Shown here piece after piece: positions 1 to 64,000 of a DNA stretch of 64,000 nt. Where the stretch lies: positions 45,438 to 109,437 of the forward strand of contig JAIXMR010000095.1 in the NCBI GenBank assembly GCA_025677835.1, written 5' to 3'. The notes below the pieces were generated by a model. The model did not search any database and was not told the DNA's origin. It saw only the letters and a list, made by a program, of their open reading frames with translations. A program made the translations under genes and the position numbers. Source of the DNA: Sporodiniella umbellata. Its lineage: Eukaryota > Mucoromycota > Mucoromycetes > Mucorales > Rhizopodaceae. Numbering within the stretch: position 1 is the first letter of the stretch; every line of letters starts with the position of its first letter.

Positions 1-1019
1 AAACATCTGCTTCATGCTGCTTGATATCCACCTTTTTGTCCAATTGTTTCTGAAGCATAACGACAGTTATATTAATACTAATCACTGTATTTATAAATAT
101 GTTCACGGACATAATATATCTAAAAGGCTACACATGCTTTTTCATGGCTTTCAATGTGTTTATTTACAAAACCTAGTCACACTCTCTAGTGTTTGGTTTA
201 TAGTTCAATAGTCCATACGATGTATTAAGCCACAAGTTTTTGCTTAATTATGTATTCCAAATCAATTAATTATCTAGATAATTCAAGTTCCCTATAGACC
301 AAGTGGTACATACTTTGAACCATAGGATACAATACACTATATATAAAAAAGGACTTGTCGCCATCATACAAAAGCAGCATGTACATGTCTTTGGCTTACT
401 GGTCTACATAGTGATATGGAATACACAACCTGCAAAAGTGGACATCTATAAAAGATATATAATTTCATTGTCATAGTATTTAATAGAGCACTGTACACTT
501 TTATGGGAAACTTCTAATATTGCAGTAGTTAGCGCATATATTTATAAAAAAAGGAAAAGGCAGCAAATGTCATTGTAGTTTTTTCCCTTTGTCGTTTACT
601 TGGTATTGTATTATTCTTTTGAAAGAGAGGTTTCTGTTTTTTAAAGAAAAAAAAAACCGGAACGCTAGAAAACATCAGACAGTCAATATACAACAGACAG
701 GTGAGCCGATAAAAGTTTTTCACACACCACAATAAAAATTAGGGCCAAAGCAAACAAAATGCCATAACGAGGAAAGTATACATTAAATGAAAAAAAAAAT
801 AAAAAAAGTTGATAAAAGTAAAGGGTTGTTTTGTAACAAATGAAAATTTTTGTATTTTCATTTGGGTTTTTTATTTGAGATTATGAAGGAATGGGGTTGG
901 AGGAAGGCAGCCAGAGTCAAGAGGGTAGCGGATTTTAGAGATGAAAATGAATGCAAAATGGTATAGAGGGAGCGGAAGAAAAATGACAATGCCAAATAAG
1001 GCTCCAAGACAGAGAACGT
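1..1019. other. AT-rich stretch without a recognised gene
   Basis: No open frame here looks like a protein. The frames that exist are short and biased by A/T runs. It lies 3' of the small minus-strand gene that ends at 1020 and may hold its 3' untranslated region. Confidence 0.6.
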
Positions 1020-1355
1020 TTATACTCTCTGTCTTTTGTGGAGTCTTTCTTCAGCAATGTCATCTTCTTCGCGCTTTCTTTTGGGTTGACCCCGACTGCG
1101 CTTCTTCTCCAAGCGAGCCATCCGCTTCTCTTCCTTGCGGTCGGCTTCAACCGCAGCTCGCCAGGTGTTATACATGATGCTAAAAAGAAAAAAAGTTTAA
1201 ACACTAGTAGAGAGAAGACTAGTAACATACTTTCGAATAAACACCCTTTGTATTAAAGGCGCCGATTTGTTTTTGCGCATTTTTTTTTGCTTGTCATTGG
1301 ATATCTTGTTAAGCTTTAAACAAAGACTGATTGTCTTGTCAGAGGATGTTTTCAT
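1020..1355 (-). CDS. Small basic protein, possibly SERTA-like (two exons)
   Basis: The model joins exons 1355-1231 and 1179-1020 across a 51-nt intron (GTATGT...TTTTTAG) and gives 94 residues. The frame is clean over the join. The N-terminal half has the pattern SLxLKLNKI, then KSAPLIQRVFIRNIM. This recalls the SERTA motif (SLxKL followed by VLIxNxL), known from metazoan transcription co-regulators. The C-terminal half is highly charged, with Lys/Arg/Glu clusters that could act as a nuclear localisation signal (EKKRSRGQPKRKRE, then HKRQRV at the end). An internal ATG at codon 25 is the alternative start. The SERTA relation is an inference from spacing only. The gene is isolated, with more than 1 kb of gene-free DNA on each side. 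Existence is fairly secure; function is unknown. Confidence 0.6.
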
Positions 1356-2714
1356 TTTGTAAATATAGAGAAAAGAAAAGAAACAAAAAAAAAAAAAGGA
1401 AAGGTAATCTTACTAGTATGATTGTGTTTTTTTTTCCATTTTTTTCCTTTGCTTTTCTTTTTTTTTTTTTTTTTTCTTTTGGTTTGGATAGTATGTCTAT
1501 CGCATGAATGTTATTTTCGCCTCATTACTGACTCATGTATTACAAGAAAATAAAAAATAAAATAAAAATAAAACTAAAGAGCAGAAGCGTTTCATGGGCA
1601 GTCAATGTATAGGGTACTGTACTGCAATTTTTATTACCATACATTTGCTTTTTTTTTTTTTGTTTTTATTTTATTTTATTTTATTTTTACTTTGGCTTGT
1701 TTTCTTTACTTCTTTTGCTTTTTTTTTTTTTTTTTTGCAAGTAACCGGAAAGCACACGCCGTTTTATGTAAAGACTATTCTTATCACTGATTTTTCAAGT
1801 GCCGTGTAACTAAGCTTTAAACTGAACCCTGACAAAAAAACAGACGTATTACGAAATCAGGTGAAAACTATTTTAAAACACTGTTACACTTTTTTTGTAT
1901 CTCAGATGTACAGGAAAGGAAACGTAAAAAAGAAAAAGAAAAAAAAAATAGTGCCTGTTTACCTTTCCCCTCGCCTTTTTTTGTTGTGCATATGTACTTT
2001 ATATGTAATATTTGCTCAGAGATCAAGTTTTGTTTGCTGTAAGGTGGAAAAAAAAAAAGAGTCAAAGAAAGTAAAAAGGTGATAAAAGAAAAGAGACCGT
2101 CAAAAAAAAAAAAAAAGATGATCTTCATGCATTTTGTTTTACTGAGGGAACACAAACTACTTGGAATCCTAGGGTTTTCGTTTTAGGCAAAAACTAATAT
2201 TTTGTCTTTGCTTTTTTTTTTTTTAAAGTTTGCCCAACACCAAGAGTGACCCTTGAAAAAAAAAAAAGGAGAGAAAGGAAACACATAGAACGCTGATTAT
2301 GAGCTTTCATTTACGTAATAAATAAACAAAAGGTTGAAAAACAGTATACGGTTTTGATCATCAAAGAGAAAAGACAATAGAAAAAAGACGCGTATACTAT
2401 TAATACAGTTGAAAACTACTATGGATATAAAACTGATTGTTGCTACGCGTAATAAGCCGTCTTTACTTTTCATCACTCTAGTAAAGAATCCAATATTCAC
2501 ATGAGTGTTGCACAGTTTTTTTTTTATCGTATTTGCAAAGAATAGTTTTCGATTATTGGTCTAGATAAACACCCAAGCCGCTAACATCTAACAGTAACGC
2601 GATGGGAGCGTAACGTGTATATTATGTGGGTATTTCGCGTTACTTTTGTTTTTTTTTCTTTTTTCTTTACTATCATTCACACATTTTATATTTTTATTTT
2701 TAAACACAAGCAAA
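1356..2714. other. Intergenic region rich in poly-T/poly-A
   Basis: The DNA holds many homopolymer runs of 10-20 nt. The frames inside are Phe/Lys-rich artefacts. It must contain the promoters of both flanking genes, which are divergently transcribed, but no clear motif stands out. Confidence 0.6.
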
Positions 2715-3189
2715 ATGAATACGCAAAGGTAAAATGAGTAAAGTTTTGCACTAATAATTCTCATGTATTCTAACTTCTAACATTAACCCACTTACAAGCC
2801 TGAAAAGAAAAAGAGGCGATGACGAGGAAGAAGTCTTGCCGCCTAACAAGCGGCAAAAAGTTGCCTCCGACTGCCAGGAGGCAATAAAGGTGGCTAGGGA
2901 GTTTGACGAGAGTTCTTGGGACTCTGACTCCTCCCTTCCCCTTGATTCAGAGACTGATGACACGTCGGAAAGTACCCATTTATTCTCTGATGGGTGGCAA
3001 AGTCCATCTAGCGATGGGCTAGATTCTTTCATCTCAAGTGATGGGACTGAGAATGACTATGAGTATAGCTTATGGGATGAATCCTCAGTATATTACACTG
3101 CACCAGAGTTTGACTCTGATGATATCAGTGACAAATGGTCGGCTTTTACAGCTTCCTCCGACGACGAATCAGCCTCTGAATCAGAGTAA
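2715..3189 (+). CDS. Acidic Ser/Asp-rich small protein with basic N-terminus
   Basis: Exon 1 is only 14 nt (2715-2728). A 70-nt intron (GTAAAA...TTACAAG, with a CTAAC site) leads to exon 2 (2799-3189), giving 134 residues. The N-terminus carries two basic clusters (LKRKRGDD and PPNKRQKV) that resemble a bipartite nuclear localisation signal. The rest is strongly acidic and serine-rich, with repeated SD/SE and DSD motifs typical of casein kinase 2 targets, and aromatic residues spaced through the acidic tail. That composition would suit an intrinsically disordered nuclear protein, for example a chromatin or transcription co-factor. No domain family is recognised. A similar design (acidic plus basic patches, about 125 residues) is seen in the gene at 34636-35073, but I see no clear sequence homology. 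Confidence 0.65.
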
Positions 3190-3209
3190 ATATATATACA
3201 CATACACGT

Positions 3210-3244
<35 letters not shown>

Positions 3245-3312
3245 AAAAAAAGTACTAAAAGTACACCTAAGCACGTCAATGTGTTTGTATCAATAAAACA
3301 ACAGCAGGGCTG

Positions 3313-3360
<48 letters not shown>

Positions 3361-6300
3361 TTATTTTGTTTTATCTTTTGTTTTACTATCTACTACGACC
3401 TACAAAGTATACAAGAAGTCTGAATCAAATCGTTATCTACAAAGGCTTTAGTATATAAAGCGCAACGTGTGTTTGGTAGCTTTACAAATATAAGACCCAA
3501 CTGAATGTCACAGTGAAGAACTTAAAAAACTATAAAAAATTTTATAGCATTTAACCTTATTCATCTCTTTGATTAGGCTACAAGAAGCGAATCAAGATAA
3601 TTTAATACTTATTTACCTTTATGTCTTTTTTTTTTTTTTTTTTTTTTTTGGTAGGAAGTGTATAGTTTGGTCTTTCTTTATTGGTTTTGATTCAAACACT
3701 TCGAGGTTATATCTAAATAATAGCAATTCTGAAAGTGACTGAGTGGATGATCCTGACAAAAGTTCAGGGGCGACTCCTCTGTGTATTATATAGCCATGAA
3801 AAACAGTTCCTTGAAAGTTAATGACGATAAGCCTTTAAGGAATTTTGAAGACTACTCAGATTGTACATAAGTGTAGGTACATCTGCACATGCATACAAAA
3901 ACATATAACGTGTTTTTATATACAAAAATCTTCTTTCTCTGAATAACGGTTATAACATATTATAACAAGAAGCCTCCTTAAAAACTCAACTGAATATTAT
4001 CATTAACCTATACCTTATGTAAATCAAGTTTAGCACATATTTCTAGTAAACGGACTTAGATGATACTCGCTTTTTTGTAGTGATAGTCTTGCAAACATTT
4101 TCAATGGTGCTCGTTAATGATCGTGTACTATTTGCTCAAAATATTTATTCGCCACTATTTATCTTCTGTTACTGTAATCGCTATTTTTTTTTTTACTGTA
4201 TTCGTTTTATCTATGATACTTTTATACGAAAGAAGTGTTATTTGTTGTAAAAAAAAGCTTCACATCATTTTTGTTGTAAATACATGGCATGAGATATTCT
4301 GTTAAAAAGAAACTTAAAAGAATATATTTTGAGGTGTAGGGGCATAGTTTGTATAACATAATCCGATTTTTTTTTTTTTGATATGTAGAAAACAAAACGC
4401 TTGATTTGATGTCAAAAAGCGGGCACAGTATTACAAACAAAAGCAGAAAAAAGTAAAAAAGGAGAAAGAAGACTGTAGTTTTCTAATACTACTGTTTTTT
4501 ATTTTTGTTTTAAAAAAGCCCATATTTTTGAAAAGAGAGGGTTGGTTTAGCCGTTGAACTTTTTTGAATTTTGACTTTTGAAATGCTCATTTTCCAAAAA
4601 TCTATGTTTTGTTGTACACCTATATGGCGCTTTAAAGCCAGTGCCTGAAGTAATTCCAAAAATAGTAGTTTGTGAACGACTTTGTGGATATCCGCCAAAT
4701 GAATAGCAATCGTTGATGAATGGTAAGTGTGATACAAAGAAGCTAAAATAAGCAGGTTGTAACATACAGCCTCAAACGAGGAACGCTAAACTTTTTTTTA
4801 TCCAAGACAATGGAGTGACCATAGAATCACTTTTTATATATATATTTGGAAAAAAGATATGTATGCTATCTTTAGGACGTGCGTACACTGGTTTTTGACC
4901 AGAGCGCATTCAAAGAAAGCCCGCCGTATAACAAGAGTGAGACTGTAAAACTAAGCACATTTAGTCTCTCTTTCAGCACTTTTACAATTCACTATTACCT
5001 TTGGACACCCTTCTGCTATTGGTCAATAGGTAAAGTTATTAATCACGCCCACCGCTATTTTATAGGAACCTAAAACACAAGGGGTTATATTCCTGTTGCA
5101 ACATAACTAACGCATTTACGTTTGACGTTTTTAGCGTGATTTGCTCTACTAGAACCTCTGTTATTGTTTTTATTTTATTTTATATACAAGATAGAGATTC
5201 TGTGCGATAGTTTCCCAATCCCCTATTCTATTATCAGACAGAGCTCCAAAAAAAAAAAAGTCAAAGAAATTTAACGTGGTAAGAACACTCCATTTGACAT
5301 GTGCTTTTCCTGTATGTGCAAGGGTACAAATCGAATACGTATGGCTAGGATTTCAAGATCGTTCTCTCTGTTTTTTAATGAGTTACGAAATCCTTTTTTG
5401 ATTTGAACACAGATAGCAGATGGATAGAATAGGAAATAGAACTATGGAAGCCTCAAGACTTTTGAATTACTTTCTTGTCTTATTTCATTCTGAAGTTAAA
5501 ACATCAACAAACTCCTCAAAGAAATTTTTTGTTTTGTTTTTGTTTTACCCCTTAAAATCAATTAAATATGATTTCAAAGTCATTATTTTTTTTTTTTTTT
5601 TAAAAAAAGAAAATCCCAGAAAAATGACTTTTTAAAAAAACAGACTAGAGCAAGCATAAAAAAGAAGCATACTAGTAACCAAAACAAATACGAGAGTCAA
5701 GTGGCTATATTGACCTAAAAAAAAAAAAAAAAAAAAAAAAAACTCCCAGACTATCAGGCTATATCCTTTCTTTGGACTCTTTTCGAAAGGTTCTGGACAC
5801 TGGCCGACTGACTGACGAAACCCACATAGACCTTATTTATAAAAATAGAATGGTTTCTAACGTCATGACAGGCAATTGATAAACATAATTCCAATCAAAA
5901 GGTTCTGTTGGATGTGGCTGTCTTCAGTGCTTAATTTAGTAAATGATAGGAACGCCTATTTTTAAACCCCCCAGAAAACAGGTTTTTGTTCAACTTTGTT
6001 CTATCGACGCCATAGTATCCACACGTTTACTGAACGAAATAGAACAAAGATCGTGATAAAGTGCATTTCTCAAAGAATAAAAACCGCCGGTGTTTATGCA
6101 TAAAATGGAAGGAAATATAGTGAATGGTAGTACTTCATTTGGCTTATATATATATATATATATATATATTTTTGAAAGTTTCAAAATGATATTTCAAGAA
6201 AGGAAGGAAGGAGGGACGACTATGTTTTGTTGCATTATGTCATGCGCTTCCCTTTTTCTTCTTTTGAATACCGTTTTAAAAATCAGGTAAAGGTAGATAG

Positions 6301-6906
6301 CAGTAAAGAAAATGATGTAAAACGATCGCGTTTCGTTTTGACTTTGAAAATATTAGTTTTTAAAACAGTACGGAATCTTTGCCAGTGCAATACTTTATTT
6401 TAAAAAAGAAATTAATTTTCTCTATTTTTTTCTCTCCCTTATTATCGTGTGGTAGACGCACTGACTCTTTTTTTTTTTTTTGTATATTTCGATAAAGTTT
6501 CTTTTTATCTTTAAATCAGAACAAAAAAGAGGCTGAGAAAGACTTTATATAGAAGTTTGATCACACCCACAAGAACAAAAAGTAAGAATGGAAAAATGAC
6601 AAGCGATGCCGATAATAAGGGTATGGGGGCATTGTGATACAGCCTGGGGCCAGCTCCATATAAGGTATAGTCATCGATCTCCTTCCAAAGACATTGTACA
6701 CAATACACTTTTTTTGGTAAAGATAGCGTTGTTCAATATAGAAAAGCAAATAAGAAAGTAATAATAACAATATTAATATTAATAAAAAAAAAATTTTTTT
6801 TTTTTTGTATATAAAAGCCTTTGTTTAAGCCCAAAGTTTTTATTTCATTCGTCTTCTTCTACTTTCTCGCTTTTACATATCCTTATTTTCTGGCTAAAAT
6901 AAACAG
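3190..6906. other. 3.7-kb gene-poor region with simple repeats
   Basis: No convincing gene. It contains an AT dinucleotide run (3213-3241), a CT run (3317-3354), a second AT run (about 6145-6170) and poly-T tracts. On the minus strand around 4547-4765 two overlapping frames stay open for about 70 codons with mixed composition. They could be a decayed coding fragment, but I cannot name a family and neither frame has supported splice sites. Confidence 0.5.
3213..3354. repeat. AT and CT microsatellites
   Basis: An AT dinucleotide run (3213-3241) is followed 75 nt later by a CT run of about 19 units (3317-3354). Both lie just downstream of the acidic-protein stop codon, so they may be within its 3' untranslated region. 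Confidence 0.9.
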
Positions 6907-7613
6907 ATGTTGCAACAAAAGAAAAACCAACACAATACCCATTTGCCTATTGCCCAATGGCTCTCAAAGCAGATTACATTACCTTTTGGAAGAAGTCGCT
7001 GGTCGCCACGCTTCTTTGTATTATTAGATAACGAACTTTTGATTTATAAAGACGAGGTATAGAAAAAGAAGGAGGGTAAAAGCAATTGCGTTGACTCATC
7101 ACTGAATAGTTGACCGAACACTTATCACATACGATTCATCTCAGCCGTATCAGTTCAGTGAGTGTACAAAAAACCGATTGTTTCCAGCTGAATTTTGTGG
7201 ATCAAGAGAGGCCGATGGTGATACAATGCAAATCCGAAAAAGAATTAAACAAATGGACGCGCGCGGTGAAGGAAAGGATGGTGTACCCAAAACGTAAGAC
7301 AGACTCTGTCTTACTGGACGAGCTCTCAATTGAATCCCACCTTTACCGACTGCCTACACAGCCTCTCCGGTGTACCAATTTTGAATCTGCTCTACTCGAA
7401 AGAAGACAAAAGAAACTGGAGCCGATCCGGACTTCTTCCCTTTCGACTTCTTCGTCTACTCCTTCTATCTCTCCTAATGTTACTCCATCCCCCACTGGTG
7501 CTATCGTAGGTACGTTACCTATCGCACCTCAGTTGAAACGTGTCGCTACTGCACCGAAAGAGGAAGAACTCTCACCGACTTATCTCATTTATAAAATGAA
7601 ATTTGGTCTCTAA
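6907..7613 (+). CDS. PH-domain protein (3' end uncertain)
   Basis: Exon 1 (6907-7056) and exon 2 (7110-7613) join in phase 0 over a 53-nt intron and give 217 residues. Residues about 20-115 look like a pleckstrin homology domain: a first strand starting WLSKQI, the RWSPRFFVLL strand, then LLIYKDE, and the final helix with KELNKWTRAVKERM. PH domains bind phosphoinositides or proteins at membranes. The remainder is Ser/Thr/Pro-rich and probably disordered. The frame stops at 7613. However, coding-like exons at 7869-8182 share an LKRV motif with this C-terminus (PQLKRVATAP here), so the true transcript may continue past 7613. Possible donors are the weak GTCTCT at 7606 or the stronger GTACGT near 7512. 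The partner or pathway is not evident. Confidence 0.7.
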
Positions 7614-7868
7614 AAAAAAAACCCCCACTTTTATCTTCAAGAATGTTCAGTGTCAAAACATCCACCTCTGTTCACGTGGACCGTTTTGGTGTAAATATTA
7701 ACATTGAAGGGGTGAATGTCAATAGTGACTGTGAATAAGTAAAAAAAAAAAATAAAAAAAAGACCAAAAAAGTGTGTGTTTTTTTCTTTTCTATTTTAAA
7801 AAACAAAGTGATGGAAATTCAATGTAAAGAGATAAATAAATGGCATTCCACTTGTTAAGTTTGAATAG

Positions 7869-8182
7869 ACAACACACCCAGATTAAAGCGTGTTTATTCA
7901 GAGGAAACCGAAGAGGTATAACAAAGAAAAAGGCAGAGAAAGGGCATTGCTATCTCACCTTTTCTAAACAAAAAATAAAGATAGATCCAAGACACCCAAC
8001 CCCCTTTGAAACGCGTTCAATTAGAATTCCAACTTGAACAAGAAGACGATATGGCCATGTCAGATAGTTTTTTCACAGACGATGAGGAACCATTGGATGA
8101 CAGTCTGTTTACAGAACCTGAGGAGTATACTGACGCATTGGAAAGAGGTTGGAGTGATCTTTATGCGTATGACGGAGAGTAA
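7869..8182 (+). CDS. Probable 3' exons of the PH-domain gene, acidic tail
   Basis: Two exons read through in one frame: 7869-7915 and 7985-8182. They join in phase 0 over a 69-nt intron (GTATAA...GATAG, with a CTAAAC site) and end at TAA 8180-8182. The encoded 81 residues are acidic (SEETEE, QLEQEDD, FFTDDEEP, TEPEEY) and hold LKRV twice (TPRLKRVYSE and PPLKRVQLE). The same LKRV core occurs at the end of the PH gene. The first exon begins in phase 1. Only 255 nt separate it from the PH stop, too short and too AT-rich for an obvious independent promoter. An alternative upstream piece is an ATG at 7643 that opens 31 codons. I infer that these are terminal exons of the PH gene, but the connecting splice is unresolved. 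Confidence 0.5.
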
Positions 8183-8464
8183 AAAAGGGATAGCTGTAGC
8201 CTTTTTTTTTTTTTGGGGTAGATGAATCAGTCAAACGTTGTAATAAATTTCTTTTACTGATAAAAAGGAAAAACTGATATTAATGTTGGTGGGTTTTGGT
8301 GAATGCTATCTATTTACCAACCACAATACATTCATATCAGGATTGTATATCAATAATGGAACAAAAGAAAAAGTTAGACAATGAATCGATAAAATCAAAA
8401 TTATGTCCGTCACACTTTTTTTTTTTTTTTTTTTTTTTACTATTATTGACAAGCCTGATAATCA

Positions 8465-9811
8465 ATGTCCTTGTTAGAAGAGACGCAGAGTGTAGAGACC
8501 CCTTCTTTAACAACTTCGAAAGAAGAAGATGCAGGCATTATAAAAAAGGCGCTTTCGAATCCACTTTTTTCAGCCGGGTTTGGTTTGATCGGTGTGGGAG
8601 CCGGTTTGAGCTTACTCCGGAAGGGTACGATGGTAGGAGCGAGTGCGATCCAACGTCGATTGTTGGTTACCTTGGAGATTCCTTCCAAAGACAAGTCTTA
8701 TTCTTGGTTTCTGCATTGGATGGCTCAACAGGCACCCCGTCATCAGGTACAGAAACTTGCGGTGGAAACAAGTTATAAGCAACATGATAATGGAAGCGCT
8801 ACCACCCATTTTGGATTTGTCCCTGGACCCGGCAATCATTATTTCAAATGGCGTAATGTCTGGATGCAGGTCAACCGACAACGCGATGGCAAGATGATGG
8901 ATCTCACCAACGGAACACCCTGGGAGACGATTACCATTACCACGCTCAGTCGGGATCGGCAAGTGTTTGGTGAGCTACTTCAAGAAGCGCAGGGGATGGC
9001 GCTCAAGAAACAAGAGGGCAAGACGGTCATCTATACTTCTTACGGTCCAGAATGGCGACCGTTTGGGATGCCACGTCGCCGTCGTCTGTTGGAATCTGTG
9101 ATTCTTGCTGAGGGCATCAAGGAGCGTATTGTACAGGATGTCAAGGCGTTTATCAAGAACGGGAAATGGTACAACGAGCGTGGGATACCGTATCGAAGAG
9201 GCTATCTTCTTTATGGTCCTCCAGGCTCGGGCAAAAGTAGTTTTATTCAATCGCTGGCGGTAAGTATGTTGTTTGTCAAAAGAAAAAGGCGATTGAGACA
9301 TGTCTATTAGGGAGAGCTTGAATACAACATCTGTATCTTGAACCTGTCCGAACGTGGGCTGACAGACGACCGATTGAATCATCTGTTGAGCAACGTGCCT
9401 GAGAGAAGTATCATGTTGTTGGAAGATATCGATGCCGCCTTCAGTAAACGAAGCCAATCCGATCAACAAGGATATCAATCCATGATCACCTTTAGTGGTC
9501 TCTTGAACGCTCTGGACGGTGTGGCCTCAGCAGAAGAACGGATCATCTTCTTGACCACCAACCATGTTGAAAAGTTAGATCCAGCCTTGATACGACCCGG
9601 CCGTGTGGACCTGAAAGAATACTTGGGAAACGCTACAGACGATCAAATCAAGCGCATGTTCTTGCGCTTTTATGATGATACTTTACTGGCAGATCGTTTT
9701 GTCAAAAGCCTCAACGGCCAAAAGGTCAGTACCGCCAGTTTGCAAGGACATTTTGTATATTATAAAGATCAACCACTGGAAGCGATTGAAAACATCGATA
9801 GTTTATTCTAA
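8465..9811 (+). CDS. BCS1: Mitochondrial BCS1-type AAA ATPase
   Basis: The two exons are 8465-9259 and 9311-9811 (51-nt intron GTAAGT...TATTAG, phase 0), giving 431 residues. BCS1 sits in the mitochondrial inner membrane and moves the folded Rieske Fe-S protein across it during assembly of respiratory complex III. A hydrophobic segment lies at about residues 32-52. The BCS1-specific region follows ([15 protein letters not shown]), then an AAA domain with Walker A GPPGSGKS (251-258), Walker B LLEDID (301-306), sensor-1 TTNH and the RPGRVD arginine-finger region. The intron falls just after Walker A. Length is close to yeast Bcs1 (about 456). The targeting information lies in and after the transmembrane segment, so absence of a cleavable presequence is normal. 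The SSH4-like gene follows 112 nt downstream on the same strand. Confidence 0.95.
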
Positions 9812-9832
9812 AAAAAGAAATCCACAAAATAA

Positions 9833-9873
<41 letters not shown>
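9833..9873. repeat. AAT trinucleotide microsatellite
   Basis: About 13 AAT units continue into AAAT-like repeats to about 9883. The tract fills much of the 112-nt gap between the BCS1 stop and the next start codon. Confidence 0.9.
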
Positions 9874-9880
<7 letters not shown>

Positions 9881-9923
9881 AATTTATTTTCTTTTTTTCT
9901 TTTGTGTGCATCCCAAGGAATCT

Positions 9924-11211
9924 ATGAAGAAGATAATTGAAATCTTATTGGATATGGACACCAATTACACATGGATTCTGTTGGTCGGTGTGTTTGTATT
10001 CTTGTTTGTGATTTTTATTCTCTTGTGTTTTACCAAAGCCAACGGGGACCATTTTTTTTACAATGAAGATTCTTTGTTTGAAGCCGAGGTAGTAGAATGT
10101 CCAGCCACCATGGCTTCTTTGTCTGAAGATGCTCGTATGAGTTATGAGCAAGCCAAGAGTATGTGTGTGTGTGTGGGTATGTTTACCAAACTTTGCTATA
10201 GCTTTTCAACAACGTTGCCCACCCGAGAGCATTCCAACGGACATTACCATGTCACAATATGTAAGCATTCAAGAAAAAGGCATTTCAGCCTTTGAATTTG
10301 AGTGGGATTTGGCCTCTCTAAGTTTTGTCTCGGCGCGTACGGAGATTCAGTTTTTTTCGGGCGAGGCTTGTGTACAGACGAATCTTCCCTTACCTCGAAA
10401 TCAAGAAGTGTATTATTGGGAAGCCAAGATGTTTGAGAAGCCGATAGGTACCCAAGTCTCGGTGGGCGTGGCCACCAAACCCTATCCGCCTTGGCGTTTA
10501 CCAGGTAAAACAAACGAGCGTCCCTTATCTATAACACGTACCCGCACCCTCTCTCTGTCCTTCTCTTGACTCTTCTAAGGTTGGAATAAACATTCGATTG
10601 GTTACTTTAGCGATACGGGCCACAAACATTTCAGCAACCCGTTCCAAAGTCGACCGTACGGAACGGGGTACGAAGAAGGCGATGTGATCGGTGTAGGCTA
10701 CCGTCATCGAACAGGCACTCTCTTTTTCACCAAAAACGGTCGAAAGCTAGAAGATGCTTGTTTTGGATTGAGATATAACCTGTTTCCTACCTTGGGTGCG
10801 AACGGACCCTGTCAGATTCATGTGAATCTAGGTCAGATGGGTAAGAAAAAGTCAATTGAAAAAAACAAACTCAAGAGAATGCTAGGCTTTGTCTTTGTAG
10901 AGGCCAACGTGAAACGGTGGGGATTAGCGCCTGCCCAAGGTACTCTGGCTCCCCCTCCCGCTTATGGATTTGAAGCCGGTTCGTTCTTGTTACAACGTGG
11001 GGGGGAAGGCCAGAGGTTGACAGCCTCTTCCAGTCGATCTGAAATGGATGATGACACTACGCCTTTGATACACCATCCTGCTTACACAAACTATGCTGCC
11101 ATACCCATTCCCACCTCTCATTCTGATGTCATACCCGATCCCCCTTCTTACTCTACCTTGCCTCTCTTCAGACCAGAAGATGAAAGAAATCCAAGCACAG
11201 GACGAATCTAA
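9924..11211 (+). CDS. SSH4: SSH4/EAR1-type SPRY-domain membrane adaptor
   Basis: The four exons are 9924-10158, 10202-10504, 10580-10840 and 10901-11211 (introns 43, 75 and 60 nt, all phase 1), giving 369 residues. One transmembrane helix lies near the N-terminus (about residues 17-37). It is followed by a short acidic stretch and a SPRY/B30.2 domain (about 90-265; motifs WEAKMFEK, VSVGVATKPYP, LPGWNKHSIGYFSDTG, GDVIGVGYRHRTGTLFFTKNG). The C-terminal tail has two PPxY motifs (PPAY near 285-288 and PPSY near 347-350), which bind WW domains of Rsp5/NEDD4 ubiquitin ligases. This is the layout of yeast Ssh4 and Ear1, endosomal/vacuolar adaptors that recruit Rsp5 to sort membrane proteins. Which of the two it matches is uncertain. 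The start ATG at 9924 precedes the membrane helix; an upstream GTG is not needed. Confidence 0.9.
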
Positions 11212-11332
11212 TCGCTCTCAACTGTGACTCGTTTTTTATTTTTCCTTTGACCTCTCCTTTTTCTACGTTTCATCTTTTTTATTATTATTATTACTATTTT
11301 TTTTTTTTTTTTTTTTTTTGGAGAGGAATAAA

Positions 11333-11447
11333 ATGAAGATGAATAGGATAGCCAGTCTGGCTTTATTTGTATCTCAAGTATTTGCCTTTGAAAACACGGT
11401 ACCTTGTGTGTTATGGTCACCTCAAGAGTAAGCAACACGCTTGTTTT

Positions 11448-11481
<34 letters not shown>

Positions 11482-12344
11482 ATTTACCCTCTAAGCTCTC
11501 TTTAGTTATATCCTGAATACACCCCAGACCTTGACAGGGTCATCCATCTTATCCTTGACTCAGGATATCTGTTCTGCCCAACTCGTGGTTTTAGTGGATC
11601 AACCCCAGGTAAAACCAAGACTCTATATATATATATATATATATATATGTGTGCTTGGATACTGATACTATACGTTAGCTTCATAGTAATGACTTTGTTC
11701 GTTCTGAAAACAAAGAGTCGTTTGAAGCTTTAAAGGTATAAGAACGCGTTTCCAACCCTGTATTAAACACCAAACTAGGACTGGGTCAACGAAGCCAAGA
11801 CACAGGCTCATATTGAATATATGAAGGAAGGTGTCAACCTTCAGGCGGTAGCAGACACCTTGGCTGATCAATGTGGCTCTACGATTGCCCATTGGAAAGT
11901 AGAAGAAAGTGAGTGATGGAGGTATCGATTCATCCTGTCTAACATCTCGCCTAGGTATTGCTCTCCAAGGCCGTACGGTAGCCATCGTCTCCCTGTCGGC
12001 TACCAACAGTTATTATACCAACGGTAAAATCAATAGACGTACTTTATTCTTTGGCTGATTGTTTCTTTATTTTTTGTATAGACAAGTTGTTGGCTGATTG
12101 GAGAAGAAGAATGGAATCCCAACTGACGGACAAGAACTATGTGGCGATCTATACGTCGCAAATAACCAAAGCAACGCCTAAATCAGTACCTATCTTTGCC
12201 AAATACCAGCTTTTCAGTGCTGGGGTATTTATGGTGATGGGTGTCTCTTTTCTTTTCCTGTTGATTGCAGGTGTCGGCATCACTTGGTTGGCCGGCATTC
12301 AAACGCCGATTCTTAGGGAAGCACCCAAACAAAAGAAAAATTAA
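11333..12344 (+). CDS. BIG1/VOA1 (Ac45-like) ER membrane protein
   Basis: Six exons (11333-11427, 11506-11608, 11679-11735, 11779-11908, 11955-12023, 12082-12344) join in frame to 238 residues. The N-terminus is a signal peptide (MKMNRIASLALFVSQVFA). A lumenal region follows, then one C-terminal membrane helix (GVFMVMGVSFLFLLIAGVGI) and a short cytosolic tail ending PKQKKN. That tail fits a KxKxx ER-retrieval signal. The layout and the helix motif match the family that includes yeast Big1 (beta-1,6-glucan synthesis), Voa1 (V-ATPase V0 assembly) and animal Ac45. Sequence alone does not say which role applies. Introns are 43-79 nt. One contains a TG run after a poly-T tract, another an AT run. 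The gene converges on the response-regulator gene (82 nt between stop codons). Confidence 0.75.
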
Positions 12345-12426
12345 AATAAGGGGGGGGAAAAAAAAAAGAGAAAGAGATTTATTATTTACAGATCGTTTTA
12401 TATATACATATGGGTTGTCTTTCTTT

Positions 12427-13059
12427 TTACTCTGGCGTATAGGGGGGGACGACGGGTAAATCAAGATTGAGTACGGTGATAAGTATTGTTTTCAGATCAT
12501 GAAGGATGATGGGTTTGCTTACACAGCCCAGCATGCCACATTCGGTATAGAGCGTACGAGAGCAGGCGGAATCGTTGGTGGTGACGGCCACGATAGGAAT
12601 CCCCACATTTTGAGACAAGAGGTCTTTGGCCTGTTTGATCCGGCGGGTGGTTTCTACGCCATTGAGAAGAGGCATATCGATGTCCATCAGGATAAGATCA
12701 AATGGTCGTACACGGAGTAATTCCAAGGCTCGGATCCCACTTTGGACAGACTCGATATGCTCAAACACACCTGGGAAATGGGTCTTGAGCAGCCGGGCGA
12801 GGATCTGAAGGTTGATACGGTTGTCGTCCACTAACAGAACATGCAGTCGGGGCAACACCGTAGACGCTGGTGGCTGGCTAAATCTGCGTTTGGCTTGCGA
12901 TGTGATAGGAGGTGAAAGTAAACTGTTCTCTGGTCCTTGGAACTGACGTACACAGTAAGGCTTATAAATAATTCTTTCCGTCTCAGGAATATAGACATGG
13001 TTTCCTAAAGGCAGATTCTGCCCAACCGATGCCTTTTTCTTGTAGGCAAAATAATCCAT
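12427..13059 (-). CDS. Response-regulator receiver-domain protein
   Basis: A single exon encodes 210 residues. After about 70 disordered N-terminal residues comes a receiver (REC) domain at about 71-200. It shows the acidic pair DD at 78-79 (LLVDDNRIN), the phospho-accepting Asp at 126 in LILMDIDMP, the conserved Thr near 160 (IPIVAVTT) and the conserved Lys at 182 (CVSKP). All active-site residues needed for phosphotransfer from a histidine phosphotransfer protein are present. There is no DNA-binding or output domain. The nearest known type is the stand-alone fungal regulator Srr1 of Candida or the receiver of Ssk1-type proteins; assignment to either is inference. It probably acts in a His-Asp phosphorelay for stress signalling. 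Confidence 0.85.
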   Translation of the reverse strand: MDYFAYKKKASVGQNLPLGNHVYIPETERIIYKPYCVRQFQGPENSLLSPPITSQAKRRFSQPPASTVLPRLHVLLVDDNRINLQILARLLKTHFPGVFEHIESVQSGIRALELLRVRPFDLILMDIDMPLLNGVETTRRIKQAKDLLSQNVGIPIVAVTTNDSACSRTLYTECGMLGCVSKPIILHDLKTILITVLNLDLPVVPPYTPE

Positions 13060-13126
13060 GAAAAAAATGAAGAAAGAAAATGAGGGGGGTTTTTTTTTTT
13101 TTCAAAGAAATTTAAATAAATAAAGG

Positions 13127-13160
<34 letters not shown>

Positions 13161-13202
13161 AAAAAGCTTCTATCCGCTCCGAAACCCAAAAAAAATAAAT
13201 AA

Positions 13203-13203
13203 A

Positions 13204-13239
<36 letters not shown>
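13203..13239. repeat. Perfectly palindromic AAT/ATT microsatellite
   Basis: About five AAT/TAA units run straight into about eight ATT units, so the two halves are reverse complements and could extrude a cruciform or fold as a hairpin in RNA. Confidence 0.85.
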
Positions 13240-13402
13240 CTGAACGGCTTATTAGCATCAGACAGCAGCCATCCAGAATTAGAAATCATAACAAATCCAA
13301 ACAGAATCCCTCTTTCTTTTTTTTAATTAACCAAAACAAGTGTTGATTGACTTGTTCTTTTTTCATGTTTCTGGTGACACGAACGATTCATCACCATTTA
13401 AG

Positions 13403-13441
13403 GTGGTCCCCGCGAGGTCCGACTCAAAAAAGGGGGACCAC
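13403..13441. repeat. GC-rich inverted repeat, 9-bp stem
   Basis: GTGGTCCCC at 13403-13411 pairs with GGGGACCAC at 13433-13441 across a 21-nt spacer. It stands out as a GC island in AT-rich DNA, 120 nt upstream of the small ORF at 13563. It does not fold as a tRNA. A regulatory site or RNA hairpin is possible. Confidence 0.6.
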
Positions 13442-13562
13442 TCAGAGCGCTCTAAAATAAAGTTCATTTGACTGCTTGGGTAAAACAAAAATATTATTAT
13501 TAAAAAAAAAAAAAAGCAAAAACAAAAAGGAAAGCAAGTCTTGACAATCCTTTGAAAAAGTC

Positions 13563-13766
13563 ATGGTAGGCCCAGCTAAATGGAAAAGAAAAAGAGCCGT
13601 GGACCGGCAACAGCATGAGAGAGAAATCAACTCTCTGGCTAATAATTACTTTATCCGGTATCAGCAGAGTTTAGCCGTCGTTCGTATGGAAAAAATTATT
13701 CCAAGGAGCTCTCAGGTTACGCAGGATGCTTTGTCTTTCATCTCGATTGACAATCACGATTCATAG
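13563..13766 (+). CDS. Small basic/polar orphan protein (67 residues)
   Basis: A single-exon frame starts at ATG 13563 and ends at 13766. The N-terminus is basic (GPAKWKRKRAVDRQQHE), followed by a predicted helical stretch (INSLANNYFIRYQQSLAVV) and a polar tail. Codon use and amino-acid mix look coding-like, unlike the homopolymer frames around it. No family is recognised. It could be a real short gene or a terminal exon whose partner I cannot see. The GC-rich hairpin at 13403-13441 lies just upstream. Confidence 0.4.
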   Translation: MVGPAKWKRKRAVDRQQHEREINSLANNYFIRYQQSLAVVRMEKIIPRSSQVTQDALSFISIDNHDS

Positions 13767-14082
13767 TCCGTTTGTTTCAAAGGCTGAGTGTCATGGGTAA
13801 AGAAGAGGAATGGATCTGTGACTTTCAAGGTCTTTTTGGGGGTGCATGATGGAAGACGTTACACTCATGGCGTATTACCATTAGATTAACCTCATGATAG
13901 ACTCATCTGCCAAGGTCGTTTGATGGTTCTTAAAAAAAAAAAAGGGTAGACTTGGTGTTTTTATTAGATTTATGTTTTATTCGTTTTTTTGGAGTTTTTT
14001 TTTTTTTTTTGGGTGTGAGTTTAATTACAGTCAGGTTGATAAATAAAAGAAGGATGGATATATACAGAGATAGGTTGGGTAA
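13767..14082. other. Short intergenic region
   Basis: No gene is supported. It holds poly-A and poly-T runs (about 13930-13942 and 13995-14010) that may belong to the 3' ends of the two converging genes. Confidence 0.6.
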
Positions 14083-14445
14083 TTAATAATAGGGAATGTT
14101 ATAATAGGGTTTGCAGAAGGTATCTTTCTGAATAAATGAAGGCGCATCCTCTTCTGAAAGCGGAGGAGGCGATAGAGGAAAGTCTTCTTCTTCCTCCTCC
14201 TCCTCCTCCTCTTCTTCTTCTTCTCTGTCTTCATCCATATCTTCCTGTTGTAACTCTTGCATACAGCTATCTAGCCACACCTGTTCATTTTCAACCGTGT
14301 GCTCTTCCATAGGCGTATCCTGGGCTCGTTCTTTGGATAAAATCTGAATAATTGAATTTCGTATAAGCACAAAGGATGATAGGCTGGATTTGTTTACGTC
14401 CAGCGATTCTAGTTTTTCAAATGAGAGTTGTAACAAGTCGTTCAT
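14083..14445 (-). CDS. SERTA-like acidic protein
   Basis: A 120-residue single-exon protein starting at ATG 14445. Residues about 3-38 read LLQLSFEKLESLDVN followed by SFVLIRNSIIQILSKE. This closely follows the SERTA-domain pattern (LLxLSLxKL, then xVLIxNTLRxIQ) known from animal SERTAD/TRIP-Br proteins that bind PHD-bromodomain and cell-cycle proteins. A long Glu run (encoded by a GAA/GAG repeat at about 14187-14222) and a Pro/acidic C-terminus follow, as expected for an acidic activation-type region. The frame stays open upstream to 14682, but that part is Phe-rich and crosses poly-A/T tracts, so I take the internal ATG as start. The gene is divergent from DPH5. The SERTA assignment is by eye and needs a profile search. 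Confidence 0.6.
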   Translation of the reverse strand: MNDLLQLSFEKLESLDVNKSSLSSFVLIRNSIIQILSKERAQDTPMEEHTVENEQVWLDSCMQELQQEDMDEDREEEEEEEEEEEEEDFPLSPPPLSEEDAPSFIQKDTFCKPYYNIPYY

Positions 14446-15018
14446 AGTTTTTTGGTTTGTTTGGAAAAAAAAAATATATATAAAAAAAAAAAAAAAAAAA
14501 AGAGAATGAAAATAATAATCAAAGCCGGTATTTATACCTTTTAGAGTGATTGCAGTCATCGATGTAGACCATGATCGCCCTTGGAATCCATTCGTCCACG
14601 TGAACGATTTCAAAATGCTTTTTTTTTTCGAGCTGCGGAAACAACGCAAACCATTGGTAGAAAATGACGTATTCTCTGTCATGCGTAGTCATAGCAACCC
14701 GTCCAGTGGACACATTGGCTCCCCTTCACTCACCCTTCACACATTATTCTGCATGACTCCTTTCTCTGTAAAATCAACACATGCACTGCATCTCTCTCGA
14801 TCGTTCTAAGCTTCTTTCTGTTACTATTTTTTTCTATACCTTTCTATGGCTCGCTTTTGATTGGTTTGCTTTCGATCAACAAACAAACCTGCACTCGGGT
14901 CACATTTTCTTTTTTTCGCATTCAAGTGTGCCTTTGGACCACTTCATTCTCAGTTCCCAGTCACTTGTCAAAATTTTTATTTTTTATTCTATTTTTTTTT
15001 TCTTTCTTATTCTTCACT
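14446..15018. promoter_or_regulatory. Shared upstream region of the SERTA-like gene and DPH5
   Basis: Two divergent start codons lie 573 nt apart. The region has an A-run at 14484-14500 near the left gene and C/T-rich tracts before the DPH5 ATG, a common fungal promoter feature. No specific factor site is claimed. Confidence 0.5.
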
Positions 15019-15962
15019 ATGTTGTATGTTATTGGCCTGGGTTTATCCGACGAGACAGATATCTCTGTCAAAGGATTAGAAGCCGTCAAAGGCTCAGAAC
15101 GTGTTTATCTTGAAGCCTATACGTCCATCTTGACTATCGGCAAAGAAAAACTGGTAAACAACTTTCCCTCCTCCCCTCTACTCCCATTCATCCTTGTCAT
15201 TACAGGAAGCTTATTATGGAAAACAAGTGGTGATTGCCGATCGTGAGATGGTAGAGAGTGACAGTGATAGCATTCTTGCCAACGCAGACCAAGTCGATGT
15301 TTCTTTTCTGGTGGTAGGCGATCCTTATGGGGCTACCACCCATACCGATCTTGTCATCCGCGCTCGTCAGTTGAATATTCCTGTCAAAGTGATTCATAAC
15401 GCTTCCATCATGAACGCTATCGGCGCCTGTGGCCTTCAACTCTATAACTTTGGTCAGACCATCTCCATCGTCTTCTTTACCGACACCTGGCGTCCCGATA
15501 GTTTCTATGATCGTATCAAGGAAAACCATCAGTTTGGACTGCACACCCTTTGTCTTTTGGATATCAAGGTGAAGGAACAAAGTATCGAAAACATGGCAAG
15601 GTAAGAGAAACACCCAAGCCTTTCTTCTTATCCCTGTTAGAGGCCGTTTGATTTATGAGCCACCTCGCTATATGACCGTCAATCAGGCCGTCGAGCAGCT
15701 GTTGGAAATCGAAGACAACCGTAAAGAGGGTATCTGCAAACCGGATTCGCTCGCTATCGGCTGCGCTCGTATCGGTACAGAGTCACAAACCGTCGTTGCC
15801 GGTACTTTGGAAGAATTAGTCAATGTCGATTTCGGTGGTCCCTTACACTCCTTGGTCCTCATCGGCTCTCGTATGCATGAAATGGAAGCTGAATTTGTAA
15901 AGGAATATGCTTTGAATGTCGAGTCTTTCAATACAATTGTCAAGAAGGATTATCTACATTAA
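15019..15962 (+). CDS. DPH5: Diphthine methyl ester synthase
   Basis: Exons 15019-15153, 15206-15600 and 15641-15962 give 283 residues, close to the usual 285-300. DPH5 uses S-adenosylmethionine to methylate the modified histidine of elongation factor 2, the second step of diphthamide synthesis, in the cytosol. The tetrapyrrole-methylase fold is evident: N-terminal [16 protein letters not shown], then [10 protein letters not shown], the glycine/aspartate loop [14 protein letters not shown] and the [22 protein letters not shown] segment. Both introns (52 and 40 nt) are GT-AG. It converges on the nucleoporin gene with only 64 nt between the stop codons. Identification is firm. Confidence 0.96.
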
Positions 15963-15988
15963 CACTAGATTTTATTATTCATTCACCC

Positions 15989-16019
<31 letters not shown>

Positions 16020-16026
16020 CTTCATT

Positions 16027-17589
16027 TTATTCCTTGATCGCTTCTATCAAAGATACAATCAATCCATGCGCATTGGGATACGCTTTTAATAAATTGCTGT
16101 ATTCTTCAAGTTCTCGAATCAAGCCAGAGTGAGTGTCCCCTTCTTTACTAATGAGGTACATGTAAGCCCTCTTTAACAACTGTACGTCGTAGCGTTCGGG
16201 CTCAGTATACTCCATAATATAAGTCAAACTTGTTCGAAGGGCACTCAGAGTGCCTATAGAAATCGTGATGAACATTTCAAAAACAAAGTGTCGTATCCCA
16301 CTTACAATAAAAATGCTTGGGTAATAAAAAGTTGAGCAAGGCCATCCAAGCCTCTTTCGAGAGATGACCTTCCAACAGACTTTCGTATTCTCCTTCAAAA
16401 TCCCAATCGTCGTGCGCTCTTAACGATTTGGCGATACAAATCCAAGCCTCCGGGATCCTAAACTGAGATGCCCAAACGTGTGGGTCGTCTTCCCATTCGG
16501 CGTGTCTCAGCAGATGCTTTACCTTTTCTGCCTTTTTGTTCTGCAAAAACAGAGCCGAGAACAGGGCCCATTCAGGCATATCCAAACTTTCGAGCTCGTC
16601 GCACCAACGCAAGAGATAAGTATCGCCTGGCATGAGCTGCGGTCGATAGAGACTCAGCAGCCAGAGAAAGTCAAGCGGCCAATGATCGACGTAGACCTCC
16701 TGATCGGTATAGTATCGCATCAGCAGTTGATACCAAAGGCATTCTCTGTCTGGGCGAGGGGTATGTTGAGCGATCTGAATCGATTGCACGCTGGCTGGAT
16801 TGGGTGTACAGGCCTGATGATAGCCCGCCAGCCCGGTGCCATACCAGATGTACATGGCAAGAGCGCACTGCCAGGTCACGTTCTCCGTCTCGCCGCTCTG
16901 GCCTGCTATCAGAGACCAGCATTTCTTGTGATACTCGCTTTTCCATTGGCCGTCTTCTTGTAGTCGGATCAATTGACGCGTCAAGGTCGTAGAGAGATCC
17001 TTCAGATCGCTATGAACAATATACATGGCCAGCATCGGATCACCGCATTCTCTAGCCGTATCACTCGCACGTTCACGTTCCCCGTACACCAGCAACGTAA
17101 ATGTCGTGGCAAACGGGTCTAAACTACCGTACTGGCGCCGCGTTTCTTCTAAGCTATGCTCTAAACCAGGCGCAACTAACCTTCGAAGCCAACCTCCCAG
17201 ATCCTCATCCAACAACGATTCAAACAAAGTCCACAGTAAACGTTCATCGCCCAGGCCTTCATAATGTCTCGCATACATATGACTCTTTAATTCCAGTCGG
17301 GGCAGATCCTCTTCACTCTCTGTCCAGCGTACTTGATCTCTCACTAACTCACATAACGCTCGGGCTCGCTATCACACTTGATTTAATGCATTATAGATAA
17401 ACCCCCCCCTCCCCTCCCCTCCTCCCACTTTCATTCTACACTACAATTTCAAATTTACCTTTCGTTTCTCGTGTCGATCGGGATTCACAATACTATCTTC
17501 ATCATTAACCTTCTTCAAACACACATTGATAATCGATCCTACCTTTTGATCTTTGTAGGTCCATTCAAACTCATTCTTTTTCCCAACAT
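16027..17589 (-). CDS. Stand-alone NUP96/NUP145C-type nucleoporin
   Basis: Exons 17589-17543, 17492-17459, 17368-16306 and 16253-16027 join in frame to 456 residues. The helical body matches the Nup96 domain. It has a short helix repeat with CGDPMLAMYIV, then LTRQLIRLQEDG, CWSLIAGQ, the hallmark TWQCALAMYIWYG, and a C-terminal series of helices (EWALFSALFL, VWASQFRIPEAWICIAKSLRAH). Nup96/Nup145C is a scaffold subunit of the Y-complex of the nuclear pore. In many species it is made by self-cleavage of a Nup98-Nup96 precursor. Here there is no Nup98 half (no FG repeats, no autoproteolytic HFS site). The upstream neighbour on the same strand, the kinase, ends only 59 nt before the proposed ATG. 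The two short first exons are a prediction. The protein is shorter than usual (about 700-900). The Nup96 call rests on motif order. Confidence 0.75.
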
Positions 17590-17648
17590 TCTATTTACAG
17601 GAAGAAGAAAAAAAAAAAAAAAAAGAGAGAAAAGGGAATTTTTCAATT

Positions 17649-19226
17649 TTAATTTGGGTGAGAATAATAGTGAGAATGGGGTGGTGGGTAATAATGCGGG
17701 TGTATCCGCATTGGGTGTAACTGACCGGGTCGGGGTGGATAAAGGGAATTCTCCAGTGGTGGCTCCTGTTTTTTTTTCAGGATGGATTTCAAAGGTTTCT
17801 GAACGGTTTCGAGAGGGGTTCTGATCTCATGGCTTTCCAGTGTTGAAATCGAGGTCTGGGCTTCGTTCAGGCCGGCAAGAAAAGGATGGTTGAGGGCCTG
17901 TTTGGGTGTAGATCGTTGGGTGGGATCGTAGATCAAGATGGCTTTCAAGAAACTTAGTAAAGCGAGACGGTCTACTGTCTGTGCGTTAGTCACCTTTTCT
18001 GAGTACCGGCCTTTGACTTACCCTGTTCGCTATCTTCTGACTCTACACCCATGATTCTTTCCTCCAGGCTGGCTACATCATGTGTGATTGTATCGCGTAA
18101 GGTGGTTTGCTGTGTTCCTTTCAGCTGAAAGAATTGCTTGGCTTTTCCCCCTTGCTGAAGCATGGTGTCTGGTGGCAAAGACCTAATCAGTATAAAAAGG
18201 AAGGGCTTTTTTTTTTAGAAACGTCATACAAGCGAGTCATGGGTCCTGGCTTACTTTAAAGTCGCTGCCATCATGTGGATCAAGAATGTCTCGTTGCCAC
18301 TGGGAAACAATGGCTTTGTCAAGAACATCTCGGCCACAAAACAACCAAAAGACCACATATCAATCGCACATGTATAGGGCAGACGAAGAATCACCTCCGG
18401 GGATCGATAAAAAGCAGTCTGTATATGATAGTTCAAAGGCAATTCGTTTTCCAAGATGGCTGATCCATAATCGATGAGTTTGACGTCATGAAGGTCTTCG
18501 GCACTCTTCAGAAGAATATTGTCGGGCTTCAAGTCCGTATGAACAATATGTAACTGCTTTAGCCAATCCAGAGTTTCGAGCACTCGGATTGAGATATGCT
18601 GGATATCCACCATCGAAAGTCGAGGTGTCTGTCGAAGCACCTTGTGAAGGCTCACCGAAAAAAGCTCAAAGACCATACAGATATGGCCTCGAAACACAAA
18701 ATGCTCACAGAGTCGAAGATAACGATCCGTTCTGTCCTGATGTTGGTTTAGCTACACAACCGTGCGTTAATACATCAGAAAGCGTTCACTGTCTGTCTTG
18801 CCATTTTCAGGATTCGAATCTCCTTTTCCCCTTGCGCTGTAAACGCATGATGTCTCTTGATCACCTTAATAGCCACGTATCGGCTAGTCGATAGTTCTCT
18901 GCATTGTACAACTTGGCCAAAAGTGCCTTGGCCCATTAACTCTAGTATCTCATATCTACCCTACTCTCAGCGTTACTTGCCCTTGGACTGCCTCTCTCTC
19001 TCTTTTTCTTTCTCGCTTACTTTTCTTTACTGCTCCAAATCACCTCCTTGACTCTCAAGATATAATCGTCGCTGATATTGTCGTACCCATTGTTCTTTGA
19101 TGGCTCTCTTGGGTTGGTCAGTGTTCTTTTCGGTATGTGTAATAGCTCTTGTCTAAATCTTGGATTGATCTTTTTGATAATATGCATATAATACACTGTC
19201 GCTTTCAATACAAGTCTAGATTTCAT
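17649..19226 (-). CDS. Divergent YAK1-family (DYRK) protein kinase
   Basis: Exons 19226-19021, 18955-18802, 18751-18255, 18182-18022 and 17998-17649 give 455 residues. The pre-kinase region has the Yak1 signature (KRTLTNPREPSKNNGYDN, SDDYILRV). Then come the glycine loop GQGTFGQVV, the ATP lysine K99 (VAIK), HTDLKPDN (191-198), DYG (214-216), FYRSPEV, and the Yak1-like insert LPPDTMLQQ. Yak1 kinases act in growth arrest and stress downstream of PKA. Three features are unusual. The catalytic loop is HTD, where Yak1 has HCD. The metal-binding motif is DYG rather than DFG. The autophosphorylated Tyr just before IQ in the activation loop (YxYIQ) is His here (NYHIQ). The C-terminus is His/Tyr/Pro-rich. 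One intron appears to use a GC donor (18801-18752). The start is tentative; an upstream exon may exist. Confidence 0.82.
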
Positions 19227-19320
19227 AGGTAAAACTTTTTTGCCAGAAACAACATACGCACACACACACACACACACACACACTATCCTTTTTTTTTTTT
19301 TATTATTATTATTGATTTCC

Positions 19321-19354
<34 letters not shown>

Positions 19355-20076
19355 AAACAACAATAGTTTGAGAAAAAAGAAAATTTATGAGTGCATGTGG
19401 TACAATAGAGATGTAGTGTACAGTACGAGTTGTACAGCTATAAGGTACCTCGTATTTCACTCCTGTAGAGACGAATAATCAAGATGCATTAATAAAAACA
19501 AGACACACAAGTTCGATTCATAACATATACACAAACCAAGACAGCCCACACTCGTATTGGCATGTTTTAGTCATCAAAGGGAGCGCTTGTCTTGAGTAGA
19601 GGTTCAGTTAAATCATGATGGCTACAGTGAGAAAGCGCGAATGTACTTCAATCACTCCATAGTCAGTCATTTTGGCTCTCTTTCAGTATACTTGCACAAA
19701 TTCGTTATACGTTGCACAACGGTACACGTCCCAATCCAAGCAAAAAACAAAAAGAAGCATATACTTTTTCAATAGTGGCTACCGTATCAGCCTTTTTTTT
19801 TTGTACAAGATGCTAAACCCATTTCACCGGAAATAAAACCAGCTTAGGTTGGATATGGACTTACCAAGTGTTAAGTAATTGTTGTGTTCATCACGCACAT
19901 GTCCCTCCCCCTTCCTTTATTACGTCTGAATCCCATACATCATATAAACAAATAAAAAGGCCTAAGGTAGCTCATCGTCAATAAAGATATTATACACTTT
20001 GGATACATATTTAATGACGTAAAAAACAAGTGAAAAAAAAAAAGGGTGTCATGCATTTCTTTTCTGGATTTCAAGT
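19227..20076. other. Intergenic region with CA and poly-A repeats
   Basis: It contains a CA run (about 19259-19282), an ATT run and a poly-A tract of about 29 nt (19321-19349). It is upstream of the kinase and downstream of SEC17. I see no further gene. Confidence 0.6.
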
Positions 20077-21280
20077 TTAGCGCAAATCTTCACAATCAAT
20101 TGCCTTTTTAATCTTCAATAACACAGCTGTTTTCCAAGCGTCCAATCGGGTCAATTTGTCGTAATCGTACACAAGCGTTGTAAAGCGTTCAATATCCCCT
20201 TGTTCGACACATTCTGTAAGTCCCTTCAATAATATATGTTCGCGGGTGGCTTCAAATGAAACGTCCATATTACAATAACTGGCTAATGCTTGATTTGTCT
20301 TGACCACGTCCTATAATCAAGAGACGTTAATCTATCTTTCCAATAACCCAATCATTCGGATCCTCACATCTGTACACAAATGACATAATCCAGCTCTAAA
20401 GAAGTGCTCTTTCAATGACCATTTAAGTAAAGGATCGTCAACAGAGGCTGCAGCGACTTGTTCGTACTTTTGAATAGCATTCGAATAGTCTTCTAATTCA
20501 GCCGCAATCTGTGCTACTTTGAGTAAACATTTGTTGGCAATACTACAAAAAAAAAAAAAAAAAAAAAAACAGCTTAGCTTTTTTTTTTTTTTTTTTTTGT
20601 AACTCTTATTACGCTGGAGAGTCATCAGCAAGATAAAGATCGGCTGCTGATTGATATGATGTATAGGCGTCACTGGGCTGACTAAGTTCTGTTTCATATA
20701 ATTCTGCAATATCTTGGAAATGTCGTGCGGCAGACCTAAAGTTGCCACCTTCTTGATCCAATCGAACTGCTTCGTTTAAAGCTGAAATAGCAGCTTTGGA
20801 GATAACCAAAAAAAAAAAAAAAAAAGAGTTGATTTTATCTCTTTTTAAAAAAAAATCGTTGAATAATACCTTTGGGATCTGTGCGTTTGTAGCTCTTGGC
20901 GGCATTATCATAAGCTCTTGAGCCTTCAAATTTAGCACTGTTGCCTCGTTGAAATAGTTGTGCAGCCTCTACAAAAGCGTCACCCGCATTTTTCCCTACA
21001 AACACGTACATGCAACAAAATAAAAAAAAAAAACAAAAAGTGGGAGAGGGTTTTCTTTAGAATATGTCCACACATCTGCCTTTATTTTTTTTTTTTTTTT
21101 TTTTTTCTTTTAATTACATTGCTGAGCGAGTTTGTACATATTTCCTGCTTTTTCGTAATATTCAGCTGCCTCTTCATATTTGCTGTTACCCAGAGAACCC
21201 ATGAAAGGGAAATTCCAAGAATTCAGCTTCTTTTGAGCTTCTTTTATGTTGTTTTTTGCTTGCAATTCATAAGATGCCAT
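20077..21280 (-). CDS. SEC17: Alpha-SNAP, SNARE disassembly adaptor
   Basis: Exons 21280-21118, 20995-20870, 20793-20613, 20542-20368 and 20310-20077 give 292 residues, the normal alpha-SNAP length. The protein binds SNARE complexes and recruits the NSF/Sec18 ATPase to take them apart after membrane fusion. The TPR-like helices show the family motifs: [25 protein letters not shown], then [44 protein letters not shown], and [19 protein letters not shown]. The C-terminus ends with CEDLR, close to the conserved acidic/Leu tail that stimulates Sec18. All introns are GT-AG; several contain long poly-T/poly-A tracts. Its promoter is shared with the divergent FHIP gene. Confidence 0.95.
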
Positions 21281-21869
21281 TCTGGATTCTCTTTGTAAGC
21301 GTAGAAAAATAATAAAGAAAGTAAAAAGGGAAATTTTTCTATTTCAAAAAAAGTAATGTTTTTTGTATTATTTTATCTCAACGAATTAAATCTCACACAA
21401 AGATAATAATTCATTTCCCTACTCTACAGACATAGTGTTGCTACCCCCTTTGCCTTTTCGTGTTTTGTTTTCAAGTCAGCAAACTAGAGCGCCTTATATA
21501 GCTATTTGGCCTTTTACAGCCGGTCCTTCTTGTACCTGGCCCATTTTATGTACGGATAACTCTGATTAGGCAATGTTACACAACACACTCAGACCCTCCT
21601 GCCTACATCAAAAAGAAGGAGTACGTTGTTTAGCTGTCGTAGCAAGCCTTGATATACCTCTCTTACATAGTATAGAATAGGCCCTAAGAAAGAAGCTCAT
21701 GAAATGAAAAAGAACAAAACCCAATAAACGGAATCGATACTTGGAACTCCAAACGTTTCTTACTTTTTTTTATAATCGAAAACTCGTGTGTTTTGTCTAT
21801 ATATTTTTTTTAATAATCGTCTCTTTTCTTTTTCCTTTTTTTTTTTTTTTTTTGCTTTACGTACAAAGG
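21281..21869. promoter_or_regulatory. Shared upstream region of SEC17 and the FHIP gene
   Basis: The two start codons are 589 nt apart and divergent. The segment near 21470-21560 is less AT-rich than its surroundings and includes a TATATAG near 21497. A poly-T tract lies just before the FHIP ATG. Confidence 0.5.
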
Positions 21870-24682
21870 ATGGATTATTTCGCAAAGTTTAAGAACCGTA
21901 TTGCACCACCGAAGGTTCAACCAACCAGTGCAATGCAACTGGCTAAATTTCACGATTGTTGGGAATACGTTCATGTAAGTTAAATATCTAGTAGAATGCC
22001 ATCTACCTTGTTTTTTCGTAAAAATATTTATACAATTCACTCAAGATGTTTGAATGCTCCTCCCACTTCCATCCCATCTCTCTCTCTCTCTCTTTTTTTT
22101 TCTTTTAGGGCATATTCGAAACCGATGACCGAAAGAGCAATATGCATGTTCAACAAACTGAGATACCAGCAAAACTGAGACAAATGGTAGATTTGTTAGT
22201 GGATGAGGAAGCTCGACAGGAGGACAATACACCGGGCGTCTGCATGGAACACATCATAAAGTACAATATCTTGCAATACATTGTGAATGTAGCCGAGCGA
22301 GCAGATTTTCCAATTGGCTTTCGTGGAGAGGCTATTCGGCTCATTGCAAGTATGGTAGATTTGCTTGATGATCGGTTTTTAGTACATAACGCGGTTCATA
22401 AGCCAACCATCAAACTACTAAGGTTCTGTGTGCTGGACGATCACCAGAGCGAACTCTACAGCGACGACCTGGTCGATTTGATGTATATCATTTGCTCCAA
22501 AATTCATGGATTCCCAGCCCTTCTTAACATCTTCTTTCATGACAAACACTGGCTTACCACACCTCAAAAAAACATTGATATCGAGAATGAACAACAGAAA
22601 CAGCCCGAATATGAATTTCTTTTGTTCACCTACTTGCTTCGATTTGTCCATCGTGAAGGGCGTTCTGGCGACTTTGCTCGTACCGGACTTCTTTTCTTAA
22701 TGGAGATGGCTGTGGATGGTTTGGGCGATTTTATCCTAGGCTCAGATTTTTCTACCATTATGGCAGCCGGCCTAGGCGCTCTTTACTCCCAACTACCTCG
22801 AAAATTGATTGTGAAAGACGAAGAGGACACAATTCAGTCAAATCCGACCACCTTTATCCTGGGCGAGAACGCAACAGACACACACCCCTCTCTTCAGTTT
22901 CCTTTGGGTATTGGGATGCAATACTCTAGTTCAGCAGAGTTCAAGTTCCAGCTCGACTCTTTTCTCAAACTACTCGAGTTTTGTCAGGATGTGTTGATGC
23001 GATGCCCTAACGGGGATATCTGCATGGGCCTGTTGAATAGCGTACGTACCATCTTTCTAGAGAATATCCTGTACCCTTCCATTCTCGAATGCTCTGATAC
23101 AGACGGTTCTTCTGTGGCTGTCATTAGCTATATCGACTTGATACTACAAACTGTTCAACAAAACGATCTTTCGCGTATCGTTGTAGGTTATCTGATGGAT
23201 GAAGAAGACGACGCTACCGAAAAGAGCCACACAGCCGACGTCAGCCATTTCACACTCAAGGATCTGATCTTTAGCCGGCTTGAGTCCAACTCCCAAACAG
23301 CGGTGATTGCCACCCTCCGGCTTTTAAAAACGCTGATCAATCATCATTGCCGTTATGGGCTTCGTTTACTTTCGGTATATCCTGAAAGTAAGAAGCCAAC
23401 GACGGTATCACACCATCTGCGGGAGGTCGAGCTCTATTTTTCCTTGATTCTTGCTATTGATGCTACGCACGCCAAAGACATTCTGAGCCATGGTTACGAG
23501 GATTATCTCCGAGATCTGGAGGTGACGATTGACCGGGATGGGTGCTATCAGCACACCAAACAGTCTGATAACTGCGGAAGAGTGGAACAGGCAACGATGA
23601 AGGCCCGCAGACGGCGCAGTTTCAAGTATGGGCAGCGTTACGAAGACACAGACCATGATTGTCAGCCGAGCCTGGTGACCCAACGACCGCTTTTTAGACA
23701 TCGTATCCGTTCTTCAGACCGGCTCCTACAGATTCTATTGAGCCTCCTGAGCCACTTTTTTACACAGTCGACCGAACTCAATTTGGCACTGACGGGCGTC
23801 GTCACCTCCCTCGCGCTCTGTCCCTACCGCAGTCTTGAAGGATGGATCTCGTTCAGCGAAAGTGATCAGACGAGTCCAGACGATGTGCTGGTGTTCAATC
23901 CAGAAGCAGAGCCCACGCTTACACCCAAAATTCGTAGCCAGGACATCTATGCTCATTTTGAATCCACGCCTCCAGTGGATGAGGATGATGATGAAGACGA
24001 CCGTAGTATCGATTTTGGCGCCGAACGAGAATCAGCCAAGGTGACACGGCCTACTTTTTTCAAATCTTACCCTACCTTCTTTACCTTACTGCGTACGCTG
24101 ACACAGCAAGTCGGCTATTATCGATCTGAAATACCCACGTTTGAAACCATGCTCGAAGATCGGCGTAAGGCCTTGATTACGGGTGAAGTGTCCTTTATCG
24201 ACCGAAAAAAAACGCGCCATGCTCCGCCACCACAGCCCGTGGCGCCCAGTGCCCGAAGACCCTCCGTGCTTCGAGTACCTGTCTTGGCCGATACGCCAGC
24301 CCTCACCCCTTCTTCTTCTTCCACATCCACTCTCGGTCCTGCCCAGATTGATATGGGGGCAGTCATGAACAACCCTGCATCTCCTCTTGCACTTCATATC
24401 CGTAAAACAACCGCCATGCGTATCCAGCCTCTCTTTCCCTCTCACTTTGTCAACGAACGGGATGAACCCATCCTTGACCTTGATGATGAGGATGAACATA
24501 CCTTTGCTCCCAAAACGGGTGTGGATCCTTCAAAAGCCAAAAAGAGTCACGACAAAAGCACAGAAATCACCATTCATATGCTGCTCAATAACGTCGTCAT
24601 TCTTGAAGAAAGTATCAAGGAACTCGTAGCTTTGATCCAGGTCAGAAGAAGCTTAGGTGTAGATGAAGTAGCCTATGTTTAA
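21870..24682 (+). CDS. FHIP (RAI16-like), Hook/dynein adaptor subunit
   Basis: Exon 1 (21870-21974) and exon 2 (22109-24682) join in phase 0 to 892 residues. FHIP is part of the FTS-Hook-FHIP complex, which links early endosomes to dynein; in Aspergillus it is FhipA. The N-terminal half follows the RAI16-like family: FHDCWEYVHGIF, MEHIIKYNILQYIVNVAERADFPIGFRGEAIRLI, DDLVDLMYIICSKI, LLFTYLLRFVHREGRSGDFARTGLLFLMEM. Helical-repeat sequence continues to about residue 700. A Pro/Ser-rich linker and a conserved C-terminal helix (HMLLNNVVILEESIKELVALIQVRRSLG) follow. The whole is nearly intronless, unlike its neighbours. Hook and FTS partners are not in this window. Confidence 0.88.
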
Positions 24683-25649
24683 AAAAAAGCCTCAATAATA
24701 AATCTATTTTCATTCCATCATTTGAAGCTTACGATTCAGGATATAAATTGCTCTTCTCTTTGCTTTCTATTTAATCTGGCTGTTACAAAAACGATCTTGG
24801 ATTTCAAATAGCATTGTATCACCGTTTGGACTTTAATCCCACTAGCAATCGCTCTTTCTGAAAAACTGGTTGGCTCTATTTCTACCAGGGTGGTTTTTAG
24901 AAAACGTTGATTGGCTAAAGAGTCAAAAAAAAAAAAAAAAAAAAAAAAAACGACTGCCTCAAAGGGTGAATCCATAAAAATTCCTGTCAAATTCGAATCC
25001 TTTAAGGTTCAATAGACAGATTTCATTAAACCCTGAGTACAAAACCTTCTTTTTGGAATATAGTCATCTTGACCCTACTCTTCATCTTACTTTCGTAAGC
25101 TTCTGTTTAACGTACTCAACCCAAGCTTTAAAAGATACAAAGAGAAAAGAAAAGGAAATTTTACATGTGCTGTTGCCCAACCTCCCCTCTTTCGTTTCAA
25201 ACTATCTCTTGCTTTTTCCTTGGGCTGACTTGTACTACACCACAGCTTTTTCTCTTTTGAGCCAATGCAAAACCAATAGGGAGCTTTCCCTATCAACATA
25301 GGTTTAAAGTGTAATAATAGGTAATAGGGTAACCAAAAAGCTTCCGATGGATAAGGTTTTAATTTGCTACCTTATGTCATCGAAATAAGCTGTGCCAAAA
25401 CATCCATCTGATAATAAACAATCGGAACTATCTGTTTAGCATAAACTAATTTTTATTGGCCAAAAAACACAATAGGGTTGAAAGCCTGAATCTCTATAAA
25501 AAAATTATATATTCTATAGGCGCAGCTTTTCCTTTCATTCTATATCTGTTCTTTTTTTTTTTTAGGCTTCTTTTCCTTTGGGTTTTTATTTGCTTTAGAA
25601 ATCTTTTTTCTTTGCTTTTTTTTTTTTTTTTACTCTTTCTAATAATCCA
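24683..25649. other. Intergenic region with one weak minus-strand ORF
   Basis: On the minus strand a frame at 24736-24990 ends in about 60 residues of balanced composition (SLANQRFLKTTLVEIEPTSF onwards). It is preceded by a poly-T tract that could be the end of an intron (CTCTTTAG). I could not find a convincing first exon or a family, so it is not called as a gene. The rest is promoter-like DNA before the formin start. Confidence 0.45.
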
Positions 25650-28600
25650 ATGGAAGGGATATTTGAAAAGATCAGTAAAAACAAAAACAAATCTAAAAGG
25701 TCAATGAGCTCTGTCTCAGCACCCAAAAAACAAGGTGTAAGACGTATGCTTAGTATGAAAAATAAGCCGAGTTGTAAGCTAATTTTATGCATTTTTATCT
25801 AAAAAAAAAAAAAACTAATTGGTTACACATAGTATCTGAAAGACACATTGTTACAAATAATGCAACGTTTGAACTGGGTGCAGCCGAAATTCATTTTGCT
25901 CAGGATAGAGGAATACCTTCGGAAAAAGAAGTGGATAATCTGTTCAACGATTTACTGGTACAATTCTAAATACTGTTTGCGTTTCGGCAACACTGAGCCA
26001 TCGTTTTATAGGAACGCCGCGGTATTCACGATCCTAGAATTAGACACAACATGGTCAATTGGGGTCATGAAAAGAAATGGCTCATGTTGAACCAAGAGCT
26101 TCAGGCTGAACTGTTAGTCTCCGGAGTAAAGCCCAGCAAGATAAAGAAGATGAACATTGAACCCAAACAGCCACACACCAGCCGCAGTAGCCTAGACGAG
26201 TTGCAGCCACAAAAATCATTCTCTACACCCAATCGACTCATCGATCGACCTCACGCCATTATCACTACCCCTTCAGGTCTGTCTGCTGCTACTGGCAGCT
26301 CGCCTCGATCGCCCACCAAATCTATCAGCTTATTACCCAGTCGGTCGTTGGAGCAAGACCCCAATTCGCCTGGCTTTTTCATTCGTAAATTTTTAGACCC
26401 CAATTTGCGATCGGTCACCATTTCTGTCGCTGCTAGACTTGAAGTTTCTCTCAGAACGCGTTCTATTGATTGGGTATCTGAATTCATTCAATTAAAAGGG
26501 TTTCATGTGCTTTCTTATGCGCTGGATTACTTAAACCATACTACGGAATACAGAAAAGACGTTGCTCTGGAACTCGAAGTTGAAATAGTCAAATCTATCA
26601 AGGCCATTGTCAATACTAAGCTGGGCCAAAAAGAAGTCATGGATCACCCCGAATACATATATACCGTTGTTTTCTCTATCTTGTGTCCTCAATGGCAGAC
26701 AAAGAAAACTGTATGCGAACTCTTGGTGTTCTTGTGTTACTCAAATGGTTATGAACATGTACTTCGAGGATTCGAAATCTTGAGGAAATTTAAACACGAT
26801 GTAGGGCTTTTTGACTCTTGGATGAAAGATTTCGAAGCTGTTTTGAATGATGGTGGACGTCAAATCATTTGGACTTCTTTGATCGAATATACTGTAAATC
26901 AATTACCACCTCATTGATCTGTACTTACCTCGTCTCTCTCCCCCTCTTTTTTTTTATATATAGCTTTCTAATATGCTTTTAGTAAACGCTTTAATCAAGA
27001 TACCCTCTAATGTGAACGATCGTGTTTATATGGGAAATCAATTTAACGCATCAGGATTACAGTCGATTCTTCCAAAACTTAAATTACTTGACAACGACTA
27101 TCTAAAAATTCAAATTGATGCATGTAGAGAAACGTTAGAATCAGACTTGGATGAAGCCTTTAGCGAAGATGCTTCTCTCTCTTCAGATACCTCTCAGCCA
27201 GGCGAACTTTTTGAAAGAATCATAGAGGGCCTAACAGATTCGCCTCGGGCAGGCGAACAGCTTTTGTTTATACTAAAGTATCTGTTATGGATCCATGGCG
27301 ATGCTGACACAAAGTAGATTAAAATATCAATAGGCTATAGGTAAACTAATTAATTTTCTTTTTCTTAAACAGGTACTATTATTATCGTATGATACATACT
27401 ATTATTCAACAGATTGTCATGGACAGAAGAGGGCGCGAAAACACAGAGAGCTTTTCATCAACATTTGGTGTTGCTGTAGGCACATTGATTCAAGGCTATC
27501 GAGAAATAGATCGTTTAAGAGGAGTAGATCTTGAACTGGAAGAGCTTAAAAAATCGTATCAATCACTTTTATCTGAGAAAGACCAACTTACCACGGAAAT
27601 TGCTAAACTAAGAATCTTGCCAGAGCAATTAGAGCTTGAAGACATTAATAGACGCATGGGGGAACTGAAGGATGAAAACGATTCTTTAAGAGATTTGTTA
27701 AAAACTTCTAAAGAAACCATAGCTATGCTACAAGCCAAAGAAACAAAATCATCTCTAGTGAAACCTCAAGGTTTAGTTATAGTAAGTCCTGTTTATTTAT
27801 GTGTATACATATAAGTACTTGACAATTTTTAGAACTCTCCTTCAAAATCTCAAGGAAAATTTAGCAAAGGAATGAAAAATTCGGGAAGCTTGGTTTTTGG
27901 TAACTTGCTATCGCCTCTTTTCAGTAAAAAAACGGCTGGAAGTAAAGACAAAAAAATATCAGTAGATACACATTACACTGACTCTGGTAATCGAAAAATT
28001 GATGAAAGAGTATATTTACACCTTGGTTTTTACTCATATGCAAATGCACTTATCGTAGAAAACTCGCTAAACAGAGGCTCTATTTCATCCTACGATTCTC
28101 TCGAAAAGACTGAAACGTTTTCAACTCCAGTCTCTCCTTCTATAGAAATCAACCAACTACCAGTAGCACTTAGCCCAGTTGAATTACCTGGCCCTCCACC
28201 CCCTCCACCTCCACCTCCGCCTCCACCTACATTATTTCCGTCAAAAAGTATCAGCTTACGTAAGTTTTACTTCATGCTGAGTAAAACTTGTATATATATA
28301 TACCTGTATATTAACATCAAACTTTATAGCCGTACCGGCAGTACCTCCTATATTTCCTATATCATCAGAGTTTATAAATGCTACTGGAATGCCTCCTCCA
28401 CCTCCACCTCCACCTCCACCCCCTGCGCCTGGTCATGGTAAGTGTGAAGTATTCCAAAAAAAAAAAAAAAAAAAAAAAAAGTTTCAAGTAAAAATGACCA
28501 ATATATCATACATACAGTACCCCCACTACCCATCTCAAGTATATCAGCTCCAACCCCAACTAGTAAAATACCATCTCCACCTGAAAAGCCTCTTCGTAAT

Positions 28601-30306
28601 GAGCTACATATATATCCCCAGATTAAGCTCAAAAACTTGCAATGGCAAAAATTGGATAGTAAGAATACGGAGCAAACAGTGTGGGATACAAAAGATGATC
28701 GTCATGGTTTAGAAGAAAAATTGCTGGATCGTGGTGTATTTACTACGCTTGAATCTTTATTTGTAGCTAGAGAAAATAACTTTTTAGAAAAAAAGCTTCA
28801 GTGCAAAAAAGCTGTGGAGGAAAATGACTCGATTAAATTCTTGACTACTGAAAAGAATAGAAATATCAGTAAGCTTTTTTTTTTTTTTTTTTGAAACTAA
28901 GAAAAAATCCCTTAAAGAGCAAGGAGCTCTAACAGTATATATAAAAAGATATAGCCATCCTGCCTCAGATAAGACACCTTGGCACTTATAAAGAAACCAA
29001 AAGACATATATTGGCTATGGATGACAAACTATGTACAGAAACGTTTTTAATCAATTTGCTGTCGTATATTCCAAGCAAAGAAGACGATACCAAACTGATG
29101 CAAAAGTATATTGATATGTCTGATCAAGAGGAATTTTCAAAACTTGATCTTCCAGAGCAATTCACTGTTGAGATGATGAGAATCTTTCGTTACGAGACAC
29201 GGCTAAAATATATGTTGTTCAGAGTTCAATTTTGGGAACGTTTTGATAGACTCAAGAGTAGCCTAGCTACTGTACTCCAAGCATGCAACTCTCTACAGGC
29301 CTCAGAACCTTTAAAAGAGCTATTTTCAATTATTCTAATATTAGGCAACTATATGAATTCAAAAAGTTTTCAAGGTGGCGCTTATGGATTTAAAGTTTCA
29401 AGTATCAATAAGGTATATGAAAAAGCGATGTTTTGCTTTTTTTTTTTTTTTTTACCAACTTTAAACTATAGCTAGTTGATACTAGAGCAAGTAATAATTC
29501 TCGTCTAACTTTACTTCATGTGCTGGCTGGGGTTGTACGCAAACAATTCCCCAATGTTTTGGCTTTTGTAGATGATCTTAAAGATGTTCCTAAGGCAGCT
29601 GGTAGTAAGTATTCTATTTTTTTTGTAGGATTGTCTTTAATTAATTTATTAATACATAACAGTCATGGCCAGCGTCTCCGATATTGCTCAGGAATATACC
29701 GATATGCGTCAAGGGTTGAAACAATTGGGTATAGAATTAGACACTTACTGGAAAGAAAACAACGAAGAGCAAGATCGATTCTTTAGTATAATGAGCGATT
29801 ATCGTAATTCTGTTTTGGAGCGGTTTGAAGAGATTGAAACACTTTATATTAATATGGATGTAAAATGGAAAAGTGTAATGACGTTTTACGGAGAAAATCC
29901 TCAGTCAATGCGCCCAGATGAGTTTTTCAGAATTTTTGCGCAATTTTTACACAGTTGGAATCAATGCGCTCTAGAGGAGCTCAAACACCACCAAAACAAA
30001 GAAAGAGAGAGAAAGAGACAGGAAGAAACGGAGGAAAGACAAAGAATAAAAGAGCTTGTTAAGGCAAACTCTGATACAAAAGAAGGCCCCTTGGTAGACG
30101 ATTTGCTAGCTAAGCTTCGATCTGGTGAATCTTTGACAAAAAGAAGAAAAACCCGCATACACAAGGCAACAAGGCCTACAAAGCCGCAGAAAAAGAGAGA
30201 AAGCAGATCTTCATTTATTCGAAGAGATAGTGTAGCCTCCATGGTCTCTTCAGTGCCTTCCATATCCGCTGAAGATCTTCTAAGAAGTCTTCAAGAAAAT
30301 GAATAG
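25650..30306 (+). CDS. Formin (GBD/FH3-FH1-FH2-DAD)
   Basis: Eleven exons (25650-25773, 25833-25957, 26012-26893, 26964-27313, 27373-27781, 27833-28259, 28330-28437, 28518-28868, 28955-29412, 29472-29604, 29663-30306) join to 1336 residues. Formins nucleate and elongate unbranched actin for cables and the cytokinetic ring under Rho-GTPase control. A GTPase-binding/FH3 region covers about 65-500 (DRGIPSEKEVDNLFNDLL, MVNWGHEKKWLML). A coiled coil lies at about 520-620. FH1 has two polyproline runs (about 746-758 and 790-800), each followed by an intron. FH2 spans about 840-1240 (KLKNLQWQKLD, LPEQFTVEMMRIFRYETRLK, ILGNYMNSKSFQGGAYGFKVSS, RASNNSRLTLLHVL). A DAD-like motif sits at about 1267-1288 (VDDLLAKLRSGESLTKRRK). 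The layout is that of an autoinhibited Bni1/SepA/Diaphanous-type formin; which fungal subfamily is not resolved. Confidence 0.94.
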
Positions 30307-30826
30307 AGCACAATCAGTCAAAAAAAACAAGAAAAAAAAAGTTATAGATATACCCCAATTCATATTCCATGTTATATAGAATTCATTTTCTTTTTACAAA
30401 CTAATATTTCAAATCTTAATAAAATAGTCTATTGACTTTTTAAATGCTAAGTTACAAAAACCAAAGCTTTCAGTACATTTTTTTCTGTAACAGAAATAGC
30501 TTAGTTTCTTTATATCCTAGAACTTTGTTCAGCAAGATGCAACAATGGTTACTTAACAATAATGGTAAATACCTGTCTATAGTACATATGCTTCTAGTAA
30601 GTCCCGCTAATGATGATTCAAGCGTTGCGATATAGTTAGATATTTACGGCATTTTCATATAGATTGCTAAAACATTGATATTACAAAATCTTTAAATATA
30701 AATTAAAGAAGGTGATCCTGATTGCTTTTATGTACAACAGGGTGTTGATCATGTGAGTACTCTAGTCTTTTTAACGTTTGAATCTCCGATTTTTATTTGA
30801 CTTTTTTCTGCATTTTTGTTTGAGGA
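30307..30826. other. Intergenic region between formin and the LAA2-like gene
   Basis: No gene is supported. It is AT-rich, with possible polyadenylation signals (AATAAA-like) after the formin stop. Confidence 0.6.
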
Positions 30827-32620
30827 ATGTCGGATAGAACAGAAGGTATTGACTGCTAAGACTCTAACGTTCAGACGAACCAAAGCAAAGACTTTTAAAA
30901 AACATGTTGTGTGCTTAAACCTCATCTTTTAGAAAATAGTAGCTTTGTTGATCCCGAAGTACGGGAGATTGATACCCTAGATGAAGAAAAAGAGATCAGC
31001 CTAGATGTTACTCCAGAGGCAACCTTGAATAAGGAAGAGGGCGGTTTTGAAAGTCTTGAGCCGAGTAGATTGAAGAAGGAAAATCCAAGTGATCCCCCCA
31101 ACGAAACAAATAGTGCCGAAGCAAATAACAACAAAACAGATTTTGTGTCTTTTGATTATCCGAGCACAGACTCAACCAAAGACGATTTCAACAAATTTGA
31201 AGACTTTAGTGATGACGGTTTTGACGATGGATTTGTTAATGCAAACAACAATGACGACGATTTTGGAGATTTCGATGACTTTGAGGAAACAAACGATTTT
31301 CCACAGGACTTTAATACGCCAAATAACAATGAAAACGAAGGTCCCGAAAAAGACCAACCGTCCACACCTACAGAAGCAGACATTTATGTATGACAACTTT
31401 ATAGCGTGTATTTACCCTATACTTAATTTATACTTTTCAGGTGGAAGCACTAGAAAAAAATCCTGACGAAATACCCAAATTTATTGAAGGTTATTTCAAC
31501 CGTCTGTGGTCCAGCACTTCCACTGAAAATACCAATGCCTCTTTTATGGAAAAAAACGAAAATCCCAAAAACATTCTAAACACAGCCTGCAGGTAGTAGC
31601 ATAAACAAAATCGCCTATTTTGACAGAAACTCAATGGTATAATTTAAATTAGTTTTGATCTGTGGGATAAACTTTCTCGAGATACGGTTTTCCACAACCC
31701 TGTAACTGGGGCTGTTGGACCATTTCAGTGGACAAGGTCGGAAGCTAACAAAGCCTATTTGAATGCATTGGGAGTTACTATCACTAGCGAAGAGGTATGT
31801 ATACGTGCTTTTGAAAAAAAAAAAAAAAAAAAAAAAACTAAATATACAAACATTGGCCATAGAAAAAGTTTTCTTTGACACGCACACGATCACCTCATCT
31901 GGCAAAAAAGCGACAAACAATTAACTCAGACGGAAAGCCTTTAAGTACATCACCCACAGCATCATCGCCTTTGTCTATAAGTCCAACACAGACTCATACA
32001 AGATCTGCATCTGCAACCGACGGTTTATTATCTATCTCATCAAAAGCAGAAGAAGAGAAAAATGAAACAAAGGAAGTTGATCAAGATTTGGAACTTGATA
32101 TAGATATTGCAAGAGCCTATTGTGAACTCACAGAAGGTAATTTGGGCCCCGTTGTATCAACCCTTCAATTATGCAACTAATGCATTCTGTTCACTTCTTG
32201 GCAACCAAAATAGAAACCATCCGAATATTTCCGGACGTCAAACTAAATGCAATGGTAACAGAGCTTACTCGACTTCAAAAACAAGCAGGAGAATATCTTG
32301 AACACCTTTTAGACCAAAGAGAGCAGCTGTTAATGGATGCAGAAACATATAACGATTTGATCAGTTGTATTGTTGGACAAGCACAAAGACTAAGAGAGCA
32401 AAATCCAGGCAAGGACTCTAGTCCGGCTATGGTATCCAAAAAAAAAAAGGCAGGAAATAGCTCTTTTTCAAGTATAATGAGGCGTAAAACAACGAGCCAT
32501 AATACACAGAGTGTGTCCATGGGCGGAGGAGTAGTTGGAGTTCAACATCCAACACCATCACCCAATACTACACTCAAAAAGACAACAACGTCTGCTGCAG
32601 AAAGCAGAAGGTCTTTATAG
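30827..32620 (+). CDS. LAA2/aftiphilin-type clathrin-AP-1 accessory protein
   Basis: Exons 30827-30845, 30933-31387, 31441-31592, 31653-31794, 31863-32136 and 32214-32620 give 482 residues. The N-terminal third is acidic and disordered with repeated Asp-Phe/Gly-Asp-Phe motifs (FEDFSDDGFDDGF, DDDFGDFDDFEE). Such motifs bind the gamma-ear of AP-1 and GGA adaptors. The middle resembles the aftiphilin clathrin-binding box (FDLWDKLSRDTVFHNPVTG, then WTRSEANKAYLNALGV). The C-terminal part is a helical region (LTRLQKQAGEYLEHLLDQRE, LLMDAETYNDLISCIVGQAQ). Yeast Laa2 has this order and recruits Laa1 and AP-1 at the trans-Golgi. The first exon of 19 nt and the last intron acceptor (AATAG before 32214) are predictions. 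An unspliced reading of the last intron gives an early stop. Confidence 0.78.
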
Positions 32621-32815
32621 ATTTTTTTTTTGTACAGAAATACCATTATTATTATGCTTTTATTGTTACACTTTTTGTAGCACCTTTTAATATATAAAAA
32701 AATTATTAAGTACTCTCACCAGCATACATTATGTTTTTTCTTTATTATTTGTTTACAAGACAAAGTAATATACAATATATACTTAGACATCGATTTTTAA
32801 TTTTTTTCAGGTCCT

Positions 32816-33986
32816 CTAGTCGCATTTTTTCAGCACTGAAAGTGATAAAGGTGAAGCTTGAAAATCGTTTTTAAGCGTATCCTTCCTGAACTCAACCAAG
32901 TAGTCAGATATTTCAGCTTCACTTCTTATACCTAAGCTAGGTCCTATATACTTTATGACGCCTGCTAGTCCTTGTTCTAAATTACAAGCATAGCGCTCAG
33001 CAAGTGGACTCCCGTCATCTGTGAAATATTAAACATCTTTAGGTAAAGAGCACAGGCTTTTTATAGTTAGCTTACTGGTAGTTAGCAATTTAGGACAGGC
33101 TTGCAATATCTCTACTTTAGCGTTAGCCAACACTAAACTTTCAAGCTCAAATCTAATATTGGGAAGCTGCCCTTTGTCTTTTGAAAAGGAACTTGCTACA
33201 AATAAAAGGTTTAGTTATACGTTCGAAATGTTATAAGATTCACTTACAGCATGTTATCACACGATAGCATAACGAGTCTTTATTCTTAGGTGGCTAAAAA
33301 AAAACAGGTTGGTATTTTGCAACGTGTTTGATTTGCTTACAACAAAAGCGTTTTCAACAAATTGAATAATTCCTCCTGTTTTTGTAACACGTATAGCTTC
33401 TTTGATGGCAATTGGCCATTCTTCTGCTTGAAGAGCATAAACAAAAAACCTCATGTGAACAAAATCAAAAGTGCCGTCTTTGTAAGGTAGCCCTTGAACT
33501 ACGTTACCATGATCGTACTTTAAATTAGGAAACCTCTTAACTACATCAGGGGCATCTATGATATCGCAACCTTGATAGGAGCACTTTGGATATTCAGAAC
33601 TCATATCTGCCATCCATGCGCCCGATCCGCATCCTATATCTAAAACCGACACTCCGTGTTCAAAATTTAAAGATTTCTTTACACTGGACAATATGTTTCT
33701 TTTGTTTGCTTTCTAGTGTTAGAAGACGAATACTTCTAGTTATCTATAAGTTTTTACCCTTGAAATAGCTCTTTAAAAATGAAATGTTGCTATTAAATAC
33801 ATAGCTGTGTTATGACATAGATAATTTGATTATTGTACTCTTTACTTTTGTTAATCTATCATGCTCTTTTGCGTCTTTGGGCAACCAGTAAGTAGAAGCC
33901 TCTTCGTTGTGAAATTCGCGGTTTGTAGTTAGCGAATCTGGACTAATGTCTCTCTTGAATTCTGTGTTTAAAGGTTCTACGTTCAT
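32816..33986 (-). CDS. SAM-dependent methyltransferase
   Basis: Six exons (33986-33846, 33789-33758, 33698-33341, 33293-33248, 33195-33076, 33018-32816) give 299 residues. The N-terminus EHDRLTKQHFIFKELFQGN is typical of a large fungal class-I methyltransferase family. Motif I is VLDIGCGSGAW, followed by the acidic loop (CDIIDAP), GNVVQGLPYKDGTFDFVHMRF and the post-motif GGIIQFVEN. The substrate cannot be read from sequence; relatives include LaeA-like regulators and small-molecule methyltransferases. Six exons in 1.2 kb is dense for this window. The acceptor of exon 3 (AAAAG before 33698) was chosen because it alone keeps the frame and gives the usual Gly-Asn. Confidence 0.88.
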
Positions 33987-34635
33987 CGAGCGGGTTTGTT
34001 ATAGCGGTTTGGTGTATTTTAAGATTTTGGAAAAGAAACTCGATTTTTAGTCTGTAATAAGAAAAAAAAGGGAAAAAAACAACAACTAATGTTAGCCTTA
34101 TAAAGACAAAAAAATTGTACAAGCTTAAGACAAGTTTCAATTTTTTTCCAAGTTACGGATAGTAAGATGACTATTGTTCTTTAGTAATACAATACAATTT
34201 GTAATACATTATACTACATGATCCATACTGTCAACTAAATTTAATGGTTTACACACTGTTAACCAAACGCCAATAAACGTAGAATGTTTGTTTTTTCATT
34301 TTTCAAATCTCTTTATATTCTTGAGGGCTTGATTTTTTCTTTCTTTCGCATTTGACAAATAGTTCACAATAACCTTAAATATTCCTTTGTATCGCAATAC
34401 ACTTTTTAAGAGAGTATCGTTCATGTGAATACCTATACATACGTTTTTAGTGTTTTAGTTTATTAAACTGTTCTATTAGTTTAAGGTATTTTTAGTATAT
34501 TAGCTTGTCTCTGCACAACTAGCAGGCGATTTTGTTTTTCATAACCACTAACCAGCACAGTCGGAATTTGAAATTCTCTAGTATAGATCAAATGTTTTAT
34601 CATGAATCTTCATTTTAAACAGACAATTGATCTAA
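33987..34635. other. AT-rich divergent intergenic region
   Basis: It lies between the methyltransferase start and the start of the acidic orphan, transcribed apart from each other. No gene or specific site is recognised. Confidence 0.55.
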
Positions 34636-35073
34636 ATGAGTGAAGAGGAAACTAGTGCAGAAAAAGATGTTGATGACATTTTGACCATGTAGCGTTATAC
34701 TCGCTAACACATGAATTCAGTTGTCTTACGTTGTCTAAAAAAAAATAGATTAGCAAATTTCAATAAGCACACAAGCAACGACGAGGAATCTGAGAGTGAA
34801 GAGTCCCACGAATTTGAAGAAAGTCATTCTACTGATGAAAAGGAGCTATGTTCGGAAGATTCTTCATCAGATGATTCAATTTCCGGCCTTTTTGGAGGGC
34901 TGATACCCGAAGAAGAGACAGATTTTTTTCATGAGCCTCATACAAATGTACATACACGCACAAGTAAAAGAAAAAACCCCCACAGAAGGGCTAGATCAAT
35001 TTCAAAACACGCATACCAAGACGAAGAAGCATCGTCTTCAACATCTATCAGAAGAAAAAGGCCTAGAATATGA
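34636..35073 (+). CDS. Acidic/basic Ser-rich orphan protein
   Basis: Exons 34636-34688 and 34749-35073 are separated by a 60-nt intron (GTAGCG...AAATAG with CTAAC) and give 125 residues. The N-terminus (MSEEETSAEKDVDDILTILANF) and the middle are rich in Glu/Asp/Ser (ESESEESHEFEESHSTDEKE). The C-terminus has basic clusters (TSKRKNPHRRARS and IRRKRPRI) that look like nuclear localisation signals. A nearer acceptor (TTCAG) puts the second exon out of frame and stops early, so I used AAATAG at 34748. No family is recognised. It resembles the protein at 2715-3189 in composition and size only. A disordered nuclear protein is the best guess. Confidence 0.55.
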
Positions 35074-35758
35074 GATAAAAGAACCAAGCGTCATGTGTTG
35101 TTTGTCAATAAATCAATAAATCAATTAACACTGGACTGTTTTTAACATAACAACCTGCTCGTGTTTCTCAACTAGAGAACCTACTGAAACATTTTTTTTT
35201 TTTCAACTTTCCATCTTGAAAACATTTAAATTTTTTTATACGATTGGCTTGGATAAAATACAATATGCCGTTCTTGTACATCTTAAAAAAAAAAAAGAGG
35301 CTACACGTAAAATAAGAAGCTAACAGAACAAGTGTAGAAAGCGTACAACTTTTCTGTACTTTGGGCTGCTATGAGCGACTTTTTACCTCACGTTTTGTTG
35401 CTGTAGTTTCATTTTCTAAACCGTCTATTTATAAAGATCAAATGATTTGAAGCAAGCTTGAAACGCTTGTCGTTTTTGAAAACGCAAATAAACCTCTGTC
35501 TATCTATAAACGTTTTCAAGACTATAAGAAAAAAAACTACGTGTGTGTTCAATGTACGTCATTTAGTTGTAACATAATAAAGTCATAGAGCCATTCATCG
35601 GACGATTGTCTATGCTTGAGCCCTATATATCCAGTATCGCTGAGATTTAAATGTTTGTATGCAAGATAGTTCAATGACGCTATAAATAAAGACATGTCCG
35701 TTTTTTTTCCTTGCAGCTCTTTTTATCTGTTCTATATCTTGTTTCATTATAAAAAAAA
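35074..35758. other. Intergenic region before glutathione peroxidase
   Basis: No gene is seen. The last 60 nt before the start are C/T-rich then A-rich, as expected of a promoter. Confidence 0.6.
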
Positions 35759-36591
35759 ATGTCAGCTCTATATAATCTTACTGTAAAAACTATCAAAAAT
35801 CAAGACTGGGAATTAAGCTCCTTGAAAGGAAAGGTAAAATGCATTTGAAATATCACGCATGAATCACCTCAACACTAAAAACTTTCTGGCGCTTTTTCTG
35901 AATAGGTTGTGTTGTTTGTCAATGTAGCTTCTAAGTGCGGATATGCCAAGCAATATAGTGGTCTTGAGTCTCTTTATAACAAATATAAAGACCAAGGATT
36001 TGAAATGATAGGTGTGCCCTGCAATCAATTTTTGAACCAAGGTAGGCGCTTTTTTTTTTATTGCAAAGTCACTTATTTTTTTTTTTTTTTTTTTTTTAGA
36101 GCCCGGAACAAATGAAGGTAAAATAGCAAACTAACCGACTATTAGATATATGGGATGTTCAATATTCATGTTTAATACTGTATAGAGATTCTTGAGCTGT
36201 GTCAGCGTAAATATGACGTGAATTTCCCCCTACTTGAAAAAATGTAAGGCCTTGTTTTTTATAAGCTTCCTGTTTTAATCGCCAATACAGGGACGTCAAT
36301 GGAGATAACACTGCGCCTTTATACCAGTTTTTAAAAGATTCCAAGTCTGGAATATTAGGGTAACTTATGAGTGAGAACGACATACGGACTAATGTTTTAT
36401 TACTATAGTCTATCCGTAGTCAAATGGAACTTTGAAGTACACCAAATAACTTTATAAATGATCCGTACTTATTTTGCTTTTTATAGAAATTCTTGGTTGA
36501 CAAATCTGGAAACGTGGTAAAGCGTTTTGCTACCATTACAGAACCTGAAAGTATTGCACCTGATATCGAAGAATTGTTAAAGCAAGAATAA
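35759..36591 (+). CDS. Glutathione peroxidase-like thiol peroxidase
   Basis: Seven small exons (35759-35833, 35906-36041, 36101-36118, 36186-36243, 36291-36359, 36409-36436, 36487-36591) give 162 residues, the normal GPx length. One exon is only 18 nt. The enzyme reduces hydrogen peroxide and lipid peroxides. The catalytic Cys is in [13 protein letters not shown]. The Asn/Gln/Trp partners are in [12 protein letters not shown] and VVKWNFEKFL. A second Cys ([14 protein letters not shown]) matches the resolving Cys of thioredoxin-dependent fungal GPx proteins (yeast Hyr1/Gpx3 type), so thioredoxin is the more likely reductant. The usual FPCNQFGGQ is VPCNQFLNQ here, a small change. The next gene starts 59 nt downstream on the same strand. 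Confidence 0.92.
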
Positions 36592-36650
36592 ATTAAATTT
36601 TTTTCTGCGTTTTCTTTTTTCCTAGAATTATTAATTTGCCATTTCGCATT

Positions 36651-37621
36651 ATGATTTCGAAACAGACATTTCATGTAATAGGCTTACACTTGACTGTTTA
36701 TGGCTTGGAAGAGTACCAAAAATTGCCTCAGAATTACCCAGTAGCTATTCTCTTTGCTTTACATGGGCGGCTCCGTAAATGACTTCAATATTGCCATTAC
36801 TCCTTTACTATATGATAGCTAAAGCCTATTTTAGAAAAGCAGTCTAGTATGGAAACCTATATCCAATCTCTTTGTGGGCTTAATAGTCATAGTGAATTTT
36901 CGAGACGTCATTTGATTGTTATAAGCTTTGACAGTCCAAACCACGGAAGTCGATTAATAAACAAGAACGCCAATTGGGGCTGGGAGAAAAATCCGAATCA
37001 TGCGTTAGATATGTGGAGCATGGTCTACAACACTTCACGCACTGTATCCGATTTGATAGACGTCATAGAGCACTATCTTTTTGGCCCCCTGGAGTACCCT
37101 CGAGTAGAAGTATGGGGTGTCACCGGGTTTTCTATGGGAGGACATGCTTCCTTTATGTCCGCGGCTGAAGGTAATCCCCATACTTTTGAATTTGGATTTT
37201 AAACAAACCGTTAGATCCAAGGGTTACTGTAGCTATACCTATTGTTGGTACAGCCGATTTTTTGAGTTTAATGAAAAATCGGCTAGAAGAGAGTAAGCTA
37301 CCTACTAAAACCCATCTACCTAAGCATTTCTGTGATATGGTTTCTGTGAAAACAAAAAACCTTGATGAAAAATTAAAATCAAAGCATCTATTAATTATCA
37401 ATGGAGGGAAGGATATGCTGGTAAAAGCTGAATTCAACCAAGTCCTCGTAGATCGGTTACACACAATCCACCAAGGCAAAGAGGGTTATGATTGGCAGTA
37501 CCATGTTTTACCGGATGTGGCCCATGAATGGGACCAAAAGATGCTGGACCTAAGCAGTGTTTGGGTAAACCAGTGGATGTTGCAAAAAAACCTGAATAAT
37601 CAAAACATGAATCACCTATAA
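36651..37621 (+). CDS. Alpha/beta hydrolase-fold esterase-like protein
   Basis: Exons 36651-36774, 36835-37170 and 37215-37621 give 288 residues. The N-terminus (HVIGLHLTVYGL, then YPVAILFALHGR) is the first strands and oxyanion region. The nucleophile elbow is GFSMGGHAS with Ser near residue 141. The acid is likely the Asp in INGGKDMLVKA and the base the His in PDVAHEWD. Together they form a complete Ser-Asp-His triad. Cytosolic fungal esterases of this kind have broad or unknown substrates. The acceptor TTTTAG before 36835 is needed to keep frame; a nearer one (GATAG) gives an early stop. The start lies only 59 nt after the peroxidase stop, so the promoter is short or overlaps that gene. 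Confidence 0.82.
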
Positions 37622-37801
37622 AAGAGAGAAAAAACTCGAGTTTTACAAGTTACTTTTACTTTAATTAGAAGCTTTATTTCTAAAAAGGGTAACGGGGCGC
37701 GTATTTTGAGACTTGACAAAAGCTGCTTTTTTTTTTTTTTTTTCCTTTCTCATTACACTTTCATTAAATTTTTTTTTATTATTATTATACACACAAACAT
37801 A

Positions 37802-38762
37802 ATGGATGATCTACCAGATGATATTGTAAACAAACTTCGGCAATTAGATCTAGAGTTGGAGGATGGGGACATTACTCAAAAAGGATATGACAAAAAGAAA
37901 GCAAATTTACTAGCCAGTGTTGTTACTCAGGATGAAGAGTATGAGGATTTTGGACCAGAACCTAGTGCTGCTGATGTAGACGATTTTTTGGATTTTTTAC
38001 CTTCCCCTACTCATTCTCCCCGAGATTCCGAGGGAGCAGCTTTGATGGAAAACAATCACATGAAATTTCAACAACATCAGCTCCCTCCACCACCACTTCC
38101 TCCTCAATCGCATTTATCCATGGGGTCACCAAATCTTCGAAATATACCAACTTATCGTCCACAACCACCTTATGGCAGCCCAGCCATTAGCTCACCTGTT
38201 ATGAGAAGCAGCTCCAGACCGTATATGCCAGGATACCAACCTCCCATGCCAACTGGTTCAATGACGGCTGGTCCAATGAATAATGGTCCAATGACGGCTG
38301 GCCCAATGACGGCTGGCCCAATGACAGGAGGTCCGATGGTGGGCGGTTCAATGACAGGAGGCCCAATGAACAACGGTCCAATGAACAACGGTCCAATGAC
38401 AGGCGGACGTCCATATGCCTACCCAAATAATAGAATGCCTCCACAAAATATGTATCGACCTCCTCCCACAAATAACTTTAGGCCAGTTTATAATAACAGG
38501 CCTATGTACAGACCTGTCCGACCTCAATATCATCGGCCTCCTCCTCCTTACAAAGATCGAAATGAAAACTATGGTAAATTACCTTTTCAATAGTTCCTCC
38601 CTTTACCGTAAGAGATGAAAAAGATAGCCAATGTTTCCAAACATGCACAATAAAAATCTTCGCAACAATTATACAACTCTTTTTCACTACGTCTCTTATA
38701 CCCTTAGGGAGGAATGAAAAGGATATGACTTACCAAAGCTTATAACTGATATCATTCTGTTC

Positions 38763-38798
<36 letters not shown>

Positions 38799-41700
38799 TT
38801 ATTTTAATAGACAATCGATCTCTTAGAAAAGTTTCTTCTTTAAGCTCGATGTCGTCTGTTCGCACCCCATCAAAATCAGTCAAAGGCCAAAACAAATATG
38901 AGAATGCAACCATGGTCAAAACCTTTCAAACGGTTGAGCCTATTGCCCCTGCTATTCCTTTTAACCGTCTAGAAGAGCACGTTGAACAACAAATGCCAAC
39001 AGCGCCGCGCGAAATTCCGTTTAAAATCATGGACGCTGAAGGAAAGGACCTTGAGACATTCGAATCCATCACCAGTATTTTCCGCTCACGCCAACGCACT
39101 ACGAACACTGCATTTACTGTTACCGACCTGAAAGGAAAAGAAAGCGCAACTGTCACTTGGGAAAAATTACTGTTACGAGCTGAAAAGGTGGCTGTATCAC
39201 TTAAGCACCTGCAGGCAGGCGAACGTGTAGGTCTTTATTATTCCCGAATAGATATCGATTTTGTTGTAGCTTTTATGGGCTGCTTTATGGCTGGTGTGGT
39301 GGCAGTGCCAATCACAACAGAAGACCATGCTGAGATCTGGTTTATCTTGCGTGTAGCTCAAATCAAATTAGTTTTAACAAACGACATACAGCATAAAGCT
39401 TTGGGGAAAACCCTCAAATCAAAACACCTTGATTGGCCCAAGGACGTTGACTGGTGCCAAACACAGAGTATGGGATCAGCCAAGGCTTTAACTCACGGGA
39501 GAACAACTCCACTCGCCTACATCGAATTTTCAAAATCTAGTACGGGCGAACTCAAAGGCGTGTCTGTTACCCATCAGTCTGTTCTTAAAACATGCCACAC
39601 TTTGGCAGGGGCTACTACACTTACTGTATCCACTATGGCGGAAGATGGTTCAGTCTCCATAGTACCTCACTTTGATTCTCAAGGAGCAGATACCATCTTA
39701 ACCTACTTGGATCCTAGACAGCAACTTGGTCTTAGCTTTTTGCTACTCTCTATTTATACTGGTAGTCATACATTATTGGCAGCACCTTCAATAGTTGAGA
39801 TGCCTGCCGCTTGGATCTATTTGTGCTCCAAGTACGAAGGTAAAGTACACCATTATTCTTGTATCTTTGTATTGACAGTGTTTTTTTTTTAGTTAATATC
39901 GCCTTGGCTACATATCCAGGAATGCAGTTCATTACTACTTATTATTCTCAACATAATAAAGAAGTGAATGGATTCAGCAAAAAAGTAGTACCCAATCTTC
40001 TTCCACTTCGAATGCTTCTTATCGACAGCCTTGTGGTGCAACCCGAAACCGATCGCCTCATCCTTAACCAACTTCTTACTCCTCTTGGACAATCTTCGGA
40101 TATTGTGGTACCTGTGGCCTCACTTCCTGAGCATGCCGGGCTTATCATTGCTTTCCGCGATACACTACAGCCAGCCGACTCTTGGACTTGTACATTGGAT
40201 CCTGATAACCTTCGTCTTGGTAAAGTAGTCCTTAGTACTGAGGGTCTAGAGGTAGGCTCTCATGGCTTTCCGATGGCGTCTGTGGCCATTGTAGACTCTG
40301 AGAGCCACTTGCTTTGTTTACCTAACCGAGTAGGTGAAGTATGGATTGATGCACCGGTTTTACGTGAAGGATTCTGGGGTATCCCAGCGCTTACAGATGC
40401 TGTCTTTCGTGCGTCACCTGTCACAGTATCTTCAGATTTATTTATAGATCATCTGAACCCATTTATTCGTACCGGACAATTGGGTGCACTAGTTGAAGGA
40501 AGATTAGTCCTATTGGGTCCTTACGAAGAATGCATTCGTCAACAACGTGCAGATGAGCCTTTGGGTGTCGAAGAAATCCATATGCAACGGGACCTTAGAG
40601 CCTCTCTCGCAAAACAGTCAGAGTGGTAAGTTTATATACATGTTTGTATGTAGATTTTAATTTTTTTTTTTTTCTGATAGTACTTTTTTCAACATTTATG
40701 TCAACCACCAGTACCTTCCTATTTTAGTACTAGAGTCTTCTGGCCAAGACCTCGAGCGAAAAATTGAGCAAGCAACCACCACGCTTTTAGCCTTTCATGG
40801 TTTACGTATCTATTCCACCCTTGTTGTACAAAAAGGCCATTTACCGCGTATTCACAAGAATGGCACGAGTGTGATTCATCATTTGGAGACCAAACGATTG
40901 TTTTTAGCAGGCCAACTTTCTATACTCCATCTCCAAATGGATGTGGACCGTACTGTTTTTCATGAAGCGATGGGCACCGGAGCATTTTGGCACCATTTTT
41001 CAGCGTATGAGCGTGCTCTCTCTTTGCAGTTGATATCTCCTCGAGGCCGAGCCCAGCATTCTGGTATTGAGATGATTCAAAATACAGTAGATGAGAGGTC
41101 AAACTACGATCTTTCGAGATTCACAAACATAGTTGACATTATCCTCTGGCGTACGTCTCTCTATCCAGATGAGGTAGCGTTTGCAGTCATGTCTGGCAAC
41201 GCGACCAAGCCAGTGACTTGGAAGAAATTCAACTATCAAATTTCGGGCCTGGCGCATCATTTGAGCAAGAAATGCAAGAACGAAAAGAGGGTCCTTTTGT
41301 TTATACCTTTTGGTTTGGACTTGATCCGTACGATCTATGCGTGCTTTGTCCTAGGCATTGTGCCTGTGGTCTGTTCGGAAGGCGAGAGGGTAGTGCCCAT
41401 GTTGGAATATACTGGCATCACACACCTATTAACCAGCTCGCTCTCAGAAGAAGTGACCAAGACGAAACCTTTCCAAGTTTCTACCAAGCGGATCCGTGGG
41501 TTTACCGAACTCAATATCGAACGTGCCTCGAAATTCAACAAGCTGCTGGGCCCTGAAAGCGGTTATTCTGTTCGATCCGAATGGACAAGCGATAAATCAA
41601 GACCGGCCATGATTTCTGAAGGCGATCTTGTCTATGGTCATGATACGATCTTAGCACAATGTCGAACACAGAAACTGACATGCCAGATAAAATATCAAAA

Positions 41701-43077
41701 GCCGTTGATCGTTACCGGTATGGGTGGATCTGAAGGGCTGGGGTTACTTCAAGCTGCATTCTGTGGTGTTTATGTGGGTAGGTTTTTTTGGAAACACTAT
41801 GTTTAGAAGGGGCACAGGATTGATTCATTACTTATAGGCTGTACGACCATGTTGATTCCGTTAGCAGAATTCAGACAGGACCCTTATATTTATTTTGAGT
41901 TGATTGCTAAAAACAAGTGCTCAACTGTATGTGCCAATTATAAACTGCTTGAACGTGCTATGCAACGTATCCCTCCCAGTGAACAAAAATCGATTACGCT
42001 CAAGGCAACCCAGAACTTTATGCTGACTGTACCTTGTCGGACCAAACCTCGTTATTGTAAGTTCTGTTGATTTCTTGTTATTGTCTCGCTCATCGTTTTG
42101 CTTTTTAGATGAAAAAATTACACGGTTTTTAGCATTGAGCGGTCTTGAGAAAGAGTCGATCAATACAGTGTACAGCCACCGTCTGAACCCGATGATTACC
42201 ACCCGATCTTATATGATGATGGAACCTATTCCACTTTTGGCTGATATTGAATGGCTTCGTCAGGGCATTATTCGACCTCTGGTCCAAGAAGAGCACGGTG
42301 TGTTGCTACACGACTCGGGCATTGTACCCACCAATACCATGGTGGCCATTGTCAATCCGGAAACCCACACGATCTGCCCGTCGCATATGATAGGAGAGAT
42401 CTGGGTTTCTTCTGACAGCAACATCAAAGGAGCTGATTCTGTTGTTCAGGGAGGCGATACTCGTATAAAGTACATGCGAACTGGAGATTTAGGATTCCTA
42501 TGGGACGTACATAGACAAGGTACCGGACAGGTGGAAGAAGGACAGTGCCTCTATGTCTTGGGCTCTCTGGACGAAGTGATTATGTCAAAAGGCCTTATTC
42601 ATTTTGCTTTGGACTTGGAAGAAACAGTAGAGACCTTTACTTCAAACATTGTGACTGATGGATGGTATAAAGCGAATCCTTTTCATTATTGTTATTTAGA
42701 AAATGCTCACTTTTTTCTGTTGTAGTTATGTTGTACAAGCAGACACTGAAATTGTAGTGATTGTTGCTGTGAGATCTACAGAAGCAGGGCTCTCTGTCAT
42801 TCCCTTGGTAGTTTCCTCTATTTTAGAAAGACATGCTTTATTAGTCGATACAGTAGTAACAGTCGGTAGAGATCAATTACCCAAGACTTTGGGAGACAAA
42901 AAACGAAGAAAAGAAGCTCTCTCTATGTATACCAACAAAAAACTGTCTGCTATTCATGTTTCAAGAATCAAGAATCAGCACCAACCCATATATCTACCCA
43001 AAACAAATCATATCTTAGATGATAACGCATCCCTTCTTTCGTTTAACCCAATGGAAGAAACCTCTTCTGTTTATTAA
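37802..43077 (+). CDS. DIP2/CMR2-type protein with two adenylation domains
   Basis: Seven exons (37802-38573, 38811-39839, 39893-40625, 40681-41777, 41838-42056, 42109-42664, 42726-43077) give 1585 residues. The N-terminus is a DMAP1-binding-like helix (DDLPDDIVNKLRQLDLELEDGDITQKGYDKKK). A Pro/Met/Gly-rich disordered linker holds ten pentapeptide repeats. Two acyl-CoA-synthetase-like (AMP-binding) domains follow, at about 310-890 and 950-1570. This is the DIP2 family (yeast Cmr2), which affects diacylglycerol subspecies levels and membrane homeostasis. In domain 1 the P-loop-like motif is FSKSSTGELKGVSVTH but the usual TGD is TGQ (FIRTGQLGAL). Domain 2 keeps RTGDLGF but has no clear Ser/Thr/Gly P-loop. 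Neither domain is therefore fully canonical, as known for the family. An AAT/ATT run (38764-38797) lies in intron 1. Confidence 0.9.
38255..38404 (+). repeat. Ten tandem 15-nt units encoding G-P/S-M-x-x
   Basis: Ten in-frame 15-nt units encode GSMTA, GPMNN, GPMTA (twice), GPMTG, GPMVG, GSMTG, GPMNN (twice) and GPMTG. It is a coding minisatellite in the linker of the DIP2-like protein, likely variable in copy number between strains. Confidence 0.9.
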
Positions 43078-43719
43078 ATTGCCTTTTGGTTAGGCTCTTA
43101 TTTCTTGTAAACAATATTAATAATAACAATAATAATAATAATAATAATAATAACAATAATAATAATAGCAATTAGATTTACCCTTTTTCTTTAATAAAAA
43201 AATTTACTGGGGCATTTTCATCTAGGTAGTAGTGATTACCTTTGTAGCGTATCATTAACTTAAAAGGAGTAAAAGGAAACAAAAAGGAAATCATAAACAA
43301 CAGCCCTTGTTTTATCTGATTCATTTTCAAAATTTGAAATAGTGCATTGTATAAATAACTAAAGCTCTCAAGTATCACACACAAAAAATGGCTTTTTTTT
43401 TTTTTTTTTTCAAGGGGGCTGATCATTATAACCCAGGATACTGATTAGACCAGCGATTCAAGTGTGAGCTACATAATATTGCTTCTATTATCTGTAAAGA
43501 GAGTGTTTACCAATGCACTTGCGCTCTTTCTGTTTGTGCATACAAATGTTTAAACTTGAACTAAGCTTTTCTATTTTTGGAAATTCTATCAAAAAAGGAA
43601 AGAAAAGAAAAAGAATGACAGATTGTTTATTGGCAGAAAAAAAAAAAAAAAAGAGGAACAGATCATACGCAAATAAAAAAAAGGGGAAGGAGAGGGAGTG
43701 GAAGGGAAGGGAGGCTCGA

Positions 43720-43753
<34 letters not shown>

Positions 43754-43877
43754 TTGGAAATAAACAAAAAAAGAAAAGCATATTTGTTAAAGACAAGGCA
43801 TAGGGAGTAGAACATAGAAAAGTAGAGGTGGTGCATAGAGAAATATATATATATATATATATATATATAAGGCGTGC
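43078..43877. other. Intergenic region with three microsatellites
   Basis: It contains AAT runs (about 43115-43168 and 43721-43750) and an AT run (about 43843-43869). No gene is supported. It lies between two convergent genes. Confidence 0.65.
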
Positions 43878-44282
43878 TTAATTGTGGGTGGTCACTTTCC
43901 AAGGTCTTTTAGATTTTTGTTTTTCAACAATTTGTTTATTCTGTAGGGTCTTGTATCTTCCCCAGCAGCATCCTCGAGATCGGTGTGGCAAATAAGTGGT
44001 GGAGATCATGGCCCAAGAAAGGCCTTGCTCATATCCAAAATGTAACAGGCTATCTTCTTGAGGCGTCCAAGGCGTGCGAGTCTGCGTGTAAACAAAGTTG
44101 GATGGCTCGCTGTGAACGCGTCGATGAAACGTAGGTGGTGAGACTGAAAAACTATTGGTTTCAGGCGAACTGCATACACTGCTTTGACAGGAATACACAG
44201 GCGAGATGGGTTTGACTACACAATCGAGTTTTGGATAGACCGAGTCACATAAAATATAGTCGAGATCCATAACACCAGGCAT
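43878..44282 (-). CDS. Single Myb/SANT-like domain protein
   Basis: A single exon gives 134 residues. The first 90 are Ser/Pro-rich and polar. Residues about 85-130 look like one Myb/SANT repeat: TPWTPQEDSLLHFGYEQGLSWAMISTTYLPHRSRGCCWGRYKTLQ. The first Trp and the EDxLL helix are conserved, and the third helix has HRSRGCCWGRY. Single-repeat Myb proteins often bind DNA or histones. With one repeat and no other domain, a transcription or telomere role cannot be told apart. The C-terminus is basic. A poly-A tract sits directly upstream of the start. Confidence 0.7.
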   Translation of the reverse strand: MPGVMDLDYILCDSVYPKLDCVVKPISPVYSCQSSVCSSPETNSFSVSPPTFHRRVHSEPSNFVYTQTRTPWTPQEDSLLHFGYEQGLSWAMISTTYLPHRSRGCCWGRYKTLQNKQIVEKQKSKRPWKVTTHN

Positions 44283-46434
44283 ATTGTTGTTGTTTAAAAA
44301 AAAAAAAAAAAAAAATTAAGCTAAAATACACGAGTTGGGTTAAAGTAGTAAACTTTTTTTTAGTAAACAAACAGAAAAAAGAAAAAGGGAAAAGAAGAGA
44401 AAATGTATGACTTGAAAAAAGAAAGAAAAAAGACTTTTATATATAAATGATGATGATGATGATTCTTTTTATATTTCATGCACTTGAAAAAAGTACGTTA
44501 AGGAGCAGTACAGAGCACAAAGATCAAATGCATGTAAAGGGAAGGAAAAAAAAAAAAAAAACCAGTCTACTCATACACATTTACAATTATTTGTCTACAT
44601 AGATACACATACATAGATACACATATACGCATACAGATGTACATATATATATATTTACAAGGTATAAATAATAGCAAAAGAAGCTACTAGAAGTCAACGA
44701 ACTTGGCTATGGGGGAAAACGCATATCTACACCCATATTCTTTATATATAAATGAAAACACATGTTATAGTGGGCGCATTCACGGTTTTAATCAATGTAT
44801 ATTCCTGCACTACTTTTGCTTATTTTATTATTTGCTAAATTACAAGTCAAACACACAGCTTTTTTTTTTTCAGCCCCTGATCTTCTTGAATGTGCCACTA
44901 TAAAGCATGTAGCCAGATCTCCCCTGTCTATTGACTATCAAAATAATCTCGTTGACCGTCAAGAGGGAGAAACTTTAATCACAGCGCAACTTTAATTTAT
45001 TTTTTTCTTTCCCTTTCAAAAAATATTTTCTCCTTTTATAGAGCTATTCTTTTTTGCTCATATTTCTCTACGCGTGTCCACCCTATCTCTGTTATAGGTT
45101 TATCTTGAAAAAAATCAGAATTACTAAAATTGTACACCTCTTTTTCTTTATAAAGAACATAAAAAAAAAAAAGCTAAATCTATAATTACACATAGACATG
45201 CTGCTTACATTGAAATACAAAAAGCGTATAAAGAAATCGACCATAATTAGAACCAACGTGGGAGCTGCGTTCATCATATGAAAATCAAGATAACTGAGAC
45301 CGCTTACCTGCTGAATTAGATGATATTGCTTTTGAGCCCATCCCCCCCTTTTTTTTTTTTTATTTATTTGTTCAATATGTTTGCTTTTTCTTAGAAAAAA
45401 GGTTTGGGTGATAGTGCTTATCAAATAATACTCAAAATTCAAAAAGCATCTGTCAAGATATAGAAATAATTCAGCTACAAGTGTTATTCATTCTACCGGT
45501 TCTGAAAGAAGGGAGAGGAGAAGGAATAAATGATATACTTTGGTTCAGGCGCTTTATGAGTACTGCTTTCCAATAAAATTACCGGCTTATCTCTGATAGA
45601 CCATTTATCTTGTAGAGTGGGTATCCCATCATTGCATCCACAAAAAGTCATTCTTCAGTTCTTTATTTATATAAAAAAAAAAAAAAAAAAAAAACTAAAC
45701 GCTTTCAAAACACAAATATATAACAAGAAGCCCATTTTGAGAAAGGTTTGTTTTTTTTTTGGGGGTTCAATAGGATCACATGACCTTTTTTGTATCGTCA
45801 CTTGCAAGCCACTCACTCCTCAATCGGTAGAAACAAAACAGAAAACAAAAATGCGTCCGTTGTAAAATATTTTTTTAAAAAAACGATAGGGAAACATCTA
45901 GAAAAATCACTTTCAATCATCTATCTGACTTTACCAAATCACAGGAGTTGATAAAACTAAGAAATTCTGTCCAATTCTACAATTGTGAAAGCCTGTACAA
46001 ACTATATTTGGAGATCTTATTGGACAAAGTATATCTAAAATAAGGAATGTTTTTTGCTTCTTACAAGACGTTGCTCTCTAGAACGATTAAGGCGCGATTA
46101 GTGAAGAGTAGTTTGCTAATTGAATGGGTTGTTCCTCTTTTTTTGTATGTATGAGAGAGAGAGGCAACAGCAATGGATTTGGCTTGGTAATGTGATAAAG
46201 AAAGAAACTCTATGTTTCTGCTAAAGCGATGCGATATGGGCACTATCTTTTGATCCAGCTTGTTCGAGTTCGTATCTTTTCAGAAGGAAAAAAAAAAAGC
46301 TTCTGTTATAAATCAAAACATGCAGGATAACGAATTGATTCAATGTAGATATACATCTTTGGCATGTAGCTCATTGACAGCTTTTGTATTAAAAAAAAAC
46401 GGCCTCTAAAAAGATAAAAGAAAAAGAAAACGAT
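44283..46434. other. 2.1-kb gene-poor region
   Basis: No supported gene. On the minus strand near 45335-45200 a possible start (MGSKAISSNSA), a GTAAGC donor, a GCAG acceptor and a hydrophobic stretch (APTLVLIMVDFFIRFLYFN) could make another very small membrane protein, but its end is unclear. The plus-strand frame at about 44703-44900 is low in confidence. An AT run (about 44645-44655) and several poly-A/T tracts are present. Confidence 0.45.
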
Positions 46435-46676
46435 TCAGGCAAACTCATCTTTGGCTTTGGAATAATAGTTTTGGATAAGATCAGCCATGGCTTCCAAACT
46501 AAGTAGTGTCAGACCTAATAGGGAAATGTAACAGTATGACCCAAAAAAGTCCCATACAAAAAAGGAGAAGCTACGCGAAATACAGCCTGAAAATCAAATA
46601 AATAAATATTCTAGTCGATTCTGTGTGCGTGTGAAACAGAATCTTTGTTACAAAAATGTGTTTATTGACCTGTCAT
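46435..46676 (-). CDS. Predicted 52-residue membrane microprotein
   Basis: The model has exon 1 at 46676-46670 (ATG ACA G) and exon 2 at 46586-46435, phase 1, with an 83-nt intron ending TTTTCAG. The donor GTCAAT is weak. The encoded peptide runs MTGCISRSFSFFVWDFFGSY, then a hydrophobic core (CYISLLGLTLLSL) and a charged amphipathic tail (EAMADLIQNYYSKAKDEFA). One membrane helix is likely. The composition is far from that of the surrounding AT-biased frames, and there is a normal stop. No family is recognised. The start and first exon are the least certain part; exon 2 is the best supported. Confidence 0.45.
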
Positions 46677-47020
46677 TACTTATTCAGTCTCTGTCAGATG
46701 GGTTAATATCGGAGTGCCATTTGCAAGGCTGTTCTTTCAATCATACATCACCTCGCTTTTGGCTTTGATCTCTTTATTACAGATAGAGCGTGTCAGTTTA
46801 AAAGTAGATCAAGAAAACAGTGAATCTTACGCCTCAATGGTTTGGAATTTTATGTCCTTCAAAAGTTTTTGGTTTTTTTTCTTTTGCTTCGAACTATGGG
46901 GCTCTCGTACATGGATCAAGGAGCTTGGATCAAGGAGTTATTGACAACTCAACCAAAGAAACTCCGATCTCCTCAAAAGAAAACCGTGTGTTAGAAGTCT
47001 TGCTCTCCCCCCCCCTCCCT

Positions 47021-47054
<34 letters not shown>

Positions 47055-47064
47055 CAAAGCCCCA
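46677..47064. promoter_or_regulatory. Upstream region of ERG8 with C- and T-runs
   Basis: A C-run and a poly-T tract (about 47023-47054) sit directly before the ERG8 start codon. The region is divergent between the microprotein and ERG8. Confidence 0.5.
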
Positions 47065-48753
47065 ATGTCCCACTCCACGGTTGTTTCTGCGCCCGGAAAA
47101 GTCCTATTAACAGGAGGTTATTTAGTTTTGGAGCAAGCTTATAGTGGTTGTGTCGTAGGTACTTCCAGTCGGTTTTATACTGTCATCAAAAGGTCATCTG
47201 AGCCCAATGTCATTTCTGTTCGTTCTCCTCAATTTGAGAATGCCCTTTGGACCTATCAAGTTTCTGATACACTTGAACTCACTTCATTGTAAGAACTCTT
47301 AACAACCGAAAAAATAAACCTGCAGAAGGATTCATAAACGCCATTACCTTAGAACTTCAGACGACAATAAATTCGTGGCTATAGCACTCCAGGTCACTCT
47401 TCAGCTCATCCAAGATCCTAGCGAGATTTTTAAGCACGGATTAGATATTGTTGTGGTTGGAGATAACGATTTTTATTCCCAACGTCTTCAGGTAAGAGAT
47501 ATTTATAAATCTGTATCTATTTTGACCTCCTTGTAGTTACAAACCCTTCAGCTTCCCAATACGGCAGAGTCACTGGCCTCTTTAGAGCCTTTCTGTTCTA
47601 CTCAGACAACTCTCCGTAATGTACACAAAACTGGGTTGGGAAGCTCTGCCGCTTTGATCACTTCCTTTGTAGCGGCCTTATTACTTCACTTTAAGTGTAT
47701 TGAAAACGTCACGAGCAACGAAAGCAAACGGTGGATTCACAATACCGCACAGTTCGTTCATTGCTTTGCACAGGGTAAGATCGGAAGTGGTTTTGATGTC
47801 TCTTCAGCCGTCTGGGGATCTCACCGTTATACGCGGTTTAGTCCCGATATCTTGAAACCTATTATGGTAAATACTATAAAAATCTAAACACGGATTCCTA
47901 ACATTCTACTTTAGAGTGATACAGGATTCGATAAAACGCTAGAAACTGTCATTAATCAAGAGTAAATCCTTAAAAAAAAAAAAAACGAAAAACTAACCAC
48001 CCTTTTTTTTTTTTTGTTTGTTTCTGAAATAACACAGGTGGGATAACAAAGTGGTGCCTTTTGCTTTACCTCCTGGTTTTGAAATGATTCTTGCAGATAT
48101 CGATGCAGGTAGCCATACCCCAACCTTGGTTGGTAAAGTAATCGAATGGAAAAAAACCAAGTCTGTAGAAGGTAAAGAATAAGTGTTTACAAAGAAAAAA
48201 ATTTTTTTTTTTTTTTTTTTTTGCTTTACACTCTATGCATATAGCCAATGCACTTTGGAAAGAACTGTCTGACTACAATACCCGTGTTGAACAACACTTT
48301 AGAAACCTTGTGGGTTTACATCAACAACATCCTACAGAATACGACGCTACTTTCAAGGCTTACAGTCTTATTCAATGCAAACAATGGTCCCTAGAAGGCA
48401 AGGTGGCGAACGAGCTCAATGCATTGGTCAAGGACTTTGACCATGTTCGTTTACTCTTGAGAAAAATGGGGTCCAATTCCGATGTACCAATTGAACCAGA
48501 AGAACAAACTGAATTATTAGACGCATGTATGCAAGTACCTGGTGTGGTTATGGCAGGTGTGCCTGGTGCCGGAGGCTATGATGCCATCTTCTGTATCGTT
48601 CTTTCCAAAGAAGCCAAGCAACGCGTACGCGACGTATGGAAATCATGGGAAAAGCTTAGTGTCGGACCTCTCTTGTCTCAAGCTGATTCAAACGGTATTA
48701 CTCAACCTTCGCTGGAAGATGTACCCGGGTTAGCTCGTTTCCTTGCAGAGTAA
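47065..48753 (+). CDS. ERG8: Phosphomevalonate kinase
   Basis: Six exons (47065-47288, 47326-47491, 47537-47866, 47915-47961, 48038-48171, 48245-48753) give 469 residues; yeast Erg8 is 451. It phosphorylates mevalonate 5-phosphate in the mevalonate pathway to isoprenoids and ergosterol. It is a GHMP kinase. The N-terminal SAPGKVLLTGGYLVLE is the substrate/ATP segment. KTGLGSSAAL (161-170) is the conserved phosphate-binding loop. GKIGSGFDVSSAVWGS is a conserved turn typical of phosphomevalonate kinases. PGAGGYDAIFCI is the GHMP C-terminal motif. All introns (37-76 nt) are GT-AG; the last has a long poly-T tract. Identification is firm. Confidence 0.95.
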
Positions 48754-48769
48754 ACCTCCTTTTCTTTCA

Positions 48770-48770
<1 letters not shown>

Positions 48771-48804
<34 letters not shown>

Positions 48805-48839
48805 CATATGTGTATGTGTGTGCATATGTGTATGTGTGT
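48771..48839. repeat. AT/TG compound microsatellite
   Basis: An AT run (48771-48791) passes into TG repeats with embedded TGCATATGTGTA units. It lies in the short gap between the convergent ERG8 and CDC50 genes. Confidence 0.9.
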
Positions 48840-48871
48840 TGTTTATTATTTATAATTATTAAAATTGCTAG

Positions 48872-50374
48872 TTAATGTCCTCTTTGTTGCCAAGATAAAC
48901 GGTCGTGATCACCCAATTTTCTTTATAACAGTTAGAATCAGCTTACTTTTTTTTTTTTTTTTTGGAGTTTATTTACCTTGGTTTGAAGAAATGCCAACCC
49001 AAAAAGAATACACCTACAATAGCACATACACAACCCATTACAATCCAAGCTAATCCCATGAATTGATTTCTATCGCCCAAAAAGGAAGTTCCTGTAAGAA
49101 CAATGGATTTTGTACCTCCGTAAAGGGAAATATCATAGTCTGGAGTAAATTGTTATTACTATTGTTCAGCCTTTTTTTTTTTTTTTTTTTGAAGTCCTAT
49201 TCTTTACTTGTAACTACATCAATCTGATACATCCCAGGTTCCAATGTACCCTCTCTAAAAGCCGAATAAAGTTTCCTAAAAGTAGGAAACCAACTTGTTC
49301 TCATCCAAACTTGAAAATGTTCATCTTCTTGCGGCTTGAAAATATTTTCAGCCGTGTAACCATTGGGGTATTGCTTAGCCCAGTTGGGAGGTGGCGCTAT
49401 TTTCGTAATATCCATACGGGTGGTTGCCAATCTGTTTTTATCCGTAGGCCATGCGATTCCTTTTTCATCAAATGCAATACTTGTATTGACTGTGTTGCCG
49501 GAAGTACCTACGTAACTGACTTTGTAGGTATCTGCATAATAACAATAGTAGAATTAGTTTTTTTTTTTTTTTTTTTTTTTAATAAATATCAGCCTTTGTT
49601 TTTATATTACACACCATTGAACATGGAGTTTGCAATCAATCCACAAGGATAATAAATCTTTCCTTCTGGACTGAGAGCCATAGGAGAGCATGAGCCAGTA
49701 GCTTCTGTCTGTGTGATTTCATCACCAGACAATTGATTATAATTTAAACTCTTTACATATTTACGATGATTCTGGTAAAAGTTGCTTAACCGATAGTAAA
49801 GATAAACAGGTGCCTTGAGCTGCATAGGAATACTGAACTGAATGGAACATGTGCCTCCAAAATCGTTGGTAGAGGGAACATACTTATAACTGGGCGCATA
49901 AACAACTGTTTTTGTGTTTTGCAAACAATAAAAGAGATTAGCACTCAAGAAAAAAAAGCCAATGCTCTACCTGTTGTATTTTCAGAAGTGAATTTGTATG
50001 AAAACAAGTCGGTAGACAGAAAGTTGAAAGAACTGTTTTGTTTATGACAATCGGTATAATCGATAATAACTTCATTCACCTAATCCATAGTATAAAGATG
50101 AAAAGCTTTTCTTTTTTTCTTTTTTTTTCTATATAATTTACTGTGTCGCTCTCATATAAAAACAATCCCCCTAATGGTGCAAATATAATACCAGCAGCGA
50201 AAAGTGTAGGTAGAACCGTTTTAGGGGTTAGCAGAGGTTGCCAAGCCTTAAGTCTTTGTTGTTTAAAGGCAGTGTCTAAAAGGTGTACAGAAAACAGTTA
50301 TTGAAAGTGGATGAAAATATTTATACACTCTTTTGCTTTTTACTTGCTGGCTTTTTGCTTTTGTGTTCTGCCAT
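48872..50374 (-). CDS. CDC50: CDC50/LEM3 family P4-ATPase (flippase) beta subunit
   Basis: Seven exons (50374-50344, 50275-50142, 50079-49971, 49905-49615, 49531-49208, 49139-48977, 48920-48872) give 366 residues. The protein chaperones and regulates P4-type lipid flippases in Golgi, endosome and plasma membrane. A cytosolic N-terminus ([21 protein letters not shown]) is followed by the first membrane helix. A large lumenal domain has the family motifs ([68 protein letters not shown]). The second helix is [21 protein letters not shown] and the tail is [13 protein letters not shown]. Lumenal Cys residues for the two disulphides and several Asn-glycosylation sites are present. Yeast has Cdc50, Lem3 and Crf1; which is closest is not settled. 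It shares a 104-nt promoter with the DHHC gene. Confidence 0.94.
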
Positions 50375-50478
50375 CAGTTTAATTTATGAGATGAGGGAGA
50401 GAAAACTAAAATAATAATAATAATAAAAAAAAAAAAAATCCAAGAAAAAATTGTGCTCTTTTTTTTTCTGTCTTGGAA
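50375..50478. promoter_or_regulatory. Very short bidirectional promoter of CDC50 and the DHHC gene
   Basis: Only 104 nt separate two divergent start codons. The segment is A/T-rich, with AAT repeats and opposite poly-A (about 50426-50438) and poly-T (about 50460-50467) tracts. Both untranslated leaders and any promoter must fit here or overlap coding DNA. Confidence 0.6.
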
Positions 50479-51730
50479 ATGCTAGAGTTTATTCCAGGAC
50501 AAGTGATAGTAGGTGCTGTTCTGTGCTTAATCTCTTTTATTTCGTATTCTCCACAACTGTTTTTATATCTTCCAATATATGAAACATCAGAGCTGATATA
50601 CCTCTTGATACCTTTCAATATCCTTGTTTTCTTTGTATTTTACAACTACTACTTGGCTGTCTTTACTGATCCGGGCAAGATTCCTTCGCACTGGGTAGCT
50701 GAAAAACAAAAACAAAAAGGCACCTACACCATCTAACATCAGAGTAGGAACCTCCGTCTTCGCTCATGCCTGCCAACAATGAAGGAATAACTGGACCGCG
50801 TTACTGCAAAGCATGTCAGCTCTTTAAGCCCCCAAGAAGTCACCATTGTCGATATTGTAAGCGCTGTGTACTTAAAATGGATCACCATTGTCCTTGGATT
50901 AACAACTGTGTCGGACACGAGAACTATGGTCATTTCTTTCGGTTTATTGTTTTTGTAGATTTAGCATGCACCTATCACCTTGTTTTACTCTTTGGAAGAG
51001 TAAGAGCCATTATGGACGCCATTCGCCATTTTCAGGTATAGAACTATTCTCAACAAACGAAAAACAAAAAAAGAAAAACAGTTCTAACCTCTTACCCTAT
51101 CAGTTCGATGCAGAGCCTAGTGTGTTCAATATCATCATCATGGTCTTGAATTTTATACTTTCGTTTTTTGTCTTGTTTGCGGTCGGTATCTTATCTGGCT
51201 ATCAATTCTATTGTCTTTTAAGAAATCAAACAAACATTGAGGCTCACGAGAGAGGAAAAGTAGAAACGTTGGTAAGACGAGGAAAAATACAGCCTGTAGA
51301 ATATCCCTACGACTTGAGTCTATATAAGAACCTATGCCAGGTATTGGGCCCTAATCCCTTACTCTGGCTTTTTCCTCAAAAGACACCTGGTGACGGACTT
51401 GCGTTTCCCGTCATTCCCCAAACAGATCCTTCTTTGCCTTATTATTGGCCGCCTCGAGATCCCGACGATCTTAGACCTTCTATTTTTTCTTCAAAATATA
51501 AACGACAACAAGAAGCAAAACGACTGCTACTTGAAGGAGAATTCATTGATCAAGAGGAGTCGGATGGACTCTATGACTCTGGTAGCTTCTTAGACAGTGA
51601 TGAGTATGACGATGAAGAAGGTGTGGATCATTTTATTCGTAACAGTGTCCATGATTACTCAGGCACTTATATACAAAGTGAGGATGAGGAGGATAATATA
51701 CCACTGGCACAATACAAAAAGAAAGAATGA
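50479..51730 (+). CDS. DHHC palmitoyltransferase, PFA4-like
   Basis: Exons 50479-50694, 50748-51035 and 51104-51730 give 376 residues; yeast Pfa4 is 378. The enzyme attaches palmitate to cysteines of membrane proteins; yeast Pfa4 modifies chitin synthase Chs3 in the ER. Two N-terminal membrane helices, the DPG motif (VFTDPGKIPSHW), then a Cys-rich domain (YCKACQLFKPPRSHHCRYC) with DHHCPWINNCVGHENYGHFF, are followed by two more helices. The C-terminal part has NxLCQVLGPNPLLWLFP, found in Pfa4/ZDHHC6, and an acidic tail ending YKKKE. The first donor is GTAGCT directly after Trp; the acceptor GAGTAG keeps the frame. The PFA4 assignment is from length and the C-terminal motif. Confidence 0.9.
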
Positions 51731-51872
51731 ATGTCCCGCTCCCACTACCTGACCTCTATCCCTTCCAATAAAAACATCGAAACTGGAAATAGTCTATGTA
51801 TGTATATGTTTGTGTGTGTGTGTGTTTTTTTTTTTTACATGTATTCTACAATTATCATATTTCGTGAAGTTT

Positions 51873-52499
51873 TTATTCAAGAGTGCTAGTAAAGACATTC
51901 CAAGCACCAGCAACACCAGCACAGATGGCAGCGGAGATACCCATGGCTTTTGATCCAGCAGTAGACTTAAATATAGCACCAGCAATACCACCAGCAGCCA
52001 AGCTGTTAAAGATATCATGGGTTCCTCTTGTGTAGTCAATCAAAGAGTTTGTACTAGTATACATCATGGCCAATACACCAACAGCATTACCTGCACCAGG
52101 ACCTCTACGTGTGATTGTATTTAAAGTGGTATTTAAACGGACTCTGGCAGCGCCAGAACTCTTTCTTAAACCTTCGGCCATACCATAAGCACCACCCAGG
52201 GTCAAACCAGCTAAATAGACGGTACCGGTACCATAACACAGATCGTCAGACCAACTACGAGAGGGGGCAATACCAGAAGAAACCCCAGTACCTTCACCTT
52301 CAATTTGTAAAAAGTCTAAGCCTTGGAGTGACATGGGTTGAAGACGTTCGGCATCCAAGGCGATGGAAGACATAAAGTCGGGCATCTTTTCGTAACCGTC
52401 TTGTTGCCCAAAAGACTGTTCAAATCCTTGGCTACTAGGTGAATAAAGGTCGTCTAAATCCTCTGTCTTTTCGGGTGTGCTAGTGCCAAAGAAACCCAT
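51873..52499 (-). CDS. TIM23: Mitochondrial import channel subunit Tim23
   Basis: A single exon gives 208 residues (yeast Tim23 is 222). It forms part of the inner-membrane presequence translocase. The N-terminal half is the polar intermembrane-space region. The C-terminal half is the Tim17/22/23 domain with four helices: VYLAGLTLGGAYGMAEGLR, GNAVGVLAMMYTSTNSLIDY, DIFNSLAAGGIAGAIFKSTAG and AMGISAAICAGVAGAWNVF. The glycine-rich helix-packing motifs are intact. It has no intron, unlike most neighbours. It converges on the DHHC gene with 142 nt between stops. Confidence 0.95.
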   Translation of the reverse strand: MGFFGTSTPEKTEDLDDLYSPSSQGFEQSFGQQDGYEKMPDFMSSIALDAERLQPMSLQGLDFLQIEGEGTGVSSGIAPSRSWSDDLCYGTGTVYLAGLTLGGAYGMAEGLRKSSGAARVRLNTTLNTITRRGPGAGNAVGVLAMMYTSTNSLIDYTRGTHDIFNSLAAGGIAGAIFKSTAGSKAMGISAAICAGVAGAWNVFTSTLE

Positions 52500-52738
52500 T
52501 TCTTTTATGTTTTATCGTAAAGAAAAAAAAAAAAATAACTACGGTCCAAGAAGTTAAAAGTGACGGCTAATTCTAACACTATGATGGCGGACTTTTCGGT
52601 AAGACTAGAGTAATGCCCAGCATCGTACCTTTAGGCTGTCATAATAAATTTATAAGCCAGAAGTCTGTTACACCTGGCATACAAGTAGCATACCGGAAAG
52701 CTTTACTAAAGATAGACATCTCATTCTTTCAAGCGAAT

Positions 52739-52912
52739 TTACCCTAAGCCTTTACTGTTTCTAAAATGAACCCTATGATCATCGGCAATGGTGCTGCCTA
52801 GCGTCATAATCTTGTTACCTGCATCCAAATTACTAAATAAATCTTGAGGAAATTTGGGGCCCATTGTGACACTGCTACTGAGGTTAGCGAGAAGAACGCC
52901 TTGTATACTCAT
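52739..52912 (-). CDS. Possible small ORF (57 residues)
   Basis: An uninterrupted frame from ATG 52912 to TAA 52739-52741 encodes 57 residues of balanced composition (MSIQGVLLANLSSSVTMGPK, then DLFSNLDAG and STIADDHRVHFRN). No family or promoter is recognised. A GTAACA inside the frame could also be a splice donor. It may be a real short protein or a chance frame in the repeat-poor DNA at the start of the accessory region. Confidence 0.25.
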   Translation of the reverse strand: MSIQGVLLANLSSSVTMGPKFPQDLFSNLDAGNKIMTLGSTIADDHRVHFRNSKGLG

Positions 52913-55900
52913 TATAGCATGCTATAGAAGGACGTTCACTCCAAGTTCAGCTGCGAAACCAAACAGTATCAACCAGTGTAACTCAGCTAGCTGCAACTTC
53001 CGGTTTGGTTAGCAAAGGCGCAAACTTATCCTGTTTACAGCGGCACGCACTCAACTACCCAGGCACAGTTGTAAATTGGAACAAAGAGATACATTCATCG
53101 CCTATCAAAGTATTGCAACAATTAGTGGTAACTCAATCCCCCTTAAGCTAACCAAGCTTTTTTTTGATAGCGCTAGCGTCAAGAGCGAAATAGTCTATAA
53201 ACGCCTTGAAGAGGCTTTTGACTATTGCCTTATTCGTATGAGTTCGGCCTGCAAAGTTGTACATTACAAGTATTCGTATGACTGCACAATAGACCGACGA
53301 TTGCAACTTCTCTTAGACTGACTACTTAAACCCCTTAAAGGTAAGGCGAAAACAACCCTGGCGTTTTCTTCAGTCTCACAATGCTTTATGATAACTAAAA
53401 AACGCGTGACAATGACAAAAGTTCACACTTAAAAGTAGTATATGTTCTAGGAACACCGCTGAATGGCTTGAAAACAATCGCAAAGAAAATAGTGGGCTTT
53501 TCAGGTTTGATGTTACGGGAGACTCCTATCAGAATTACAACAGAGCCATAAATGACTATTTTTGCCCTTGCTAAAAGCTTACGTGGTGCTCTCTATTCAC
53601 AGTAGATAAATACAATCTCAGAAGAAAGGTTTTCGGCAAGTCTCAATACAAAGTCGCGTTTTACAATCTCATCATCCTAAAAAATAACCAGGCTAGATTC
53701 TTTCAAATGGAATTATTGTTTTTTTTTTTTTTTTTTTTTTCTTTTTGGCTTGATTTACTGAATCATACAGACCGAGAACGTTCTCTCAGAATATACTAAA
53801 ACATTAGATACTTTGTCAATTCAGATATGGACAATGTTCTCAACCACAAAGAAAAAAACACAATTAGGCAACAAATTCGGGCAAATTACAAATGTGTGCT
53901 TTCTTTGAAAAACGGGCCCTTCCCAGTAACATCAGGAGTAATCATTAAGTTTTACTCTATTTTTCAGGTGTTTGGGCCTATCCACTGAACTAAGACGGAA
54001 CCTAAGACGGTTTAGCACAAAAGTGTATCGGAGAGCCTGTAAAAGATCAGAAGACTTGGTAATCTCGATCAAGCCGATCAAGCCGGTTTTTGGACCCTTT
54101 TCTAGAGTTTGTCTCCTACTGTCACACAAAGGAATGTGGTCTACTGTTTCACCCGTCATAAAATCATGTACCGACAGATCTTGTGTTTGTTTATACTCCA
54201 CATATACCTGATCTCAACGTGCCTGCTCTGCCCAGACTATAGATAGCCCCTACGCTATATTTTTTATCTTCTTGCTCGTCAAAAATCCTAGTGTTCTAAA
54301 GTATCGTTTGTGAATTCCTGTAACTCGCCGTCGAAACTCAGCATATCTTCCGTCTCCTCTTACATTCGCATTTACTATTTTTGTCTTCTACCCCTTTATC
54401 TTAGACTTATATTTGCAACTGTCTCTTGCTATTCTACACTACTTGAAACAATAAACATCAACAGTTTTTTTTTTTTAAAAAAAAAAAAGGATCTTCTGAA
54501 AACCATAACACCTTCGTTTGAACAAACTTGCAAAAACTCTCTTGGTATAGCTCATGATAAAGTCAAAGAAATGTATATAGGCGCGTATTTATACCGTAAT
54601 TGGGCCAGCATGCTATATATGTGATACTTATCTTAAATTAAGTTTTCTTTATATAATTGAAGATATTTGTAGCATGTATATTTTTCTACCACAAAAAGAA
54701 ATAAGAGAGATATTTCTGAGTTACTCGGAAAAAAAATTATTTAAACAAGCTTTATTTAAATACAAAGTCTATGATCGCTAAGAAAAATGGCCTACTGAAA
54801 GCGATTAGCAATTGCAAAGAATAGAAAAGATACATCGTACCAAAGTAGTATAAGGAACTTTAGTTCCCCCCCCCTCTGTATGACGGCAATGGTAAATTAC
54901 AAGCCAAAAAAAAAAAAAACACTTACCGTTAAAAGAAATGCTATGGTTGCTTTCTGTATACAGCCTATATTGACACGACAACAAACTATTTGTTCCTAAT
55001 ACTAGAGCATATAACCCGTATTATTTTTTTAGGTAATAAGCTAAAGGCCAGTGCTTGAAACAGTTATGAAATCAATCAAACGTTTTTTTTTTTTTGGTAC
55101 AGAACTAAGCTATTTATTTGGTTGGCGAAAACAAAACGCAAGATGTTCTTAATAAACTGTAAAACTACATACAACTTTTTTACATGATTTTTTTATTCGG
55201 TTTGGTGTCTGGTTAATAACTTTGTAGTAGTTGTAAATCAGAAATAAAATGATCAATGATATAGCGATTGATATATTTGAGTCTATGGACTTAATCATAG
55301 GTATTTATGACAGTTTTTTTTTTTTTTTTCGATACTAAAAACACTTATTCTGTCAAAACCAGTAAGTGCGGATATAGTTTATTGCAGTTGATACTATAGA
55401 CGAGCTGGGCAAAGTCAATATGTTGAGAAATCTTAATAGGTCACTCAATAATTTGAATTCTCATTTACTTTTTCAAAACAGATTGGTTGTACTGCATCTG
55501 GAACTAAGAATTATAGGCTTAAGGAAAGCGTGATAAGAGTATAGACTATTGCACAACTCAGTCAGTCTTACCCGTGAACGAGAAAAAAAGAAAAGAAAAA
55601 GCTAGGACTACATACATACATATATGCTTCAGTCAATATACATTACGTTGATAGTTTTGCTACTAAAGACAGCGTGTGAGGTCATGGGCCTTGTGTAATA
55701 CATGAACACATATTTGGTGTAAGCTAGTCAAACAATTAGGGTGGGTGTTTCATTTTAACTTTTTTTGCTGTTACATCGTAAACGATATTTAGCAGTATTT
55801 CGAGCACCCTTTTTTCCCCTTTTTTATACTAGCTACAGCTAACAATTATATGCTTTTTTTTTGTGTAAAAACAAGATGTAGTTTATACTATTTTTTAAAA

Positions 55901-56225
55901 ACAGAAAGCCAAGTGAAAAGACTGTTTACTATCTAATCTTTCTTTTCGTTCAAAAAAGGAAATCACAAGACCAATATCTCCAAGCCCTATTTAAAAACAA
56001 GAGAAATAAAGAGGCTTTTGAATGGCAGACCACCTTAATCGATCTCCATATTGGATTAGACAAAATGTCCACAGCCTAGAAAAAAGATTTACAAGTAGTC
56101 CATTGAAATCCAGAGCCAACTATATACAAACCCCGATGTTCTGAACACTAAATGAAACCCACAGGATTGAAAAAAAAAATATTTCTTTTCCTTTTTTTAT
56201 TTTTTCTTATTCTCGAACAATTAGT
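52913..56225. other. 3.3-kb accessory region with coding-like fragments
   Basis: This stretch is less homopolymer-rich than other intergenic DNA, especially 52900-54240, and contains isolated open frames of 80-90 codons with mixed composition (+ strand 53076-53321; - strand 53932-54201) and a short one at about 55957-56079 (+). None has a start, stop and splice set that makes a gene, and none is recognised. They look like remnants of coding DNA, perhaps a decayed transposable element, but no terminal repeats or transposase motifs were found. Confidence 0.4.
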
Positions 56226-57574
56226 ATGATTGATCTATCGAGTGATCTATTTGAGCAAATAGCCAGTTACTTGGAAGTGGACGATTTATTAGAATTAGCT
56301 CGCGTGTGTCGCTCATTTTATTATTTGACACAAGACGAATATATTTGGAAAAAAAAGTGCTTCCAAGACTTTCATATTACTCCAGATGTGACACACTGGA
56401 AGTCGCTTTATGTCTCACTTAAAAAGTCAAACGTCGTTGCATCTACACTTCATAAAAAAAGTAGTGAAGAAAGGTAAGATTTGCGGAGAGAGAATAAGGC
56501 TTTGAGGATGTGTGTGTGTGTGTGTGTGTGTATCTGTTTTTGGCTCGGCTCAGTATTTATTTTGAAATTTAGAGAGTTTACCAATATCCATTCGTTTGAG
56601 AAAAAAGGGGTAGTGGATATTACAGTCAATGCGGATCTTATCTATGGACTGGATAAGCTGGGTAGTCTTTGGCTTTGGTATCGCTGTAATTATCCCTAAA
56701 AAGAAAAAAAAAAGTTGATCCGACTAACCCTATTTTTTTGATGGGCAAAATATCAGTTGAACAGCCTATGCTACATGGAGAGCTTGTGAATATACCCGAG
56801 CGAGTACAATGTATTCGCTTTCAATCCATTGTAGGTCGTGGATGCTTTAATCTCGGTTTAGCCCAGGATGGCACCGTATGGCATTGGACCGAACATACCC
56901 TGATTCAAAAAGTGACAGGCATTGACGCTCAAGTTACCCAAATCACTTGCCACGGAAGCTACTCTTCAGTTTTGACAAATCAAGGACAAGTATGGTTTGT
57001 CTCTGTCGTTAGTGAAGAAGGCCAGACTGAGGCATTTCTGGGTCTTCAGTTAGAGGATACCATTGTACAGCTTGTCGGACTTTATCACCATACCCTGGCC
57101 CTGACCCGCTCTGGTCGTGTGCTACTCATGGCAACACGTGACCCAAGAGCTTTTGCAGCTTGCCCTCGTTTTATAGAGTTGAAAAAGTTTGCGTCTTGCA
57201 GAAACTTGTCTATCTCGGGCGCCTTTGAGGATTTTTTGGTTATGACAAAGGATGGAGAAATTTTATGGGGCGATATATATGCTACTGAAGACAGTTCACC
57301 CAGAAAAGACACCAATTTTAATGAAAAGAACATCACTCAAATTGTGGTAGGAATGTAAGTAAAACAAAAAGAAATTTTAAAAACATAGCACTTAGTGTTG
57401 AATAGGCATCATTATGGTGCACTGACCAGTAAAGGGGAACTATTTATTGGCTGTTTAAAAACAGACTGTTATACCCAGTGGTTAAAAGACAAATACGTAC
57501 TTTCGGTTAGCTTTGCTGATTTCAGACTGGCTGCCTTGGTAACAGACAGCAAAGAACACCTACAATGCTCTTAA
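56226..57574 (+). CDS. F-box protein with RCC1-like repeats (paralog A)
   Basis: Exons 56226-56473, 56573-56685, 56757-57354 and 57406-57574 give 375 residues. Residues 3-48 form an F-box (LSSDLFEQIASYLEVDDLLE, then VCRSFYYLTQDEYIWKKKC), which binds Skp1 in SCF ubiquitin ligases. The rest is a series of degenerate RCC1-type blades (YGLDKLGSLWLW, NLGLAQDGTVWHW, SVLTNQGQVWFV, LALTRSGRVLLM, LVMTKDGEILWGD, GALTSKGELFIG). F-box plus RCC1 is the layout of yeast Saf1, which targets adenine deaminase at quiescence. Substrates here are unknown. Paralogs B (58620-60392) and C (62076-63586) share the layout. Intron 1 contains a TG repeat. The sequence between GTAATT (56686) and the ATCAG acceptor (56756) is taken as an intron because it contains stops and a CTAAC site. 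Confidence 0.85.
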
Positions 57575-58619
57575 ACACTGAAATAAAGTATCCTCTCCCC
57601 TCTTCATCTGCACACCCACATTCAAACACCCATACAAACACACATCTAGATGCGCACTTGCATATATTTATATACCAATATATTTACTCTTCATTGCTTA
57701 CCATTACCAAAATATAATTCATTGTATACATACATGGTCTTATTTTACAAACGTCCAAAAAGGAAAACCATCTGTAGCGAAATGAGAATAAAAAAATAGA
57801 ATATCCTTTTTTTTTTTTTTGTTGAGAAGCATTTTAAAAACCAAGTTCTAAAACGAATCCTAAATCTATAGGCTTTTTACTGCGAAAATGAAGATTGATT
57901 TTGCAAAGATGTCACCAACCTTTTATGCTCCTAGCAAACCAACACTTGCGTCCAAATGGCCGCCTTAATCAAATGCCCTGATAATATCGTATGTAGAAAA
58001 AGAAACACAGAATTTATATTCTGAAAACTGTTTTATTCACATGCCTATTATCTTTAGACTAGTACAAGATCTAAGGTGTTAAGAGAATATCGGAAGAAGT
58101 GTTCCAGATTTATACAGCTTGTCCCGATAGCCTAGATGATTCGCTATACAAAACTCCGATTGCTTTACATTACAGAATTGAATATACCGCTTTCTTTTTT
58201 CAGCCATAAGATTCTCTCACAGACAAACAAATTTTCTTGTAATAGACTATGACGGGACAAAATCAGTGAAACACTTGTGCATAAAAACCGAAATACAATA
58301 TCCAAGATGAAGCAACTGGCGGTAGGACTTTTTTCAGCTTAACCAAAGGGTTTGCTACAACACATAGTAAACCGAGAGCCCCATCTTGTAAAGAAGTTCA
58401 GGTCAACCGCTTTCTGTATCATCCGTACCCAAACAGGATGTGTGACTATTTCCAACAGCCTAGTCCGAAGCAAATAATAGAGTATCCCCGTCCCCTTATT
58501 TTGTTTATTCACATTTGTTATTTAAATGCTCTTTATTTGTTTTTTATTTATTATTATTATTATCAAAAGTTTTACTGCTTATATATACAAGTTTCGTTTT
58601 TATAAAGAAAAAAGATATC
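57575..58619. other. Intergenic region between F-box paralogs A and B
   Basis: No gene is supported. The region has mixed composition and few repeats. It could hold eroded coding DNA, but no F-box or RCC1 motif is visible. Confidence 0.5.
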
Positions 58620-60392
58620 ATGCTTCAATTAGCCCGCGAATGTTTTTTAGAGATTTGTTCTTATTTGGATAGTTGTACTCTGATTGAAATGTCTTTAGTT
58701 TGTAAAACTTATCGTGAGCATCTTCAAGACGAAAATATATGGAAAGCAAAGTGTCGAAAAGAACTTGGTATTACAGAGTTGATTTGGCCATATAAGAACT
58801 GGAGATACGCATATTTCAATTGTTGTTATGGGGCTCTTTTTGTTCCCAAATACGAAAACGGCAAAATGGCCTTAAGGTAAAGCCACTTCTCTTCTATTAA
58901 ATGAAATATTGTTAAACTATGTATCCTTATTTTTTTTTTTTTTTTCAGTAATTGCTTAGAAACTACAAATGTTTCAGGAAAAGAAATACCTAATGTTTGG
59001 ACTGCTGTTACTCTAACCAGTTCATATATTTATACTCTTGACACAACTGGTGGACTGTGGGTCAGAGAAAGAAGCAATGGTAATAAAAAGAGAAAAGAAA
59101 AAAGAAAAAAGTTAAAAGATAAAAAGGATTAAAAAAAAATAGAAATGTACGTTATAAAATCACAAACTTATTAATGCGGTTGTTTTCTTTTCTTCTCTTT
59201 TTTTCCTTTTCTGTTTATTTGTTTACTTGACATAGGTTACAATAATAGTGAGCCCGGAAAGCTTCCTGTCGAAATTGGAGAATATAAGTTTTTACAAATC
59301 ACTAGTTGTTTGTTGTATTGTCTAGTTTTATCACAAAGCGGTACCCTTTACAAAATTTACGATGGCGCTAACATGCAGAAACTACTTCCTTTTCCAGAAA
59401 AAGTCTATCAGATGGTTGCTCATTACAGCTATGTCGCAGTGCTATCGATAGAGGGCGATGTGTGTTTCATCAGCGATTGTCATCCCCGTGACATAAAATG
59501 GAACCGTATGCATATTAGATTTGGTGTTTCTTTGCCCGATGAACGTATTGTACAACTAGCGCCCGTGGGCAGCGATATTGTCGCACTGACCGATTCGAAC
59601 CGTGTTTGGATGCTTCGTTGCCGTGACTATCATCGCTTTTCAGATGATCCGCGATCGAATATGTTCGAACTTGTTCACTTTTCTGGGCCTACACACCGAA
59701 ATATTACTGGTAGTTACGATCGCTTTGCAGTTTTTACAAGAGATGGTCAAGTTCTTTTAGGAGATCATAAAGCAGACGCTTACACGATCCCTATCCGTCC
59801 TAGCTTCTTACAGGACGTTCCTATACGAGCAATTTCTTTTGGAAGGTAACATCTCTTTTCTCTTTCTTTTTTTTTTTTTTTTTTTTTTGCTTACGCGCTG
59901 TATAGTCACTTGTTTGGAGCGCTAAATTATAAGGGCGAAGTTCTTACTTGGAGTATAAATACACCGTAAAGGGATTAATACCCTTTTTTAGTCAGAATAT
60001 ATTTTAATCTATAATCTAGCGTTAATCAGGAGCTTCCTGAGGAACAGCAATCCAATAACTTTTGGCTGACAGATGTTTCTTGGGACAATTTTCGCGAAAG
60101 GAGTCGCCGTTTTCGTGAAAGATGGCAACGGTGGCTTCAGAATGATTCATACACTCTGGAAGAAGGTGCTGAAAACAGAAATAGTGTTACGGAAAATAGT
60201 GTAGAGGAAAAGAACACTACGGAAATTTCGCCTTATGAAGAAGTTTTTACAAAGTGGGAAGATATTTCAGATGAAAGCCCTATGATCTCTCAAAAAAACT
60301 TTGTCTTTGTCAAAAGTTTCTCAAAAGACATACACCCTTTGACCATTCAGATTTATGGAGAAAGCTATCTAGCTCTGGGAACAGACTGCTGA
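58620..60392 (+). CDS. F-box protein with RCC1-like repeats (paralog B)
   Basis: Exons 58620-58876, 58949-59079, 59236-59845, 59906-59965 and 60020-60392 give 476 residues. The F-box is at 3-48 (LARECFLEICSYLDSCTLIE, then VCKTYREHLQDENIWKAKC). RCC1-like blades follow (YTLDTTGGLWVRE, LVLSQSGTLYKI, VAVLSIEGDVCFI, VALTDSNRVWML, FAVFTRDGQVLLGD, FGALNYKGEVLTW). Unlike A and C it has about 120 extra C-terminal residues: an Arg/Trp-rich segment (FRERSRRFRERWQRWLQ), an Asn/Glu-rich linker and a final strand-like part (FVFVKSFSKDIHPLTIQIYG). The frame is open upstream to 58515, but that part is hydrophobic and AT-biased, so the ATG next to the F-box is used. Blade 5 is closest to paralog C, including the phrase SELVNFSG / FELVHFSG. 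Confidence 0.85.
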
Positions 60393-60518
60393 TTATTTTT
60401 TTTTCTCTTCCCCTTTTCTTTTGTTTTTTTTTTTTTCGAAAAAAAAAAACAAGAAGTAAAAATATAAATTTCGGAGGGCTTTATTTCATTTCTCAGTAAA
60501 AGAAAAGAAAGGAAAAAA

Positions 60519-61295
60519 CTAAAATAAATCAGTTGGCAAAACATTGTATACAGCTAAAATAGTATGTTTCATTATAGCTAATGTTAGTCTGCTTTTATGG
60601 ATTGGGTTCATATTCAAATGAAGTTTTCTGTTCATTTCTTCCACCGTATGAAAAATAGATGTGTTTTGATATAAGGAGATTGTTACTTGTACATCATGTG
60701 ATAAACCAATGCATATATTACATAGTAAATGGCCTCTATTGTCATCGTTGGCTTTGGGCCACCCAGAACTACAACTGGATCGCGATTCTGCCGGTCTATG
60801 GTCTAGATTTGCGAAAGACTTCTCATTGGCTGTAGGTTTGCTACAGATAGTTGATGTCTTTTCCTTATTTTCTAAAGGAATAACTGGTGACTTTCTGGTA
60901 ACAATACCTTCGGCCAGAGAATGGATAACGCGAGGCTTATTGTTAAACGCTATATGAGCAACCTCTGCTTCGTTTGCCCGCACTTCAGATACACATGCTT
61001 CTGGTTTTATGGTTGTCTCACAATAACTTCCTTCTGTTGGTATCTGTGGTTCTTCTGGGTTTTTAGAAAGAGTATCATTCTCGCTTGTATTAAATTGAAG
61101 CCATTCTGATGTACATCCTTGCTCATATAGTTTTTCGTTTTCCCTCAAAACAGTGGGATCCAGTCTCAAAACGTCCGCTCGCCAACAAGATGCGTCGGAA
61201 GACATATGGTATGGTAGTTGATCTTTTAACATTGGGTTTCTAGGAAGAACTAACTGCCTTTTCTCTCCTCGTATAGGTTCTTTCGCTAATGGCAT
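60519..61295 (-). CDS. Unrecognised 258-residue protein
   Basis: A single exon with ATG at 61295 and a stop at 60519. The N-terminal half is polar (EPIRGEKRQLVLPRNP, YHMSSDASCWRADVLRLDPTVLRENEKLYEQG). The centre is Ser/Glu/Pro-rich with likely disorder. The last 70 residues are more ordered, with a mix of strands and helices (GHLLCNICIGLSHDVQVTISLYQ, TVEEMNRKLHLNMNPIHKSRL). No known domain is recognised; the CxxC-like CNIC is too short to call a zinc site. It lies between two F-box/RCC1 paralogs and converges with paralog B (126 nt between stops). An SCF substrate or partner role is speculation. It could be lineage-specific. Confidence 0.7.
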   Translation of the reverse strand: MPLAKEPIRGEKRQLVLPRNPMLKDQLPYHMSSDASCWRADVLRLDPTVLRENEKLYEQGCTSEWLQFNTSENDTLSKNPEEPQIPTEGSYCETTIKPEACVSEVRANEAEVAHIAFNNKPRVIHSLAEGIVTRKSPVIPLENKEKTSTICSKPTANEKSFANLDHRPAESRSSCSSGWPKANDDNRGHLLCNICIGLSHDVQVTISLYQNTSIFHTVEEMNRKLHLNMNPIHKSRLTLAIMKHTILAVYNVLPTDLF

Positions 61296-62075
61296 TTATT
61301 ACCTTATTAAAAAAAAGAAAAAAAGAAATCTATCGTCTCTCTCTCTTTCTCTTTCTCTCCCTTTATTTATACAAATTGAAGAATCACAAGACGTTCTGGT
61401 TTGTGACTTAAAGTTGAATTAAATCATTTTTATAAACTATTAGAAATCGTCTGTATTGTCTCACTAATTCTATATGTTTGGTTTTTATCAGTTAAAATAT
61501 GGATCTCTGTTCTCAAATCAAAACTCCTTGTAGTGTGTTTTGTCGAACATATGTGTATTTGAACTTGAGACATAAAACCTGCCCAGAAAAAAGAGCATAA
61601 TGAACAAATACACTAAAGCTTTTTAATAGTCAACATACTGAATTCAATAATTCAATTTATCAGTTTTCAAGGCAAATTCAATGATAAACAGACACCTGCT
61701 TTATGTAATATATCAGGCATAAATCACTCTGGTTTGGAATACTGAATGAAAAACAAACTACAAACTTCGGAAGCTATCACATAATGTTTAAGCTTTATAA
61801 AAAGCTTTGTGTGCAGAACAAAGTTGTGACACGGATGTATTTTTTGGTGTCATAAAGATATTTTTTGCTAGCTATTTTCAAAGAACATAGTATTATGTGT
61901 AACTTTTCAGACACTCTCTACGATTTAATTATTTGTTGTACAGTCTGTAATAAAACATAGCTTTGAAGATTTTTTTCATTTCTCAAAATTATTTACACTC
62001 ATGACTATATATAACACCTACGCTAGAATAGTACGTACGGATTACAAAACTAGTTGGATACTTTGACTTTATATT
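61296..62075. other. Intergenic region between the orphan and F-box paralog C
   Basis: No gene is supported. A CT-rich run (about 61337-61360) lies just upstream of the orphan's start and is probably in its promoter. Confidence 0.6.
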
Positions 62076-63586
62076 CTATTCGTTTACTACTAAAGCTACA
62101 AAACAATTACCACAAAAGCTATTAGACCCGGAGTCCTGAGTTCCGAAGGCTATACTTAAAGCATGTTCAGAGCCCAAACTATTCATAGATGTGATTTGTA
62201 CATCTTCATCACCATTAATTTTTGTTCTTCCTTTGATAGATTTCCAGGTTATAACTTTTCCCTCAGTAGTTAATGCGCCGAAGGTACGGCCAATGTTTTG
62301 CTGATAATAAGATGGAAATGCACTATTATTCATCTTTTAGAATACAATACATATATATATATATATATATAAGCTAAAAAGTTACCATCCGAATGATACT
62401 GATCGAACTGATTGATTTTGTAAAAAGCTCAGTTTGACTGGATCTGTATCTTTTTCTACATCGCTATCACCCATTAAAACCTCGCCATCTTTTGTGCAGA
62501 CAGTGAATTGACCACAATTAGAATGGATAGTTCTTGGCGATTTTCCAGAGAAATTTACAAGCTCTGACATATGTTTTTTTGGGTTTTTAGAAAACTCTTC
62601 TAGATTAGAAATGTCCAAAAGGTAAACACGGCCAGATTTAGTTAGTGCCAGTAGATAAAGATCTAATGATGTGAGTTGATCTATCGGATCTTCTTTGAGT
62701 ATAGGGTTGCAAGCAAAAAACGAGCATTTTGAAAACTTTTGCTGAACCATTTTATAATAATACTTTTCCATAGAGCGAGGCCCCATTCTTTTGTTGCCAA
62801 TAAAATACATTTTGTCTTCATTAGTTAGTGCCACGGAGTAGATGGGATGAGAAACAATCTGTCTGGGTTGGGTCTGGAACTGGTCGTATATCATTTCCAA
62901 TCCAAGCTCTGATATATTGTAAAGATGGTTGTCTTCAGTGAGTCCGATGCAGTTTTCAAAGTAAGAAGAAATCTTTACAAAGCGTTCATTGGCTTTTCCA
63001 AGCATTCGAAAAGGTTGCGTAAAACAACTTTCTTTTAAAATCCATAATTATATAAAAAAGACAAAGTTAGTACATTATCCTGTTTTTTTTTCTTTAAAAA
63101 AAAACAATATACGTAATATTTACGAGGCTCCCAGATCCAAAGTTTTTTGCTACTGTCAAGCGCATATATACTGTCTGCTGTTGCTGTAATCTCAGTCCAA
63201 CTACTTGGAGGTGCATTTTCGGATATGAGGCGGATTGTTTTGCTTTATATATATATATATATATAGAAGGTTTAGTAAGTCAGCTTTTCAATTATAAAAT
63301 TAACAACATACTTTTTTTCTGTATTTTTGGCATTTATCCAGGTGTCATTTGATTCCCTCAAGACATTTAGCCTTGAGTATAAAGATTTATAATAAATATA
63401 TTGCCAACTATAACTCTCCCATTTGTTTTCAATCAATCCAAACTCTTCTTGGCATCTCTTTTTCCATATAAGTTCGTCTTGCAACATATTGTAAAAATAA
63501 TGAGAAACCGTAGTCAGCTCAAACAAACTTTGACCATCCAAAAAAGAGCATAAATGGTAGAGTATTTCTTGTGTTATTCTAAACAT
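62076..63586 (-). CDS. F-box protein with RCC1-like repeats (paralog C)
   Basis: Exons 63586-63312, 63242-63124, 63031-62386 and 62322-62076 give 428 residues. The F-box is at 3-48 (ITQEILYHLCSFLDGQSLFE, then VSHYFYNMLQDELIWKKRC). RCC1-like blades include YALDSSKKLWIW, GLTEDNHLYNI, VALTNEDKMYFIGN, LALTKSGRVYLL, FTVCTKDGEVLMGD and FGALTTEGKVITW. The family order matches A and B, on the opposite strand. The last intron (62385-62323) contains an AT repeat, and the acceptor ATAATAG was chosen because it keeps frame. The third-exon acceptor (AAAAG before 63031) is likewise frame-based. The C-terminus is Ser/Gly/Cys-rich (SNSFCGNCFVALVVNE), not shared with A or B. Confidence 0.82.
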
Positions 63587-64000
63587 TAGATTATGAAGAC
63601 GAGAATTAATATATGTGATTATGTATAAAAAAAAGTTATATTCGATTTTTTATTTTGGATTTTTTATATACTTTTTCTTGCTCTATTTTATGATAAAGCG
63701 AAGAAACAAGAATCTTTGATCTAAGGTGATTTACGACTATTGATGTGTCTTTATGCATATGCATTGGGGCTACAAAACGGCTATGAAAAAGGGTTAGGTC
63801 ACAAACTTAGAAAAGCACATGGTATGTTTAAAACGTTACTTTTTGTGGGAAACTTTTACAATCTCTCATAGAAACAAAAAAAAATAAGAGCAAAAGCCTT
63901 TATTGAAAAATCTGAATTGTCTTCATATATATTGGAGGGATAATTTTCTTATAGTAATACGATAACAGAAAGTTTGTAAAACTTTAAAACAAGAAATAAG
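63587..64000. other. Upstream region of F-box paralog C
   Basis: AT-rich DNA with poly-A tracts and TATA-like sequences on the minus strand near 63663-63670. No further gene is seen before the window ends. Confidence 0.55.

Follow-up and report, generated by a model that had tools for sequence, protein, structure and literature searches.

Predicted SCF receptors with rewritten propeller loops: a diverged F-box/RCC1-type gene family in the parasite Sporodiniella umbellata

Introduction

Three neighboring genes near a contig end of the fungus Sporodiniella umbellata (Mucorales, Rhizopodaceae) encode diverged, mutually related proteins, raising the questions of whether they form a local family, what they descend from, and what they might now recognize. 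S. umbellata is described as a parasite of insects that groups among Rhizopus species (PMC6958464). The stretch analyzed here (the window) is the final 64 kb of a 109,437-base contig (C194), and the last of the three genes ends 414 bases from the contig end. A first reading, made from the letters of the window alone (the sequence-only reading), had described the genes, called A, B, and C, as a local family with an F-box followed by degenerate RCC1-type blades. We argue that A, B, and C are three of seven diverged duplicates derived from an F-box/RCC1 gene present throughout Mucorales, and that they are predicted SCF receptors whose F-box would dock Skp1 and whose rewritten loops would likely bind new targets; we assign this reading a probability of roughly 0.55.

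Gene Structure and Relatedness of A, B, and C

The protein of gene B has an exact counterpart among the public proteins of the same species. All three genes are intact, with four or five exons and GT-AG introns (Table 1), and splicing at these sites reproduced the sizes of 375, 476, and 428 residues given earlier. Pairwise comparisons showed all three proteins to be homologous over most of their length, with 29% identity for A and B (E = 2e-39), 27% for A and C (E = 1e-31), and 30% for B and C (E = 9e-55); values of 1e-31 to 9e-55 rule out a chance likeness. A protein-database alignment search with the A-B-C profile, which includes C's own sequence, returned no public protein for gene C; the gene is therefore probably absent from the annotation or present there with a very different length.

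Table 1. Features of the window and of the propeller loops.
Feature	Position	Strand	Description
Gene A	56226..57574	+	375 aa; identical to public model P0002 = BY458DRAFT_522947
Exons of A	56226-56473, 56573-56685, 56757-57354, 57406-57574 (incl. stop)	+	
F-box of A, residues 3-48	56232..56369	+	PF12937 41.4 bits, PF00646 28.4 bits, both above cut-off
Gene B	58620..60392	+	476 aa; identical to public model P0001 = BY458DRAFT_522954
Exons of B	58620-58876, 58949-59079, 59236-59845, 59906-59965, 60020-60392 (incl. stop)	+	
Extra last exon of B	60020..60392	+	~123 residues with a single predicted helix; modeled mostly at low confidence
Orphan between B and C	60519..61295	-	single exon, 258 aa; unrelated to the family
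Gene C	62076..63586	-	428 aa; spliced model
Exons of C	63586-63312, 63242-63124, 63031-62386, 62322-62076 (incl. stop)	-	
Loops 1-7	A residues 102-105, 148-151, 185-189, 228-232, 276-279, 318-322, 357-360		
Loops 1-7, Rhizopus microsporus			with one flanking residue per side: SGGWSF, SGRGHA, TANWSYS, CGLDNYT, GSFESF, SFGDYH, FGGWQS

The orphan had no match to Pfam and no second copy in a genome search. The extra residues of B, described as a C-terminal extension, may instead represent an insertion ahead of the last propeller strand, since the final residues of B align with the last strand of other members; we propose this tentatively because the B model is poor in this region. The predicted helix of this exon is rich in Arg and Trp, and the exon also encodes an acidic low-confidence stretch; both are absent from the other seven family members as modeled. 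The motifs that the sequence-only reading listed as shared are present, but looser than stated: C has SFL in place of SYL, A has TQDE, and B has RDGQVLLGD.

Domain Composition and Fold

The F-box-like model PF12937 scored above its curated cut-off in A, B, and C. In the other five members, tested with PF12937 and PF00646, four F-boxes exceeded the cut-off and that of the member on contig C103 fell below it. The RCC1-like model PF25390 matched A, B, and C with E-values of 1e-10, 1e-5, and 3e-4, far under its 150-bit cut-off. These HMM searches, proposed earlier as a check, thus recover the F-box in all three proteins and an RCC1-like match that stays below threshold; with the pairwise E-values, they uphold the description of A, B, and C as related F-box proteins with degenerate RCC1-type blades. 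The least derived member, on contig C79, reached 86 bits with the RCC1-like model and exceeded the cut-off for RCC1_2 and both F-box models. Four of the seven copies other than C79 (A, B, C, and C103) no longer have the Pro of the F-box “LP”, while an F-box Trp (W42) and a linker Trp (W63; Rhizopus microsporus numbering) are retained in all eight members.

When the PDB was searched with an eight-member profile, the blades matched UVR8, HERC2, and RCC1, and the F-box matched FBXO31, Fbw7, Skp2, and FBXW chains, the best match lying in the F-box part, outside the blades. A structure model of good confidence was obtained for A only among those built. Its nearest solved propellers are the RCC1-like domains of HERC1 and HERC2 (15–18% identity), with Cdc4 and Fbw7 lower in the list; a second PDB fold comparison covers A residues 59–371 and thus barely includes the F-box part. 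The B model has a pLDDT of 68.2, with residues 352–476 mostly under 50, and a propeller match was still found. Profile and fold both point to an RCC1-type propeller. As judged from sequence and, for A, from a confident model, the three proteins are F-box proteins with an RCC1-type propeller.

Family Members across the Genome

We searched the genome with seven queries (A, B, C, and the members on C79, C8, C137, and C117, hereafter named for their contigs; C103 was not a query). Combined, these searches put the family at eight members in six locations: C194 carries A, B, and C, and C103, C137, C8, C117, and C79 carry one each. Five of the seven queries recovered all eight members; the B query misses C79 and the C79 query misses B. 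The remaining matches were weak and covered the F-box only or the RCC1 part only. A count of the family, suggested by the sequence-only reading, consequently adds five members to the three it knew, and its term “local family” does not hold: the five lie on other contigs, and the closest relative of C is C103.

First models of the relatives were built on the A-B-C profile. The C79 version (402 residues) lacks parts of exon 1 and of the last exons, and this shortened model served as a protein-database query and as a row in alignment A2, used for the eight-member Pfam and PDB comparisons. The exon edges of C137, C8, and C117 differ between two model sets and are uncertain.

Several routes of dispersal were considered. 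A tandem-only family is ruled out, as the members occupy six contigs and the sister of C, C103, is on another contig. At four of the six locations a contig end is no more than ~14 kb away; a subtelomeric location was dropped, since a search for TTAGGG yielded just two matches, which overlap (on C129), and the ends of the contigs look ordinary by eye. Flanking repeats as a vehicle of duplication were rejected after an inter-locus blastn of the flanks found nothing beyond 214 bases of coding sequence matching between C and C103 and short matches (31–78 bases). Retrocopies are disfavored by the intron phases common to A, B, C, and C103 (2, 1, 2, at matching places). Adjoining the C137 copy, at L064:6223-7766 (+), open frames resemble by eye an HxxxD acyltransferase.

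Mucorales Orthologues and the Age of the Copies

C79 (public model P0004) is the Sporodiniella orthologue of a conventional Mucorales gene. As a protein-database query it returned 39 proteins, namely its own model, 34 other named Mucorales rows, and four without a species name. Two rows was the most for any named species, a number reached by Rhizopus delemar, Parasitella parasitica, and Phycomyces blakesleeanus. Relatives appear to hold the gene once or nearly so, in a database clustered at 90% identity, which hides near-identical copies, and with a search that sees only relatives sharing short words. Two side observations concern these rows. P0042, a 699-aa F-box and RCC1 protein 21% identical to C79, is possibly an outside member of the wider architecture. 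P0010, a 295-aa protein labeled Rhizopus delemar (isolate G6F56), pairs with C79 (99/96) and the other Rhizopus delemar protein stands apart from it; isolate G6F56 may be a different species.

Protein-database queries comprised A, B, C, and C79. B matched itself alone, and the A-B-C profile, in a search of limited sensitivity, matched only B, A, and one RCC1 protein from an unnamed source (P0003, excluded from later analyses). The sequence-only reading called the family lineage-specific; A, B, and C indeed had no counterpart elsewhere in this limited-sensitivity search, but the restriction is only apparent. Each of the seven copies gave a better score with the Rhizopus microsporus orthologue than with C79 of its own genome; identity to the seven orthologues compared is 20–34%.

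A phylogenetic tree was calculated from 45 rows, with P0004 for C79, a refined model for C103, and the first models for C137, C8, and C117; P0041 was excluded. C79 falls inside the Mucorales orthologue clade and the seven copies outside it, in one clade (100/100) beside the Rhizopodaceae orthologues (95/80), not within them. Within this clade, C is sister to C103 (100/98), and B comes next (96/97). The end branches of the copies measure 1.2–3.3 against a median of 0.31, bearing out the fast divergence claimed earlier. By this tree, the seven copies are paralogues with long branches. The tree tool flagged long branches meeting and an odd letter composition of C.

The founding duplication may be older than Sporodiniella, or the copies may have been drawn outward by their long branches. 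If it is older, the seven could be old copies common to Rhizopus that the search missed, and the expansion would not be specific to Sporodiniella. We consider this a real possibility somewhat short of an even chance, and it is compatible with our main reading. It accords with the position of the copies beside the Rhizopodaceae orthologues and with the mild rejection of a Sporodiniella-only origin: the penalty was 16.7 log units (p-AU 0.011) for constraining the copies with C79 alone and 8.3 log units (p-AU 0.040) when the nearest Rhizopus row joined them. A missed set of relatives is also conceivable given that the protein search reaches only relatives with short exact words in common and that four of the seven copies (C103, C137, C8, and C117) were not queries. 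However, Rhizopus proteins were present in the database, where B found no other species and the A-B-C profile only the unnamed-source protein, and the flagged meeting of long branches weakens the placement. In a reduced tree with A and C137 as sole copies (i.e., without B, C, C103, C8, C117, P0042, and Pilobolus), these two drop into an open fork; grouping them with C79 gave a p-AU of 0.031, while grouping them with C79 and the nearest Rhizopus row was not rejected (0.073).

Loop Divergence and Constraint

We compared the copies and orthologues over seven loops set from the secondary structure of the A model, each between two blade strands (Table 1). Mean loop identity is 0.76 across 28 orthologues and 0.79 for C79, dropping to 0.18 for the copies against two Rhizopus and to 0.16 between copies. 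The same copies, compared with Rhizopus, have identities of 0.37, 0.52, and 0.35 in strands, 0.39 in the six turns at the opposite end, and 0.39 in the F-box. Among propeller columns at least 90% conserved in orthologues, the copies retain 15% of the 20 that fall in loops and 49% of the 68 that fall elsewhere. Loop retention was never this low in 20,000 permutations, although the permutation value is rough, as columns within a loop are not independent. Nine rows that were incomplete, too distant, or near-duplicate stood outside the conservation counts (R_delemar_G6F56, P0039, P0040, P0042, Apophysomyces BC1034, two Cunninghamella, Phycomyces_bl_NRRL, and Parasitella_2). Over three alignments, the loop-to-rest ratio is 0.11–0.67 in the copies versus 1.14–1.42 in six long-branched orthologue controls of our choosing, including C79. 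In the copies, loss has fallen preferentially on the conserved loops; the strands, the turns at the opposite end, and the F-box have been better preserved.

The extent of the change varies, with the departure from orthologue loops smallest in C103 and largest in C8. The last Phe of loop 5 is retained in all seven copies and the Gly of loop 6 in five. The canonical GxxH-type loop motif, kept in C79, is gone at most loop positions of the copies, which also wholly or largely lack the blade-1 WGxNxDxRLG stretch and have mostly lost the last-blade WG..SGALG stretch.

Do rewritten loops signal new targets, or only the loss of an old one? In the main rival to our reading, constraint was relaxed once the ancestral partner was lost: the loops drift, the fold persists through stability, and no new targets are gained. 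We regard this as less likely than retargeting. In its favor, divergence is strong among the copies themselves, no common new loop motif is apparent, the F-box Pro is missing from four of seven copies, and the C103 F-box scores below its cut-off. The coding sequences fit it less well. The third exon is open across ~190–230 codons in all eight members, and long exons thus remain open at the 20–34% identity noted above; the full spliced frames have zero internal stops, partly by construction, as the relatives' models were built to avoid them. Codon-position differences climb from second (0.30–0.53) through first to third positions (0.61–0.76, saturated) in 28 of 28 pairs, and therefore indicate constraint on the proteins. 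Identity in strands, turns, and F-box is also around double that of the loops, or higher. Relaxed constraint accounts for the vanished loops, but less readily for the preservation of the rest of the protein.

Proposed Function as Retargeted SCF Receptors

On our preferred reading of retargeted receptors, gene duplication would have produced seven copies of an SCF substrate receptor. Their F-box would continue to bind Skp1, for which the Sporodiniella genome has one match, and permit assembly into an SCF ubiquitin ligase. The propeller frame would be retained, with the loops at one blade end as the presumed target-binding face, and rewriting of these loops would have cost each copy the ancestral partner and given it a separate new target. 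In RCC1 and HERC domains, partners are bound on a comparable face, a point of general background for which our literature search found no supporting paper. The second ground comes from UVR8, a member of the RCC1 family whose GWRHT repeats carry the tryptophans of UV-B perception (PMC5108777); on both grounds, we infer that the loops form the binding face.

That the F-box is used with Skp1 outside an SCF, or unused, in a scaffold or other RCC1-type role, is improbable: several members have modest F-box scores, but W42 and W63 are retained in all eight, and an F-box paired with a propeller occurs in other receptors (e.g., Cdc4 and Fbw7, both in the fold list).

In an arthropod parasite, the targets of retargeted receptors could be host-induced, viral, or self proteins. 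A bolder extension, which we consider doubtful, is that a nearly single-copy Mucorales receptor expanded, in one arthropod parasite, into seven recognition proteins that are all built on one constant Skp1-docking frame and differ in their rewritten binding faces; such a repertoire would act through degradation and owe its shape to conflict with host, viral, or selfish proteins. More practically, the contrast between the conserved gene and the seven rewritten copies within a single genome points to the surface that should be mutated and the one that should be left intact. How RCC1-type F-box proteins choose their targets thereby becomes directly testable, with the prediction that, in the conserved Mucorales protein, the seven loops form the working face.

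Comparison with Known Systems

Plants and nematodes have expanded F-box families with variable target domains. No report of an expanded F-box family on an RCC1 propeller in fungi, and no paper combining F-box and RCC1 with Saf1 and fungi, Mucorales, or Rhizopus, was found in the open-licence literature. Cdc4, Fbw7, and the mouse FBXW family pair an F-box with a propeller as the Sporodiniella family does, but their propellers are WD40, not RCC1-type. HERC1 and HERC2 offer the closest solved propellers to the A model; HERC proteins are HECT ligases and are not known to carry an F-box.

Yeast Saf1, named earlier as the analogue and likened here by architecture and role, carries RCC1 repeats and is a single gene, compared with eight here. 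The other part of the analogy, its role as an SCF F-box receptor like that predicted for the family, is documented: Saf1 is the F-box protein of an SCF by which Aah1 is degraded on nutrient stress, and SCF-Saf1 also degrades unprocessed vacuolar proteins (PMC8501602). The nearest system is found in the Mucorales themselves, whose “RCC1/BLIP-II” F-box proteins (P0005–P0038; e.g., Rhizopus microsporus, Mucor circinelloides, and Phycomyces blakesleeanus) resemble the family in having an F-box, in most rows, followed by an RCC1-type propeller; unlike them, the seven Sporodiniella copies lack most of the conserved loops.
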